Below are positions 1 to 44,967 of a DNA stretch of 44,967 nt, piece by piece. Each line of letters begins with the position of its first letter. Positions within the stretch are counted from its first letter, which is position 1. The notes beneath the pieces are model-generated. The model ran no database searches and had not been told where the DNA came from. It was given only the letters and a program-made list of their open reading frames with translations. The stretch covers positions 1 through 44,967 of the forward strand of contig VHBQ01000016.1 of NCBI GenBank assembly GCA_016871855.1, written 5' to 3'. A program made the position numbers and the translations under genes. This stretch comes from Gemmatimonadota bacterium. GTDB lineage: Bacteria > Gemmatimonadota > Gemmatimonadetes > Gemmatimonadales > Gemmatimonadaceae.

Positions 1-105
1 GGCTTCGGGCTGGGGCTCGAGCGCACCGTGGCCTGGATCTGCGGCGTGCAGCACATCCGCGAGTGCATCGCGTTTCCGCGGATGATGCACCGGGTGCGGC
101 CGTGA
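1..105 (+). CDS. asnS: Asparaginyl-tRNA synthetase, C-terminal end (5' truncated by window)
   Basis: The window opens inside a reading frame whose last 34 residues begin with [15 protein letters not shown] and end with the tail [10 protein letters not shown] before a [11 protein letters not shown] is motif 3 of class II aminoacyl-tRNA synthetases, where the Arg contacts ATP. The following WICG and the short terminal FPR-M-x-R-x-x-P tail are typical of asparaginyl-tRNA synthetase rather than aspartyl or lysyl enzymes. The enzyme charges tRNA-Asn with asparagine in the cytoplasm. The bulk of the protein lies upstream of the window, so its length and anticodon-binding domain cannot be judged. 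AspRS is the main alternative. Confidence 0.88.
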
Positions 106-106
106 C

Positions 107-136
107 CGGCCGTCAGCGGCCGCAAGCGGCCGCGTG
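107..136. repeat. Three 10-bp-spaced CGGCCG palindromes between asnS and deoC
   Basis: CGGCCG occurs at 107-112, 117-122 and 127-132, exactly 10 bp apart, separated by TCAG, CAAG and CGTG. Each copy is self-complementary and the spacing equals about one helical turn. It sits directly after the asnS stop and just before the deoC ribosome binding site. It may act as a weak terminator stem or a protein site, or be a chance tandem duplication. Confidence 0.6.
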
Positions 137-163
137 CGGGGTACAGGGAGCAGGGGGGAGCGC

Positions 164-1120
164 ATGAGCGAGCTCCCCCGCAACCCTGGCGAGCCGCTCG
201 ACTTGGAGCGGGTGCGCGCGATTCGCGTGAACCGCAGCGCCGCCGAGCGGCGCGCGGCGACCATCGGCACGCGCCGCACGGTGAAGAAGCAGTGGCAGGC
301 GGCCTGGCTGCTGCGCGCGATCACGCTCATCGATCTCACGACGCTGAGTGGCGACGACACGCCGGGGAACGTGCGGCGGCTATGCGCCAAGGCGCGCCAT
401 CCGCTGCGGCCGGACCTCGAGGACGCGCTCGGCGTTGCGCATCTGCGCCCGACAGTCGCCGCGGTCTGCGTGTACCACGAGATGGTGCCGACGGCGGTGG
501 CCGCGCTCGAGGGGAGCGGCATCCCGGTCGCGGCGGTCTCCACGGGATTCCCTGCTGGCCTCTCGCCCTTCAAGCAGCGGGTGGAGGAGATCGGCGAATC
601 GGTGCGTGCGGGGGCCCGTGAGATTGACGTCGTGATCACCCGCGGTCACGTCCTCACCGGCGAGTGGGAGAAGCTCTACGATGAGGTGCGCGCTTTCCGC
701 GCTGCGTGCGGCGACGCGCACCTCAAGGTCATTCTCGCCACCGGCGAACTCGCCACGCTCACCAACGTCGCGCGCGCGAGCTGGGTGGCGATGCAGGCCG
801 GCGCCGACTTCATCAAGACGTCCACCGGCAAGGAGAGCGTGAACGCCACGCTCCCCGTCTCGCTGGCGATGGTCCGGCAGATCCGAGAGTACCGTGAGCG
901 CACCGGCTTCCAGATCGGCTACAAGCCGGCGGGCGGCATCCGCACCGCCAAGCAGGCGCTCGAGTTCCTGATGCTGATGAACGAGGAGCTGGGCCGCGAG
1001 TGGCTCGAGCCCTCGCTGTTCCGGTTTGGCGCCAGCGCCCTGCTCACCGACATCGAGCGGCAGCTCGAGATGTACGTGACCGGGCGCTACGCCGCGGCGC
1101 ACCACCACCCGATGCCCTGA
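164..1120 (+). CDS. deoC: Deoxyribose-phosphate aldolase, long (eukaryote-like) form
   Basis: The enzyme cleaves 2-deoxyribose-5-phosphate to glyceraldehyde-3-phosphate and acetaldehyde in the cytoplasm. The Schiff-base lysine is K218 in FIKTSTGK; the partner lysine is K254 in YKPAGGIR; the acidic residue is D155 in EIDVV. I chose the ATG at 164 because a purine-rich GGGGGGAG lies 4-11 nt upstream, in preference to the GTG at 134. That gives 318 aa, well above the roughly 220-260 aa of E. coli-type DeoC. The block LIDLTTLSGDDTPGNVRRLC and the C-terminal VTGRYAA resemble animal DERA as I remember it. The next gene, six bases downstream, encodes an aldehyde dehydrogenase that could consume the acetaldehyde. 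Function is very likely; subfamily origin is inference. Confidence 0.95.
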   Translation: MSELPRNPGEPLDLERVRAIRVNRSAAERRAATIGTRRTVKKQWQAAWLLRAITLIDLTTLSGDDTPGNVRRLCAKARHPLRPDLEDALGVAHLRPTVAAVCVYHEMVPTAVAALEGSGIPVAAVSTGFPAGLSPFKQRVEEIGESVRAGAREIDVVITRGHVLTGEWEKLYDEVRAFRAACGDAHLKVILATGELATLTNVARASWVAMQAGADFIKTSTGKESVNATLPVSLAMVRQIREYRERTGFQIGYKPAGGIRTAKQALEFLMLMNEELGREWLEPSLFRFGASALLTDIERQLEMYVTGRYAAAHHHPMP

Positions 1121-1125
1121 CAACC

Positions 1126-3525
1126 ATGGCGACCGTCGCCGAGCTGTTCCAGTCGATGGAGTACGGCCCCGCTCCCGAAGCCGACGCCCCCGCGCGCGCG
1201 TGGCTTGCCGCGCACGACGGCGCGTTCGGCCATTTCATCGGCGGGGCGTGGACCAAGGTGGGAAAGACGTTCGAGACGCACGATCCCTCCACCGGCGCGC
1301 GCCTCGCGCGTGTCTCGCAGGGGACAGCGAAGGACGTGGACGCCGCTGTCGCCGCCGCGCGCAAGGCATCGCCAGCCTGGCGCAAGCTCAGCGGCCACGA
1401 GCGCGCCCGGCATCTCTACGCGCTGGCCCGCATGGTACAGAAGCACGCGCGCCTCTTCGCGGTGCTCGAGACGCTCGACAACGGCAAGTCGATCCGCGAG
1501 ACGCGCGACATCGACGTCCCGCTCGTCGCGCGGCACTTCTATCATCACGCCGGGTGGGCCCAGCTGGCCGAGAGCGAGTTCGCGGGGTACGGCCCGGTGG
1601 GCGTCGTCGGGCAGATCATCCCGTGGAACTTCCCGCTGCTGATGCTCTCGTGGAAAGTCGCGCCGGCGCTCGCCGCGGGTAACACGGTGGTCCTCAAGCC
1701 CGCCGAGTACACGCCGCTCACCGCGCTGCTCTTCGCCGAGTTCGCGCGCCAGGCGGGGCTCCCCGCGGGCGTGCTCAACGTCGTTACCGGCGACGGTGAG
1801 ACGGGCGCGGCCCTCGTGAATCATCCGAAGGTGGATAAGATCGCCTTCACCGGCTCCACCGAGGTGGGCAAGATCATCCGCAAGGCGACGGCGGGGAGCG
1901 GCAAGAAGCTCTCGCTCGAACTCGGCGGCAAGAGTCCGTTCGTTGTCTTTGAAGACGCCGACCTCGACGGCGTGGTCGAGGGCGTGGTCGACGCCATCTG
2001 GTTCAACCAAGGGCAGGTTTGCTGCGCTGGCTCGCGCCTGCTCGTGCAGGAGGGAATCGCGGAGACGCTGTACGCCAAACTGCGCGCGCGGATGGAGAAG
2101 CTCCGGCTCGGCCCGCCGCTCGACAAGGCGGTGGACATGGGCGCCATCGTTGCGCCGGTGCAACTGCAGCGCATCGCCGCGATGGTGGAGCAGGGGCGGA
2201 AGGACGGCGCATCGGTCTGGCAGCCGTCTCGCCCCGTCCCGTCGCACGGGTCGTACTATCCGCCGACGCTCTGCACCGACGTCTTCCCGTCGAGCACCAT
2301 CGCGCAGGAGGAGGTCTTCGGCCCCGTGCTCGTGGCGATGACGTTCCGGACCCCCGATGAGGCGGTCGCGCTCGCCAACAACACGCCGTACGGCCTCGCC
2401 GCGTCGGTGTGGACCGAGAACATCAACCTCGCGCTCGACATCGCCCCCAAGATCAAGGCGGGCGTGGTCTGGGTTAACGCCAGCAACCTGTTCGACGCGG
2501 CGGCGGGGTTTGGTGGGTATCGGGAGAGTGGGTTTGGGAGGGAGGGGGGGCGGGAGGGGATGTTTGAGTACCTGAAGACGGTGGACGGTGGACGGCTGAC
2601 GGTGGACGCGCGGCGGACAAGTTCGGCGGTATCGACCGTCGACCGTCGACCGTCGACCGTCACTCGCGCCGAAGGCGCGAGCGTTGATCGTACCGCCAAG
2701 CTCTTCATCGCCGGCAAGCAGTCCCGCCCCGACTCCGGCTACTCGCGCGTCGTCACCTCACCGAAAGGACGCATCCTCGGCGAAGTGGGCGACGGCAACC
2801 GCAAGGACGTCCGGAATGCCGTGGAGGCGGCGCACGCGGCGCTCAAGGGTTGGGCGGCGACGACGGGTCACACGCGCGCGCAGATCCTCTACTACTTGGG
2901 CGAGAATCTCGACGCGCGCCGCGCGGAGTTCGCGGAGCGCATCGCCGCGATGACCGGCGGGACCGCCGCGGCCGGAAAACGCGAGGTCGAGGCCACCGTG
3001 CGTCGCCTCTTCACGTACGCGGCGTGGGCCGACAAGTGGGACGGCGCCGTGCACAGCGTGCCGATCCGCGGCGTGGCGCTGGCGATGCACGAGCCGATTG
3101 GCGTGGTGGGCGTCGCCGCGCCGTTTGCGGCCCCGCTGCTCGGTTTGGTCTCGCTCGTGGCGCCGCTCGTCGCCACCGGCAATACCGTCGTTGCCGTTCC
3201 CAGCGAGCCGCACCCGCTGTCGGCGACCGACCTCTATCAGGTCTTCGAGACCTCAGACCTCCCGGGCGGCGTGGTGAACATCGTCACCGGCGCGCGCGAC
3301 GCGCTGGCCACGGTGCTCGCCGAACACGACGACGTAGACGCGGTCTGGTACCGCGGTACCGCTGAGGGCGTGCGCGCCGTGGAGTTCGCGTCGGCGGCGA
3401 ACATGAAGCGCACGTGGTGCGCGGGCGAGGCGTGCGACTGGTTCGACCCGGCGCAGGGCGAGGGGCGCGCATACCTGCGGGAGGGAGTGCAGGTGAAGAA
3501 TATTTGGATTCCGTATGGCGAATGA
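1126..3525 (+). CDS. ALDH16-like two-domain aldehyde dehydrogenase
   Basis: NAD(P)-dependent oxidation of an aldehyde to an acid is expected, plausibly acetaldehyde from DeoC. Residues about 30-485 form a full ALDH domain with the general base E265 in LELGGKSP and the catalytic cysteine C299 in NQGQVCCAGSR. Residues about 525-799 are a second ALDH-like domain (GVVGVAAPFAAPL, PGGVVNIVTG) that is shortened and lacks the Gln-Gly-Gln-x-Cys motif, so it is probably non-catalytic. This active-plus-degenerate layout matches the ALDH16 family. The linker at about residues 485-522 is encoded by GACGGTG-type heptamer repeats and looks acquired. The start is the ATG at 1126, five bases after deoC. A plain fusion of two unrelated ALDHs is less likely. 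The substrate is inferred from context only. Confidence 0.88.
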   Translation: MATVAELFQSMEYGPAPEADAPARAWLAAHDGAFGHFIGGAWTKVGKTFETHDPSTGARLARVSQGTAKDVDAAVAAARKASPAWRKLSGHERARHLYALARMVQKHARLFAVLETLDNGKSIRETRDIDVPLVARHFYHHAGWAQLAESEFAGYGPVGVVGQIIPWNFPLLMLSWKVAPALAAGNTVVLKPAEYTPLTALLFAEFARQAGLPAGVLNVVTGDGETGAALVNHPKVDKIAFTGSTEVGKIIRKATAGSGKKLSLELGGKSPFVVFEDADLDGVVEGVVDAIWFNQGQVCCAGSRLLVQEGIAETLYAKLRARMEKLRLGPPLDKAVDMGAIVAPVQLQRIAAMVEQGRKDGASVWQPSRPVPSHGSYYPPTLCTDVFPSSTIAQEEVFGPVLVAMTFRTPDEAVALANNTPYGLAASVWTENINLALDIAPKIKAGVVWVNASNLFDAAAGFGGYRESGFGREGGREGMFEYLKTVDGGRLTVDARRTSSAVSTVDRRPSTVTRAEGASVDRTAKLFIAGKQSRPDSGYSRVVTSPKGRILGEVGDGNRKDVRNAVEAAHAALKGWAATTGHTRAQILYYLGENLDARRAEFAERIAAMTGGTAAAGKREVEATVRRLFTYAAWADKWDGAVHSVPIRGVALAMHEPIGVVGVAAPFAAPLLGLVSLVAPLVATGNTVVAVPSEPHPLSATDLYQVFETSDLPGGVVNIVTGARDALATVLAEHDDVDAVWYRGTAEGVRAVEFASAANMKRTWCAGEACDWFDPAQGEGRAYLREGVQVKNIWIPYGE
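2577..2660. repeat. Heptamer repeat, inverted pair, inside the ALDH coding region
   Basis: Units of GACGGTG lie at 2577-2583, 2584-2590 and 2598-2604 with a variant at 2591-2597. After 28 bp of spacer, four units of CGACCGT follow at 2633-2660 in the opposite sense. Six of seven bases per unit are complementary between the arms, so a long imperfect hairpin can form. The repeats encode the linker between the two ALDH domains and keep the frame open. Confidence 0.85.
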
Positions 3526-3527
3526 GT

Positions 3528-3555
3528 GACGGTGGACGGTGGACGGTGGACGGAC
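3528..3555 (+). repeat. Heptamer array GACGGTG between ALDH and tesB
   Basis: Three perfect units (3528-3534, 3535-3541, 3542-3548) and one degenerate unit begin two bases after the ALDH stop codon. The array occupies most of the short spacer before tesB. It is the same heptamer, in the same orientation relative to transcription, as in the 12854 array. Confidence 0.85.
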
Positions 3556-3567
3556 GAGGGTCGCGTG

Positions 3568-4455
3568 ATGAGTGAGGACGGAAGGCATCCGGTGGTCAAC
3601 GAACTGCTCGCGCTGCTCGACCTCGAGCCGCTCGAGGTGAACATCTACCGCGGGCGCAACCGCGACATCGGGTCGGGGCGCGTCTTTGGCGGGCAGGTGT
3701 TCGCGCAGTCGCTCGTCGCCGCCCAGCGCACGGTGGCCGCGGGGCGCGAAGCGCACTCGGTGCACGGCTACTTCCTGCGCGCCGGCGACCTGAAGACGCC
3801 CATCATCTTCTTCGTGGACCGCCCGCGTGACGGCGGGAGCTTCACCAGCCGCCGCGTCACCGCCATCCAGCATGGCGAGGCAATCTTCCACCTCTCCGCG
3901 TCGTTCCATGTGCGCGAGCCTGGGCTTGAGCACCAGATGCCGATGCCGGAGGTGCCGCCGCCGGAGTCGCTCACGTCGGAACTCGACCTCGTTCGCGCCC
4001 GCGCCGACCGCATCCCGGAGCCCCTGCGCGCGATCCTCACGCAGGACCGCCCCATCGACTTCCGCCCGGTCGTTCCCATCGATCCCGAGGCAGCCGCCAC
4101 GCGGGAGCCGGTGCGGCACGTCTGGTTCCGCGCGATGTCGCCCCTCCCCGACGAACCGATCATCCATCAGGCCGTCGTCGCCTACGCCTCGGACTACGGC
4201 CTCCTGCCGACCGCTCTCTTCCCGCATGGCGTCGCCTTCCGCGACCGCCGCCTACAGATCGCGTCGCTCGACCACTCGCTCTGGCTGCACCGGCCGTTCC
4301 GCGCCGACGACTGGCTCCTGTACGCCATGGAGAGCCCCGCCGCTTCTGGCGCGCGCGGGTTCACGCGCGGCGCCCTCTTCACCCGTGACGGCACGCTCGT
4401 CGCGTCGGTGGCGCAGGAAGGGCTGATTCGCCTGCGCGACAGCGCTCGGGCGTAG
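3568..4455 (+). CDS. tesB: Acyl-CoA thioesterase II (TesB family)
   Basis: Hydrolyses acyl-CoA to free acid and CoA in the cytoplasm. The protein is 295 aa, close to the 286 aa of E. coli TesB, with a double hot-dog fold. VFGGQVFAQSLVAA near the N-terminus, HGYFLRAGD and the C-terminal VAQEGLIR are family hallmarks. The catalytic triad known from E. coli (Asp, Thr, Gln) maps to D209 in ASDYGLLP, S233 in SLDHSLWLH (Ser replacing Thr) and Q283. I place the start at the ATG at 3568 with GAGGG at 3556-3560 upstream. A frame open through the heptamer repeat from a GTG at 3526 would add a repeat-encoded tail and is less likely. It follows the ALDH gene on the same strand. Confidence 0.92.
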   Translation: MSEDGRHPVVNELLALLDLEPLEVNIYRGRNRDIGSGRVFGGQVFAQSLVAAQRTVAAGREAHSVHGYFLRAGDLKTPIIFFVDRPRDGGSFTSRRVTAIQHGEAIFHLSASFHVREPGLEHQMPMPEVPPPESLTSELDLVRARADRIPEPLRAILTQDRPIDFRPVVPIDPEAAATREPVRHVWFRAMSPLPDEPIIHQAVVAYASDYGLLPTALFPHGVAFRDRRLQIASLDHSLWLHRPFRADDWLLYAMESPAASGARGFTRGALFTRDGTLVASVAQEGLIRLRDSARA

Positions 4456-4496
4456 GCCGCGTGTAACACCGCTCGGGCGTAGCCCGCGCACGGCGC
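4443..4496 (+). repeat. 27-bp direct duplication spanning the tesB stop codon
   Basis: CGCTCGGGCGTAG occurs at 4443-4455, where it contains the tesB stop TAG, and again at 4470-4482, 27 bp later. Flanking bases (CCGCG) are also shared. The second copy contains a CGGGC-GTA-GCCCG mini-hairpin at 4474-4486 that could weakly terminate transcription. Confidence 0.7.
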
Positions 4497-4503
4497 CGCC
4501 CTC

Positions 4504-4537
4504 TGTCAAGTTGACACGTTTTCGCGCACGTTAATAG
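4504..4537 (+). promoter_or_regulatory. Candidate promoter with palindromic operator overlapping the -35 box
   Basis: A consensus -35 hexamer TTGACA lies at 4511-4516. AT-rich candidates for the -10 (TAATAG at 4532-4537, or ATAGCG starting 17 bp after the -35) follow. TTGACA is the right half of a perfect palindrome, TGTCAA-G-TTGACA (4504-4516), an arrangement that suits a repressor site. The downstream gene starts at 4569 behind a strong GAGGAGA Shine-Dalgarno at 4559-4565. The -10 assignment is uncertain. Confidence 0.6.
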
Positions 4538-4568
4538 CGTACACCAGCCCCCACTGCTGAGGAGAACC

Positions 4569-5045
4569 ATGCAAACCACGCGGTACTCACTCCGTTGGCT
4601 CGCGATGGCGGCCGCACTCGTCGCCACGGTGGGTTGCGCGGCCAAGGCCCCAGTACGCGTCGCGGCCATCGCGTCGCTCCCCGCCGAAATCACCGTGCGG
4701 GAATGGCCATACTGGGTTGACATTCCCATCCAGTCCACCAACCAGGATCGCGTCTGGCGCACCGTGATTGACGTCGTCGGTGAGCGCGCGGCCATCCGCA
4801 TCATGGATCGCGAGGGCGGCTACCTGCAGACCGAATGGCGCTCGAGCGACGTGCGTTTCGGGCAATATCTCACCGAAGAGCGGATGACCATTCGCATCAA
4901 GACGAGCGAGGGTCGCATCCGCATGGGCATCGAGTCGCGTTACCGCGGCACCACGACGCTGACGTCCAGGCTGATCAACACGGCGGAGGCCGGTTGGACC
5001 GGCATTTACCGTGAACTTCAGCAGCGCCTGGAGAGTGGCTCATGA
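4569..5045 (+). CDS. Small predicted lipoprotein of unknown function
   Basis: A 158-aa protein with a positively charged start, a hydrophobic stretch (LAMAAALVATVG) and a cysteine at residue 23, consistent with a lipoprotein signal although the -3 residue (Thr) is not ideal. The mature part has one compact mixed domain (REWPYWVDIPIQST, IRIMDREGGYLQTEWR, MTIRIKTSEGRIRMGIESRY). That pattern recalls the small alpha/beta modules of BamC-like lipoproteins, but I do not recognise the family and this is only a resemblance. It is preceded by a good ribosome binding site and its own promoter candidate. It overlaps the next gene, a beta-barrel, by ATGA, so the two are probably translated together and may work in the same envelope process. 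Confidence 0.8.
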   Translation: MQTTRYSLRWLAMAAALVATVGCAAKAPVRVAAIASLPAEITVREWPYWVDIPIQSTNQDRVWRTVIDVVGERAAIRIMDREGGYLQTEWRSSDVRFGQYLTEERMTIRIKTSEGRIRMGIESRYRGTTTLTSRLINTAEAGWTGIYRELQQRLESGS

Positions 5046-5644
5046 TGCGTCGACTGCTGGGGCTCATCGTCGTCGCATCGGCCACGGCCGGCGCGCAGGT
5101 AGAGATGGGCGCGCCGGGCGCACGGATGGCCGCGCCGACCGGCGGACGCCCGACCTCCACCTACTTCACGCTCGGCACGGCGACGCCGACTGGCGCGCTG
5201 AAGGACGTTGGCAAGACCGGCTACGCGCTGGGCCTGAGCATTCAGCGCTCCTTCGGTCCGCACCATTTCATCGGCTGGCGTCTTGACCTGCCGCTGGCTG
5301 CCGGCGCCGAGAGCGCCGAAGCGACGACCGGCTGGACCTATCTCTCCCCGGGACTTGGCGTCGTCGTCTCCGGCCTGCGCGAGCGCTCCTACGTTCTCCC
5401 GTACGCGTTTGCCTCGCTGACCTATAACCGCGTCGGCTTCATGGATCTCGCGTCGGGCGACGAGATCAGCGACTCGGGCATGGGGCAGGCGTTTGGCGCC
5501 GGCGTCGAACTCCCGATCTCCAAGCGGAGCCGCATCGGCGTCGAACTGCGCACCGTGAACGCCGACCTCGACATGCTCAGCGCGAAGTACACGAGCTTGT
5601 CCATCTCGTTCATCAGCGGCGGCATCCGGCCGGGTCCGCGCTGA
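5042..5644 (+). CDS. Predicted outer-membrane beta-barrel protein
   Basis: A 200-aa protein with a signal peptide (MMRRLLGLIVVASATAGAQ) cleaved around residue 19. The rest alternates short amphipathic strands with turns (YFTLGTATPTGAL, GYALGLSIQRSF, FIGWRLDLPL, IGVELRTVNAD, SLSISFISGGI), typical of small 8-stranded outer-membrane barrels of the OmpW/OMP_b-brl kind. No catalytic residues are recognised. It begins within the stop codon of the preceding lipoprotein gene and is followed by a strong hairpin, so the two genes form a closed bicistronic unit. Specific function unknown. Confidence 0.82.
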   Translation: MMRRLLGLIVVASATAGAQVEMGAPGARMAAPTGGRPTSTYFTLGTATPTGALKDVGKTGYALGLSIQRSFGPHHFIGWRLDLPLAAGAESAEATTGWTYLSPGLGVVVSGLRERSYVLPYAFASLTYNRVGFMDLASGDEISDSGMGQAFGAGVELPISKRSRIGVELRTVNADLDMLSAKYTSLSISFISGGIRPGPR

Positions 5645-5667
5645 TCACGCAGCGTCCTGGATGAACC

Positions 5668-5699
5668 GCGCGGCGCGTCTCGAACGAGGCGCGCCGCGC
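5668..5699. terminator. Strong hairpin between convergent genes (bidirectional terminator)
   Basis: A 14-bp stem with one G-U pair runs from 5668-5681 to 5686-5699 with a 4-nt loop (GAAC). It lies 24 bases after the barrel gene stop and 38 bases beyond the mazG stop on the other strand. No long T-run follows, so it may need a factor or act mainly as mRNA end protection. Placement between convergent genes supports use in both directions. Confidence 0.8.
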
Positions 5700-5737
5700 T
5701 GGCGTGTAGGCCCCGCGGGGCGGGGCGCCGCAGACCG

Positions 5738-6571
5738 CTACTCCCCCCGCTTCACCTCGTCCCACATCGCGTCGAGCACCGTGAGCCCCGCGGTGCGCAC
5801 GTCCACGTCCCGCGTCTCGCACAGCTGCTCGATCGCCTCGAAGCGGCGCTGGAACTTGGCGTTCGCCTTGTCGAGCGCGAGCGCCGGGTGCACGCCGCAC
5901 TTCCGGCAAAGGTTGACCACGGCGAAGAGCAGGTCGCCGAGTTCGTGCTCCAGCGCCTCGTGGCGCGGGTCGCCGCTGGGGACGCCGTGCGTCGGGAAGT
6001 CGTGCCCGTCGCGCGCGATCAGCTCGGCCACCTCGCCCAGCTCCTCGCGCACTTTCGCCGACGGCCCCTCGACATCGGGCCAATCAAAGCCGACCCCCGC
6101 CGCGCGCTCCTGCAGCCGATGCGCGCGATGCAGGCTCGGCAGCCCCTGCGGCAGCCCCTCCGCCAGCGACTTCCGCGTCCGCGACTTCATCTGCTCCCAC
6201 GGCTCGCGCTTGGAGTCATCGGCCAGGGCGGGGGCGCGTCCACCGTCCACCGTCAACCGTCCACCGTCCGGGTACAGCCACGGATGCCTCTTCACCATCT
6301 TGTGCACCAACGACCCAGCCACGTCCTCGACCGTGAACGCGCCGCGCTCCTCGGCGATGATCGCGTGAAACAGCACCTGGAGCAGCACGTCGCCCAGCTC
6401 GCCGCACATCGCCGCGTCGTCACCGGCGAGCAGGGCGTCGTCGAGTTCGTGCATTTCCTCGTTCAGGTACGGCCGCAGCGAGGCGTGCGTCTGCGCCCGG
6501 TCCCAGGCGTCGCGCGTCCGCAGGTCGCGCATGATCGCCAGCGCGTCGTCCAGTCGCTTCTTTTCTTGCAT
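5738..6571 (-). CDS. mazG: Nucleoside triphosphate pyrophosphohydrolase MazG
   Basis: Hydrolyses (d)NTPs to monophosphates and pyrophosphate, a house-cleaning and stringent-response role. The 277-aa protein has two MazG helical domains. The N-terminal one carries DAWDRAQTHASLRPYLNEE with the metal-binding EExxE (EEMHE) and ELGDVLLQV; the C-terminal one carries EELGEVAELI and EHELGDLLFAVVNLCR. The start is the ATG at 6571 on the minus strand, preceded by GAGGGGGG. Between the domains, a stretch including GGRLTVDGGRAP is encoded by four heptamer repeats (6241-6268) and looks like an insertion relative to E. coli MazG. It is the only minus-strand gene in the window and is divergent from alr with a 35-bp gap. 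Confidence 0.93.
   Translation of the reverse strand: MQEKKRLDDALAIMRDLRTRDAWDRAQTHASLRPYLNEEMHELDDALLAGDDAAMCGELGDVLLQVLFHAIIAEERGAFTVEDVAGSLVHKMVKRHPWLYPDGGRLTVDGGRAPALADDSKREPWEQMKSRTRKSLAEGLPQGLPSLHRAHRLQERAAGVGFDWPDVEGPSAKVREELGEVAELIARDGHDFPTHGVPSGDPRHEALEHELGDLLFAVVNLCRKCGVHPALALDKANAKFQRRFEAIEQLCETRDVDVRTAGLTVLDAMWDEVKRGE
6241..6268 (-). repeat. Heptamer array inside mazG
   Basis: Four CACCGTC-type units on the + strand (6241-6247, 6248-6254, 6255-6261 with one change, 6262-6268), which read GACGGTG on the mazG coding strand. The 28 bp encode part of the interdomain linker of MazG without a stop codon. Same heptamer as at 2577, 3528, 12854 and 27481. Confidence 0.85.
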
Positions 6572-6601
6572 CGCCCCCCTCACGGCCGCTAACTTTTTAG
6601 G
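6567..6601 (+). promoter_or_regulatory. Candidate alr promoter with near-leaderless start
   Basis: TTGCAT (6567-6572) and TAACTT (6590-6595) are separated by 17 bp. The -10 region continues as ACTTTTTAGGC, which recurs as ACTTTTAGGC upstream of fbp at 16538. The alr ATG at 6607 is only about 11 bp past the -10, so the transcript would have almost no leader and no Shine-Dalgarno is visible. The -35 overlaps the first codons of mazG. Inference from sequence only. Confidence 0.4.
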
Positions 6602-6606
6602 CTGCA

Positions 6607-7707
6607 ATGTCCACGGAATCTACTGCGACGCTGACCACGCGCGCCTGGGTTGACGTCGACCTCGGCGCGCTGGTGCGCAATGGGGCCGCGCTGCAACGCC
6701 ACGCCGGGGTCCCGCTCGTGCCCATGGTGAAGGCCGACGCCTACGGCCTGGGCGCGGTCGCCTGCGCGCGCGCCCTTGAGCGGCTCGACCCAATGGGCTT
6801 TGGGGTCGCCACCGTGCCCGAGGCCGAGGAGTTGCGCGCGGCGGGGATCCGCCGCCCCGTCTTCGTCTTCTCTCCGCTCCTGCCGGCCGACTTCGGCGCC
6901 GCGCGGGTCGCGGCTGTGACACCGACCCTCGGGGATCCGGCCGCCATCACCGCCTGGATCGAGAGCGGCGGCGGGGCGTGGCACCTCGCCATCGAGACGG
7001 GCATGCACCGCGCCGGCCTCCGCTGGGACGAGATGGCCCACGTCGCCGACCTCGTGCGCAGGCTGCCGCCCGACGGTGCGTTCACCCACTTTCATTCCTC
7101 CGAGCGCAACGACGGATCGTGGGAACGGCAGGAGGAGCGTTTTCTCACCGCGCTCGCGGCCCTTCCGGCGCGACCGGCGTTGCTCCACGCGCAGAACAGC
7201 GGGGGGATCGTGCGCCGCGACGCGTCGCCGTGGTCGTTCATCCGCCCGGGGGTGTTTCTCTACGGCGTCGGGTCGGGCGACGGGGCGCAGCTGCTCCCCG
7301 AACCCGTGGCTCACGTGCGGGCGCGCATCCTCGAACTGCACGACCTGCAGGACGGCGACACCGTGAGCTATGGCGCGACGTGGCGAGCGGTGGGGCCGCG
7401 CCGTGTGGCGACGCTCGGCATCGGCTATGCCGACGGGTATCGCCGCTCGCTTGGCAACAAGGGGGCGGCCCTGCTGCACGGTGCGCGCACGTGCGTGGCC
7501 GGCGTGGTGACGATGGACATGACGATGATCGACGTGACCGACATCGCGTGTGCTGCCGGTGACATTGTCACGCTCTGCGGTCGCGACGGCGGCTCGCTGA
7601 TCACCGTCGAAGACGTGGCCACCGCCGCCGACTTCATGTCGCCCTACGAAGTGCTCACCGGCCTGCGTCAGCGCCTCCCGCGCCTGTACCACGAGGCCGT
7701 GCCGTGA
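6607..7707 (+). CDS. alr: Alanine racemase
   Basis: PLP-dependent interconversion of L- and D-alanine, supplying D-Ala for peptidoglycan. The 366-aa length is normal. K42 in VPMVKADAYGLG is the PLP-binding lysine, and VSYGATWRAV carries the catalytic tyrosine. GIGYADGYRR and VTMDMTMIDV (the substrate-carboxylate region) are also in place. The ATG at 6607 has no obvious ribosome binding site, which fits a near-leaderless mRNA. The stop overlaps the deoB start as GTGA, placing a cell-wall gene at the head of a nucleoside-salvage operon. Confidence 0.96.
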   Translation: MSTESTATLTTRAWVDVDLGALVRNGAALQRHAGVPLVPMVKADAYGLGAVACARALERLDPMGFGVATVPEAEELRAAGIRRPVFVFSPLLPADFGAARVAAVTPTLGDPAAITAWIESGGGAWHLAIETGMHRAGLRWDEMAHVADLVRRLPPDGAFTHFHSSERNDGSWERQEERFLTALAALPARPALLHAQNSGGIVRRDASPWSFIRPGVFLYGVGSGDGAQLLPEPVAHVRARILELHDLQDGDTVSYGATWRAVGPRRVATLGIGYADGYRRSLGNKGAALLHGARTCVAGVVTMDMTMIDVTDIACAAGDIVTLCGRDGGSLITVEDVATAADFMSPYEVLTGLRQRLPRLYHEAVP

Positions 7708-8867
7708 GCCGGCGAGCCTGCATCCTCGTGCTCGACGGCGTCGGCATCGGTGAAGCGGCCGACGCCGACGAGTACGGCGACGAGGGGTCGCACACGCTCG
7801 CCAACACGGCGCGCGTCGTGGGCGGCTTTGACCTGCCGAATCTCGAGCGTGCCGGATTGGGCAACCTCGCGCCCATCGCGGGGATGCAGACTGTGGCGTC
7901 AGCGACCGCCGCGCACGGCGTGCTCTGCCCGCAGTCCAAGGGCAAGGACAGCACCACGGGGCACTGGGAGATCGCCGGGGTACATCTGGAGAAGCCGTTC
8001 CCGACATATCCCGACGGCTTCCCGAGCGAGGTGCTCGCGGAGTTCTCGCGACTGACGGGACGCCCCTGCATCGGAAACGTCGTCGGCAGCGGCACGGCGA
8101 TCATCGACCAGTTCGGCGCCGAGCACGAACGCACCGGTGCGTGGATTGTCTACACCTCGGCGGACTCGGTCTTCCAGGTTGCCGCCCACGAAGGGGTCGT
8201 GCCGCTCGAAGAGCTGCATGCCGCCTGTGCCCGTGCCCGTGACCTGCTCGTTCCGCCGCATAACGTGTCGCGCGTGATCGCGCGCCCGTTCATTGGGACC
8301 GAGGGGGCGTGGAAGCGCACGACGAACCGGCGCGATTTCTCCGTGGAATCACCCGACGAGACCCTGCTGGACGCGCTCGCCTCGGCGGGGATTGCCCGGA
8401 TCGGGGTGGGGAAGGTGGACGACCTGTTCGCCCGCCGGGGGCTCGAGGGCGGGCACACCGCCTCCAACGCCGACGGGATCCGCCGGATCGGGGAATGGCT
8501 GGCCGGGGGCGATGGGTTCTGCTTCGCCAACCTTGTAGATTTCGACCAGGCGTTCGGGCACCGAAACGACGCTCCGGGGTTCTATGGAGCGTTGCGCGAG
8601 TTCGACGCCGCCCTTCCACACCTGACGCATGCCCTGCGCGAGGATGACCTGCTCTTCGTGACCGCCGACCACGGCAACGATCCGACGACCCCGTCCACCG
8701 ACCACTCCCGGGAGAATGTCCCCGTGCTGGTGTTCGGCCCGCGGGTGCGTCCGGTGGCGCTTGGCCGTCGGGACACGTTCTCGGACCTGGGCGCCTCGGT
8801 CGCGCACTGGCTCGGCCTGCCGTTCCGCGGGCGGGGTACCTCGTTCCTGCCGGGTCTCCTCGCGTGA
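7704..8867 (+). CDS. deoB: Phosphopentomutase
   Basis: Interconverts (deoxy)ribose-1-phosphate and (deoxy)ribose-5-phosphate, linking nucleoside phosphorolysis to DeoC and the pentose phosphate pathway. The 387-aa protein belongs to the alkaline phosphatase superfamily with Mn ligands. The first metal motif is LVLDGVGIG at the N-terminus; the phosphothreonine lies in KDSTTGHWE; the C-terminal metal ligands lie in NLVDFDQAFGHRND, TADHGNDP and STDHSREN. The GTG start overlaps the alr stop. deoB, cdd downstream and deoC at the window start together outline a salvage route; no nucleoside phosphorylase is in the window. Confidence 0.96.
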   Translation: MSRRACILVLDGVGIGEAADADEYGDEGSHTLANTARVVGGFDLPNLERAGLGNLAPIAGMQTVASATAAHGVLCPQSKGKDSTTGHWEIAGVHLEKPFPTYPDGFPSEVLAEFSRLTGRPCIGNVVGSGTAIIDQFGAEHERTGAWIVYTSADSVFQVAAHEGVVPLEELHAACARARDLLVPPHNVSRVIARPFIGTEGAWKRTTNRRDFSVESPDETLLDALASAGIARIGVGKVDDLFARRGLEGGHTASNADGIRRIGEWLAGGDGFCFANLVDFDQAFGHRNDAPGFYGALREFDAALPHLTHALREDDLLFVTADHGNDPTTPSTDHSRENVPVLVFGPRVRPVALGRRDTFSDLGASVAHWLGLPFRGRGTSFLPGLLA

Positions 8868-9277
8868 TGGCCGACGCCACTACCCTCGCCGCGTTGCGCG
8901 CGGCCGCATTTGAGGCGATGGAGCGTGCGTACGCCCCGTACTCGCACTTTCCGGTGGGGGCGGCGCTGCTCACCCCAGATGGCGCGATCATCAGCGGCTG
9001 CAACGTAGAGAACTCGTCGTATCCCGCCGGCACCTGCGCGGAGCGCGCGGCCATCGGGGCCGCGGTGGCGGCTGGCCACCGCGAGTTCACGCACGTCGTC
9101 GTGGCCACCAATGCCGACCGGCCGACGCCCCCGTGCGGCATCTGCCGGCAGGTGCTGCAGGAGTTCGCGCCGCAGTGCCGCGTCACGAGCATCACCCGTG
9201 GCGGCGCCGTCGCCGAGTGGTCGCTGTCCGAGCTGCTTCCCAATCCGTTCACGCCGTCTTCCCTGCGCCGCGAATGA
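8867..9277 (+). CDS. cdd: Cytidine deaminase
   Basis: Hydrolytic deamination of (deoxy)cytidine to (deoxy)uridine. The 136-aa protein is the small homotetrameric type, with the zinc site in TCAERAA (Cys ligand and catalytic Glu) and PCGICRQVL (two Cys ligands). NVENSSYPAGTCAE is the classic nucleoside-binding segment. The ATG at 8867 shares one base with the deoB stop (TGATG). It feeds uridine toward phosphorolysis and fits the deoB context. Confidence 0.96.
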   Translation: MADATTLAALRAAAFEAMERAYAPYSHFPVGAALLTPDGAIISGCNVENSSYPAGTCAERAAIGAAVAAGHREFTHVVVATNADRPTPPCGICRQVLQEFAPQCRVTSITRGGAVAEWSLSELLPNPFTPSSLRRE

Positions 9278-10563
9278 TGTCATCTCCAGTTCGTCGCGCC
9301 CTGCGCGTGAGCGTTGCCGCCTTCGCCGCCGCGGCGCTGGGAGCCTGTGCCGAGCAGTTGGATGCGGGCAGTGCCTGCCCAACGCTCTGCCCGGGGCTCT
9401 CCGTCCCCATCGTCGACACGACGATCTCGCCGGTGCTCGCGTTCGACACGACGCTGTCGGGCTTCCCGTCGATCGGCACGGAGGAGGGCATTCCGCTAGC
9501 CGCGCGCGGCGACACCCTCGATGTGCGCGCGGTCCTGCGCTTCGACACGCTGCTCGCCACCTTCACGCCGCCCAACGACACGGCGCGGCCCGTGACGCGT
9601 GCCGACAGCGCCGTGCTGCGGATGCGCTTCAACCTGACGCAAAGCCGTCTCCCGGCGTGGGTGCGCTTCGAGCTCTACGACGTGGACACCATCGCCGACG
9701 ATCTGGTGCCGGCCGCGGTGCTCGCGCAGTTCCGGGCGGGACGACTCGTGGCGCAGCGCACGCTCACCCGCGCCGAGATCACCGATTCGCTGCGCTTTGC
9801 CCTGCCCAGCGCGTGGCTGCTGCAGAAGATTCAGAGCGGCGCGCGGGTGCGATTCGGCCTGCGCCTCGTGGGCGCCAGCTCCGTGTCGCTTCGCCTCCAC
9901 ACGCTCGAGACGGGGCTGCCGGCGGACCTCCGCTACTACGTGTCCCCTGACACAGCGGTGAAGCAGGTGGTGGCGGCGCTGCAATCGGGCACGCCGCTCG
10001 AACCGGCGTCACTGGCCCCCGACTTCCGCGACTACGCCGTTGTGGCCCGCAACGCGCTGCCTTCGGCTGGGGCGCTCGCGATGGCCGCGGGCGGCGTGCC
10101 GGCGCGGCGCTCGTACCTGCGATTCAACATCCCCTCGTGGCTGCTGGACTCCGCGACGATCGTGCGCGCCACCCTCGAGCTGACGCAGATGCCCTCGCGC
10201 GGCTACGACGACCGCGACACGGTGACGGTCATCGGCCAGGCGCTGGCGGCCACACCGCGCATCACCGACCTCTTCCGGGCCTCGCAGGTGCTCGTTCCCC
10301 CGGGGTTGTTCGTCACCGACTCGATTCGCGCCGCGCCGGCCGACAGCGGCCGGCGCACGCTCGAGGTCAACGGCTTGCTGCGCGTATGGAAGTCGGCGCC
10401 GGATACGGCCCTGACCTCGCCGCAGCGCGCGATCGTCCTCGTTCAGCGCGAAGAAGGGCTGCACGGCGCCGAACTGCGCTTCTTCAACTCGCGCGCGCCG
10501 GCGTCGGTGCGTCCGCGGCTGCGGGTCAGCTATATGCCGCGCGTCAACTTCGGGGTGCCCTGA
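9274..10563 (+). CDS. Secreted lipoprotein with duplicated DNRLRE-like domains
   Basis: A 429-aa protein with a textbook lipobox LGAC (cysteine at residue 25). The mature part has two similar all-beta sections, each built around a leucine-arginine-phenylalanine strand (VLRFDTLLATF and YLRFNIPSWLLDSATIVRATLEL). The second ends in VNGLLRVWKS and LRFFNSRA...RPRLRVSYM, resembling DNRLRE/TGF-beta-propeptide-like beta-sandwich modules. Function is unknown; an adhesive or envelope structural role is a guess. It overlaps the cdd stop (ATGA) and shares a base with the next gene, a FadL/PorV-like barrel, so the lipoprotein and barrel are probably a functional pair at the outer membrane. An ATG at 9277 is an equivalent start. 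Confidence 0.82.
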   Translation: MMSSPVRRALRVSVAAFAAAALGACAEQLDAGSACPTLCPGLSVPIVDTTISPVLAFDTTLSGFPSIGTEEGIPLAARGDTLDVRAVLRFDTLLATFTPPNDTARPVTRADSAVLRMRFNLTQSRLPAWVRFELYDVDTIADDLVPAAVLAQFRAGRLVAQRTLTRAEITDSLRFALPSAWLLQKIQSGARVRFGLRLVGASSVSLRLHTLETGLPADLRYYVSPDTAVKQVVAALQSGTPLEPASLAPDFRDYAVVARNALPSAGALAMAAGGVPARRSYLRFNIPSWLLDSATIVRATLELTQMPSRGYDDRDTVTVIGQALAATPRITDLFRASQVLVPPGLFVTDSIRAAPADSGRRTLEVNGLLRVWKSAPDTALTSPQRAIVLVQREEGLHGAELRFFNSRAPASVRPRLRVSYMPRVNFGVP

Positions 10564-11690
10564 TGCGCCGCCTTCTTCTCTCGCTGCTGCTGGGTGCCGC
10601 GGTCACGGCGCCGCTCGCCGCGCAGGGCGCGCTGAGCCTGCAGGGCTTTGGCTATCCCACCGGCCAGCTGAGCACGCGCGCGGCCGCCACTGCCGGGGCG
10701 TTCGCCGAAACGGACGCGGGTTCGCCCATCAACCCCGCGGCGCTTCCCGGCGCCGGGCGCTCAATCTTCGCCTTCCAGGTGGACCCGGAGTATCGCCGCG
10801 TGACCGTCGGCGGGCGTGACGTGAACACCAAGACAGCTCGCTTCCCGGTCGTCTCGGTCGGGACGCGGACTGGCGCGCGCGGCTTCCTCGGGATCTCGTT
10901 CTCGTCGGTGCTCGACCGGACGTGGGACGCGTCGTTTCGAGATACCGTCGTCGTCAGCGGGGCCAACGTGGGGTCCCGCGTCTCCACGCAGGTGCGCGGC
11001 GCGATGAACGATGCGCGCGTGGCCTACGCGTGGACGTTTAGCGAGCGCCTTCAGGCTGGTGTGGCGTTCCACGCCTACTCGGGCGCCAATCGAATGAACC
11101 TCTCGCGCACGTTCGACGACACGACCACGTACGGCGCGCTCGTTCAGAACATGACGTTGTCGTACGCCGGCTCGTCGCTTTCGGCAGGGCTGGTGTCGCG
11201 CCCCGTGACGCACCTCTACGTTGCGGCGTCGCTCAAGCTTGGCGGCGCGATGAAGACGCGGTACGCCGACTCCGTTGCGACGCACGGCAACGCCCCGCAC
11301 CGGTTCGGCCTGTCGGTCACCTACGACGGCATCCCGGGCTCGCAGCTGACCGCGCGCTTCAGCAAGGAGACGTGGTCGCGGATGCAGTCGCTCGGCTCGT
11401 CGCAGCTCGACGCGCGCGACGCGACCGACATCTCGGTCGGCGCCGAACTCGCCGGCCCGCGGTTCCGCTCCACCACGACCCTCGTGCGGCTCGGCGGCCG
11501 CACACGCGGACTGCCGTTCGCCTACTTGGGCGACGCGGTTCGAGAGAACACGCTCGCCATCGGCGGCGGCGCGACCTTCGCCCGCGGCTGGGCGACGCTC
11601 GATGTGAGCCTCCAGCGCAACGACCGGTCCGGCGGGGGCCTGAAGGAGCTGGGCAATATCCTGAGCGTCGGCCTTACCGTCCGGCCGTAA
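10563..11690 (+). CDS. Outer-membrane barrel of the FadL/PorV-like type
   Basis: A 375-aa protein with a cleavable signal peptide ending in PLAAQG. After the signal, the block RAAATAGAFAETDAGSPINPAAL matches the N-terminal signature seen in FadL, PorV/PorQ and UPF0164 barrels (a run of small residues, then a D-x-x-S-x-x-NPA motif). The rest is alternating strand/turn sequence, ending GNILSVGLTVRP. The role could be transport of hydrophobic solutes or secretion support. It shares one base with the preceding lipoprotein stop and is followed after 4 bp by a signalling kinase. The family is a reasonable inference, the function is not established. Confidence 0.75.
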   Translation: MRRLLLSLLLGAAVTAPLAAQGALSLQGFGYPTGQLSTRAAATAGAFAETDAGSPINPAALPGAGRSIFAFQVDPEYRRVTVGGRDVNTKTARFPVVSVGTRTGARGFLGISFSSVLDRTWDASFRDTVVVSGANVGSRVSTQVRGAMNDARVAYAWTFSERLQAGVAFHAYSGANRMNLSRTFDDTTTYGALVQNMTLSYAGSSLSAGLVSRPVTHLYVAASLKLGGAMKTRYADSVATHGNAPHRFGLSVTYDGIPGSQLTARFSKETWSRMQSLGSSQLDARDATDISVGAELAGPRFRSTTTLVRLGGRTRGLPFAYLGDAVRENTLAIGGGATFARGWATLDVSLQRNDRSGGGLKELGNILSVGLTVRP

Positions 11691-11694
11691 CGCC

Positions 11695-12855
11695 ATGGCG
11701 CCGGCCGGTGCGGAGCTCCCCCCGCTCGTCCTCGTGGCCGATGATGTCGAGGCGAACGTCGAGCTGCTCGCCGACCAGCTGGCCGCGCTCGGCGTGCGCA
11801 CCGTCTCTGCCACCGACGGACCCGGCGCCCTCGCTGCCTGCTTCGAGCACCAGCCCGACCTCTGCATCCTCGACGTCTCGATGCCTGCCGGCGACCTCGG
11901 CGTGGACGATCGCGACGCGGGCTTCGAAGTCTGCCGCCGCCTGAAGAAGGACGCGCGCACCGCGCGCATCCCGGTCATCTTCGTCACCGCGCTCAACGAC
12001 ACCGCCGACCGCGTGAAGGCCATCGAGGCGGGCGGCGACGACTTCCTGCTCAAGCCGCACAACCGCCTGGTCCTCGGCGCGCGCGTGCGCTCCCTGCTCA
12101 AGCTCAAGAGCGCGACTGACGCGCTCGAGCAGAGCTATCGCACCCTGCGCGAACTGGCCAAGGTGCGCGACGACCTGATGCGCATGATCGTGCACGACCT
12201 CAAGACGCCGCTGACGAGCGTGCTCGCCACGCTGGAGATGCTGCGCGAGGGCGACTACGGGCCGATGACCGAGACGCAGTACAAGGCGATTTCGGAAGCG
12301 GAAGGGAAGGCGGAGGATCTGCTCGGACTCATCCAGGACCTGCTGGAGGTGTCGCGCGTGGAGGAGACGCGCATCGCCATCTCGCCGGAGCCCATCGCGC
12401 CGGCCGCGTTCCTCTCAGAACTCAACATCGACTGGACGCCGCGGTTCAGCGCCGAAGGGGCGACGATGGCCTACGAGGCGTCGGACGAAGCCCCGGTCTT
12501 CAACGCCGACAAGGCGCTGCTCCGCCGCGTCTTCGCCAACCTCGTGCAGAACGCGCTCTCGCACTCGGCCACCGCCGTGCACGTGGCCCTCGCCGCCGTG
12601 CGCGATCCGCAGGGGATCCTGTTCACGGTCACTGACAACGGACCGGGCATCCCGGCCGAGTTTCAGGAAGTGATCTTCCGCAAGTTCGAGCAGGTGCGCT
12701 CGCCCAACGCGCCCAAGACGCGCAGCTCCGGTCTCGGTCTCGCGTTCTGTCGCCTCGCTGTGGAAGCCCACGGCGGCCGCATCTGGGTGCGGTCGAAAGA
12801 GGCGGAGGGGAGCACGTTCTATATTCAACTCCCTGTCGAACCTAAGGCGGAGTGA
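11695..12855 (+). CDS. Soluble hybrid: receiver domain fused to histidine kinase
   Basis: The 386-aa protein has an N-terminal receiver (residues about 11-130) with acidic pair D16/D17, phospho-acceptor D60 in LCILDVSMP and the conserved lysine in LLKPHN. A HisKA domain follows with H167 in MIVHDLKTPLTS, then a HATPase_c domain with N-box LVQNALSHS, G1 DNGPGIP and G2 SSGLGLAF. No membrane segment is seen, so it is likely cytoplasmic and driven by phosphorylation of its own receiver. The receiver-first order is that of response-regulator/kinase fusions of phosphorelays. The partner is not in the window. It lies 4 bp after the barrel gene, so it may sense envelope state or simply be co-transcribed. 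Confidence 0.93.
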   Translation: MAPAGAELPPLVLVADDVEANVELLADQLAALGVRTVSATDGPGALAACFEHQPDLCILDVSMPAGDLGVDDRDAGFEVCRRLKKDARTARIPVIFVTALNDTADRVKAIEAGGDDFLLKPHNRLVLGARVRSLLKLKSATDALEQSYRTLRELAKVRDDLMRMIVHDLKTPLTSVLATLEMLREGDYGPMTETQYKAISEAEGKAEDLLGLIQDLLEVSRVEETRIAISPEPIAPAAFLSELNIDWTPRFSAEGATMAYEASDEAPVFNADKALLRRVFANLVQNALSHSATAVHVALAAVRDPQGILFTVTDNGPGIPAEFQEVIFRKFEQVRSPNAPKTRSSGLGLAFCRLAVEAHGGRIWVRSKEAEGSTFYIQLPVEPKAE

Positions 12856-12923
12856 CGGTGGACGGTGGACGGTGGACGGTGGACGGTGGACGGTGGACGG
12901 TGGACGGTGGACGGTGGATCGTG
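12854..12923 (+). repeat. Nine-unit GACGGTG heptamer array between the kinase gene and miaB
   Basis: Nine perfect GACGGTG units (12854-12916) followed by one degenerate unit. The array starts on the last two bases of the kinase stop codon TGA. It is the longest heptamer array in the window and lies 14 bp before a copy of the 64-bp element. Confidence 0.95.
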
Positions 12924-12937
12924 GCCGCTCCCGCCTT

Positions 12938-13001
12938 AATCGCCAATCGCAGTCCTGAATCGCAATCCTGAATCGGAATCCTAGGTCCAAGTCCTCAATC
13001 G
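12938..13001 (+). repeat. 64-bp element, copy 1 (7-mer, four 13-bp units, 5-mer)
   Basis: Structure: AATCGCC, then 13-bp units at 12945-12957, 12958-12970, 12971-12983 and 12984-12996, then AATCG. The first three units follow the pattern AATCGCAATCCTG with small changes; the fourth is GGTCCAAGTCCTC. It ends 7 bp before the miaB ATG and replaces any recognisable ribosome binding site. The same 64-bp layout recurs at 19173-19236 (inverted), 19236-19299 and 20446-20509. Confidence 0.9.
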
Positions 13002-13008
13002 TCGCCTG

Positions 13009-14334
13009 ATGCCAAGCGTTTTCATCGAAACCTACGGCTGCCAAATGAACGTCAGCGATTCCGAGCTCATGCTCGGGAAGCTGGCCGCCGAAGGTTATGA
13101 AGCGGTGGACGCTCCCGAGGGCGCCGACGTCGTGCTGTTGAACACCTGCGCGATCCGCGAGCACGCCGAGACGCGCGTGATCGGCCGGCTCACGGAACTG
13201 CGGCGCTTTCTCAAGCCGGACGCAGTGCTCGGCGTGACCGGCTGCATGGCCCAGCGCCTCGGGCCGCGCCTGCTGGAGACCGATTCGCGCGTCTCGCTGG
13301 TCATCGGCCCCGACGGCTATCGCGCCTTGCCGGCGCTGATTGAAGGAGCGCGCAAGGGCGAGCGGATGATCGCCACCGACTTCGACCTCGAGGAGCACTA
13401 CGAGGATGTGCAGGCCAGTCGGTTCGACGGAGTGAAGGCATGGATCCCCGTCCAGCGCGGCTGCGACTACCGGTGCACGTACTGCATCGTGCCGTTCACG
13501 CGCGGCAGTGAGCGCAGCCGCCAGCTCGAAGACGTCGTGCGCGAGACGGAGCGCGTGGTTGCCGAAGGACTCACCGAGGTCGTCCTGCTCGGCCAGACGG
13601 TGAATTCGTATCACGACGGCGCCCGCGACTTCGCCGATCTCTTGCGCGCGGTCGGTTCGGTGCCCGGTCTGCGCCGCCTGCGGTTTACCAGCCCGCACCC
13701 CAACGACTTCTCCGATCGCGTGATTGCCGCGATGGCCGAGGTCGGGACTGTCTGCGAGCACGTCCACCTGCCGATGCAAAGCGGGAGCAGTCGCACGCTC
13801 AAGCGGATGTTGCGTCGCTACACGCGCGAGGAGTTCCTTGAGTGCGTGGCGCGCCTGCGCGCGGCGATGCCCGGGCTTGGCCTCACGACGGACATCATCG
13901 TCGGCTTCCCCGGCGAGACCGACGAGGATTTCCACGAGACGCTGAGCGCCGTGCGCGAGATTCAGTTCGACGACGCGTTCATGTTCAAGTTCTCGGCGCG
14001 CGAGGGGACGCCGGCGACTCGACTGCCGGCCGAGATGACCGTGCCCGACGACGTCGTGGACGCGCGGTTCAATGAACTGCTTGCCACGGTGCGGGGCATC
14101 GCCCGCGACCGCAACTTCCGCCGCGTGGGTGAGCGGTGTGAAGTGCTCGTGGAGAAGGAGGCCCGCAAGGGCGAGCTGATGCAATGCCGTTCGCGGGACT
14201 TCAAGACGGTGCTGATCCCGGGCGAGAAGGCGCTGATCGGGAAGTACTTCACGGTCGAACTCACCGGCACGACCGGTTCGACGTTCACCGGGCAGGTGGT
14301 GCGTGAGCGCGCGCCGCTGCCGACGACGGGGTAG
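13009..14334 (+). CDS. miaB: tRNA-2-methylthio-N6-isopentenyladenosine synthase MiaB
   Basis: Radical-SAM methylthiotransferase that converts i6A37 to ms2i6A37 in tRNA. The 441-aa protein has the UPF0004 domain with cluster cysteines C11 (TYGCQMN), C47 (NTCAIREHAE) and the cysteine of TGCMAQR. The radical-SAM triad is C152, C156 and C159 (RGCDYRCTYC), followed by IVPFTRGSERSR. The C-terminal TRAM domain runs from about residue 375 to the end (GKYFTVELTG...GQVV). CAIREHAE and PFTRGSERSR are diagnostic for MiaB over MtaB/RimO. The ATG at 13009 has no clear Shine-Dalgarno; the space is filled by repeats. Confidence 0.96.
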   Translation: MPSVFIETYGCQMNVSDSELMLGKLAAEGYEAVDAPEGADVVLLNTCAIREHAETRVIGRLTELRRFLKPDAVLGVTGCMAQRLGPRLLETDSRVSLVIGPDGYRALPALIEGARKGERMIATDFDLEEHYEDVQASRFDGVKAWIPVQRGCDYRCTYCIVPFTRGSERSRQLEDVVRETERVVAEGLTEVVLLGQTVNSYHDGARDFADLLRAVGSVPGLRRLRFTSPHPNDFSDRVIAAMAEVGTVCEHVHLPMQSGSSRTLKRMLRRYTREEFLECVARLRAAMPGLGLTTDIIVGFPGETDEDFHETLSAVREIQFDDAFMFKFSAREGTPATRLPAEMTVPDDVVDARFNELLATVRGIARDRNFRRVGERCEVLVEKEARKGELMQCRSRDFKTVLIPGEKALIGKYFTVELTGTTGSTFTGQVVRERAPLPTTG

Positions 14335-14355
14335 CGACCGCGTCGAAATGATGTC

Positions 14356-14378
14356 GCCGGCAATGCAGTGATGCCGGC
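14356..14378 (+). terminator. Possible hairpin after miaB
   Basis: A 7-bp perfect inverted repeat (GCCGGCA at 14356-14362, TGCCGGC at 14372-14378) with a 9-nt loop lies 22 bases past the miaB stop. No T-run follows. A second, competing pairing between 14352-14358 and 14386-14392 is possible. Confidence 0.35.
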
Positions 14379-14540
14379 ACGGCTCGGCGACGGTGCCATG
14401 ATGCGCACCACCGCTTCGAGCCACTCATTCCACTCATCGCCTGGGCTTTCGCGGCGTACGCCGCGGGGCTGATCGCCGGCCTTTCCTCCGACAGCACGGC
14501 GAGCGCCGCCGCGCTCGGGGGGCTCGCGTCGCTCGGCGCG

Positions 14541-16454
14541 GTGGCGGCGTTGCTCGCCCGGCGCCCGACGCCCGGTGCGATCCTGCTCATCCTCGCCGTC
14601 GGACTCGGCGTTGGCGCCGAGGCCGCGCGGGTGGATCGCGAGTGCATGGCTCGCGAGCGGATGCCGTTTCGCTGCCGCCAGCGTTACGAGCCGCCGCCGG
14701 CGCTCGCGCCGTGGCGGGAGCGCGCGGGCGCCGCGATCGACCGCTACTTCCTGCGCGACACCGGGTTGGTGCGCGCCCTGCTCATTGCCGACACCCGCGG
14801 GCTCGATCCGGAGATGCGCGACCGATACGCCGACGCGGGCATCGTGCATATGCTCTCGATCTCGGGGTTGCACGTCGCAATCGTCTCAGGCGCGATGCTG
14901 ATGCTGCTGCAGGCGGTGCGCGTGCCGGCCGCGGCGGCGCGCTGGACCGGATTAGCGCTGGTAGCTCTCTACGTGTTGGTGATTGGCGCGCCACCGCCCG
15001 CCGTGCGCAGTGCGGTGATGGTCGGCGCACAGGTCGTCTCCATGGCGCTGCAGCGCAACACATCGCCGTGGGCCGCGCTCGCCTGGGGAGGCGGCATCCC
15101 ACTTCTGTACCAGCCGCGCACCGCGGTGGACCTCGGTTGGCAGCTCTCGGTGAGCGGCTTCGCCGCGCTCATCGCGGGGCGGCGTCTGGCGGAGCGCCTC
15201 GCCCCCGATTGGCTCGATGGATGGCGACGCAAGCTGGCGAGCGAACTCATCGTCAGCGTCGTCGCCTCGTTCGCCACGGCGCCGCTCGTTGCGTGGCATT
15301 TCGGGCGCGTCTCGCTGATCGCGCCGTTTGCCAACCTCGCCGCCGGTCCGATCGTCGCGGTGATGCAACCCACGCTCTTCCTGGGACTGGCGCTGTCCTG
15401 GTGGCCGGCGGCCGCCACGCTGGTGGGCGACGCGTCGATTCCGATGCTCCGGGCGTTCGATGCGGTGGCGTGGGCCGGGGCGTCGGTGCCGTGGGCCACG
15501 CTGCACGCCGCGCCCTCGCGCGTGACCGCCGTTGCGCTCGGCGTGGCGTGCGTAGCGGTGCTCGCGGCTTGTGTGCGGCACTTCTGGGAGCGCTCCGCGC
15601 TGATGGCGCTGGCCGCCGTGAGCGTGGCGGCGCTCACACCGACGCCGGGTTCCGGCGCGCTGGAAGTCCATATGATCGACGTGGGGCAGGGGGATGCCGT
15701 CGCCGTGCGCACGCCACGCGGACGCTGGCTCCTGTTCGACGCCGGCAAGGGGGACGAACGCCGCGACATGGGGCGATTCACGGTCGTCCCGTACCTGCGG
15801 GCGCGGGGCGGGCCACTCGTGCTCTTCGCGCTGTCGCATCCGCACGCCGATCACGTGGGCGGGGCGGTATCCGTGCTCAAGGCGATGCGTCCCCCCGCCT
15901 ACCTCGACGCCGCGTTCGCGGGCAGCAGTCCGCCCTATCGGCGTTCGCTCGTCGAGGCCACGCGCGTTGGCGCGGTCTGGCGACGGGCGCGCGCCGGCGA
16001 GGTGCTCGACGTGGACGGTGTGCGCCTTCGCATCCTGGCCCCCGATTCCGCGTGGATGGTGGGGCTGAAAGACCCCAATCTCTCCAGCGTCGTCGTGCGC
16101 CTCGAGTACGGCATCTCCACGATGCTGCTCACCGGCGACGCCGAGCGGCCGGAAGAGGACTGGCTGTTGGCGCGCACCCCCGAGCTCCTGCGCGCCGACC
16201 TGCTGAAGGTGGCCCACCACGGGAGCGGCACCAGCACGTCGGAGGCGTGGCTCACCGCGGTGCGGCCCCGCGCCGCGCTCGTCTCCGTGGCCGCCCGGAA
16301 CTTCTACGGCCATCCGGATCCGGCCGTGATGCGGCGGCTGGTCGCGTCGGGCGCGAGCGTGCTTCGAACCGACCAGCTGGGGCACATCGTGGCGCGGACT
16401 GACGGCACCGGGTGGACCCTGGAGGCGGCTGGTGTGCGCTGGCGCCTGCACTGA
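14541..16454 (+). CDS. comEC: ComEC/Rec2-type DNA internalisation protein
   Basis: Inner-membrane channel for uptake of transforming single-stranded DNA. From the GTG at 14541 it is 637 aa. The central part is the Competence domain (MLSISGLHVAIVSG and many membrane helices). The C-terminal metallo-beta-lactamase-like domain starts near residue 376 (HMIDVGQGDAVAV) with SHPHADHVGG near residue 432, then LTGDAE and KVAHHGSGTST. The upstream frame (from about 14403) encodes a convincing first membrane segment, IPLIAWAFAAYAAGLIAGL, but contains no ATG, GTG or TTG in frame before 14541. The true start could therefore be a rare ATT at 14427, or the N-terminus may be frameshifted from the ATGs at 14398/14401. 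Identity is solid; the start is not. Confidence 0.9.
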   Translation: MAALLARRPTPGAILLILAVGLGVGAEAARVDRECMARERMPFRCRQRYEPPPALAPWRERAGAAIDRYFLRDTGLVRALLIADTRGLDPEMRDRYADAGIVHMLSISGLHVAIVSGAMLMLLQAVRVPAAAARWTGLALVALYVLVIGAPPPAVRSAVMVGAQVVSMALQRNTSPWAALAWGGGIPLLYQPRTAVDLGWQLSVSGFAALIAGRRLAERLAPDWLDGWRRKLASELIVSVVASFATAPLVAWHFGRVSLIAPFANLAAGPIVAVMQPTLFLGLALSWWPAAATLVGDASIPMLRAFDAVAWAGASVPWATLHAAPSRVTAVALGVACVAVLAACVRHFWERSALMALAAVSVAALTPTPGSGALEVHMIDVGQGDAVAVRTPRGRWLLFDAGKGDERRDMGRFTVVPYLRARGGPLVLFALSHPHADHVGGAVSVLKAMRPPAYLDAAFAGSSPPYRRSLVEATRVGAVWRRARAGEVLDVDGVRLRILAPDSAWMVGLKDPNLSSVVVRLEYGISTMLLTGDAERPEEDWLLARTPELLRADLLKVAHHGSGTSTSEAWLTAVRPRAALVSVAARNFYGHPDPAVMRRLVASGASVLRTDQLGHIVARTDGTGWTLEAAGVRWRLH

Positions 16455-16512
16455 GCTTGCGCTCGTGGCAGCAGGCCTGATCGAGCACCGTCGGCCAGAA
16501 GCGCGCGATGCG

Positions 16513-16546
16513 CTGGCAAACATGCGTGGCACCGGCGACTTTTAGG
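16513..16546 (+). promoter_or_regulatory. Candidate fbp promoter
   Basis: CTGGCA (16513-16518) and CGACTT (16536-16541) are 17 bp apart, and the downstream box continues as ACTTTTAGGCAGC. Apart from one T, this matches ACTTTTTAGGCTGC upstream of alr, again 17 bp after a -35-like hexamer. The leader to the fbp GTG at 16574 would be about 25 nt. Weak match to sigma-70 consensus; the shared motif is the main support. Confidence 0.35.
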
Positions 16547-16573
16547 CAGCACTCCACGCGCTGAGGCCCTGCC

Positions 16574-19168
<2,595 letters not shown>

Positions 19169-19172
19169 AGGG

Positions 19173-19236
19173 TGATTTTGGACTTGGACCGAGGATTGCG
19201 ACTGAGGACCTCGATCGAGGATGCCGATTCGCGATC
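19173..19236 (-). repeat. 64-bp element, copy 2 (inverted)
   Basis: The complement reads GATCGCG, then 13-bp units AATCGGCATCCTC, GATCGAGGTCCTC, AGTCGCAATCCTC, GGTCCAAGTCCAA, then AATCA: 64 bp in the same 7+52+5 plan as the copy before miaB. It begins 4 bp after the mutase stop codon and abuts a forward copy at 19236, so the pair is head to head. Confidence 0.88.
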
Positions 19237-19299
19237 ATCGCCCGTCTAATTCCAGCATCGCAATCCTCGATCGAAATCCTCGGTCCAAATCAATAGTCT
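19236..19299 (+). repeat. 64-bp element, copy 3 (forward, first unit diverged)
   Basis: CATCGCC (19236-19242), a diverged unit (19243-19255), then CATCGCAATCCTC, GATCGAAATCCTC, GGTCCAAATCAAT and AGTCT. Together with copy 2 it makes an imperfect palindrome over 127 bp that could fold into a cruciform or long RNA hairpin. It ends 3 bp before the TTG start of the next gene. Confidence 0.82.
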
Positions 19300-19302
19300 C
19301 CC

Positions 19303-20391
19303 TTGTACTCCACCTGCCTCTACTGCCACGCGACCCTCGGCCACAACGAGGCGGTGGAGCATTTCCCCGTGGGGCGTCGGCTGGCGTTCGACCTCTCGAA
19401 TGGCCGTCTCTGGGTAATCTGCGCGCGGTGCAAGCGCTGGAACCTCTCGCCTGAAGAGGAGCGCTGGGCAGCGATCGAGGAGTGTGAGCGGCTCTTTGCG
19501 CAGACGCGCCTGCGCATGAGCACCGACAACATTGGGCTCGCCCGCCTCGCGGAAGGGACCGAGCTTGTTCGGGTCGGTGCGGCGATGCGGCCGGAGATGG
19601 CCGCGTGGCGGTTCGGGGCGCAGCTTGCTGCCCGGCGGCGGCAGTACCGCTGGCTCGTGGCGGGTGGTGCGGTGGCGCTGGGCAGTGTTTACGCAGGGAT
19701 CTCGGCGGCGGGCATCGGCGTCGGGGCGTTCTACAACCTGTGGCAGATCATGGAGCGGGGATACGAACGCGCCACGCGGCTTGTACTGCCGACGCCGAGC
19801 CATATCGCCGAGGATCCAGAGGATCCGCCGGTGCGCTCCGTGTTTGGCATTCGACTGCCGGCAACAAGCCGCGACCCGGCGCGCGTGGAGTCGCATCCGC
19901 GCGTCGAGAGCAAGCACACCCGAAACACCAAGCTCTGGCTGGACCCAGCAGACGAGACCTTGGAAGTGCGCGTGCCGGTCGTCGGTCGCCGCGTCGTGAC
20001 CTACCGTGGGCCTGGGGCCGAGTCCGTGCTTCCAAAGCTCGTTGCGAAGCTCAATCGATTCGGCGGGAAGAAGGTTGATGAGCAGTTGGCCGTGGACATG
20101 CTGTCCACGGTCGCACAGGACCGGGCGGAGAACCTCGCGGCCGGGGTGATCCGTCGCTACGTCGGGAAGAGCCTCGGCACCAAGGAGATGGGCGAGTACG
20201 GCGGTCCGATCTCCCTCGCCCTCGAAATGGCCCTGCAAGAGCAGCGCGAACGCGAACTCCTCGCTGGAGAACTGCTCGAACTCGAGTTCGCCTGGCGCGA
20301 AGCAGAAGAACTGGCTCGCATCGCCGACACCCTGACGTCGTCGAGCATTGATACGGCGCTGGCGCGGCTCAAAGCGCGACTGGACGGATAG
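19303..20391 (+). CDS. Conserved hypothetical zinc-ribbon membrane protein
   Basis: A 362-aa protein of unknown function. The N-terminus carries two CxxC pairs (C5/C8 in CLYC and C40/C43 in CARC) that should bind one zinc, with HFPVGRRLAFD between them. Residues about 112-145 contain a hydrophobic segment (WLVAGGAVALGSVYAGISAAG). The C-terminal half is soluble and charged, ending in a probable coiled coil (ALQEQRERELLAGELLELEFAWREAEELARIAD). The TTG at 19303 places the first zinc pair at the N-terminus; no ATG gives a complete ribbon. The gene is flanked by 64-bp elements on both sides. I have a weak memory of similar proteins in Gemmatimonadota but no assigned role. Confidence 0.78.
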   Translation: MYSTCLYCHATLGHNEAVEHFPVGRRLAFDLSNGRLWVICARCKRWNLSPEEERWAAIEECERLFAQTRLRMSTDNIGLARLAEGTELVRVGAAMRPEMAAWRFGAQLAARRRQYRWLVAGGAVALGSVYAGISAAGIGVGAFYNLWQIMERGYERATRLVLPTPSHIAEDPEDPPVRSVFGIRLPATSRDPARVESHPRVESKHTRNTKLWLDPADETLEVRVPVVGRRVVTYRGPGAESVLPKLVAKLNRFGGKKVDEQLAVDMLSTVAQDRAENLAAGVIRRYVGKSLGTKEMGEYGGPISLALEMALQEQRERELLAGELLELEFAWREAEELARIADTLTSSSIDTALARLKARLDG

Positions 20392-20445
20392 GCTGCGCGA
20401 GTGGCCCCGGTCACGCGCTGCGGCCCGGTCGCGGCCACGCGCCGT

Positions 20446-20509
20446 CATCGCCAATCGGAATCCGGATTCGTGATCCTGAATCGCAATCCGGATTCCAAAT
20501 CCTCTATCG
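20446..20509 (+). repeat. 64-bp element, copy 4
   Basis: CATCGCC, 13-bp units at 20453-20465, 20466-20478, 20479-20491 and 20492-20504 (AATCGGAATCCGG, ATTCGTGATCCTG, AATCGCAATCCGG, ATTCCAAATCCTC), then TATCG. Length and unit order equal copy 1. It lies 54 bp after the zinc-ribbon gene and immediately before the inverted repeat at 20512. Confidence 0.9.
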
Positions 20510-20511
20510 AT

Positions 20512-20555
20512 GTGGTAAACTAAATGGCTGTCGCATCTTAGCCCCCGTTTACCAC
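20512..20555 (+). promoter_or_regulatory. Perfect 9-bp inverted repeat bracketing the leader of the FmdB-like gene
   Basis: GTGGTAAAC (20512-20520) and GTTTACCAC (20547-20555) are exact complements separated by 26 nt, the right arm ending one base before the ATG at 20557. No Shine-Dalgarno is visible in the space. In DNA this could be a two-site operator around a promoter (TAAACTAAAT is AT-rich for this genome); in RNA a stem would hold the start region. Confidence 0.65.
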
Positions 20556-20556
20556 C

Positions 20557-20880
20557 ATGCCCACGTACGAGTATCGCTGCGAAAACGGCCACGACTTCGA
20601 GGAGTTCTTCCTGAAGATCAGCGCCGCCAAGTCCGAGTTGCCTTGTCCCTCCTGCGGCACCCGCGGGGAGCGCCGCATGTCTGCCGGCGCCGGCCTGCTG
20701 TTCAAGGGATCGGGCTTCTACATCACGGACTACGGCAAGGACGGCAAGAAGGCGGCCGCTAAGCCGAGCACGAGCGCTGCGTCCGAGGGCTCCAGCACGT
20801 CGTCCGGGGAGGGCGCCAAGAGCGAGTCGAAGCCGGCCGCCCCCGCCACGCCGGCCACGCCGTCGAAGGGCGGCGAATGA
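20557..20880 (+). CDS. FmdB-family zinc-ribbon protein
   Basis: A 107-aa protein starting [18 protein letters not shown], the standard opening of the FmdB putative regulatory family. Cysteines C30 and C33 (PCPSCG) form one half of the zinc site. The other half has only C8 plus H12 (CENGH) instead of the more common CxxC, so the ligand set may be C-H-C-C. The C-terminal 40 residues are low-complexity Ala/Ser/Thr/Pro/Lys and probably disordered. The family is widespread but its biochemical role is not settled. Its stop overlaps the argS start as ATGA. Confidence 0.85.
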
Positions 20881-22574
20881 CGCCGGACGAGCTGCTTCGC
20901 GCTGAACTCGCCCGCGCTGCGGCGGCCATCGGCGCCCCAGCCGGCGCGGTCGCCGTTCTTGAGCGTCCGCGCGATCCTGCCCATGGGGATTGGGCGACGA
21001 ACCTGGCGATGACGCTGGCGAAGCCGCTCGGCAAGAAGCCGCGCGACATCGCCGCCGAGCTTGTGGCGCATCTCGATCTCTCGGCGGCCGGCGTCTCGTC
21101 CACCGAAATCGCCGGTCCGGGCTTCATCAACTTTCGCCTCTCGTCGGGGGCGCACGCGCGTGGGCTCGCCGACATCCTGTCTCAGGGGGCGGCCTACGGC
21201 CGCTCGACCGTCGGGGCGGGGCAGCCGGTCAACGTCGAGTTCGTCTCGGCCAACCCCACGGGCCCCCTGCACGTCGGTCACGGCCGGCAGGCCGCGCTGG
21301 GCGACGCGATCAGCGCATTGCTTGAGGGGGCAGGGTACGCGGTCACGCGTGAGTTCTACTACAACGACGCCGGCGTGCAGATCGAGAACCTCGCCAAGTC
21401 GCTGTGGGTGCGTGTCGCGCAGGCGGCGGGCATCGACGTCGCCATCCCCGAGGGTGGGTACAACGGCGAGTACATCAAGGAAATCGCGGAACGGTACCTG
21501 TCCGAACACGGCGCCCCCCCGCACTCCGCTCTCCTCCCCGGCGCCCAGGCAATCGCCGCCGGCGAGCGTCCCGCCGATGCCGCGCTCTTCGACGCGATGC
21601 GCCGCTTCGCTGTCGCCGCGCTGCGCGCCGAGCAGGACCTCGACCTGAAGGCGTTCGGCGTCAAGTTCGACGTCTACTATCTCGAGTCGTCGCTGTACAC
21701 CGACGGGCTCGTCGAGGAGACGGTCGGCATGCTCCAAAAGGGCGGCCACACGTTCGAGGACGACGGCGCCCTTTGGCTGCGCACCACCGACTTCGGGGAC
21801 GACAAAGACCGCGTGATGCGCAAGCGCGACGGCACGTACACGTACTTCGTGCCCGACGTCGCGTACCACGTGACCAAGTGGCGTCGCGGCTTCACGCGCG
21901 CCATCAACGTGCAGGGGGCCGATCACCACGGCACGACGGCGCGCGTGCGCGCCGGGTTGCAGGCGCTGGAAGTTGGCGTACCGAAGGGCTACCCCGACTA
22001 CGTCCTGCACCAGATGGTGACCGTCACGCGTGGCGGCGAAGAGGTGAAGATCTCCAAGCGGGCCGGCAGCTACGTGACGGTGCGCGATCTCATCGATGAC
22101 GTGGGGCGCGACGCGGTCCGCTACTTCCTCCTGATGCGCAAGGGTGACAGCCAGCTCGTCTTCGACGTGGACCTCGCCCGGTCGCAATCGGAGGAGAATC
22201 CCGTCTACTACATCCAGATGGCGCACGCGCGGCTGAGCGGCATCTTCCGCGTGGGCGAGGTGGATCCGGCGTCCATCATCGCCGACGGCGTCTCATGGGA
22301 CGCACTGTCCGAGGACGCCGAACGCGAGCTGGTGAAGTCGCTGCTCGACTATCCGCGCCTCGTCGCCGGCGCCGTCGAGGCGCTCGAGCCGCACCGCGTC
22401 GCCGCCTACTTGCTCGAGACCGCGCGCCAGGTGCACCTCTGGTATCACAAGCACCACGTCCTCGGCGAGCCGCCCGAGATCCTGCGCGCGCGCCTAGCGC
22501 TGGCCAAGGCGGCCCGGCAGGTGCTGGCGAATGGTCTGTCATTGCTGGGAATCCAAGCGCCGGAGCGCATGTAG
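20877..22574 (+). CDS. argS: Arginyl-tRNA synthetase
   Basis: Charges tRNA-Arg. The 565-aa class I enzyme has the N-terminal Add-1 domain, the HIGH box as HVGH in [14 protein letters not shown], and a KMSKS-equivalent [21 protein letters not shown] and [17 protein letters not shown] are family-specific blocks, and the C-terminal DALR domain covers roughly the last 110 residues ([27 protein letters not shown]). The start overlaps the FmdB-like gene stop by 4 nt. Confidence 0.97.
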
Positions 22575-22583
22575 TCCCAGCCC

Positions 22584-22670
22584 CCTGCACCCCACTCTGC
22601 ACCGTTCCCCTGCACCCCACTCCGCACCGTTCCCCTGCACCCCACTCTGCTCCCTTCCTCTGCACCCCCG
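22584..22670 (+). repeat. 25-bp tandem array between argS and the PfkB gene
   Basis: Three 25-bp units at 22584-22608, 22609-22633 and 22634-22658 with the pattern CCTGCACCCCACTCTGCACC plus GTTCC, and a partial fourth up to 22670. The array fills nearly the whole intergenic space and stops 2 bp before the ATG at 22673, leaving no ribosome binding site. The + strand is very C-rich and G-poor. Confidence 0.9.
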
Positions 22671-22672
22671 CT

Positions 22673-23590
22673 ATGTCGCTCTTAGTTGTCGGTTCCGTCG
22701 CTCTAGACTCGGTGGAGACTCCCTTCGGCAAGGCCGACGAGGTGCTCGGCGGTTCCGCCACGTACTTCTCCGCGTCGGCAAGTCACCAGGGACCGGTGCA
22801 GCTGGTGGGGGTCGTCGGCAGCGACTACCCGGTGGAGCGCCTCGAGGCGCTGCGTGACCGGCGCGTGGACCTCAGCGGCCTCGAACGCGCCGAGGGCGAG
22901 TCGTTCCGCTGGCGCGGCCGGTACCGGCACGACCTGAACTCCGCGGAGACGCTCGAGACGCGGCTCGGCGTCTTCTCGCATTTCCGCCCCAAGTTGCCTG
23001 ATGCGTTCAAGAGCGCGCAGTACGTCTTCCTTGCGAACATCGACCCACGCCTGCAGCTGCAGGTGCTGGAGCAGGTGGAGCAGCCGAAGTTCGTTGCGTG
23101 CGACACGATGAACTTCTGGATCGAGTCGCGCCGCGGCGACCTGCTCGATCTGCTCACGCGCGTGGACCTCATCACCCTGAACGACGGCGAGGCCCGCCAG
23201 CTCACCGAGCAGTCCAACCTCGTGCAGGCCGCGCGCTGGATCCTCGCCCGCGGGCCGAAGACGGTGCTCATCAAGAAGGGGGAGCACGGCGCGTTCATGT
23301 TCACGCGCGACTCCATCTTCTTCGCGCCCGCCTATCCGCTTGAGGCGGTGTTCGATCCAACGGGGGCCGGCGACTCCTTTGCCGGCGGCTTCATGGGCTA
23401 TGTGGCGCGCACCAAGGACCTCAGTGAGGCGAACCTGCGCCGCGCGGTCGTCGTCGGCTCGGCGATGGGATCGTTCGTCGTCGAGGCGTTTTCCATCACG
23501 CGCCTCCTCTCCGTGACGCGCGACGACATCGACCGCCGCGTCGCCGACTTCCACCACCTCGTCTCGTTCGACCAGGAGATGCCGGCGTGA
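22673..23590 (+). CDS. PfkB-family carbohydrate/nucleoside kinase
   Basis: A 305-aa ribokinase-like enzyme that phosphorylates a sugar or nucleoside with ATP. The N-terminal GG motif is VLGGSATYFSAS; the C-terminal PfkB signature is D228-PTGAGDSFAGGF with catalytic D234. ITLNDGEARQLT is the usual mid-protein motif. The substrate cannot be read from sequence. Position between argS and purM and within a purine/riboflavin operon makes a nucleoside such as adenosine or inosine possible, but this is inference. The start at 22673 gives a normal ribokinase-fold N-terminus (MSLLVVGSVALDSV). Its stop overlaps purM as GTGA. Confidence 0.9.
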   Translation: MSLLVVGSVALDSVETPFGKADEVLGGSATYFSASASHQGPVQLVGVVGSDYPVERLEALRDRRVDLSGLERAEGESFRWRGRYRHDLNSAETLETRLGVFSHFRPKLPDAFKSAQYVFLANIDPRLQLQVLEQVEQPKFVACDTMNFWIESRRGDLLDLLTRVDLITLNDGEARQLTEQSNLVQAARWILARGPKTVLIKKGEHGAFMFTRDSIFFAPAYPLEAVFDPTGAGDSFAGGFMGYVARTKDLSEANLRRAVVVGSAMGSFVVEAFSITRLLSVTRDDIDRRVADFHHLVSFDQEMPA

Positions 23591-24624
23591 CGAACCCGGG
23601 GCTGACCTACGCGGGCGCGGGTGTGGACATCGACGCCGCCGAGGCGTCCAAGCACCGAATCAAGGCGCACGTCGAGAGCACATTCACCGCCGGCGCGCGA
23701 GGCGCCTTCGGCGGGTTTGGCGGGATGTTCCGCGTGCCGGCGGGCGCCAAGGCCCCGTTGCTCGTGTCGAGCGCCGACGGCGTGGGCACGAAAATCAAGC
23801 TCGCCATCGAGGCCGGCCGCCACGACACCATCGGCCACTGCCTCGTCAACCACTGCGTCAACGACATCCTCGTGCAGGGAGCCGAGCCGCTCTTCTTCCT
23901 CGACTACGTGGCGTTTGGCAAGCTCCTGCCCGAAGTGGTGGAGCAGGTGGTAGCTGGCGTGGCAGCAGGCTGCCGCGAGAACGCGTGCGCGCTCGTCGGC
24001 GGCGAGACCGCGGAGATGCCCGGCCTCTACACGCCGCCCGACTACGATCTCGCCGGGTTCATCGTTGGCTGGGTGGAGGAGGATCAGGTCATCACGCGCG
24101 ACCGCGTGCGCGAGGGCGATGTGCTCGTCGCGCTCGCCTCGAGCGGCCTGCACACCAACGGCTACTCGCTGGCGCGCCGCATTCTCGACGAACGGCTCAA
24201 GCTGCGCCCGCAGGACCCGTTCCCGGGAGACACGCGCACCATGGCTGACGTGATGCTGGCGGTGCACCGCTCGTACCTGAGGGCGCTGGCCCCGGTGCGC
24301 GGCGCGATCCACGCGATGGCGCACATCACGGGTGGCGGACTGCCCGGGAACCTCGACCGGTCGCTTCCGCCGTCGCTCGACGCCGAAGTGGATCTCGCGA
24401 GCTGGGAGGTGCCGAACGTCTTCCGCGTGCTCGGCGAGGCGGGCGGCGTGCCGCGCGACGAGATGTTCCGCGCCTTCAACATGGGCGTGGGGATGGTAGT
24501 GATCACCGACGATGCCGGGGCGGCGCAGGTGCGTGCGAGCGCCACGGCGGCCGGTGTGGACAACTGGATGCTCGGCCGGGTCATCCCGGGGAGCGGACGC
24601 GTGATTCTCAAGGGAGGGAAGTGA
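23587..24624 (+). CDS. purM: Phosphoribosylformylglycinamidine cyclo-ligase (AIR synthetase)
   Basis: ATP-dependent closure of FGAM to aminoimidazole ribonucleotide, step five of purine synthesis. The 345-aa protein shows YAGAGVDIDAAE at the start, then SADGVGTKIKLA, NHCVNDILVQGAEPLFFLDY, LVGGETAEMPG, ALASSGLHTNGYSLAR, HITGGGLPGNL and FNMGVGM, which together cover the whole PurM signature set. The GTG start overlaps the preceding stop. Purine synthesis sits next to riboflavin genes, which use GTP as precursor. Confidence 0.97.
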   Translation: MTNPGLTYAGAGVDIDAAEASKHRIKAHVESTFTAGARGAFGGFGGMFRVPAGAKAPLLVSSADGVGTKIKLAIEAGRHDTIGHCLVNHCVNDILVQGAEPLFFLDYVAFGKLLPEVVEQVVAGVAAGCRENACALVGGETAEMPGLYTPPDYDLAGFIVGWVEEDQVITRDRVREGDVLVALASSGLHTNGYSLARRILDERLKLRPQDPFPGDTRTMADVMLAVHRSYLRALAPVRGAIHAMAHITGGGLPGNLDRSLPPSLDAEVDLASWEVPNVFRVLGEAGGVPRDEMFRAFNMGVGMVVITDDAGAAQVRASATAAGVDNWMLGRVIPGSGRVILKGGK

Positions 24625-24626
24625 CG

Positions 24627-25619
24627 ATGCGGATGCGACATCTGATGATGGCCGGCGGCGCGGCGATGCTCCTGACGAGTTCCACTGCGCAGGCCCAGTG
24701 CTCAACGGTCACGGCGGACGCGTGCCGGAAGACGACCGACCTCTTCCACTTCCTCGCGCCGCAGATCTCCGGCGCGCTCGCCGGCGGCGCGGCGACGATC
24801 GGGCAGGGTGGTGTCCTCGGCGGATTCCCGCACTGGGCGGTGGGCCTGCGCGCGAGCGCGGTGAACGGCTCCTTCCCGTCGGTCGACAACGTGGCGTTCA
24901 GCACGACCGGCGCGAGGGCCTCGTCGTACGAAGGAGAGGACCAGTTCATCCCGATGGCCACGATCGACGGGTCCATCGGCATCTACAAGGGCTTCCCGCT
25001 CGGCGTGACGCGCGTGGGCGGCGTGGATGCGCTGATCACTGCCACCTACCTGCCGTCGGCGCCTGAGGGCGGCGATATCAGCGTGACGCTCCCCGGCGGC
25101 TCCACGAAGTGGGGCGCCGGCGTGCGGCTCGGCGTGCTGCAGGAGTCCATCCTCGTGCCGGGCGTGGCCTTCACGTACGTGCAGCGCGGCCTCCCGACGA
25201 TCTCGGTGAGCGGGCGCAGTGACGTCAGCGCCGGTGTGGGCTCGGCGCCCGGATCGTTCGAGCTGCGCGAGCTGTCGCTCAAGACCACGAGCTGGCGCTT
25301 CAGCGCGTCGAAGTCGTTCCTCGCCTTCGGCCTTCAGGCTGGATTCGGGCAGGACACGTACGACAACTCCGTCGGGCTCAACGTCACGGTGAACGCGCCG
25401 GCGCCGGTCGGCACGCAGCAGGCGAGTGCGACGGCCAGCCACTCGATGAAGCGCTCGAACATGTATGTCGGGGGCAGCCTGAACTTCATCATCGGCAAGC
25501 TGGTGGCCGAGTACGGTCAGGTCAGCGGCGGTTCGCTGCCGGCGGCGCTCAACACGTTTGGGTCGTCGGCGACGAAGGGACGCAGCTACTTCTCCCTGGG
25601 TCTGCGCACGGGCTTCTGA
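24627..25619 (+). CDS. Predicted outer-membrane beta-barrel protein
   Basis: A 330-aa protein with a signal peptide (MRMRHLMMAGGAAMLLTSSTAQAQ). The mature part alternates strands and turns (WAVGLRASAVNGSFP, GVTRVGGVDALITATYLP, WGAGVRLGVLQES, FGLQAGFGQDTYDNSVGLNVTV, NMYVGGSLNFIIGKLVAEYGQV), ending in Phe (SLGLRTGF), the usual barrel assembly signal. Two cysteines near the mature N-terminus may form a disulfide. The ATG at 24627 is favoured over the GTG at 24621 because GGGAGGG at 24612-24618 is correctly spaced for it. Function is unknown. Its position between purM and ribD is odd for an envelope protein. Confidence 0.82.
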   Translation: MRMRHLMMAGGAAMLLTSSTAQAQCSTVTADACRKTTDLFHFLAPQISGALAGGAATIGQGGVLGGFPHWAVGLRASAVNGSFPSVDNVAFSTTGARASSYEGEDQFIPMATIDGSIGIYKGFPLGVTRVGGVDALITATYLPSAPEGGDISVTLPGGSTKWGAGVRLGVLQESILVPGVAFTYVQRGLPTISVSGRSDVSAGVGSAPGSFELRELSLKTTSWRFSASKSFLAFGLQAGFGQDTYDNSVGLNVTVNAPAPVGTQQASATASHSMKRSNMYVGGSLNFIIGKLVAEYGQVSGGSLPAALNTFGSSATKGRSYFSLGLRTGF

Positions 25620-26725
25620 TGCCGCATGCGGCGGAAGGCGCGTGGACGAACCGGGAGCGCGCGTGGATGCGGCGCGCGCTCCGGCTTGCCGCGCGTGGTT
25701 GGGGACGGACGGCGCCGAACCCGATGGTCGGCGCCGTCATCGTCCGTGACGGCGTGGTGGTGGGCGTGGGGCACCACGCCCACTTCGGCGAACCGCACGC
25801 TGAAGCGATGGCGTTGGACCAGGCCGGCGATCGCGCCCGCGGCGCCGACGTGTACTGCACGCTCGAGCCCTGCAACGGCCACGGCAAGCAGCCCCCGTGC
25901 AGCGAGGCGTTGATCGCCGCTGGGGTGCGGCGTGTCGTGGCGGCGATTCCCGATCCGAACCCCGCCAAGGCGGGAGGCGCGGCCGCGCTGCGCGCGGCGG
26001 GGATCGCGGTGGAGTTCGGCCTTGAGTCGGCGGAGGCGGCGGAACAGAACGCGCCGTTCCTCCACTGGGCCGGCGGCGCGACGCGACCGTGGGTGACGCT
26101 CAAGTTGGCCGTCTCGCTCGATGGCGCGATCGCCGGCGCTGATCGAGCGCGCGGCTGGCTGACGGGAGAATCCGCCCGTCGCGAGGTGCATCGCCTCCGC
26201 GCCAGCGCCGACGCGATCGCGGTGGGTATTGGCACCGCGATTGCTGACGACCCGGCGCTCACGGTTCGCGGCGTACGCAAGCCGCGTGTGGCGCCGCTGC
26301 GCGTCGTCTTTGACCGGTCCGCACGGCTTCCCGCGGACAGCCAGCTCGCGCGTACTGCGCGCCGCCTGCCAACGCTCATCGTGACGCGCGACCCGTCATC
26401 CGACGCCGCCCGGGCGCTCGCAACGCGGGGCGTCGAGGCCGTGGAGGCTGGCGACCTGCCGTCTGCCCTGCACGCCCTGCACGCGCGGGGGGTGCGGCAT
26501 CTGTTGGTCGAGGGGGGCGCCACGCTGACTGGGGCCCTCTTCGGGGCCAATCTGGTCGATCGGTTGGTTATCTTTCAGGCACCCGTTCTGCTGGGTGCCG
26601 GGGCGCTCCACGCCTTCTCGGCGGTCCCCTCCGCCGACACTGGCGCGCTCGCCCGCTGGCGCGTCGTCGAACGCACCCCGTTCGAGGACGACCTGATGAC
26701 GATCCTCGCCCCACCCGGCCGTTAG
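25619..26725 (+). CDS. ribD: Bifunctional riboflavin deaminase/reductase RibD
   Basis: Second and third steps of riboflavin synthesis: deamination then reduction of the pyrimidine intermediate. The 368-aa protein has an N-terminal cytidine-deaminase-like domain with zinc ligands H60 (HAE, catalytic E62), C85 and C94 (CTLEPCNGHGKQPPC). The C-terminal reductase domain starts near residue 160 (RPWVTLKLAVSLDGAIAG) with LLVEGGATLTGAL. The ATG at 25619 shares one base with the preceding barrel gene. No FMN riboswitch precedes it. Confidence 0.96.
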   Translation: MPHAAEGAWTNRERAWMRRALRLAARGWGRTAPNPMVGAVIVRDGVVVGVGHHAHFGEPHAEAMALDQAGDRARGADVYCTLEPCNGHGKQPPCSEALIAAGVRRVVAAIPDPNPAKAGGAAALRAAGIAVEFGLESAEAAEQNAPFLHWAGGATRPWVTLKLAVSLDGAIAGADRARGWLTGESARREVHRLRASADAIAVGIGTAIADDPALTVRGVRKPRVAPLRVVFDRSARLPADSQLARTARRLPTLIVTRDPSSDAARALATRGVEAVEAGDLPSALHALHARGVRHLLVEGGATLTGALFGANLVDRLVIFQAPVLLGAGALHAFSAVPSADTGALARWRVVERTPFEDDLMTILAPPGR

Positions 26726-26727
26726 CA

Positions 26728-26897
26728 GTCTCTGCCGTTTTCTGTCGTTTTCTGTCGTTCTCTGTCGTTCTCTGTCGTTCTCTGTCGTTTCTGTCGTTTC
26801 TGTCGTTTCTGTCGTTTCTGTTGTTTCTCTGTTGTCTCTCTGTTGTCTCTCTGTTGTCTCTCTGTTGTCTCTCTGTTGTCTCTCTGTTGTTTCTCTG
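26728..26897 (+). repeat. A-free tandem-repeat tract between ribD and ribE
   Basis: 170 consecutive + strand bases contain no A. The tract has three sub-arrays: six 10-bp units like TCTGTCGTTC (26731-26790), four 9-bp units CTGTCGTTT (26791-26826) and six 11-bp units CTCTGTTGTCT (26827-26892), then CTCTG joined to the ribE ATG. No Shine-Dalgarno is possible within it. A TTG at 26832 is in frame with ribE and open through the repeat. Confidence 0.95.
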
Positions 26898-27515
26898 ATG
26901 TTCACTGGCATCGTCTCCGACGTCGGCACCATCATCTCCGCCACGCCCACCGCCGCGGGGCGGGAGTTCGTCGTGCGCTCGGCGTATCCGGACGTCGCCG
27001 ACGGTGACAGCATCGCCTGCGACGGGGTCTGCCTGACGGTGCGGGAATCGTCGGCCGACTCGTTCACGGTTGCGGCGGTGGTGACCACGCTCGAGCGCAC
27101 GACGCTTGGCGACTGGGGCGTCGGGCGGCGGGTCAACACCGAACGCGCGATGGCCCTCGGCGAGCGGCTCGGCGGCCACCTGGTCGCCGGACACGTCGAC
27201 TGCGTCGCGCCGGTGACCCGCGTCGCGCAGAAGGACGACGCCCTGCTGATTGACCTGTCCATCGCGCCCGAGTGGATGCCGCTCATGGTTCCGCACGGCT
27301 CGATTGCCGTCAACGGCGTCAGCCTGACCGTCAACGAACTGATCTCTGGCGGCGTCCAGATTTCGCTCATCGAGTACACCCTGCGCCACACCAACCTCGG
27401 CACGCTCAGCGTCGGCGACCGTGTCAACATCGAGGCCGACATGATCGGCAAGTTCGTGCAGCAGCTTGCCGCGCCGCATCTACCGTCCACCGTCCACCGT
27501 CCACCGTCAGCCTGA
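26898..27515 (+). CDS. ribE: Riboflavin synthase alpha chain
   Basis: Dismutates two 6,7-dimethyl-8-ribityllumazines to riboflavin. The 205-aa protein begins with the invariant MFTGIV, which fixes the start at 26898. The two lumazine-binding repeats are visible: DSIACDGVCLTVRES in the first and GSIAVNGVSLTVNEL in the second, followed by YTLRHTNLGTL and VNIEADMIGKFVQQ. The last residues (PSTVHRPPS) are encoded by heptamer repeats and are probably a late addition. Translation may start without a Shine-Dalgarno or be coupled to reading through the upstream repeat from the TTG at 26832. Confidence 0.95.
   Translation: MFTGIVSDVGTIISATPTAAGREFVVRSAYPDVADGDSIACDGVCLTVRESSADSFTVAAVVTTLERTTLGDWGVGRRVNTERAMALGERLGGHLVAGHVDCVAPVTRVAQKDDALLIDLSIAPEWMPLMVPHGSIAVNGVSLTVNELISGGVQISLIEYTLRHTNLGTLSVGDRVNIEADMIGKFVQQLAAPHLPSTVHRPPSA
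27481..27508 (-). repeat. Heptamer array at the 3' end of ribE
   Basis: Four units (TACCGTC, then three CACCGTC) on the + strand, the reverse complement of GACGGTG. They encode the C-terminal tail of riboflavin synthase and end 7 bp before the ribBA start. Orientation relative to transcription is opposite to the arrays at 3528, 6241 and 12854. Confidence 0.9.
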
Positions 27516-28717
27516 TGCCTTTCGCGACGATAGACCAGGCGTTGCAGGACCTCCGCACCGGCAAGTTCATCGTTGTAGCCGACGACGAGGACCGTGAGAA
27601 CGAGGGCGATCTCATTCTCGCGGCCGAGTTCGTGACGCCGGAGAAGGTGAACTTCCTGATGCAGGCGAAGGGGATGATCTGCGTCGCGCTCAGCCCCGAG
27701 CGCGTGCGCCAGCTGAATCTCCCGATGATGGGCGACGAGAACACCGACGCGCTGCGCACGGCGTACACCGTGACCGTCGACGCGGTGCAGCGCTATGGCG
27801 TGACCACCGGCATCAGCGCCGCCGACCAGGCGGCGACCATCCGTCGCGTTGCCGATCCGCTGGCCGTGCCGTCGGACTTCCGGCGCCCGGGCCACGTGCA
27901 TCCGTTGCGCGCGCGCGAAGGCGGCGTGCTCGAGCGGGTCGGCCACACCGAGACGGCCGTGGACCTGATGCGCCTCGCCGGACTGCAGCCCGCGGGCGTC
28001 ATCTGCGAGATCCTGCAGGAGGACGGCTCGACCGCGAAGCGTCCCGAACTCGAGGACTTCTGCGAGCGGCACGGCCTCACGTTCATCACGGTCGCTCAGG
28101 TGGTCGCCCATCGCCTGCAAACCGAGCGGCTGGTGCACCGTGTCGCCGAGGCCCGGCTTCCGACGGAGTTCGGATCGTTCCGTGTCATCGGCTATCGGAA
28201 CGATGTGGACGACCGCGAGCACGTCGCGCTGGTGATGGGCGAGGTGGAGGACGGCGTGGACGTGCTGGTGCGCATGCACAGCAAGTGCCTCACCGGCGAC
28301 ACGTTCCACTCGCTGCGCTGCGACTGCCGCTGGCAGCTGCACGAGGCGATGCGCATGGTCGGCGAAGCAGGGCGCGGCGTGATCGTCTATCTCGACCAGG
28401 AAGGACGCGGCATCGGCCTGCTCAACAAGCTGAAGGCCTACGAACTGCAGGATCTGGGGGCCGACACCGTGGAGGCGAATGAGCGCCTCGGCTTCGCCCC
28501 GGACCTGCGGAACTACGGCATCGGTGCGCAGATCCTGCTCGACCTGGGCCTCAAGTCCATCCGGCCCATCACGAACAACCCGAAGAAGCTCGTGGGGCTC
28601 GAGGGCTACGGACTCCGGCTCGGGGAGCGCGTCCCCATCATCTCGCCGGCCACAAGCGAGAACGCGAACTATCTCGAAACCAAGGTGCGGAAGCTCGGGC
28701 ACCTGCGGGCGCTCTGA
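27515..28717 (+). CDS. ribBA: Bifunctional DHBP synthase / GTP cyclohydrolase II
   Basis: Supplies both precursors of riboflavin: 3,4-dihydroxy-2-butanone-4-phosphate from ribulose-5-phosphate, and the pyrimidine from GTP. In the 400-aa protein, residues 1-200 are the DHBPS domain (VVADDEDRENEGDLILAAE; DFRRPGHVHPLRAREGGVLE; GHTETAVDLMRLAG). Residues about 205-400 are GCHII with zinc ligands C258, C269 and C271 and the GTP-binding YLDQEGRGIGLLNKLKAY. Both active sites look intact. The ATG shares one base with the ribE stop. Confidence 0.97.
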   Translation: MPFATIDQALQDLRTGKFIVVADDEDRENEGDLILAAEFVTPEKVNFLMQAKGMICVALSPERVRQLNLPMMGDENTDALRTAYTVTVDAVQRYGVTTGISAADQAATIRRVADPLAVPSDFRRPGHVHPLRAREGGVLERVGHTETAVDLMRLAGLQPAGVICEILQEDGSTAKRPELEDFCERHGLTFITVAQVVAHRLQTERLVHRVAEARLPTEFGSFRVIGYRNDVDDREHVALVMGEVEDGVDVLVRMHSKCLTGDTFHSLRCDCRWQLHEAMRMVGEAGRGVIVYLDQEGRGIGLLNKLKAYELQDLGADTVEANERLGFAPDLRNYGIGAQILLDLGLKSIRPITNNPKKLVGLEGYGLRLGERVPIISPATSENANYLETKVRKLGHLRAL

Positions 28718-29208
28718 TGGCTGAATTCGAAGGAGCACCGGCTGGCGCTGGGCGCCGATTCGCCGTGGTGGGGAGCCGCTTCAACGCGGAGGTCACCGAG
28801 GCGCTCGTGCACGGGGCGCTCGACTGTTTGGTGCGGCATGGCGCGCGCGCCGACGACATTGATGTCGTCTGGGTGCCGGGCGCGTGGGAGCTGCCGCCCG
28901 CCGTTGCCCGTGTGCTGATGAGCGAGCGGTACGACGCCGTGGTCGTTTGCGGGGCCGTGGTGCGCGGCGAGACGCCGCACTTCGACTTCGTTGCCGGCGA
29001 GGCGTCGCGTGGGCTGTCGCTCCTGCAGGGCGAGTACGGCGTGCCGATCGGCTTCGCGCTGCTGACCACCGACACGATGGAGCAGGCGCAGGCGCGCGCC
29101 GGGGGCGGTCACGGCAACAAGGGGTGGGACGCCGCGCTCGCGGCCATGCAGATGGCCGACCTCTTCGCCATGCTGGACGTGGACGCGGACTTGGGGGACG
29201 ACGCCTGA
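28717..29208 (+). CDS. ribH: 6,7-dimethyl-8-ribityllumazine synthase
   Basis: Condenses the two riboflavin precursors to lumazine; usually forms icosahedral or decameric shells. The 163-aa protein has RFAVVGSRFN, VPGAWELPPA, GAVVRGETPHFDFV with catalytic H88, and PIGFALLTTDTMEQA. The C-terminus has GNKGWDAALAAMQM, normal for the family. It shares one base with the ribBA stop, in the order ribD-ribE-ribBA-ribH. Confidence 0.97.
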   Translation: MAEFEGAPAGAGRRFAVVGSRFNAEVTEALVHGALDCLVRHGARADDIDVVWVPGAWELPPAVARVLMSERYDAVVVCGAVVRGETPHFDFVAGEASRGLSLLQGEYGVPIGFALLTTDTMEQAQARAGGGHGNKGWDAALAAMQMADLFAMLDVDADLGDDA

Positions 29209-29621
29209 TGCCGCGCCTCGAATCGCGCGGCCGAGCCCGTGCCCTGCAGGCGCTGTATGCGTGGGACCTGCGCGACGAGCAGCCGCTCGATCGCGTCGCC
29301 GCCCTCGTCTGGGACGACCTGATGGTGGCGCCGGAGGAGCGCGCCTTCGCGGACGCGCTCCTGCACATCGTCCAGGCCAGCGGCGCGGCGCTCGACGCGG
29401 ACTTGGGCGAGGTGACCACGAACTGGCGCTTGGAGCGCCTCGGGGCCATTGAGCGCTGCGTCCTGCGGCTGGCCGCCGCTGAGCTGCTGCAGGGGACGAC
29501 GCCCCCGCGCGTCGTCCTGCAGGAGGCCGTGCGGATGGCCGAGCGCTTTGGCAGCGCGCCGAGCGCGCGCTTCGTGAATGGCGTCCTCGACGCGCTGGCC
29601 CGGCGCATGGGGCGGCTCTAG
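29208..29621 (+). CDS. nusB: Transcription antitermination factor NusB
   Basis: RNA-binding partner of NusE in rRNA antitermination. The 137-aa all-helical protein starts RLESRGRARALQALYAWDL and contains NWRLERLGAIERCVLRLAAAELL, then PPRVVLQEAVRMAERFGS and FVNGVLDALAR, which are the NusB core motifs. It follows ribH directly, the common ribH-nusB order. The stop TAG overlaps the next gene's GTG start. Confidence 0.94.
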   Translation: MPRLESRGRARALQALYAWDLRDEQPLDRVAALVWDDLMVAPEERAFADALLHIVQASGAALDADLGEVTTNWRLERLGAIERCVLRLAAAELLQGTTPPRVVLQEAVRMAERFGSAPSARFVNGVLDALARRMGRL

Positions 29622-30727
29622 TGCGCCTTCTGGTGGTCAACTGGCAGGACCGCGAGAACCCGCTCGCCGGAGGCGCTGAGATCCATCTCCACGAGATCTT
29701 CGAGCGCCTGGCCGCTCGTGGCCACGAAGTCACGATGCTCTGCGGCGGATGGCCCGGCTGCCCGCCGCGCGCCACGCTGGGCGGCATCGAGGTGCATCGC
29801 ACCGGCATTCGCCAGACCTTCGCCCTGCGCGCGTGGGCGTACTACCGGCGTCACCTCGCCGCGCGTCCCTTCGACGTGCTGGTTGAGGACATCAACAAGA
29901 TGCCGCTGTACACGCCGCTGTGGGGGGCGCGACGGGTCGTGGCGTGCGTGCCTCATCTTTTTGGCGGCACCGCGTTTCAGGAGCTTCCCGCGCCGCTCGC
30001 CGCGGCGGTCTGGCTTTCGGAGCGCCCGATCCCGGCCGTGTACGCGCGCACGCCCTTCGAGGCGATCAGCGAGAGCACGGCCGAGGACTTGGCGGTGCGG
30101 GGCATCGCGCGCGAGCACGTGACCGTCATTTATCCCGGCGCGTCGTGCGACTACTACACGCCGGACGCGTCGCAACGCGCGTCCACGCCGGTCTTCGCCT
30201 ATCTCGGCCGGCTCAAGAAGTACAAGGGCGTGGATCTGGTGATTCGGGCCTTCGCGAAGATCGCCGATTCGCGGGCCATCTTGGAGATTGCAGGCGAAGG
30301 GGACTTTCGGCCAGCCCTCGAACGGCTCGTCGCCTCGCTTGACCTGACCGCTCGCGTGAGGTTTCTTGGCTTTGTGAGCGAACCCGAGAAGCTGGCGCTG
30401 CTCCGCCGCTCGTGGGCCACGGCCTTTGCGTCACCCAAGGAAGGGTGGGGACTCACCAACATCGAGGCCTCGGCGTGCGGCACGCCCGTGGTCGCCTCCA
30501 ACTCGCCCGGCATCCGCGAGTCGGTGCGCGACGGCGTCACGGGATTCCTCGTGCCGCACGGAGACACGGCCGCGATGGCGGCGGCGATGCAGCGGCTCTG
30601 CGACGCGCCGCCCCTGGTGGCGACGCTTGGCGCGCAGGGGCGCCGCTTTGCCGAGTCGTTCACGTGGGACCGCGCCGCCACAGAGACGGCGGCGCATCTG
30701 GAGCAAGTGATCCGCACCGGAGGATAG
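29621..30727 (+). CDS. Glycosyltransferase, GT4 (GT-B) family
   Basis: A 368-aa retaining glycosyltransferase of the GT-B fold. The N-terminal acceptor domain opens with NPLAGGAEIHLHEIFERLA. The C-terminal nucleotide-sugar domain has YLGRLKKYKGVDLVIRAF, FLGFVSEPEKLALLRRSW and SPKEGWGLTNIEASACGTPV, the last containing the E-x7-E motif of GT4. Acceptor and donor cannot be assigned; cell-envelope or exopolysaccharide synthesis is the usual role. It overlaps the nusB stop and lies 4 bp before the HPF-like gene. Confidence 0.9.
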   Translation: MRLLVVNWQDRENPLAGGAEIHLHEIFERLAARGHEVTMLCGGWPGCPPRATLGGIEVHRTGIRQTFALRAWAYYRRHLAARPFDVLVEDINKMPLYTPLWGARRVVACVPHLFGGTAFQELPAPLAAAVWLSERPIPAVYARTPFEAISESTAEDLAVRGIAREHVTVIYPGASCDYYTPDASQRASTPVFAYLGRLKKYKGVDLVIRAFAKIADSRAILEIAGEGDFRPALERLVASLDLTARVRFLGFVSEPEKLALLRRSWATAFASPKEGWGLTNIEASACGTPVVASNSPGIRESVRDGVTGFLVPHGDTAAMAAAMQRLCDAPPLVATLGAQGRRFAESFTWDRAATETAAHLEQVIRTGG

Positions 30728-30731
30728 CGTC

Positions 30732-31037
30732 GTGCAACTGCGCTTTTCGTATCGGGGCTTTGCCCTCACGGAGTCCATGCTCAAGAAGGCGGAACGAGCG
30801 GTGCTGAAGGCGGGCGCGCGCATTCCGCGCGCCACCGGCGCCACCGTGCGCTTCGAAATGGATGGCCCGGAGCGGCGCGTCGAAATCGTGTTCACTGCGC
30901 CTCGGGGCACGCGGCTCGTCGCCAGTGCCGCGGGCCGCTACTGGGGGCCCGCCCTCGACGCGGCGCTGGCCAAGCTGATCAGGCAGGCGTCCAAGGAGCG
31001 GCGCACGCCGCCGCGCCGCGTTGTCAGAAAGGGATAG
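30732..31037 (+). CDS. hpf: Ribosome hibernation promoting factor-like protein (S30AE)
   Basis: A 101-aa basic protein whose length and pattern match short HPF/YfiA: N-terminal beta strand MQLRFSYRGFALTESML, a helix KAERAVLKAG, a long strand VRFEMDGPERRVEIVFTAP, then LVASAAGRYWGPALDAALAKLIRQ and a basic tail. Such proteins block the decoding centre and promote 70S/100S hibernation under starvation. The GTG start lies 4 bp after the glycosyltransferase stop. In Proteobacteria hpf also sits beside PTS genes (rpoN-hpf-ptsN), so the neighbourhood agrees. Sequence divergence keeps confidence moderate. Confidence 0.75.
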   Translation: MQLRFSYRGFALTESMLKKAERAVLKAGARIPRATGATVRFEMDGPERRVEIVFTAPRGTRLVASAAGRYWGPALDAALAKLIRQASKERRTPPRRVVRKG

Positions 31038-31043
31038 CGCGCG

Positions 31044-32012
31044 ATGCCATTGACCGTCCGCGGGCTCGTGGAGCGCATGGGCGAAGCCCTCGCCCTTACG
31101 GTGAAGGGCAGTCCCGAGGGACTCGCGCGCGAGATCCCCTCCTCCGATGCCTCCGGGCCCGGGCTCGTGCTTGCCGGGTACACCGGGCGCTTCGTCCACC
31201 AGCGCGTGCAGGTGCTCGGCGAGACGGAGGTCACGTACCTCAACGCGCTCGACGCCGATACCCGACGCGCGAACCTTCGGACGTACCTGGGCTACCCCAT
31301 CCCGTGCGTCATGGTCACCAAGGGGCAGGCGCTCCCTGACGGGATGGAAGAGGAGGCCCGTCGAGCCGGCGTCGCCATCCTCGTGTCGGCCCTGAATACG
31401 CGCGAGTTCTACCGACTGATCACGCCGTTCCTCGAGAACGAATTTTCGCCGGCCCTTTCGCTGCACGGCTCACTGGCTGACGTCTTTGGCGTGGGGCTGC
31501 TCTTCACCGGTGAGAGCGGCATCGGCAAGTCCGAGTGCGTGCTCGACCTCGTCGAGCGCGGGCACCGGCTGGTCGCCGACGATCTCGTGCTCGCCCATCG
31601 CAAGGGCGCCGACGTCATTATCGGCCGTGGGCATGAGCTGCAGCGGCACTTCATGGAGATCCGCGGCGTCGGCTTGATCGACATCAGCGCCATCTTCGGC
31701 ATTCACTCCGTGCGCCAGCAGAAGCGCATCGAGGTGGTCGTCGACCTCGTCGTCTGGGACAAGTCGCTGCAGGTGGACCGCACCGGGCTCGACGGCCAGA
31801 CCGTCAGCATCCTCGGCGTGGACCTGCCCAAGATCACCGTGCCGCTCAACCCCGGGAAGAACATCACCGTCATCTCCGAGGTGATCGCGATGAACCACTT
31901 GCTGCGGTACACGGGCGTGGACGCCGCGCACGCGTTCAACGAGCGCCTGAAGGAGAAGATGGTCCGGCGCTCCGGCGACGTCCGCAAGTACCTCCTCGAC
32001 GACGATGAGTGA
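31044..32012 (+). CDS. hprK: HPr kinase/phosphorylase
   Basis: Phosphorylates and dephosphorylates HPr on serine 46, coupling carbon status to PTS activity. The 322-aa protein has an N-terminal HPrK_N domain, then SLHGSLADVFGVGLLFTGES with the Walker A G156-S163 (GESGIGKS), LVADDLV and the HprK signature MEIRGVGLIDI. GKNITVISEVIAMN is the C-terminal conserved region. The substrate HPr with a matching Ser46 is encoded at 34340. The ATG at 31044 follows the HPF-like gene by 6 bp. Confidence 0.96.
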   Translation: MPLTVRGLVERMGEALALTVKGSPEGLAREIPSSDASGPGLVLAGYTGRFVHQRVQVLGETEVTYLNALDADTRRANLRTYLGYPIPCVMVTKGQALPDGMEEEARRAGVAILVSALNTREFYRLITPFLENEFSPALSLHGSLADVFGVGLLFTGESGIGKSECVLDLVERGHRLVADDLVLAHRKGADVIIGRGHELQRHFMEIRGVGLIDISAIFGIHSVRQQKRIEVVVDLVVWDKSLQVDRTGLDGQTVSILGVDLPKITVPLNPGKNITVISEVIAMNHLLRYTGVDAAHAFNERLKEKMVRRSGDVRKYLLDDDE

Positions 32013-32406
32013 CGCGCCGCGGGCGATCGTCGCCGCGCATGGCGACCTCGCGGAGGGACTGGTTAGCGCCGTCTCGCGCGTGGCGGGGGCGGCGGCCGCC
32101 GCGCGGCTGACCCCGTTCAGCAACGCGACGCTCGGCGGCGCGGAACTGGTAGACGCCCTCAAGCAGGCGCTTGTGAGCACCGGCGCGCGCGTGGTGTTCA
32201 CCGATCTCCCCGCCGGCAGCTGCACGATCGCGGCGCGCCGCATCGCGCGCGAAGTCCCGGGACTGGTCGTCGTCTGCGGCGCGAACCTGCCGATGCTCCT
32301 CTCCTACGTGCTCGCGCCGTCCGTCGGCCCCGAGACGATTCACACCGCCGTGGCGAAGGGGCAGGCGGCGATCTGCATCGCCGAGGAGGGCGGGCGTGCC
32401 GATTGA
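32005..32406 (+). CDS. PTS EIIA component, mannose family
   Basis: Accepts phosphate from HPr and passes it to EIIB. The 133-aa protein has the EIIA-Man fold; the phosphorylated histidine is H12 in IVAAHGDLAEG. VVFTDLPAGSCTIAARR corresponds to the DLFGGSPFNAA region of E. coli ManX but diverges in sequence. VVVCGANLPMLLSYV matches the family strand. It overlaps the hprK end by 8 bp and the EIIB start by 11 bp. Confidence 0.9.
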   Translation: MSDAPRAIVAAHGDLAEGLVSAVSRVAGAAAAARLTPFSNATLGGAELVDALKQALVSTGARVVFTDLPAGSCTIAARRIAREVPGLVVVCGANLPMLLSYVLAPSVGPETIHTAVAKGQAAICIAEEGGRAD

Positions 32407-32884
32407 GGTGTACCGCATCGACGATCGCCTCGTGCACGGGCAGGTGGTCGTGGGGTGGGGACAGCCCCTCGAGCTGCGCTTCCTCGTGCTGGTGGACGAC
32501 CAGGTTGCCGAGAGCGCTTGGGAGCAGGACCTGTACCGCATGGGCGTGCCGCCGGAGATGACCGTGCATTTCGAGTCGGTCGCCTCGGTGCTTGGCCGGC
32601 TCGACGGTTATCGCCGACTGCCGGAGCCCGGCATGCTCCTCACGGGCAGCACGGCGGCCATGCGCGCGCTCGTCGAAGGCGGCGCGTCGATGACCCGCAT
32701 CAATGTGGGTGGCCTCCATCACCGAGCTGGGCGGTCGCCGCACTTGCGGTATGTCTTTCTTGACAGCGCGGAGGAAGCCGACCTGCGTGCCATTGGCGCG
32801 CGCGGCGTGGAGGTCTCGGCGCAGGACGTGCCCGGCGCCGTCCCCGTGCCGCTGGCGGAGCTGCTGGTTCGGAGTGGCGGATGA
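32396..32884 (+). CDS. PTS EIIB component, mannose/sorbose family
   Basis: Transfers phosphate from EIIA to the incoming sugar. The 162-aa protein begins with the diagnostic RIDDRLVHGQVVVGW, with H14 as the phosphorylated residue. LVLVDDQVAESAWEQDLYRM and the INVGGLHHRAGR segment also fit the family. The GTG start lies inside the EIIA gene, which suggests tight translational coupling. Sugar specificity cannot be inferred. Confidence 0.94.
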   Translation: MPIEVYRIDDRLVHGQVVVGWGQPLELRFLVLVDDQVAESAWEQDLYRMGVPPEMTVHFESVASVLGRLDGYRRLPEPGMLLTGSTAAMRALVEGGASMTRINVGGLHHRAGRSPHLRYVFLDSAEEADLRAIGARGVEVSAQDVPGAVPVPLAELLVRSGG

Positions 32885-33585
32885 GTGGCGTGACGCCTGA
32901 GTCACTGGCTCTGCTCACGGTCCTCGGAGCGATCGTCGGGCTGGACAGCGTGTCGTTCCCCCAAGCGATGCTCTCCCGGCCGGTCGTCGCGTCCACGCTC
33001 GCCGGCTGGATCTGCGGCGATCCGTCCGCCGGCCTGCTCACCGGGATCCTGCTCGAGTGCTTCGCGCTCGAGACCATGCCGTTCGGCGCCTCGCGCTATC
33101 CCGAATGGGGGCCGGCATCCGTCGCGGCTGGAACCCTGGCTGCCGGGGCAGGCGCTGCCCCGGGCGCGACGGCGCAGATGCTGCCGTTCGCTCTCCTCGC
33201 CGGTCTCATCGCCGCCATGCTGGCGGGAGAGACACTGGTCTGGCTGCGCCGCCTCAATCTGTTCGTCGCCAGCCGGCATCGAGACGCGCTCGCTGCGGGC
33301 GACGCCACCGCCCTCGCCGCCGTGCACTGGACCGGCCTGGTGCTCGACTTCGGGCGCGCGGGCGCCGTCACCGCCCTCTTCGTCGTCGTACTGCTCGCGC
33401 TGCGCGACGCGATCGGGCCCGCCCTGCCGTCGGTGAGCGGCGCCAGCGCCGCGCTGCTGGTCGGCGTGCTCGCCACCGGCGTCGCGGGCGGCGCGGTCTG
33501 GAAGGTCGTGCGCACCACCAAGAGGTATGGCTGGTACTTCGTCGCCGGCCTTGCCGTTGGCGTGGTAGCGGTGCTGATGCGATGA
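32881..33585 (+). CDS. PTS EIIC component, mannose/sorbose family
   Basis: Polytopic inner-membrane subunit of the sugar channel, 234 aa, with about six or seven hydrophobic segments. FPQAMLSRPVVASTLAGWICGDPSAGLLTGILLE is abbreviated here to its key parts: PQAMLSRPVV, GDPSAGLLTG and ECFAL, which fit EII-Sor family EIIC. It overlaps EIIB as ATGA and is followed by EIID with another ATGA overlap. Together EIIC and EIID form the membrane complex. Confidence 0.88.
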   Translation: MSGVTPESLALLTVLGAIVGLDSVSFPQAMLSRPVVASTLAGWICGDPSAGLLTGILLECFALETMPFGASRYPEWGPASVAAGTLAAGAGAAPGATAQMLPFALLAGLIAAMLAGETLVWLRRLNLFVASRHRDALAAGDATALAAVHWTGLVLDFGRAGAVTALFVVVLLALRDAIGPALPSVSGASAALLVGVLATGVAGGAVWKVVRTTKRYGWYFVAGLAVGVVAVLMR

Positions 33586-34340
33586 CACCGGCGCCGACGC
33601 TCCCATTCGGCACCTGGCTGCACGTCTTCGTGCGGCTCTTCGCGGTGCAAGGCAGCTACAACTACGAGGCGATGATCGGCAACGGCATCGCCTACGCGGC
33701 CGAGCCTGCCCTGCGGCGACTGCCGGGTGGGCGCGGCGGCGACGCCTACCGCGCGGCGATGGCCCGGCATAGCCGCTACTTCAATGCACATCCGTATCTC
33801 GCCGCGCTTGCCGTCGGGGCGCTGGTGCGCGCGGAGCTGGACGGGGAGAGCCCCGACCGCGTGGAGCGCTTTCGCACGGCGTGCTGTGGCCCCCTCGGGG
33901 CGGCAGGCGATCGCCTCGTCTGGGCCGGTTGGCTTCCGTTCTGTTCGGCCCTGGCGTTGCTCGCCTACGGCTTGGGCGCGACCGCCGCTGGCGTGCTCCT
34001 CGTCTTTGTGGGAGCTTACAACGTTGGCCACGTCGCCCTGCGCGTGTGGGGGCTGCGGGCCGGTTTTCGTGAGGGGCTCAAGGTCGCTGCGGCGCTCGGG
34101 AGCCCCGTGTTGCGCGCGGGGCCGCTGCACGTCGCGCGGGCCACCGCGGCCACGGCCGGCGCCGCGCTTCCGCTCGTGCTGATGCGTGAGCTCGCCACGC
34201 CGGGGGCCGCGTTCTGGGTCGCGCTCGCTGCGGCGGCCCTGCTGTCGGTGGCGCTGGCCCGCTTGCAGTCCCGCGTGGACGGCTGGCGGGTCGGGGTGGC
34301 GGTGCTCCTGGTCTTCTTCATCTACTCGGTGGTGCGCTGA
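33582..34340 (+). CDS. PTS EIID component, mannose family
   Basis: Membrane partner of EIIC, 252 aa. The N-terminus VRLFAVQGSYNYEAMIGNGI matches the EIID consensus (RxxxxQxxwNYErM-x-g-g). RHSRYFNAHPYLAALAVGA is the second EIID motif (FfNThp). The C-terminal half is hydrophobic with several membrane spans and ends FFIYSVVR. EIID is found only in mannose-type PTS, which settles the family of the whole cluster. The ATG overlaps the EIIC stop and the stop overlaps the HPr start. Confidence 0.92.
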   Translation: MTPAPTLPFGTWLHVFVRLFAVQGSYNYEAMIGNGIAYAAEPALRRLPGGRGGDAYRAAMARHSRYFNAHPYLAALAVGALVRAELDGESPDRVERFRTACCGPLGAAGDRLVWAGWLPFCSALALLAYGLGATAAGVLLVFVGAYNVGHVALRVWGLRAGFREGLKVAAALGSPVLRAGPLHVARATAATAGAALPLVLMRELATPGAAFWVALAAAALLSVALARLQSRVDGWRVGVAVLLVFFIYSVVR

Positions 34341-34606
34341 TGGTTGAACGCTCGGTCCAGGTGCAGAACGCCCACGGCATCCACGCGCGCCCCGCGGCGG
34401 AGATCGTGAAGGTTGCCGCGCGCTTTCGCTCGGCCATCACCCTGGTTCGCGACGACCTCGAGGTGAATGGCAAGAGCATCATGGGCGTCATGATGCTCGC
34501 CGCCGAGTGCGGAGCGACGATCCTCATTCGGGCCACCGGTGAGGACGAGGCCGCGGCCGCCGAGGCGCTCGTCCAACTGATCAACTCGAAGTTCAGCGAG
34601 ACCTGA
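34340..34606 (+). CDS. ptsH: Phosphocarrier protein HPr
   Basis: Carries phosphate from Enzyme I to EIIA. The 88-aa protein has the active H15 in NAHGIHARPAAEIV and the regulatory S46 in NGKSIMGVMML, the site used by HprK. Both are at their canonical residue numbers, so both phosphorylation modes should work. It shares one base with EIID before it and with Enzyme I after it. Confidence 0.97.
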   Translation: MVERSVQVQNAHGIHARPAAEIVKVAARFRSAITLVRDDLEVNGKSIMGVMMLAAECGATILIRATGEDEAAAAEALVQLINSKFSET

Positions 34607-36414
34607 TGAGCGTCGTCGTCACCGGCGTCCCCGCGTCCCCCGGCATCGTCATTGGGCCGGTGCACCTCCTGCGATGGGAGGTGCCCGAGGTTCCCGCGCG
34701 GACGGTGGCGCCCGACGACGTCGAGGGCGAGATCGCGCGCCTGCACGCGGCCTGCGACCTGGCCGCCGAGCGCCTGCGCAAGGTGCGCGACCGCGTGGCG
34801 GAGCACGCCGGCCCCGAGGAAGCGGCCATCTTCGATGTGCAGGTCTCCATCTGCGACGATGCAGACCTGCGGGTGAGCGTCGAGACGCTCGTCCGCCAGG
34901 GGTTCGCGGCCGAGAAGGCCTTCGACCTTGTGCTGCTGGAGTGGCGCGAGCACTTCGGGCGCTCGACGAACGCGCTGATGCGCGAGCGCGTCAGCGACCT
35001 GCTCGACGTCCAGATTCGCGTCCTCTCCATCCTGCTCGACCTCCCCGACCGCGACCCGGTCGACGTGCCGAAGGGGGCCGATGCCATTCTCGTCACGCAC
35101 GACCTGACCCCGTCGCTGACCGTGCAGTTGGACCGCGAGGCGATCAGCGCGATCGCGACCGACGCCGGCACGGGGACGTCGCACGTCGCCATCCTCGCGC
35201 GGTCGCTCGGCCTGCCGGCCGTGGTCGGCCTGCGGGACGCGACGTGGAAGGCCGAGTCAGTCGCCACGGCGATCGTGGACGGCACGCACGGCCTGCTCAT
35301 TCTCGACCCGACGCCGGCGCGCATCGAGGAGTACCGCGCACGCGCGCGCGTCGAGGCGGAGGAGGCGCGGGAACTGCAGCGCTACGCGCGCGCGGAGTCC
35401 GTGTCGCTCGACGGCGTGCGCATCACCCTGCGCGCCAACGTGGACATGCCCGACGAGGCCGAGGCCGCCGCCTCGAGTGGCGCCGAGGGCGTGGGGCTGA
35501 TGCGCACCGAGTTCTTCGTGGTCGGGCGCGCCGCGATGCCGGACGAGGAGGAGCAGTACGAGGCGTATGCGCGAGTGCTGCGGGCGTTCGCGCCGCACCC
35601 GGTCGTCATCCGCACCTACGACATCGGCGGCGACAAGCTCCCCGTGGGTGGCTTCCCGCACGAGGCCAATCCGTTCCTCGGCTGGCGGGCGATCCGCATG
35701 TGTCTGGACCAGCCCGAGCTGTTCAAGGTGCAGCTCCGCGCGCTGCTCCGCGCCGCAGTGCATGGCGACCTGCGCATCATGCTGCCGCTGGTGGTCTCGG
35801 TGGACGAGGTGCGCCGTACGCGGCTGCTGATCGACGAGGCGGCGCGCGAGCTGGCGGCGCGGCACGTGCCGCATCGCGCCGACGTCCCCCTCGGCGTCAT
35901 GATCGAGACGCCGGCCGCCGTGTTGACGGCCGACACGCTGGCGCGCGAGACGGCGTTCTTCTCCATCGGCACCAACGATCTGGTGCAGTACACCCTCGCC
36001 GTGGACCGTGGCAACGTGCAGCTCGTGGACCGCTTCACGACGCTGCACCCCGCCGTGTTGCGGCTCATCGCGCGCACGCAGGCGGAGGGCGACGCCGCCG
36101 GCATCGCGGTGTCGGTCTGCGGCGAGATGGCGTCGCAGCCCCTTATGGCCTTCGCCCTGCTTGGGCTTGGCATTCGGCAACTCAGCGTCTCGCCGCGCTC
36201 GGTCGCCGCGGTGAAGCATCTCGTGCGCTGCATCAGCGTTGGGGCGGCCACGGCGGCGGTCACTTCGGCCCTCGCTGCTGACACCGCGGCGGACATCGAA
36301 ACGCTGCTGCGCGAGCGGTTGCGCGCGGAGTTGGCGCAGCGCGGAGACGCCGCCGACGGGTTGATCGCCCTTCTCGACGAGCATATAGTTCCTGACCACG
36401 ACGATTCACAGTAG
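34606..36414 (+). CDS. ptsI: PTS Enzyme I (phosphoenolpyruvate-protein phosphotransferase)
   Basis: Starts the PTS chain by taking phosphate from PEP. The 602-aa protein has the N-terminal HPr-binding domain ([13 protein letters not shown]), the swivelling domain with active H193 in [18 protein letters not shown], and the PEP-binding C-terminal barrel ([59 protein letters not shown] with the proton-donor Cys). All catalytic residues appear intact. It is the last gene of the long operon, followed by a hairpin at 36415. Confidence 0.97.
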
Positions 36415-36439
36415 AGCGGCCGGCGCGGTGCCGGCCGTT
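36415..36439 (+). terminator. Hairpin ending the PTS operon
   Basis: An 8-bp perfect stem (CGGCCGGC at 36417-36424, GCCGGCCG at 36430-36437) with a 5-nt loop, extendable to 10 bp with one G-U pair. It starts just after the ptsI stop and is followed by TTCGTGCCTCTT, moderately T-rich. It separates the 16-kb run from metK. Confidence 0.65.
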
Positions 36440-36463
36440 CGTGCCTCTTCCCGACGCCTCGCC

Positions 36464-37642
36464 ATGCTTCATCGCCATCTTTTCACGTCCGAATCCGTCA
36501 CCGAAGGCCACCCCGACAAGGTCGCCGACCAGATCTCCGACGCGGTGCTCGACGCGCTGATCGCCGTGGATCCCAAGTCGCGCGTCGCGTGCGAGACGAT
36601 GGTGACTACGGGACTCGCCACCATATTCGGCGAGGTGACCACCCATGCCCGGGTGGACCTGCGCGGCCTGGTGCGCGAGACCATCAAGAACATCGGCTAC
36701 ACCGAGGCGGGGATCGGGTTCGACGCTGATTCGTGCGCGGTGCTCAATGCGCTGGGCACGCAGTCCCACGACATCGCGCAGGGCGTGGATACGGGCGGGG
36801 CCGGAGACCAGGGCATGATGTTCGGCTACGCCTGCGACGAGACCGACGCGCTGATGCCGCTGCCGATCCAGCTGGCGCACCAGCTCACGCATGCCCTCGC
36901 TGACCGGCGCAAGGACGGCACCCTGGCCTGGCTGCGCCCGGACGGCAAGTCGCAGGTCTCCGTGGTCTACGAGGACGGACGCCCGGTCGAAGTGGACACC
37001 GTTGTGATTTCCACCCAGCACGCCGACTCGATGAAGAACAAGGCGATCCACGAGGCGGTGAAGCACGACATCATCGAGGCGGTGATCCCCGCAGAGCTGC
37101 GCGGGCGGCGGATGAAGATCCACATCAATCCCACGGGGCGCTTCGTGATCGGCGGTCCGCAGGGCGACGCCGGTCTCACCGGGCGCAAGATCATCGTGGA
37201 CACCTACGGCGGCATGGGGCGCCACGGCGGCGGCGCCTTCTCCGGCAAGGACCCGTCCAAGGTGGACCGCTCGGCCGCGTACGCCGCGCGTTGGGTGGCG
37301 AAGAACGTGGTCGCTGCCAAGCTCGCGACGAAGTGCGAAGTGCAGCTCGCCTACGCCATCGGTGTCGCGAAGCCGGTCTCCGTGATGGTGGACACCTTTG
37401 GCACCCACACGGTACCCGAGACCTCGATCATGCGTGCCGTCGAGTCGGTCTTCGACCTGACGCCCAAGGGAATCATCGAGGCGCTCGACCTGCGCAAGCC
37501 GATCTACGGCCCCACCGCGGCGTACGGCCACTTCGGCCGCAACCCGGTCAAGACCTCGCGCTTCGGCAAGATGGTCTCGCTGTTCAACTGGGAGCGCACC
37601 GACAAGGTGGCTGAGCTGCGCCGCGCGGTGCGCGCGCGCTAG
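36464..37642 (+). CDS. metK: S-adenosylmethionine synthase
   Basis: Makes SAM from methionine and ATP. The 392-aa length is normal. The N-terminus has [20 protein letters not shown] with the ATP-binding HPDK, then [16 protein letters not shown] and the P-loop-like [38 protein letters not shown] is also complete. The ATG at 36464 is preferred because homologues begin a few residues before the FTSESVTEG block; a GTG at 36428 would add 12 residues. No SAM riboswitch is seen upstream. Confidence 0.97.
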
Positions 37643-37664
37643 CCGCGCGCCACCGGGCGGGCCC

Positions 37665-38165
37665 GTGATTCCCGTGCAGGTCGCCAAGCTGGGACTCGAC
37701 AGCGCGTCGAACACGTATGTCGTGGTGCTGCAGGAGCGCGGTGGCGAGCGGGTCCTCCCCATCTGGATCGGGCGGCCGGAGGCCGAGGCGATCGCGCTGC
37801 AGGTCCATGGCGTGAAGCGCGAGCGTCCGATGACGCACGACCTGTGCGCCTCGCTCATCGCCGGGCTCGGCGCCACGTTGCGCCGTGTGCAGGTGACGCG
37901 GCTCGAGGAGTCCACCTTCTACGCCGAGTTGCACCTGAGCCGCGGCGGCGCGCCGATCGTGGTGGACGCGCGGCCAAGCGATGCCATCGCCGTCGCCCTG
38001 CGCCTCGACGCGCCGATCTTCGTGCACGAAGCACTCCTCGGCGAGGAAGGGGAGGCCGGCGCGACGCCGCCCGTCGGCGGCGAAGGGGACGCGCTCACCG
38101 CCGAGGAATTGCAGCGCCACCTCGAGCACATGCGGCCCGAGGATTTCGGCCGCTTCTCGTTCTAG
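37665..38165 (+). CDS. Bifunctional nuclease (BFN/DUF151) family protein
   Basis: A 166-aa protein of the DUF151 family. The signature is ERVLPIWIGRPEAEAIALQ, followed by RPMTHDLCASLIAGLGA, ESTFYAELHLSRGG and VDARPSDAIAVALRLDAPIFV. Family members in plants have RNase/DNase activity; the bacterial role is not well settled. The C-terminal tail (about 40 residues) is acidic and includes a helix LTAEELQRHLEHM. The GTG at 37665 gives the usual short N-terminus. It lies 22 bp after metK and one base before the next gene. Confidence 0.88.
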   Translation: MIPVQVAKLGLDSASNTYVVVLQERGGERVLPIWIGRPEAEAIALQVHGVKRERPMTHDLCASLIAGLGATLRRVQVTRLEESTFYAELHLSRGGAPIVVDARPSDAIAVALRLDAPIFVHEALLGEEGEAGATPPVGGEGDALTAEELQRHLEHMRPEDFGRFSF

Positions 38166-38166
38166 G

Positions 38167-39384
38167 ATGCGCGGGCGCCTCAGCGGGTGCGCGTGGTGCC
38201 TGGCCGTCGCGGGAGCGTTCGGCGCGCCGGCCGGCGGGCAGAATGCGCCCCCGGCCGCGCCGGCGCGGCCCCCCATCGTTTGGAGCGCGCACCAGCCGGT
38301 CGCCGGTGAGGCGCGCCGCGTTGAAGGGCGCGTGGTGAAGGGCGCGCGCGATGCGATGACGCCGGTGCCCGGCGCATGGGTCGTGCTGCATCGTGTGGGC
38401 ACCGATGCGGCAGGGCCCCTCGACTCGATGCGCACGGACGGCGCGGGCCGCTATCGCTTCCGTTACCGCACGACGGGCGCCGCCGACGCCGTCTACTTCG
38501 TCTCGAGCAACTACGCCGGGATCGCCTACTTCACGCCGCCGCTCGGCGCGAGTGACGCCCGCGACGGCGACGCCGTCCTCGTCGTCCACGACACCACCTC
38601 CGCGCCGCTTCCTATTCGGGTGCGCGGCCGCCACGTCATCATCTCGGCGGCGCCGTCCGGTGAGCGGCGCACCATCATCGAGGTGTACGAGCTCTCCAAT
38701 GACGGTACCCAGACGCGCGTGGCGGCCGGCGACGGCGGCGCCACCTGGGAAGGGCGCCTGCTCGACGGCGCCGAGCGTGCGCAGGTTGGCCGCACCGACT
38801 TCTCCGGCGGCGCGGTGCGCTTCGACGGCGGGCGCGTGCGGCTTTCCGCGCCGATCGCCCCGGGGCTCAAGCAGCTCTCGTTCTCGTACGACGTGCCGCG
38901 CGAGTCCGCGTACACGCTGACAGTGGACGACTCGACCGACGTGCTCGAAGTGCTCGTCGAGGATTCGCTGGGGCGTGCGACCGGCGGCCGGCTGGCCGCC
39001 GCGGGGCCCGCCAAGGTGGAGGGGCGCACGTTCGCGCGCTATCTCGCGCAGGACGTCGCGGGCGGTACGGCGATCAGCATCGAGGTGCCCGGCGATGCCG
39101 CGACCTCCGCGAGCCAGCTGCGCATCCTCGCGATCATGGCCGCGCTCGGCGCCGTGCTGCTGGTGGGATTGGCCCGCGCGATGTTCCGCCGGCAGGCGGG
39201 CGCGGGCAGCCGCGCGAGGCGCGCGACGGCGGAGGAACTGCGCGCCGAGCTTTCCGCCCTCGACGCCGCGCACGCGGCGATCACCGATCCGACGCCGGGG
39301 CAGCGCGCCGATCATTATCAGGCGCGAGCCATCCTCGCCCAGCGGTTGAGCGAAGCGGTTGCGCGCGAGCAGGGGCTGTCATAG
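38167..39384 (+). CDS. Secreted, membrane-anchored protein with carboxypeptidase-regulatory-like domain
   Basis: A 405-aa protein of unknown function. The N-terminus is a signal peptide (LSGCAWCLAVAGAFGAPAGGQ). Residues about 48-125 look like a carboxypeptidase-regulatory-like beta-sandwich (VEGRVVKG, PVPGAWVVLHRV, RTDGAGRYRFRY). A further beta-rich region follows, with TIIEVYELSNDG. Residues about 320-340 form one membrane helix (ILAIMAALGAVLLVGLARAMF), then a basic, helical cytoplasmic tail of about 60 residues. The topology is periplasmic domain, single span, cytosolic tail. It begins one base after the bifunctional nuclease stop and precedes the B12 riboswitch. Confidence 0.78.
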   Translation: MRGRLSGCAWCLAVAGAFGAPAGGQNAPPAAPARPPIVWSAHQPVAGEARRVEGRVVKGARDAMTPVPGAWVVLHRVGTDAAGPLDSMRTDGAGRYRFRYRTTGAADAVYFVSSNYAGIAYFTPPLGASDARDGDAVLVVHDTTSAPLPIRVRGRHVIISAAPSGERRTIIEVYELSNDGTQTRVAAGDGGATWEGRLLDGAERAQVGRTDFSGGAVRFDGGRVRLSAPIAPGLKQLSFSYDVPRESAYTLTVDDSTDVLEVLVEDSLGRATGGRLAAAGPAKVEGRTFARYLAQDVAGGTAISIEVPGDAATSASQLRILAIMAALGAVLLVGLARAMFRRQAGAGSRARRATAEELRAELSALDAAHAAITDPTPGQRADHYQARAILAQRLSEAVAREQGLS

Positions 39385-39409
39385 GTTCACCGCCACAAGT
39401 GAAGAGATG

Positions 39410-39555
39410 ACGGATGCGGGTTCCGGAAGCCGGTGTGAGTCCGGCGCGGCCCCGCCACTGTAACGGGCGTTGTTTGCCTCGCTCACACACCCACTGGCCC
39501 TGCGCGGCTGGGAAGGGGAGCGAGGGCCCGAAGCCAGGAGACGCCCCGCGTCCGT
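39410..39555 (+). ncRNA. Cobalamin riboswitch aptamer
   Basis: The B12 box AAGCCAGGAGACGCC lies at 39531-39545, and the conserved GGTGTGAGTCCGGCGCGG and CCCGCCACTGTAACGGG segments at about 39432-39466. The closing P1 stem pairs 39410-39420 with 39545-39555 (11 bp, one G-U). All downstream genes encode corrinoid uptake, so B12 binding should repress them. A terminator hairpin follows at 39623. Confidence 0.95.
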
Positions 39556-39622
39556 GCCACACCAGAAGCCTCGGGGGAGGCTGCGTGGCGCTGGGCGCTC
39601 GATGGAGTTGCCGGCGTGCTTG

Positions 39623-39660
39623 GGCTCGTTCCCCGGGGTGGAGCGAGCCTTCGTGTTTTT
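39623..39660 (+). terminator. Riboswitch-controlled terminator (expression platform)
   Basis: GGCTCG (39623-39628) pairs with CGAGCC (39644-39649), with room for extra pairing of the C and G runs in the loop, followed by TTCGTGTTTTT. This is a Rho-independent terminator 68 nt past the aptamer. Its T-run includes the proposed GTG start of btuF and its stem includes GGAG at 39639-39642, so the fold could also block translation. Confidence 0.75.
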
Positions 39661-40585
39661 CGTCCACCGACTTTCACCACGTTGCACTTCGCGCGCGCGC
39701 TTCACGCCGCTCGCCGTGGCGGCCGCGTGCCTCGCGGCCGCTTGTGCGCCGGCGGCGGACTCACGCGCGCCGACCACCGATGTCGCACCGGTGGTCGTGG
39801 ATGACTTCGGCGACACGCTGCGCGCGGCGCGCCCCGCCGCGCGCGTGGTGTCGCTCAATCCCGTCATCTCCGAGGCGATGTTTGCGTTGCGGGCCGACGA
39901 CCGCCTTGTCGGCCGCACGCGATGGGACGCGGCACCGCCGGAGATCCGCCGCGTCCCCAATGTCGGCGACGGCCTGCGCCCCAACGTGGAGGCCGTGCTG
40001 GCGGTGCGACCGGATCTCGTCGTGCTCTATGCGGCCGAGGCCAATCGTTCGGCGGTGTCGGCGCTGCGGCGCGCCGGCGTGCCGACGCTGAGCATGCGCA
40101 CGGACCGTGTGGCTGATCTCGCCCGCGCCCTGCACGCCCTCGGCGTCGCTCTGGGCGACACGATTGCGGCGCGCGTAGTCGCCGACTCCGTGTCCGCCTC
40201 GCTCCGCGCCGTCGCGGCGCTCCCCGCGCCCGTCTCCGTGTTCTGGTACGCGTGGGACGTGCCGGTGATCACCATCGGCGCCGGAAGCTACCTCGGCGAG
40301 CTCATCGGAGTCGTCGGCGCGCGCAACGTCTTCGGCGACCTGTCCGATCCGTCGCCCCAGGTGACGCTGGAGAGCGTGGCGCGCCGCGATCCCGACTTCG
40401 TACTCGCCGGTCCGCGCGCCGCCGCGCGCCTTCAGGACGACCCGCGTTGGCGCGCGGTGCGCGCGGTGCGCGAGCGGCGCGTGCTCATCATCGACACGAC
40501 AGTCGTCGGCCGCCCCGGCGTACGCATGGGCGAGGCGGCACGGTCGTTGCGCGCGCTCCTTGATTCGGCCTCGCGGGCGAGATGA
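39653..40585 (+). CDS. btuF: Corrinoid ABC transporter, periplasmic binding lipoprotein
   Basis: Captures cobalamin in the periplasm for the BtuCD importer. From the GTG at 39653 the protein is 310 aa, with a basic N-region, a hydrophobic stretch and a lipobox-like LAAAC (C31). The binding-protein fold shows VVSLNPVISEAMFALRADDRLVGRT, LAVRPDLVVLYAA and RRDPDFVLAG, typical of the helical-backbone class III binding proteins. An in-frame ATG at 39602 would put the terminator inside the coding region and lengthen the signal peptide unusually, so I prefer the GTG. The riboswitch upstream supports B12 over siderophore specificity. Confidence 0.88.
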   Translation: MFFVHRLSPRCTSRARFTPLAVAAACLAAACAPAADSRAPTTDVAPVVVDDFGDTLRAARPAARVVSLNPVISEAMFALRADDRLVGRTRWDAAPPEIRRVPNVGDGLRPNVEAVLAVRPDLVVLYAAEANRSAVSALRRAGVPTLSMRTDRVADLARALHALGVALGDTIAARVVADSVSASLRAVAALPAPVSVFWYAWDVPVITIGAGSYLGELIGVVGARNVFGDLSDPSPQVTLESVARRDPDFVLAGPRAAARLQDDPRWRAVRAVRERRVLIIDTTVVGRPGVRMGEAARSLRALLDSASRAR

Positions 40586-41559
40586 TGCGCCGCCTGCGCT
40601 GGCCCCTCCTGTTCGTCGCGCTCGCCGCCGCCGTGGTTGCGGGGCTCGCCGTCGGGCCCGTCGCCGTGTCGCCAGGTGAGGTGCTGCGCGCGCTCCTCGG
40701 CGACGGTGACCCACAAACCATCGCCATCGTGCGCGACCTCCGGCTCGCGCGCGTCTGCCTCGCCATCGTTATCGGCGCGGGGCTGGGGATGAGCGGCGCC
40801 GCGCTGCAGGGGACGCTGCGCAATCCGCTCGCCGAACCGTACCTGCTCGGCGTGTCGGGCGGGGCTGCCGTTGGCGCCGTGCTCGCCGTGGTGGCCGGGA
40901 TTGCCGGCGCGCTCGCGCTTCCAGTCGCCGCCTTCGCTGGTGCTGCCGTCGCGGTGCTGCTCGTCCTGCTCATCGCGCGCGCGGCGAACGGGCGCGCCGA
41001 TCCGCGCGTGCTGCTCATGGCCGGCGTCGTCGTGGGCGCGTTCGCGAACGCCGCCATCATGGTGCTGCTCGCCGGGGCGGGCGAGGGCACGGTTCGCAAC
41101 GCGCTCTGGTGGATGATGGGCTCGGTGGCGGGGGCCGAGTGGTCCGCCCTGTCGTGGCTCGCGGCGTACGCGGCGGGGGCGGGACTCGCGCTGGTGGTTG
41201 TCGCGCGCGACATCGATCTGCTCGCGCTCGGTGACGACGCGGCCGCCGGACTCGGCGTTCCCGTAGCGGCCGCCACGCGGCGCATCTATCTGCTGGCCGC
41301 GCTGCTCGCCGCGGTCACCGTCGCCGGGGCGGGGCTAGTGGGCTTCGTCGGCCTCGTTGTGCCAGCGATGGCGCGCGGCCTCGGAATGCGCCGCGCGCGG
41401 GAGACGCTGCTCGCTTCCGCGCTGCTCGGCGCCGCACTGGTCGTCGCCGCCGACGTGGTCGCGCGCACAGCGCGCGCGCCGACGGAGCTGCCGTTGGGGG
41501 CCGTGACCGCGCTGGTCGGCGTCCCGTTCTTCCTCCTGCGCCTGCGGAGGGCGGTATGA
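40582..41559 (+). CDS. btuC: Corrinoid ABC transporter, permease
   Basis: Inner-membrane permease of the FecCD/BtuC family, 325 aa, about ten membrane segments. Conserved blocks are GMSGAALQGTLRNPLAEPYLLGVSGGAA, shown here as ALQGTLRNPLAEPYLLGVSG, then NALWWMMGS and VAGAGLVGFVGLVVPAMAR. The usual His in VPHxxR of the coupling region is replaced by Ala (VPAMAR). It overlaps the btuF stop by 4 nt and btuD by ATGA. Confidence 0.93.
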   Translation: MMRRLRWPLLFVALAAAVVAGLAVGPVAVSPGEVLRALLGDGDPQTIAIVRDLRLARVCLAIVIGAGLGMSGAALQGTLRNPLAEPYLLGVSGGAAVGAVLAVVAGIAGALALPVAAFAGAAVAVLLVLLIARAANGRADPRVLLMAGVVVGAFANAAIMVLLAGAGEGTVRNALWWMMGSVAGAEWSALSWLAAYAAGAGLALVVVARDIDLLALGDDAAAGLGVPVAAATRRIYLLAALLAAVTVAGAGLVGFVGLVVPAMARGLGMRRARETLLASALLGAALVVAADVVARTARAPTELPLGAVTALVGVPFFLLRLRRAV

Positions 41560-42335
41560 TCAGCGTCAGCGGCGCCGTTGTTCGCTATCCCGGGGCGGAG
41601 GCCAACGCCCTCGACGGCGCGTCGTTCGAGGCGCGCCCTGGGCAGGTCACCGCGCTCGTCGGCCCCAACGGGAGCGGCAAGAGCACGGTGGTGCGCGCGC
41701 TGATCGGGCAGGTCCCGCTCACCGCCGGCGCGATGCGTGTCGGCGCGTTTGATGTGGCGTCCACCGACCGGCGGGCGCTGGCCAGGTCGCTCGCCGTGGT
41801 GACGCAGCGGGAGGAGCCGGCCTTTCCGCTCTCGGTGCGGGACTACGTGATGCTCGGCCGCTACCCACACCACGGCGCGTGGAGCGCGCTCGGCGCCGCT
41901 GACGTCGCGGCCGCCGAAGCCGCGGTGGACCGGGCGGGCGCCGCCGCGCTGCTGCCGCGGCGCACCGATGAGCTCTCCGGCGGTGAGTGGCAGCGCGTCC
42001 GGCTCGCCCGAGCGCTGGCGCAGGGCGGGGAAGCGCTGGTGCTCGACGAGCCCGGCACGTTTCTCGATGTCGCGCACGAGATGTCCGCCTTCGAGCTGCT
42101 CGACGCCCTCGCCCGCGACGGGCGCACCGTCCTGCTCGTGAGTCACCAGCTCAACCTCGTCGCCCGATTCGCGCAGCACATTGTGCTGCTCCACCGCGGA
42201 CGCGTGGTCGCGAGCGGCGCCCCGACCGACGTAATGCGCGGCGACGTGCTCGAGCCCGTCTACGACTGGCCCCTCGTCGTCGCGCGCGATCCCGCGGTGG
42301 GCGCGCCAGTCCTGATCCCGCTCAAGCGCCGCTGA
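41556..42335 (+). CDS. btuD: Corrinoid ABC transporter, ATPase
   Basis: Drives import by BtuC. The 259-aa ATPase has Walker A GPNGSGKS, Q-loop VVTQREEPAF, signature LSGGEWQRVRLARALAQ, Walker B ALVLDEPGTFLD and the H-loop LLVSHQLN. These are all intact. The ATG overlaps the btuC stop. The gap to btuB is 51 bp without a clear Shine-Dalgarno, but btuB is probably in the same transcript. Confidence 0.95.
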   Translation: MISVSGAVVRYPGAEANALDGASFEARPGQVTALVGPNGSGKSTVVRALIGQVPLTAGAMRVGAFDVASTDRRALARSLAVVTQREEPAFPLSVRDYVMLGRYPHHGAWSALGAADVAAAEAAVDRAGAAALLPRRTDELSGGEWQRVRLARALAQGGEALVLDEPGTFLDVAHEMSAFELLDALARDGRTVLLVSHQLNLVARFAQHIVLLHRGRVVASGAPTDVMRGDVLEPVYDWPLVVARDPAVGAPVLIPLKRR

Positions 42336-42386
42336 CAGACCCACCTGTTCCCTCCTCACGCTCACCCTTGGTCCCGCTGTCCCTCC

Positions 42387-44312
42387 ATGAATCGTCTTGC
42401 GCTTCTGCTCCTCGTTCCCGCGGTGCTACGCGCCCAGTCCGGCGCCCCGCTCTCGCCCGTCGTTGTCACCGCCACGCGCGTCGACGCCGCGATTCGCGCG
42501 CCTGCCACCGTGTCGACGCTGGACGCCGACTCCCTGCGCGCGCGCGGCATCACGCAGCTGGCCGACGCGCTGCGCCTCGTGCCCGGGGTTGCCGTTGTGG
42601 CCTCGTCGTCGTTCGGTTCGCAGACGTCGCTGTTCGTGCGCGGCGGGCAGGCCAACTACGTGCGCGTGCTCCTCGACGGCGTTCCGCTCAACGAGCCGGG
42701 AGGGGCGATCGACATTGGCGCGCTCACGCTCGACAACATCGCCCGCATCGAAGTGGTGCGCGGGCCGGCGAGCGTGCTGTACGGCGCCGACGCGGTGACC
42801 GGGGTCGTGCAACTGATCTCGCGTTCGCGTGACGGTCGTCGCGCGTCGCTCGCCGCTGAGACAGGGTCATTCGGACAGCGGCTGGTCTCGGCGAGCGGCG
42901 CCAGCAGCGGGGAGCGGCTCTCCGTCGGCGCGGACGCGTCCACCAGGACGTCGAACGGCATCCTCGCGTTCAACAATCAGTCGCGCACGCAAGCGGCGGG
43001 CGCTGCGGTCCATTGGGCGGCGAGCGCGGCCACCGACGCCACGCTGTCCGCGCGCTGGCAGTCGGCGAACTACCACTATCCCACGGAATCCGACGGCACG
43101 GTGGCCGATCGCAACGCGTGGAGCGCCTCCGAGCGCCTCGTCGTCGCCTTCTCCGGACGCCATCGGTTGGGGGAGCGCCTGGAGGCGGCCTGGACCCTCG
43201 CCGCCAGCGACCACCGCCCGCGCAGCGACGACCGGCCGGATTCTCCGGCGGACACGCTGGGCTTCTACGGGTTCCGGTCGGAGGGGACGGTGCGCCGGCG
43301 CAGTGCGGACGTGCGCGCCACCTGGCGCTCCACTAGCGCGCACGCGGTGACGGTCGGCGCCGAGGCGTCGCGGGATCGCGAGCAGTCCACGTCGCTCTCA
43401 CTGAGCCAGTACGGTGATGATCCCGGCGCGTTCGAGGCGTCGCGACAGGATCGCGCCGTGTACGTGCAGGCCCTCGGCGCGCTCGGGGCGCGGTTGAGCT
43501 ATCAAGCCGGGGCGCGGCTCGACGACAACAGCGCCTTCGGCACCTTCCGCACCGCGCGCGTCGGCGGCGCCTGGCAACTCTCGCCCGCGTGGCGCGCGCG
43601 CGCGGCGGTGGGCACCGCCTTCCGCGCCCCGTCGTTCTTCGAGAACTTCGCCACGGGGTACGTCCGCGGGAATCCGGGGCTCACCCCGGAGCGTACGCAC
43701 AGTCGAGAGGTGGCCGTCGAGCGCGCCGGTCGCGCGATCACGATCGGCGTCACGGCGTACCAGCAGCGATTTCGCGACCTGATCCAGTACAACGCGCGCA
43801 CGATGAGTCCGCTCGCGCCGAACTACGTCAACGTGGCTGGCGCCGACGCGGACGGTGTCGAGGCCGACGTGACGATCGCGACGCCGGCGGGCGGCACGGC
43901 GCGCCTCCTCTATTCCTACACCCGCACCCGCGTCACCGACGCGGGCTTCGATAGCGGCGATGGAGCGACCTTTGTGCTCGGCGCGCCGCTGATCCGACGG
44001 CCGGCGCACACGGCGCGGGCGGAGTTTGCGCGCGGGGTGGGGAAGCGCGCAGAAGTCGCGGTGGGCGCGTCCTACACCGGAGAGGCGCAGGATCGCGACT
44101 ACTCGGCGTGGCCGGCCAAGGCCGTCACGCTCCCTGCGCGCACGCTGGTGGACCTTGCCGTCAACGTTCGACTATCGGCGCGCACGGCGGCCATCCCCGT
44201 CCACGCGCGCCTCCGCGGCGACAACCTCACGAACGTGACGTATGAGGGCATTCACGGATTTCAGGCCCCGGGGCGCGCCCTGCGCATCGGACTGACCGTC
44301 GGCCAGCCGTAG
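42387..44312 (+). CDS. btuB: TonB-dependent outer-membrane receptor (BtuB-like)
   Basis: Outer-membrane gate for corrinoids powered by TonB. The 641-aa protein has a short signal peptide (ending LRAQS), a TonB box region SPVVVTATRV, a plug domain (ADALRLVPGV, SLFVRGGQANYVRVLLDGVP, IEVVRGPASVLYGADAVTG), then a long barrel. FRAPSFFENFATGYVRGNPGL and LTPERTHSREV are classic barrel motifs. The C-terminus ends GLTVGQP rather than in the usual aromatic residue. Its place after btuFCD under a cobalamin riboswitch argues for B12; a siderophore receptor is the alternative by sequence alone. Confidence 0.9.
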   Translation: MNRLALLLLVPAVLRAQSGAPLSPVVVTATRVDAAIRAPATVSTLDADSLRARGITQLADALRLVPGVAVVASSSFGSQTSLFVRGGQANYVRVLLDGVPLNEPGGAIDIGALTLDNIARIEVVRGPASVLYGADAVTGVVQLISRSRDGRRASLAAETGSFGQRLVSASGASSGERLSVGADASTRTSNGILAFNNQSRTQAAGAAVHWAASAATDATLSARWQSANYHYPTESDGTVADRNAWSASERLVVAFSGRHRLGERLEAAWTLAASDHRPRSDDRPDSPADTLGFYGFRSEGTVRRRSADVRATWRSTSAHAVTVGAEASRDREQSTSLSLSQYGDDPGAFEASRQDRAVYVQALGALGARLSYQAGARLDDNSAFGTFRTARVGGAWQLSPAWRARAAVGTAFRAPSFFENFATGYVRGNPGLTPERTHSREVAVERAGRAITIGVTAYQQRFRDLIQYNARTMSPLAPNYVNVAGADADGVEADVTIATPAGGTARLLYSYTRTRVTDAGFDSGDGATFVLGAPLIRRPAHTARAEFARGVGKRAEVAVGASYTGEAQDRDYSAWPAKAVTLPARTLVDLAVNVRLSARTAAIPVHARLRGDNLTNVTYEGIHGFQAPGRALRIGLTVGQP

Positions 44313-44329
44313 GAGTCGGTATCTTCCTC

Positions 44330-44360
44330 ATCGCGACGGGGCGCCAAGCCCCGTCGCGAT
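44330..44360 (+). terminator. Strong terminator hairpin after btuB
   Basis: A perfect 13-bp stem (44330-44342 with 44348-44360) and a 5-nt loop GCCAA, 17 bases after the btuB stop. The following bases (TCCGCGC) are not T-rich, so it may be factor-assisted. It closes the B12 uptake operon. Confidence 0.85.
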
Positions 44361-44404
44361 TCCGCGCTCGCCCTGAGTATCCACGCGCTTCGTCCGCCAT
44401 CGCC

Positions 44405-44967
44405 GTGCAGCTGTCCACGCCCTCGATCGTCCTCCACGCCTTCGACTACCGCGAGACCTCGCGCATCGTGCGCCTGCTCACGCGGGACCTCGGCATCGTG
44501 TCGGTCATCGCCCGAGGGGCGCGGCGGCCGCGCAGCAAGTACGGGGCGGCGCTCGACCTGTTCGCGAGCGGCACCGCCCACATTGCCACCGCGATGGGGC
44601 GCGACCTGCACACGCTTACCGCGTTCGAGGCAACCGTGTCGCGCGCGGGGCTCGCCGCATCGCTCGATCGCTTCGCCGCGGCCGCCGCGCTGGCCGAACT
44701 GCTGCTCCGTTTCGCGCCGGAGCAGGAAGATCCTGGCCTGCTCGACGCCGCCACGGAGACGCTCGACGCGCTCGCCGTCGCGCCTCCCGGGAGCGGTGAC
44801 ACGGTGGCGCTCGGCGGCGCGTGGCGCTTGATGGCTGAACTCGGCTTCGCGCCGTCGCTCGAGGAGTGCGCGGCGTGCCACGCGCCCCTCGATCCGCAAA
44901 CCGCGGTCGCATTCCACCACCGCGCGGGCGGCGCGCTGTGCGGCGCGTGCGCCGCCCCCGTGCACGG
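44405..44967 (+). CDS. recO: DNA repair protein RecO (3' truncated by window)
   Basis: Recombination mediator that helps load RecA onto SSB-coated DNA. The 187 complete codons visible start from a GTG at 44405: the N-terminal OB-fold has IVLHAFDYRETSRIVRLLTR, LGIVSVIARGARRPRSKYG and LDLFASG. A helical part follows, and near the edge CAACHAPLD and LCGACA supply the four zinc-ribbon cysteines. No stop occurs before the window end, so the C-terminus lies outside. Confidence 0.92.
   Translation, partial: MQLSTPSIVLHAFDYRETSRIVRLLTRDLGIVSVIARGARRPRSKYGAALDLFASGTAHIATAMGRDLHTLTAFEATVSRAGLAASLDRFAAAAALAELLLRFAPEQEDPGLLDAATETLDALAVAPPGSGDTVALGGAWRLMAELGFAPSLEECAACHAPLDPQTAVAFHHRAGGALCGACAAPVH

What the first reader, a model, noticed from the sequence alone, without database searches (positions are those of the whole stretch)
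12938..20509. A defined 64-bp element made of four 13-bp units occurs four times at gene junctions
Copies at 12938-13001, 19173-19236 (inverted), 19236-19299 and 20446-20509 share one plan: a 7-mer NATCGCC, four 13-bp units, a 5-mer NATCG. Units 1-3 are variants of AATCGCAATCCTG, and unit 4 is always of the form (GG/AT)TCCAA-TC. Copies differ from one another by many substitutions but not in length, so the architecture is conserved while the sequence drifts. That suggests a selected structure or binding array, or an old family of non-autonomous repeats, rather than recent slippage. I do not know a described family with this plan.
Basis: seen in the sequence. Interest (0 to 1): 0.8.

Follow-up and report, generated by a model that had tools for sequence, protein, structure and literature searches.

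The report
64-bp gene-boundary repeats in Gemmatimonadota
A 64-letter DNA motif with TC at ten fixed positions sits between genes at many stable spots in ten of eleven related bacterial genomes examined, kept by selection while its short core word differs between species, which points to an unknown reader of gene boundaries.

Summary
The own genome has 77 copies at E<=1e-3, 68 of 77 without indel. Conserved is a skeleton of ten TC dinucleotides, 7/6 nt apart, over 64 bp. Copies form one-arm or head-to-head two-arm modules, many around a hairpin; none of 147 modules in five species lies inside a called gene. The family was found in one genus of Gemmatimonadota: 10 of 11 genomes have 53-119 copies, one has 2; outside only two marginal hits. 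Copies sit at orthologous junctions, where TC positions agree at 0.99 and degenerate positions at about 0.5. A 4-nt core is nearly uniform in some species and differs between species at the same loci. No RAYT partner, no recent copies. Function is inferred: a transcript-boundary array read by an oligomeric RNA-binding factor, Rho the leading candidate (0.4), or a DNA-level array with a co-evolving binder (0.27). Strict T, the lineage core and start-codon adjacency speak against plain Rho termination.

The parts
12938..13001 (+). 64-bp arm, copy 1, 7 nt before the miaB start codon at 13009
   Evidence: the model detects a '+' arm in front of miaB in 5 of the 7 relatives whose HK|miaB junction was read, weakly (14 bits) in G006
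12854..12918 (-). Heptamer array (GACGGTG)9 at the stop of the histidine-kinase gene; stands where four relatives (G003, G007, G008, G009) carry a '-' 64-bp arm
19173..19236 (-). 64-bp arm, copy 2, left arm of a head-to-head pair, 4 nt after the mcm stop
   Evidence: pair found in 7 of 10 relatives
19236..19299 (+). 64-bp arm, copy 3, right arm of the pair, 3 nt before the TTG start of the 362-aa gene (called znr here) at 19303
20446..20509 (+). 64-bp arm, copy 4, single; keeps the CCGGATTCC core that most relatives with an arm have at this junction
20516..20521 (+). TAAACT, -10-like box 6 nt after copy 4, a similar box at this junction in most relatives
   Evidence: sequence, read by eye; naming it a -10 box is inference

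Best explanation
SHOWN: an old, genus-wide family of intergenic gene-boundary modules, each made of one 64-nt arm or two head-to-head arms around a centre that in roughly 40% of G000 modules is a strong hairpin. The arm is a polar array of ten TC dinucleotides at 7/6-nt spacing; the 3' end of its C-rich strand usually points at the nearest gene boundary. The TC skeleton and many positions are kept; a short core differs between lineages. INFERRED: the arm works on RNA. When a transcript leaves the centre through the C-rich strand, the weakly folded, G-poor RNA with a 13-nt repeat is loaded by an oligomeric RNA-binding factor, most likely Rho, which ends or limits that transcript; the hairpin then protects the 3' end. 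Two arms make the boundary two-way (convergent genes, or terminator followed by the next promoter). An arm ending 1-12 nt before a start codon would be a leader that limits read-through when translation is poor.
For: C/G ratio of arms: median 1.80, 68 of 68 above 1; 10% of 554 other intergenic 64-mers (both strands counted) reach that median. Arm RNA folds weakly: median -10.0 kcal/mol against -22.7 for 300 random genomic 64-mers. The 13-nt repeat fits the C spacing of 11-13 nt and C>G used to define rut sites (PMC6407284, passages); Rho holds six nt per protomer with the two 3'-most in the core site (PMC11018626, passages). Hairpin at the 5' side: 13 of 37 singles with z<-1.5 against 4 of 37 at the 3' side and 13% of 150 random 51-mers; 10 of 20 pair centres at -14 kcal/mol or below (counts of mine). 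At some orthologous loci a hairpin stays with a changed stem (C24:13337, C33 pair) or changed loop (C35, C13:43669, C55) (by eye, not counted). Convergent junctions over-represented in G000: 13 of 56 modules against 34 of 291 junctions, p=0.03. Arms are replaced at the same place by other pyrimidine arrays in some loci. Genes with the Rho RNA-binding domain: two in 10 of 11 genus genomes, one in G004.
Against: Rho takes C or U before C (recalled), but T is as strict as C here: over 137 gapless elements T sites deviate 17 of 1370 (A 8, C 7, G 2), C sites 16 of 1370; in the unfiltered 60-copy profile T-to-C is the commonest change (25 of 35, my count), which I ascribe to rows out of register by an indel. 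Rho gives no reason for a core uniform in a species and different between species. 53 of 93 start-side arms end 1-12 nt before a called start, among them genes that look like enolase, inorganic pyrophosphatase and Lon, with no room for a promoter between. Gene orientation hardly matters: arms face 36 starts and 41 stops in G000 (my count); against all junctions divergent ones are not depleted (p=0.65; p=0.009 only against junctions of 60 bp or more, where the convergent excess falls to p=0.12); single tandem arms 18 sense, 9 antisense, p=0.12. In pairs the complementary arm can sequester the site. G010 has two Rho genes but 2 elements. Many modules, and one partner of several orthologous pairs, show no strong hairpin. 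No transcript data.
Confidence: 0.4

Rival explanations
1. DNA-level binding array: a sequence-specific DNA-binding protein reads TC/GA every 6-7 bp plus the core at about 50-120 sites per genome, for chromosome organisation or a similar genome-wide task. Sites lie between genes only because a strict 64-bp sequence does not fit inside genes, and abut genes because the genome is compact.
For: Strict T and C at the ten steps; core within-species identity 0.98 in G006 and 0.71 in G009 against ortholog identity to G000 of 0.25 and 0.21; near neutrality to gene orientation; start distances of 1-12 nt, or 37 nt and more, often with promoter-like boxes in the gap, none from 13 to 36.
Against: Does not explain the hairpins kept at some orthologous loci, replacement of an arm by heptamer or decamer arrays at the same site, or the shared pyrimidine-outward polarity of unrelated arrays. 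6.5 bp does not fit the 10.5-bp helical repeat. The core contrast is weak for G002. No binder identified.
Confidence: 0.27
2. Old non-autonomous mobile palindrome (MITE or REPIN-like) whose arms are terminal repeats; copies are homogenised per lineage by rare copying or gene conversion.
For: Head-to-head pairs with variable centre; lineage-uniform core, and a 1-nt shortening shared by 21 of 32 copies in the sampled G006 stretches; palindromic folding.
Against: Positions are orthologous between species (26 pairs with G002, 19 with G009, 8 with G006, 8 with G003 in sampled stretches); highest pairwise identity 0.875, median 0.70 among 68 copies; Y1_Tnp in 2 of 11 genomes; copying would homogenise the degenerate positions too, and it has not; no match in the phage and plasmid collections with copy 1, none of an exact 20-mer in viral contigs.
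Confidence: 0.2
3. Tandem-repeat debris at gene ends, shaped only by avoidance of spurious translation (purine strand gives stop codons after genes; pyrimidine strand has few start codons or ribosome sites before genes).
For: 44 of 49 other arrays near boundaries obey the same polarity (arms of one pair are not independent).
Against: Does not give a 99% conserved TC skeleton beside degenerate positions at about 50% at the same loci, nor a nearly fixed 64-bp length.
Confidence: 0.07

Closest known systems
REP / BIME / REPIN elements
   Same: Intergenic, over 100 copies in many genomes, alternating or inverted pairs, often downstream of genes (PMC2817692 listing; PMC3733652 passages; PMC3116915 listing)
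   Different: Unit is 64 nt, not 20-40 bp; the unit is not itself a palindrome; no GTAG/CGTC tag seen; no RAYT; many positions stable between species
Rho utilisation (rut) sites of Rho-dependent terminators
   Same: C>G, weak folding, C repeated every 13 nt, size near the 70-80 nt bound by Rho (PMC6407284 passages)
   Different: rut sites are defined by composition, not by a fixed sequence or length; here T is as strict as C and there is a lineage-variable core; the hairpin lies upstream of the arm, not downstream as in the RhoTermPredict model
DNA uptake sequences of Neisseria/Pasteurellaceae (recalled)
   Same: Lineage dialects of a repeated word, inverted pairs at gene ends
   Different: Uptake words are about 10-12 bp, present in hundreds to thousands and also inside genes; here 64 bp, about 50-120 copies, none inside called genes
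TRAP-binding triplet arrays (recalled)
   Same: Evenly spaced short words along one RNA strand
   Different: TRAP sites are GAG/UAG about every 5 nt and few per genome

Membership tests
REP/REPIN | 20-40 bp palindromic unit | tested here: not met
   unit is a 64-nt direct TC array; palindromy arises only from paired arms
REP/REPIN | GTAG or CGTC tag at one end | tested here: not met
   no such conserved tetranucleotide at the ends of the aligned copies
REP/REPIN | RAYT (Y1_Tnp) partner in the genome | tested here: not met
   2 of 11 genus genomes have a Y1_Tnp match; own copy IS200-like, no element seen beside it
REP/REPIN | intergenic, many copies, often inverted pairs | tested here: met
   20 pairs and 37 singles in G000; 0 of 147 modules of five species inside called genes
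MITE | near-identical recent copies | tested here: not met
   maximum identity 0.875 among 68 gapless G000 copies
MITE | target-site duplication | not tested
   no empty sites were compared base by base
Rho-dependent terminator (rut) | C>G, C every 11-13 nt over about 78 nt | tested here: met
   68 of 68 arms C/G>1; TC at 13-nt repeats; measured on 64 nt, not 78
Rho-dependent terminator (rut) | YC recognition tolerant of C for U (recalled) | tested here: not met
   T to C in 7 of 1370 sites, T to A in 8, in filtered elements
Rho-dependent terminator (rut) | lies at transcript 3' ends | tested here: inconclusive
   convergent excess p=0.03, p=0.12 for long junctions; many arms abut start codons
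Rho-dependent terminator (rut) | termination lost when Rho is inhibited | not testable with these tools
   needs RNA data
Described RNA family (Rfam) | match to a curated family at gathering score | tested here: not met
   in the window only a cobalamin riboswitch elsewhere

The most novel reading that the evidence does not exclude
A new class of gene-boundary element: a polar 64-nt array read at a 6.5-nt pitch by an undescribed oligomeric factor that recognises T and C strictly, with a short core that factor and sites change together in each lineage, at about 50-120 mostly stable positions per genome; unrelated pyrimidine arrays in the same genome occupy the same places and may feed the same machinery.
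Probability: 0.35. Interest if true: 0.88.

Novelty: new variant of a known kind. Interest (0 to 1): 0.72.

Why it matters
Interspersed repeats of bacteria are usually thought of as mobile, short and palindromic. This family is held at orthologous places across a genus with selection on a TC every sixth or seventh nucleotide, while its core word differs between species. If RNA-level, it is a naturally aligned set of dozens of Rho-type sites per genome with an explicit consensus. If DNA-level, it points to an undescribed, fast co-evolving binder. Either can be tested with a 64-mer oligonucleotide.

Tried and rejected
RAYT/REPIN origin: Y1_Tnp in 2 of 11 genus genomes, own copy IS200-like without elements seen beside it. 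Phage, plasmid or viral origin: no match with copy 1 in the phage and plasmid collections at E<=1e-3 and none of one exact 20-mer in viral contigs. Known RNA family: none at the elements in the window. Pairing of the two arms as the selected feature: within-pair identity at non-TC positions 0.607 against 0.567 shuffled over 17 gapless pairs, p 0.0045, no excess in units 1-2, so compensation is weak. A binder gene inside the dense C38 cluster: its genes look ordinary by eye. Rho paralogue as the co-evolving reader: both Rho proteins look well conserved by eye (several of the canonical ones cut short) and occur in the nearly element-free G010. Element as promoter core: -35/-10-like boxes, read by eye, lie downstream of it where 37 nt or more are free. 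Simple slippage: rejected by the nearly fixed length.
Full report
OBSERVATION. The four copies are at the stated places and exactly 64 bp. blastn of copy 1 gives 48 places in the own genome at E<=10, itself included. Iterated nhmmer on fetched stretches gave 60 copies, and the column profile of those 60 shows what is conserved: TC at element positions 3, 10, 16, 23, 29, 36, 42, 49, 55 and 62, i.e. alternating 7 and 6 nt, with mostly variable letters between. A sequence-only model of 49 copies finds 81 matches at E<=1 and 77 at E<=1e-3; only 150 of over 1300 first-look candidates were scored, so counts are lower bounds. Re-found copies: 77, of which 68 have no indel. In 305 kb of window plus contigs C1 and C2, stretches with 8 or more of ten skeleton TCs occur only at known copies, counting 13-nt register shifts of the same copies.

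DISTRIBUTION. In the genus, 11 of 11 genomes match at E<=1e-3; ten hold 53-119 copies and G010 holds 2. In the family sample 9 of 118 genomes match at E<=1e-5, eight of the genus and one marginal (G012, E 9.8e-6); in the phylum sample 10 of 298, nine of the genus and one marginal (G315, E 9.1e-6). These larger searches used stricter filters and a model made from one species, so diverged relatives elsewhere could be missed; a local scan of the loci held from G012 and G315 found no skeleton of 8 or more. No match of copy 1 in 50,697 phage and 72,556 plasmid records at E<=1e-3; an exact 20-base consensus found none in viral contigs.

ANATOMY. In G000 the 77 copies make 57 modules: 20 head-to-head pairs and 37 singles, none of 57 inside a called gene. 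In five species 147 of 148 modules could be classified (one G000 module lay too near a stretch end): 102 at tandem, 36 at convergent, 9 at divergent junctions, none inside a called gene (genes called by my own simple codon-usage caller; orthologous modules are counted once per species; outside G000 only stretches around elements were read). The 3' end of the arm usually abuts a gene: on the stop side the distance has median -3 and 86% of 113 lie within -10 to +15; on the start side 53 of 93 lie 1-12 nt before the called start, 35 lie 37 nt or more away, 5 overlap, and none lies from 13 to 36. At least one of the long distances is a miscalled start: G000 miaB is counted as 43 but its start at 13009 is 7 nt away. 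The long gaps often hold sigma-70-like boxes (read by eye); short-gap genes look like enolase, inorganic pyrophosphatase, Lon, YebC and PurH (named by eye). Three G000 singles abut a gene with their 5' end instead (C2:23443, C36:17144, C80:4434). Among 37 singles the 5' flank has z<-1.5 in 13, the 3' flank in 4, random 51-mers in 13% of 150; 10 of 20 pair centres fold at -14 kcal/mol or below. At some orthologous loci a hairpin stays while its stem changes (C24:13337 against G002, the C33 pair against G009) or only its loop (C35:9552, C13:43669, C55); at others one or both partners show none (by eye). Paired arms fold into long stems of -50 to -103 kcal/mol.

EVOLUTION. Of the window's junctions, the mcm|znr pair is present in G000 and 7 of 10 relatives; G004 and G007 have short junctions without it and G010 lacks znr at this place. 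The znr|fmdB arm is found in 8 of 10 relatives, weakly in G005 (15 bits) and partly in G007; none was detected in G006 or G010. At HK|miaB the '+' arm in front of miaB was detected in 5 of the 7 relatives whose junction was read (G002, G007, G008, G009, and G006 at 14 bits); G005 has almost no junction, and in G003 the model detects none although by eye the sequence before miaB resembles an arm. Flanking proteins pair elements of G000 with 26 of G002, 19 of G009, 8 of G006 and 8 of G003 in the sampled stretches. These stretches were chosen around elements of the other species, so they cannot give a loss rate. At orthologous sites TC positions agree at 0.99 (gapless pairs: 20 of 26 for G002, 18 of 19 for G009), as they do between non-orthologous copies; degenerate positions agree at 0.53 and 0.49, against 0.47 and 0.47 for non-orthologous pairs (p 0.001 and 0.25). 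Core positions 45-48 agree within G006 at 0.98 and within G009 at 0.71, but between orthologs of G000 and these at 0.25 and 0.21; for G002 the contrast is weak (ortholog 0.53, within G000 0.53, within G002 0.66) and for G003 0.31 against 0.57. Commonest cores: G000 CCTCGGTCC, G002 CCTAAGTCC, G009 CCGGATTCC, G006 CCGTGATCC, G003 CCGAGCTCC, the last partly below 50%. One copy, znr|fmdB, keeps CCGGATTCC or a near variant in most species, G000 included. Maximum identity among 68 gapless G000 copies is 0.875. A protein tree of the genus is poorly resolved and unrooted; G010 has the longest branch and lies beside G007, so origin after the split of G010 and loss in G010 cannot be told apart.

READING. 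Strong: selection acts on the TC skeleton at orthologous places, and a core differs in concert between some lineages. That needs a trans-acting reader or conversion; conversion alone would have homogenised the degenerate positions. Which nucleic acid is read is open. For RNA and Rho: C>G in 68 of 68 arms (median ratio 1.80; 10% of 554 other intergenic 64-mers, both strands, reach that), weak folding (-10.0 against -22.7 kcal/mol for random 64-mers; the opposite strand -15.6), 13-nt repeat (rut definition in PMC6407284, passages; six nt per protomer in PMC11018626, passages), hairpins in part of the modules, convergent excess p=0.03, and genes with the Rho RNA-binding domain: two in 10 of 11 genomes, one in G004. 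Against Rho: T sites are as strict as C sites (17 and 16 deviations of 1370 each, in 137 gapless elements of 30 bits or more from three species; rows with gaps or lower scores were dropped). In the unfiltered 60-copy profile T-to-C is the commonest T change, 25 of 35 (my count), mostly, I think, from rows shifted by an indel. Further against: the lineage core; start-codon adjacency; weak orientation dependence (divergent depletion p=0.65 against all junctions, p=0.009 against junctions of 60 bp or more). I give the transcript-boundary reading 0.4 and the DNA-level reading 0.27.

A WIDER RULE. Other tandem arrays between genes in C1, C2 and the window (7-mers GACGGTG, 10-11-mers AGAGAACGAC, 25-26-mers) show the same polarity: the purine strand follows stops and the pyrimidine strand precedes starts, 44 of 49 arrays within 60 nt of a boundary. 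48 further arrays lay inside called genes and were not scored; six arrays more than 60 nt from a boundary were left out, and the two arms of a head-to-head pair are not independent, so the p-value of 8e-9 is too small. Some modules mix types: at HK|miaB G000 has the heptamer array where G003, G007, G008 and G009 have a 64-bp arm, and C55 has a decamer-like arm opposite a 64-bp arm in G000, G002 and G009. Part of this polarity could come from avoidance of spurious translation.

LITERATURE. Searches for Gemmatimonadetes/Gemmatimonas with repeats and intergenic terms, for REPIN/RAYT/concerted evolution and for BIME/Rho listed no paper whose title or abstract start describes this family; only the top 10-15 of each list were shown. 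Main texts were seen only as passages, of PMC6407284, PMC11018626, PMC3733652 and PMC12306157 (the last two have no 'Gemmatimona' in the main text). Only open-licence papers are held. Statements on uptake sequences, TRAP and the tolerance of Rho for C or U are recalled.

Noticed in passing
G000 C78:221-445 and C7:14607-14798 (loci L216, L217): Two genes with the Rho RNA-binding domain: a canonical one cut by a contig end, and a 515-aa form with an RG-rich N-terminus and a weak match of the RNA-binding domain. Both are found in 10 of 11 genus genomes; in G004 only the second was found.
   Followed up: partly
window 3528-3553, 12854-12918, 27482-27508; also 2577-2661 and 6237-6269: Heptamer arrays GACGGTG / CACCGTC, the first three at gene junctions; 2577-2661 is a head-to-head pair, but it and 6237-6269 lie inside genes as my caller drew them. 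A polarity rule holds for 44 of 49 arrays near boundaries.
   Followed up: partly
window 26729-26897: TC-rich array (TCTCTGTCGT)n filling the space between a called stop at 26725 and the next called start at 26898.
   Followed up: no
L149 (G006:C103) about 7720-8906: About 1.1 kb between two identical '+' arms in front of a znr-like gene, with partial similarity to znr: an apparent tandem duplication bounded by elements.
   Followed up: no
L153 (G010), minus strand, about 1280-1495, and L096: G010 lacks znr between mcm and fmdB and has a (TAGACGG)n array after mcm; one of its two weak matches resembles ATCCGAN heptamers, perhaps a forerunner of the 64-bp array.
   Followed up: no
window 39400-39564: Cobalamin riboswitch (Rfam RF00174, 81 bits).
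   Followed up: no
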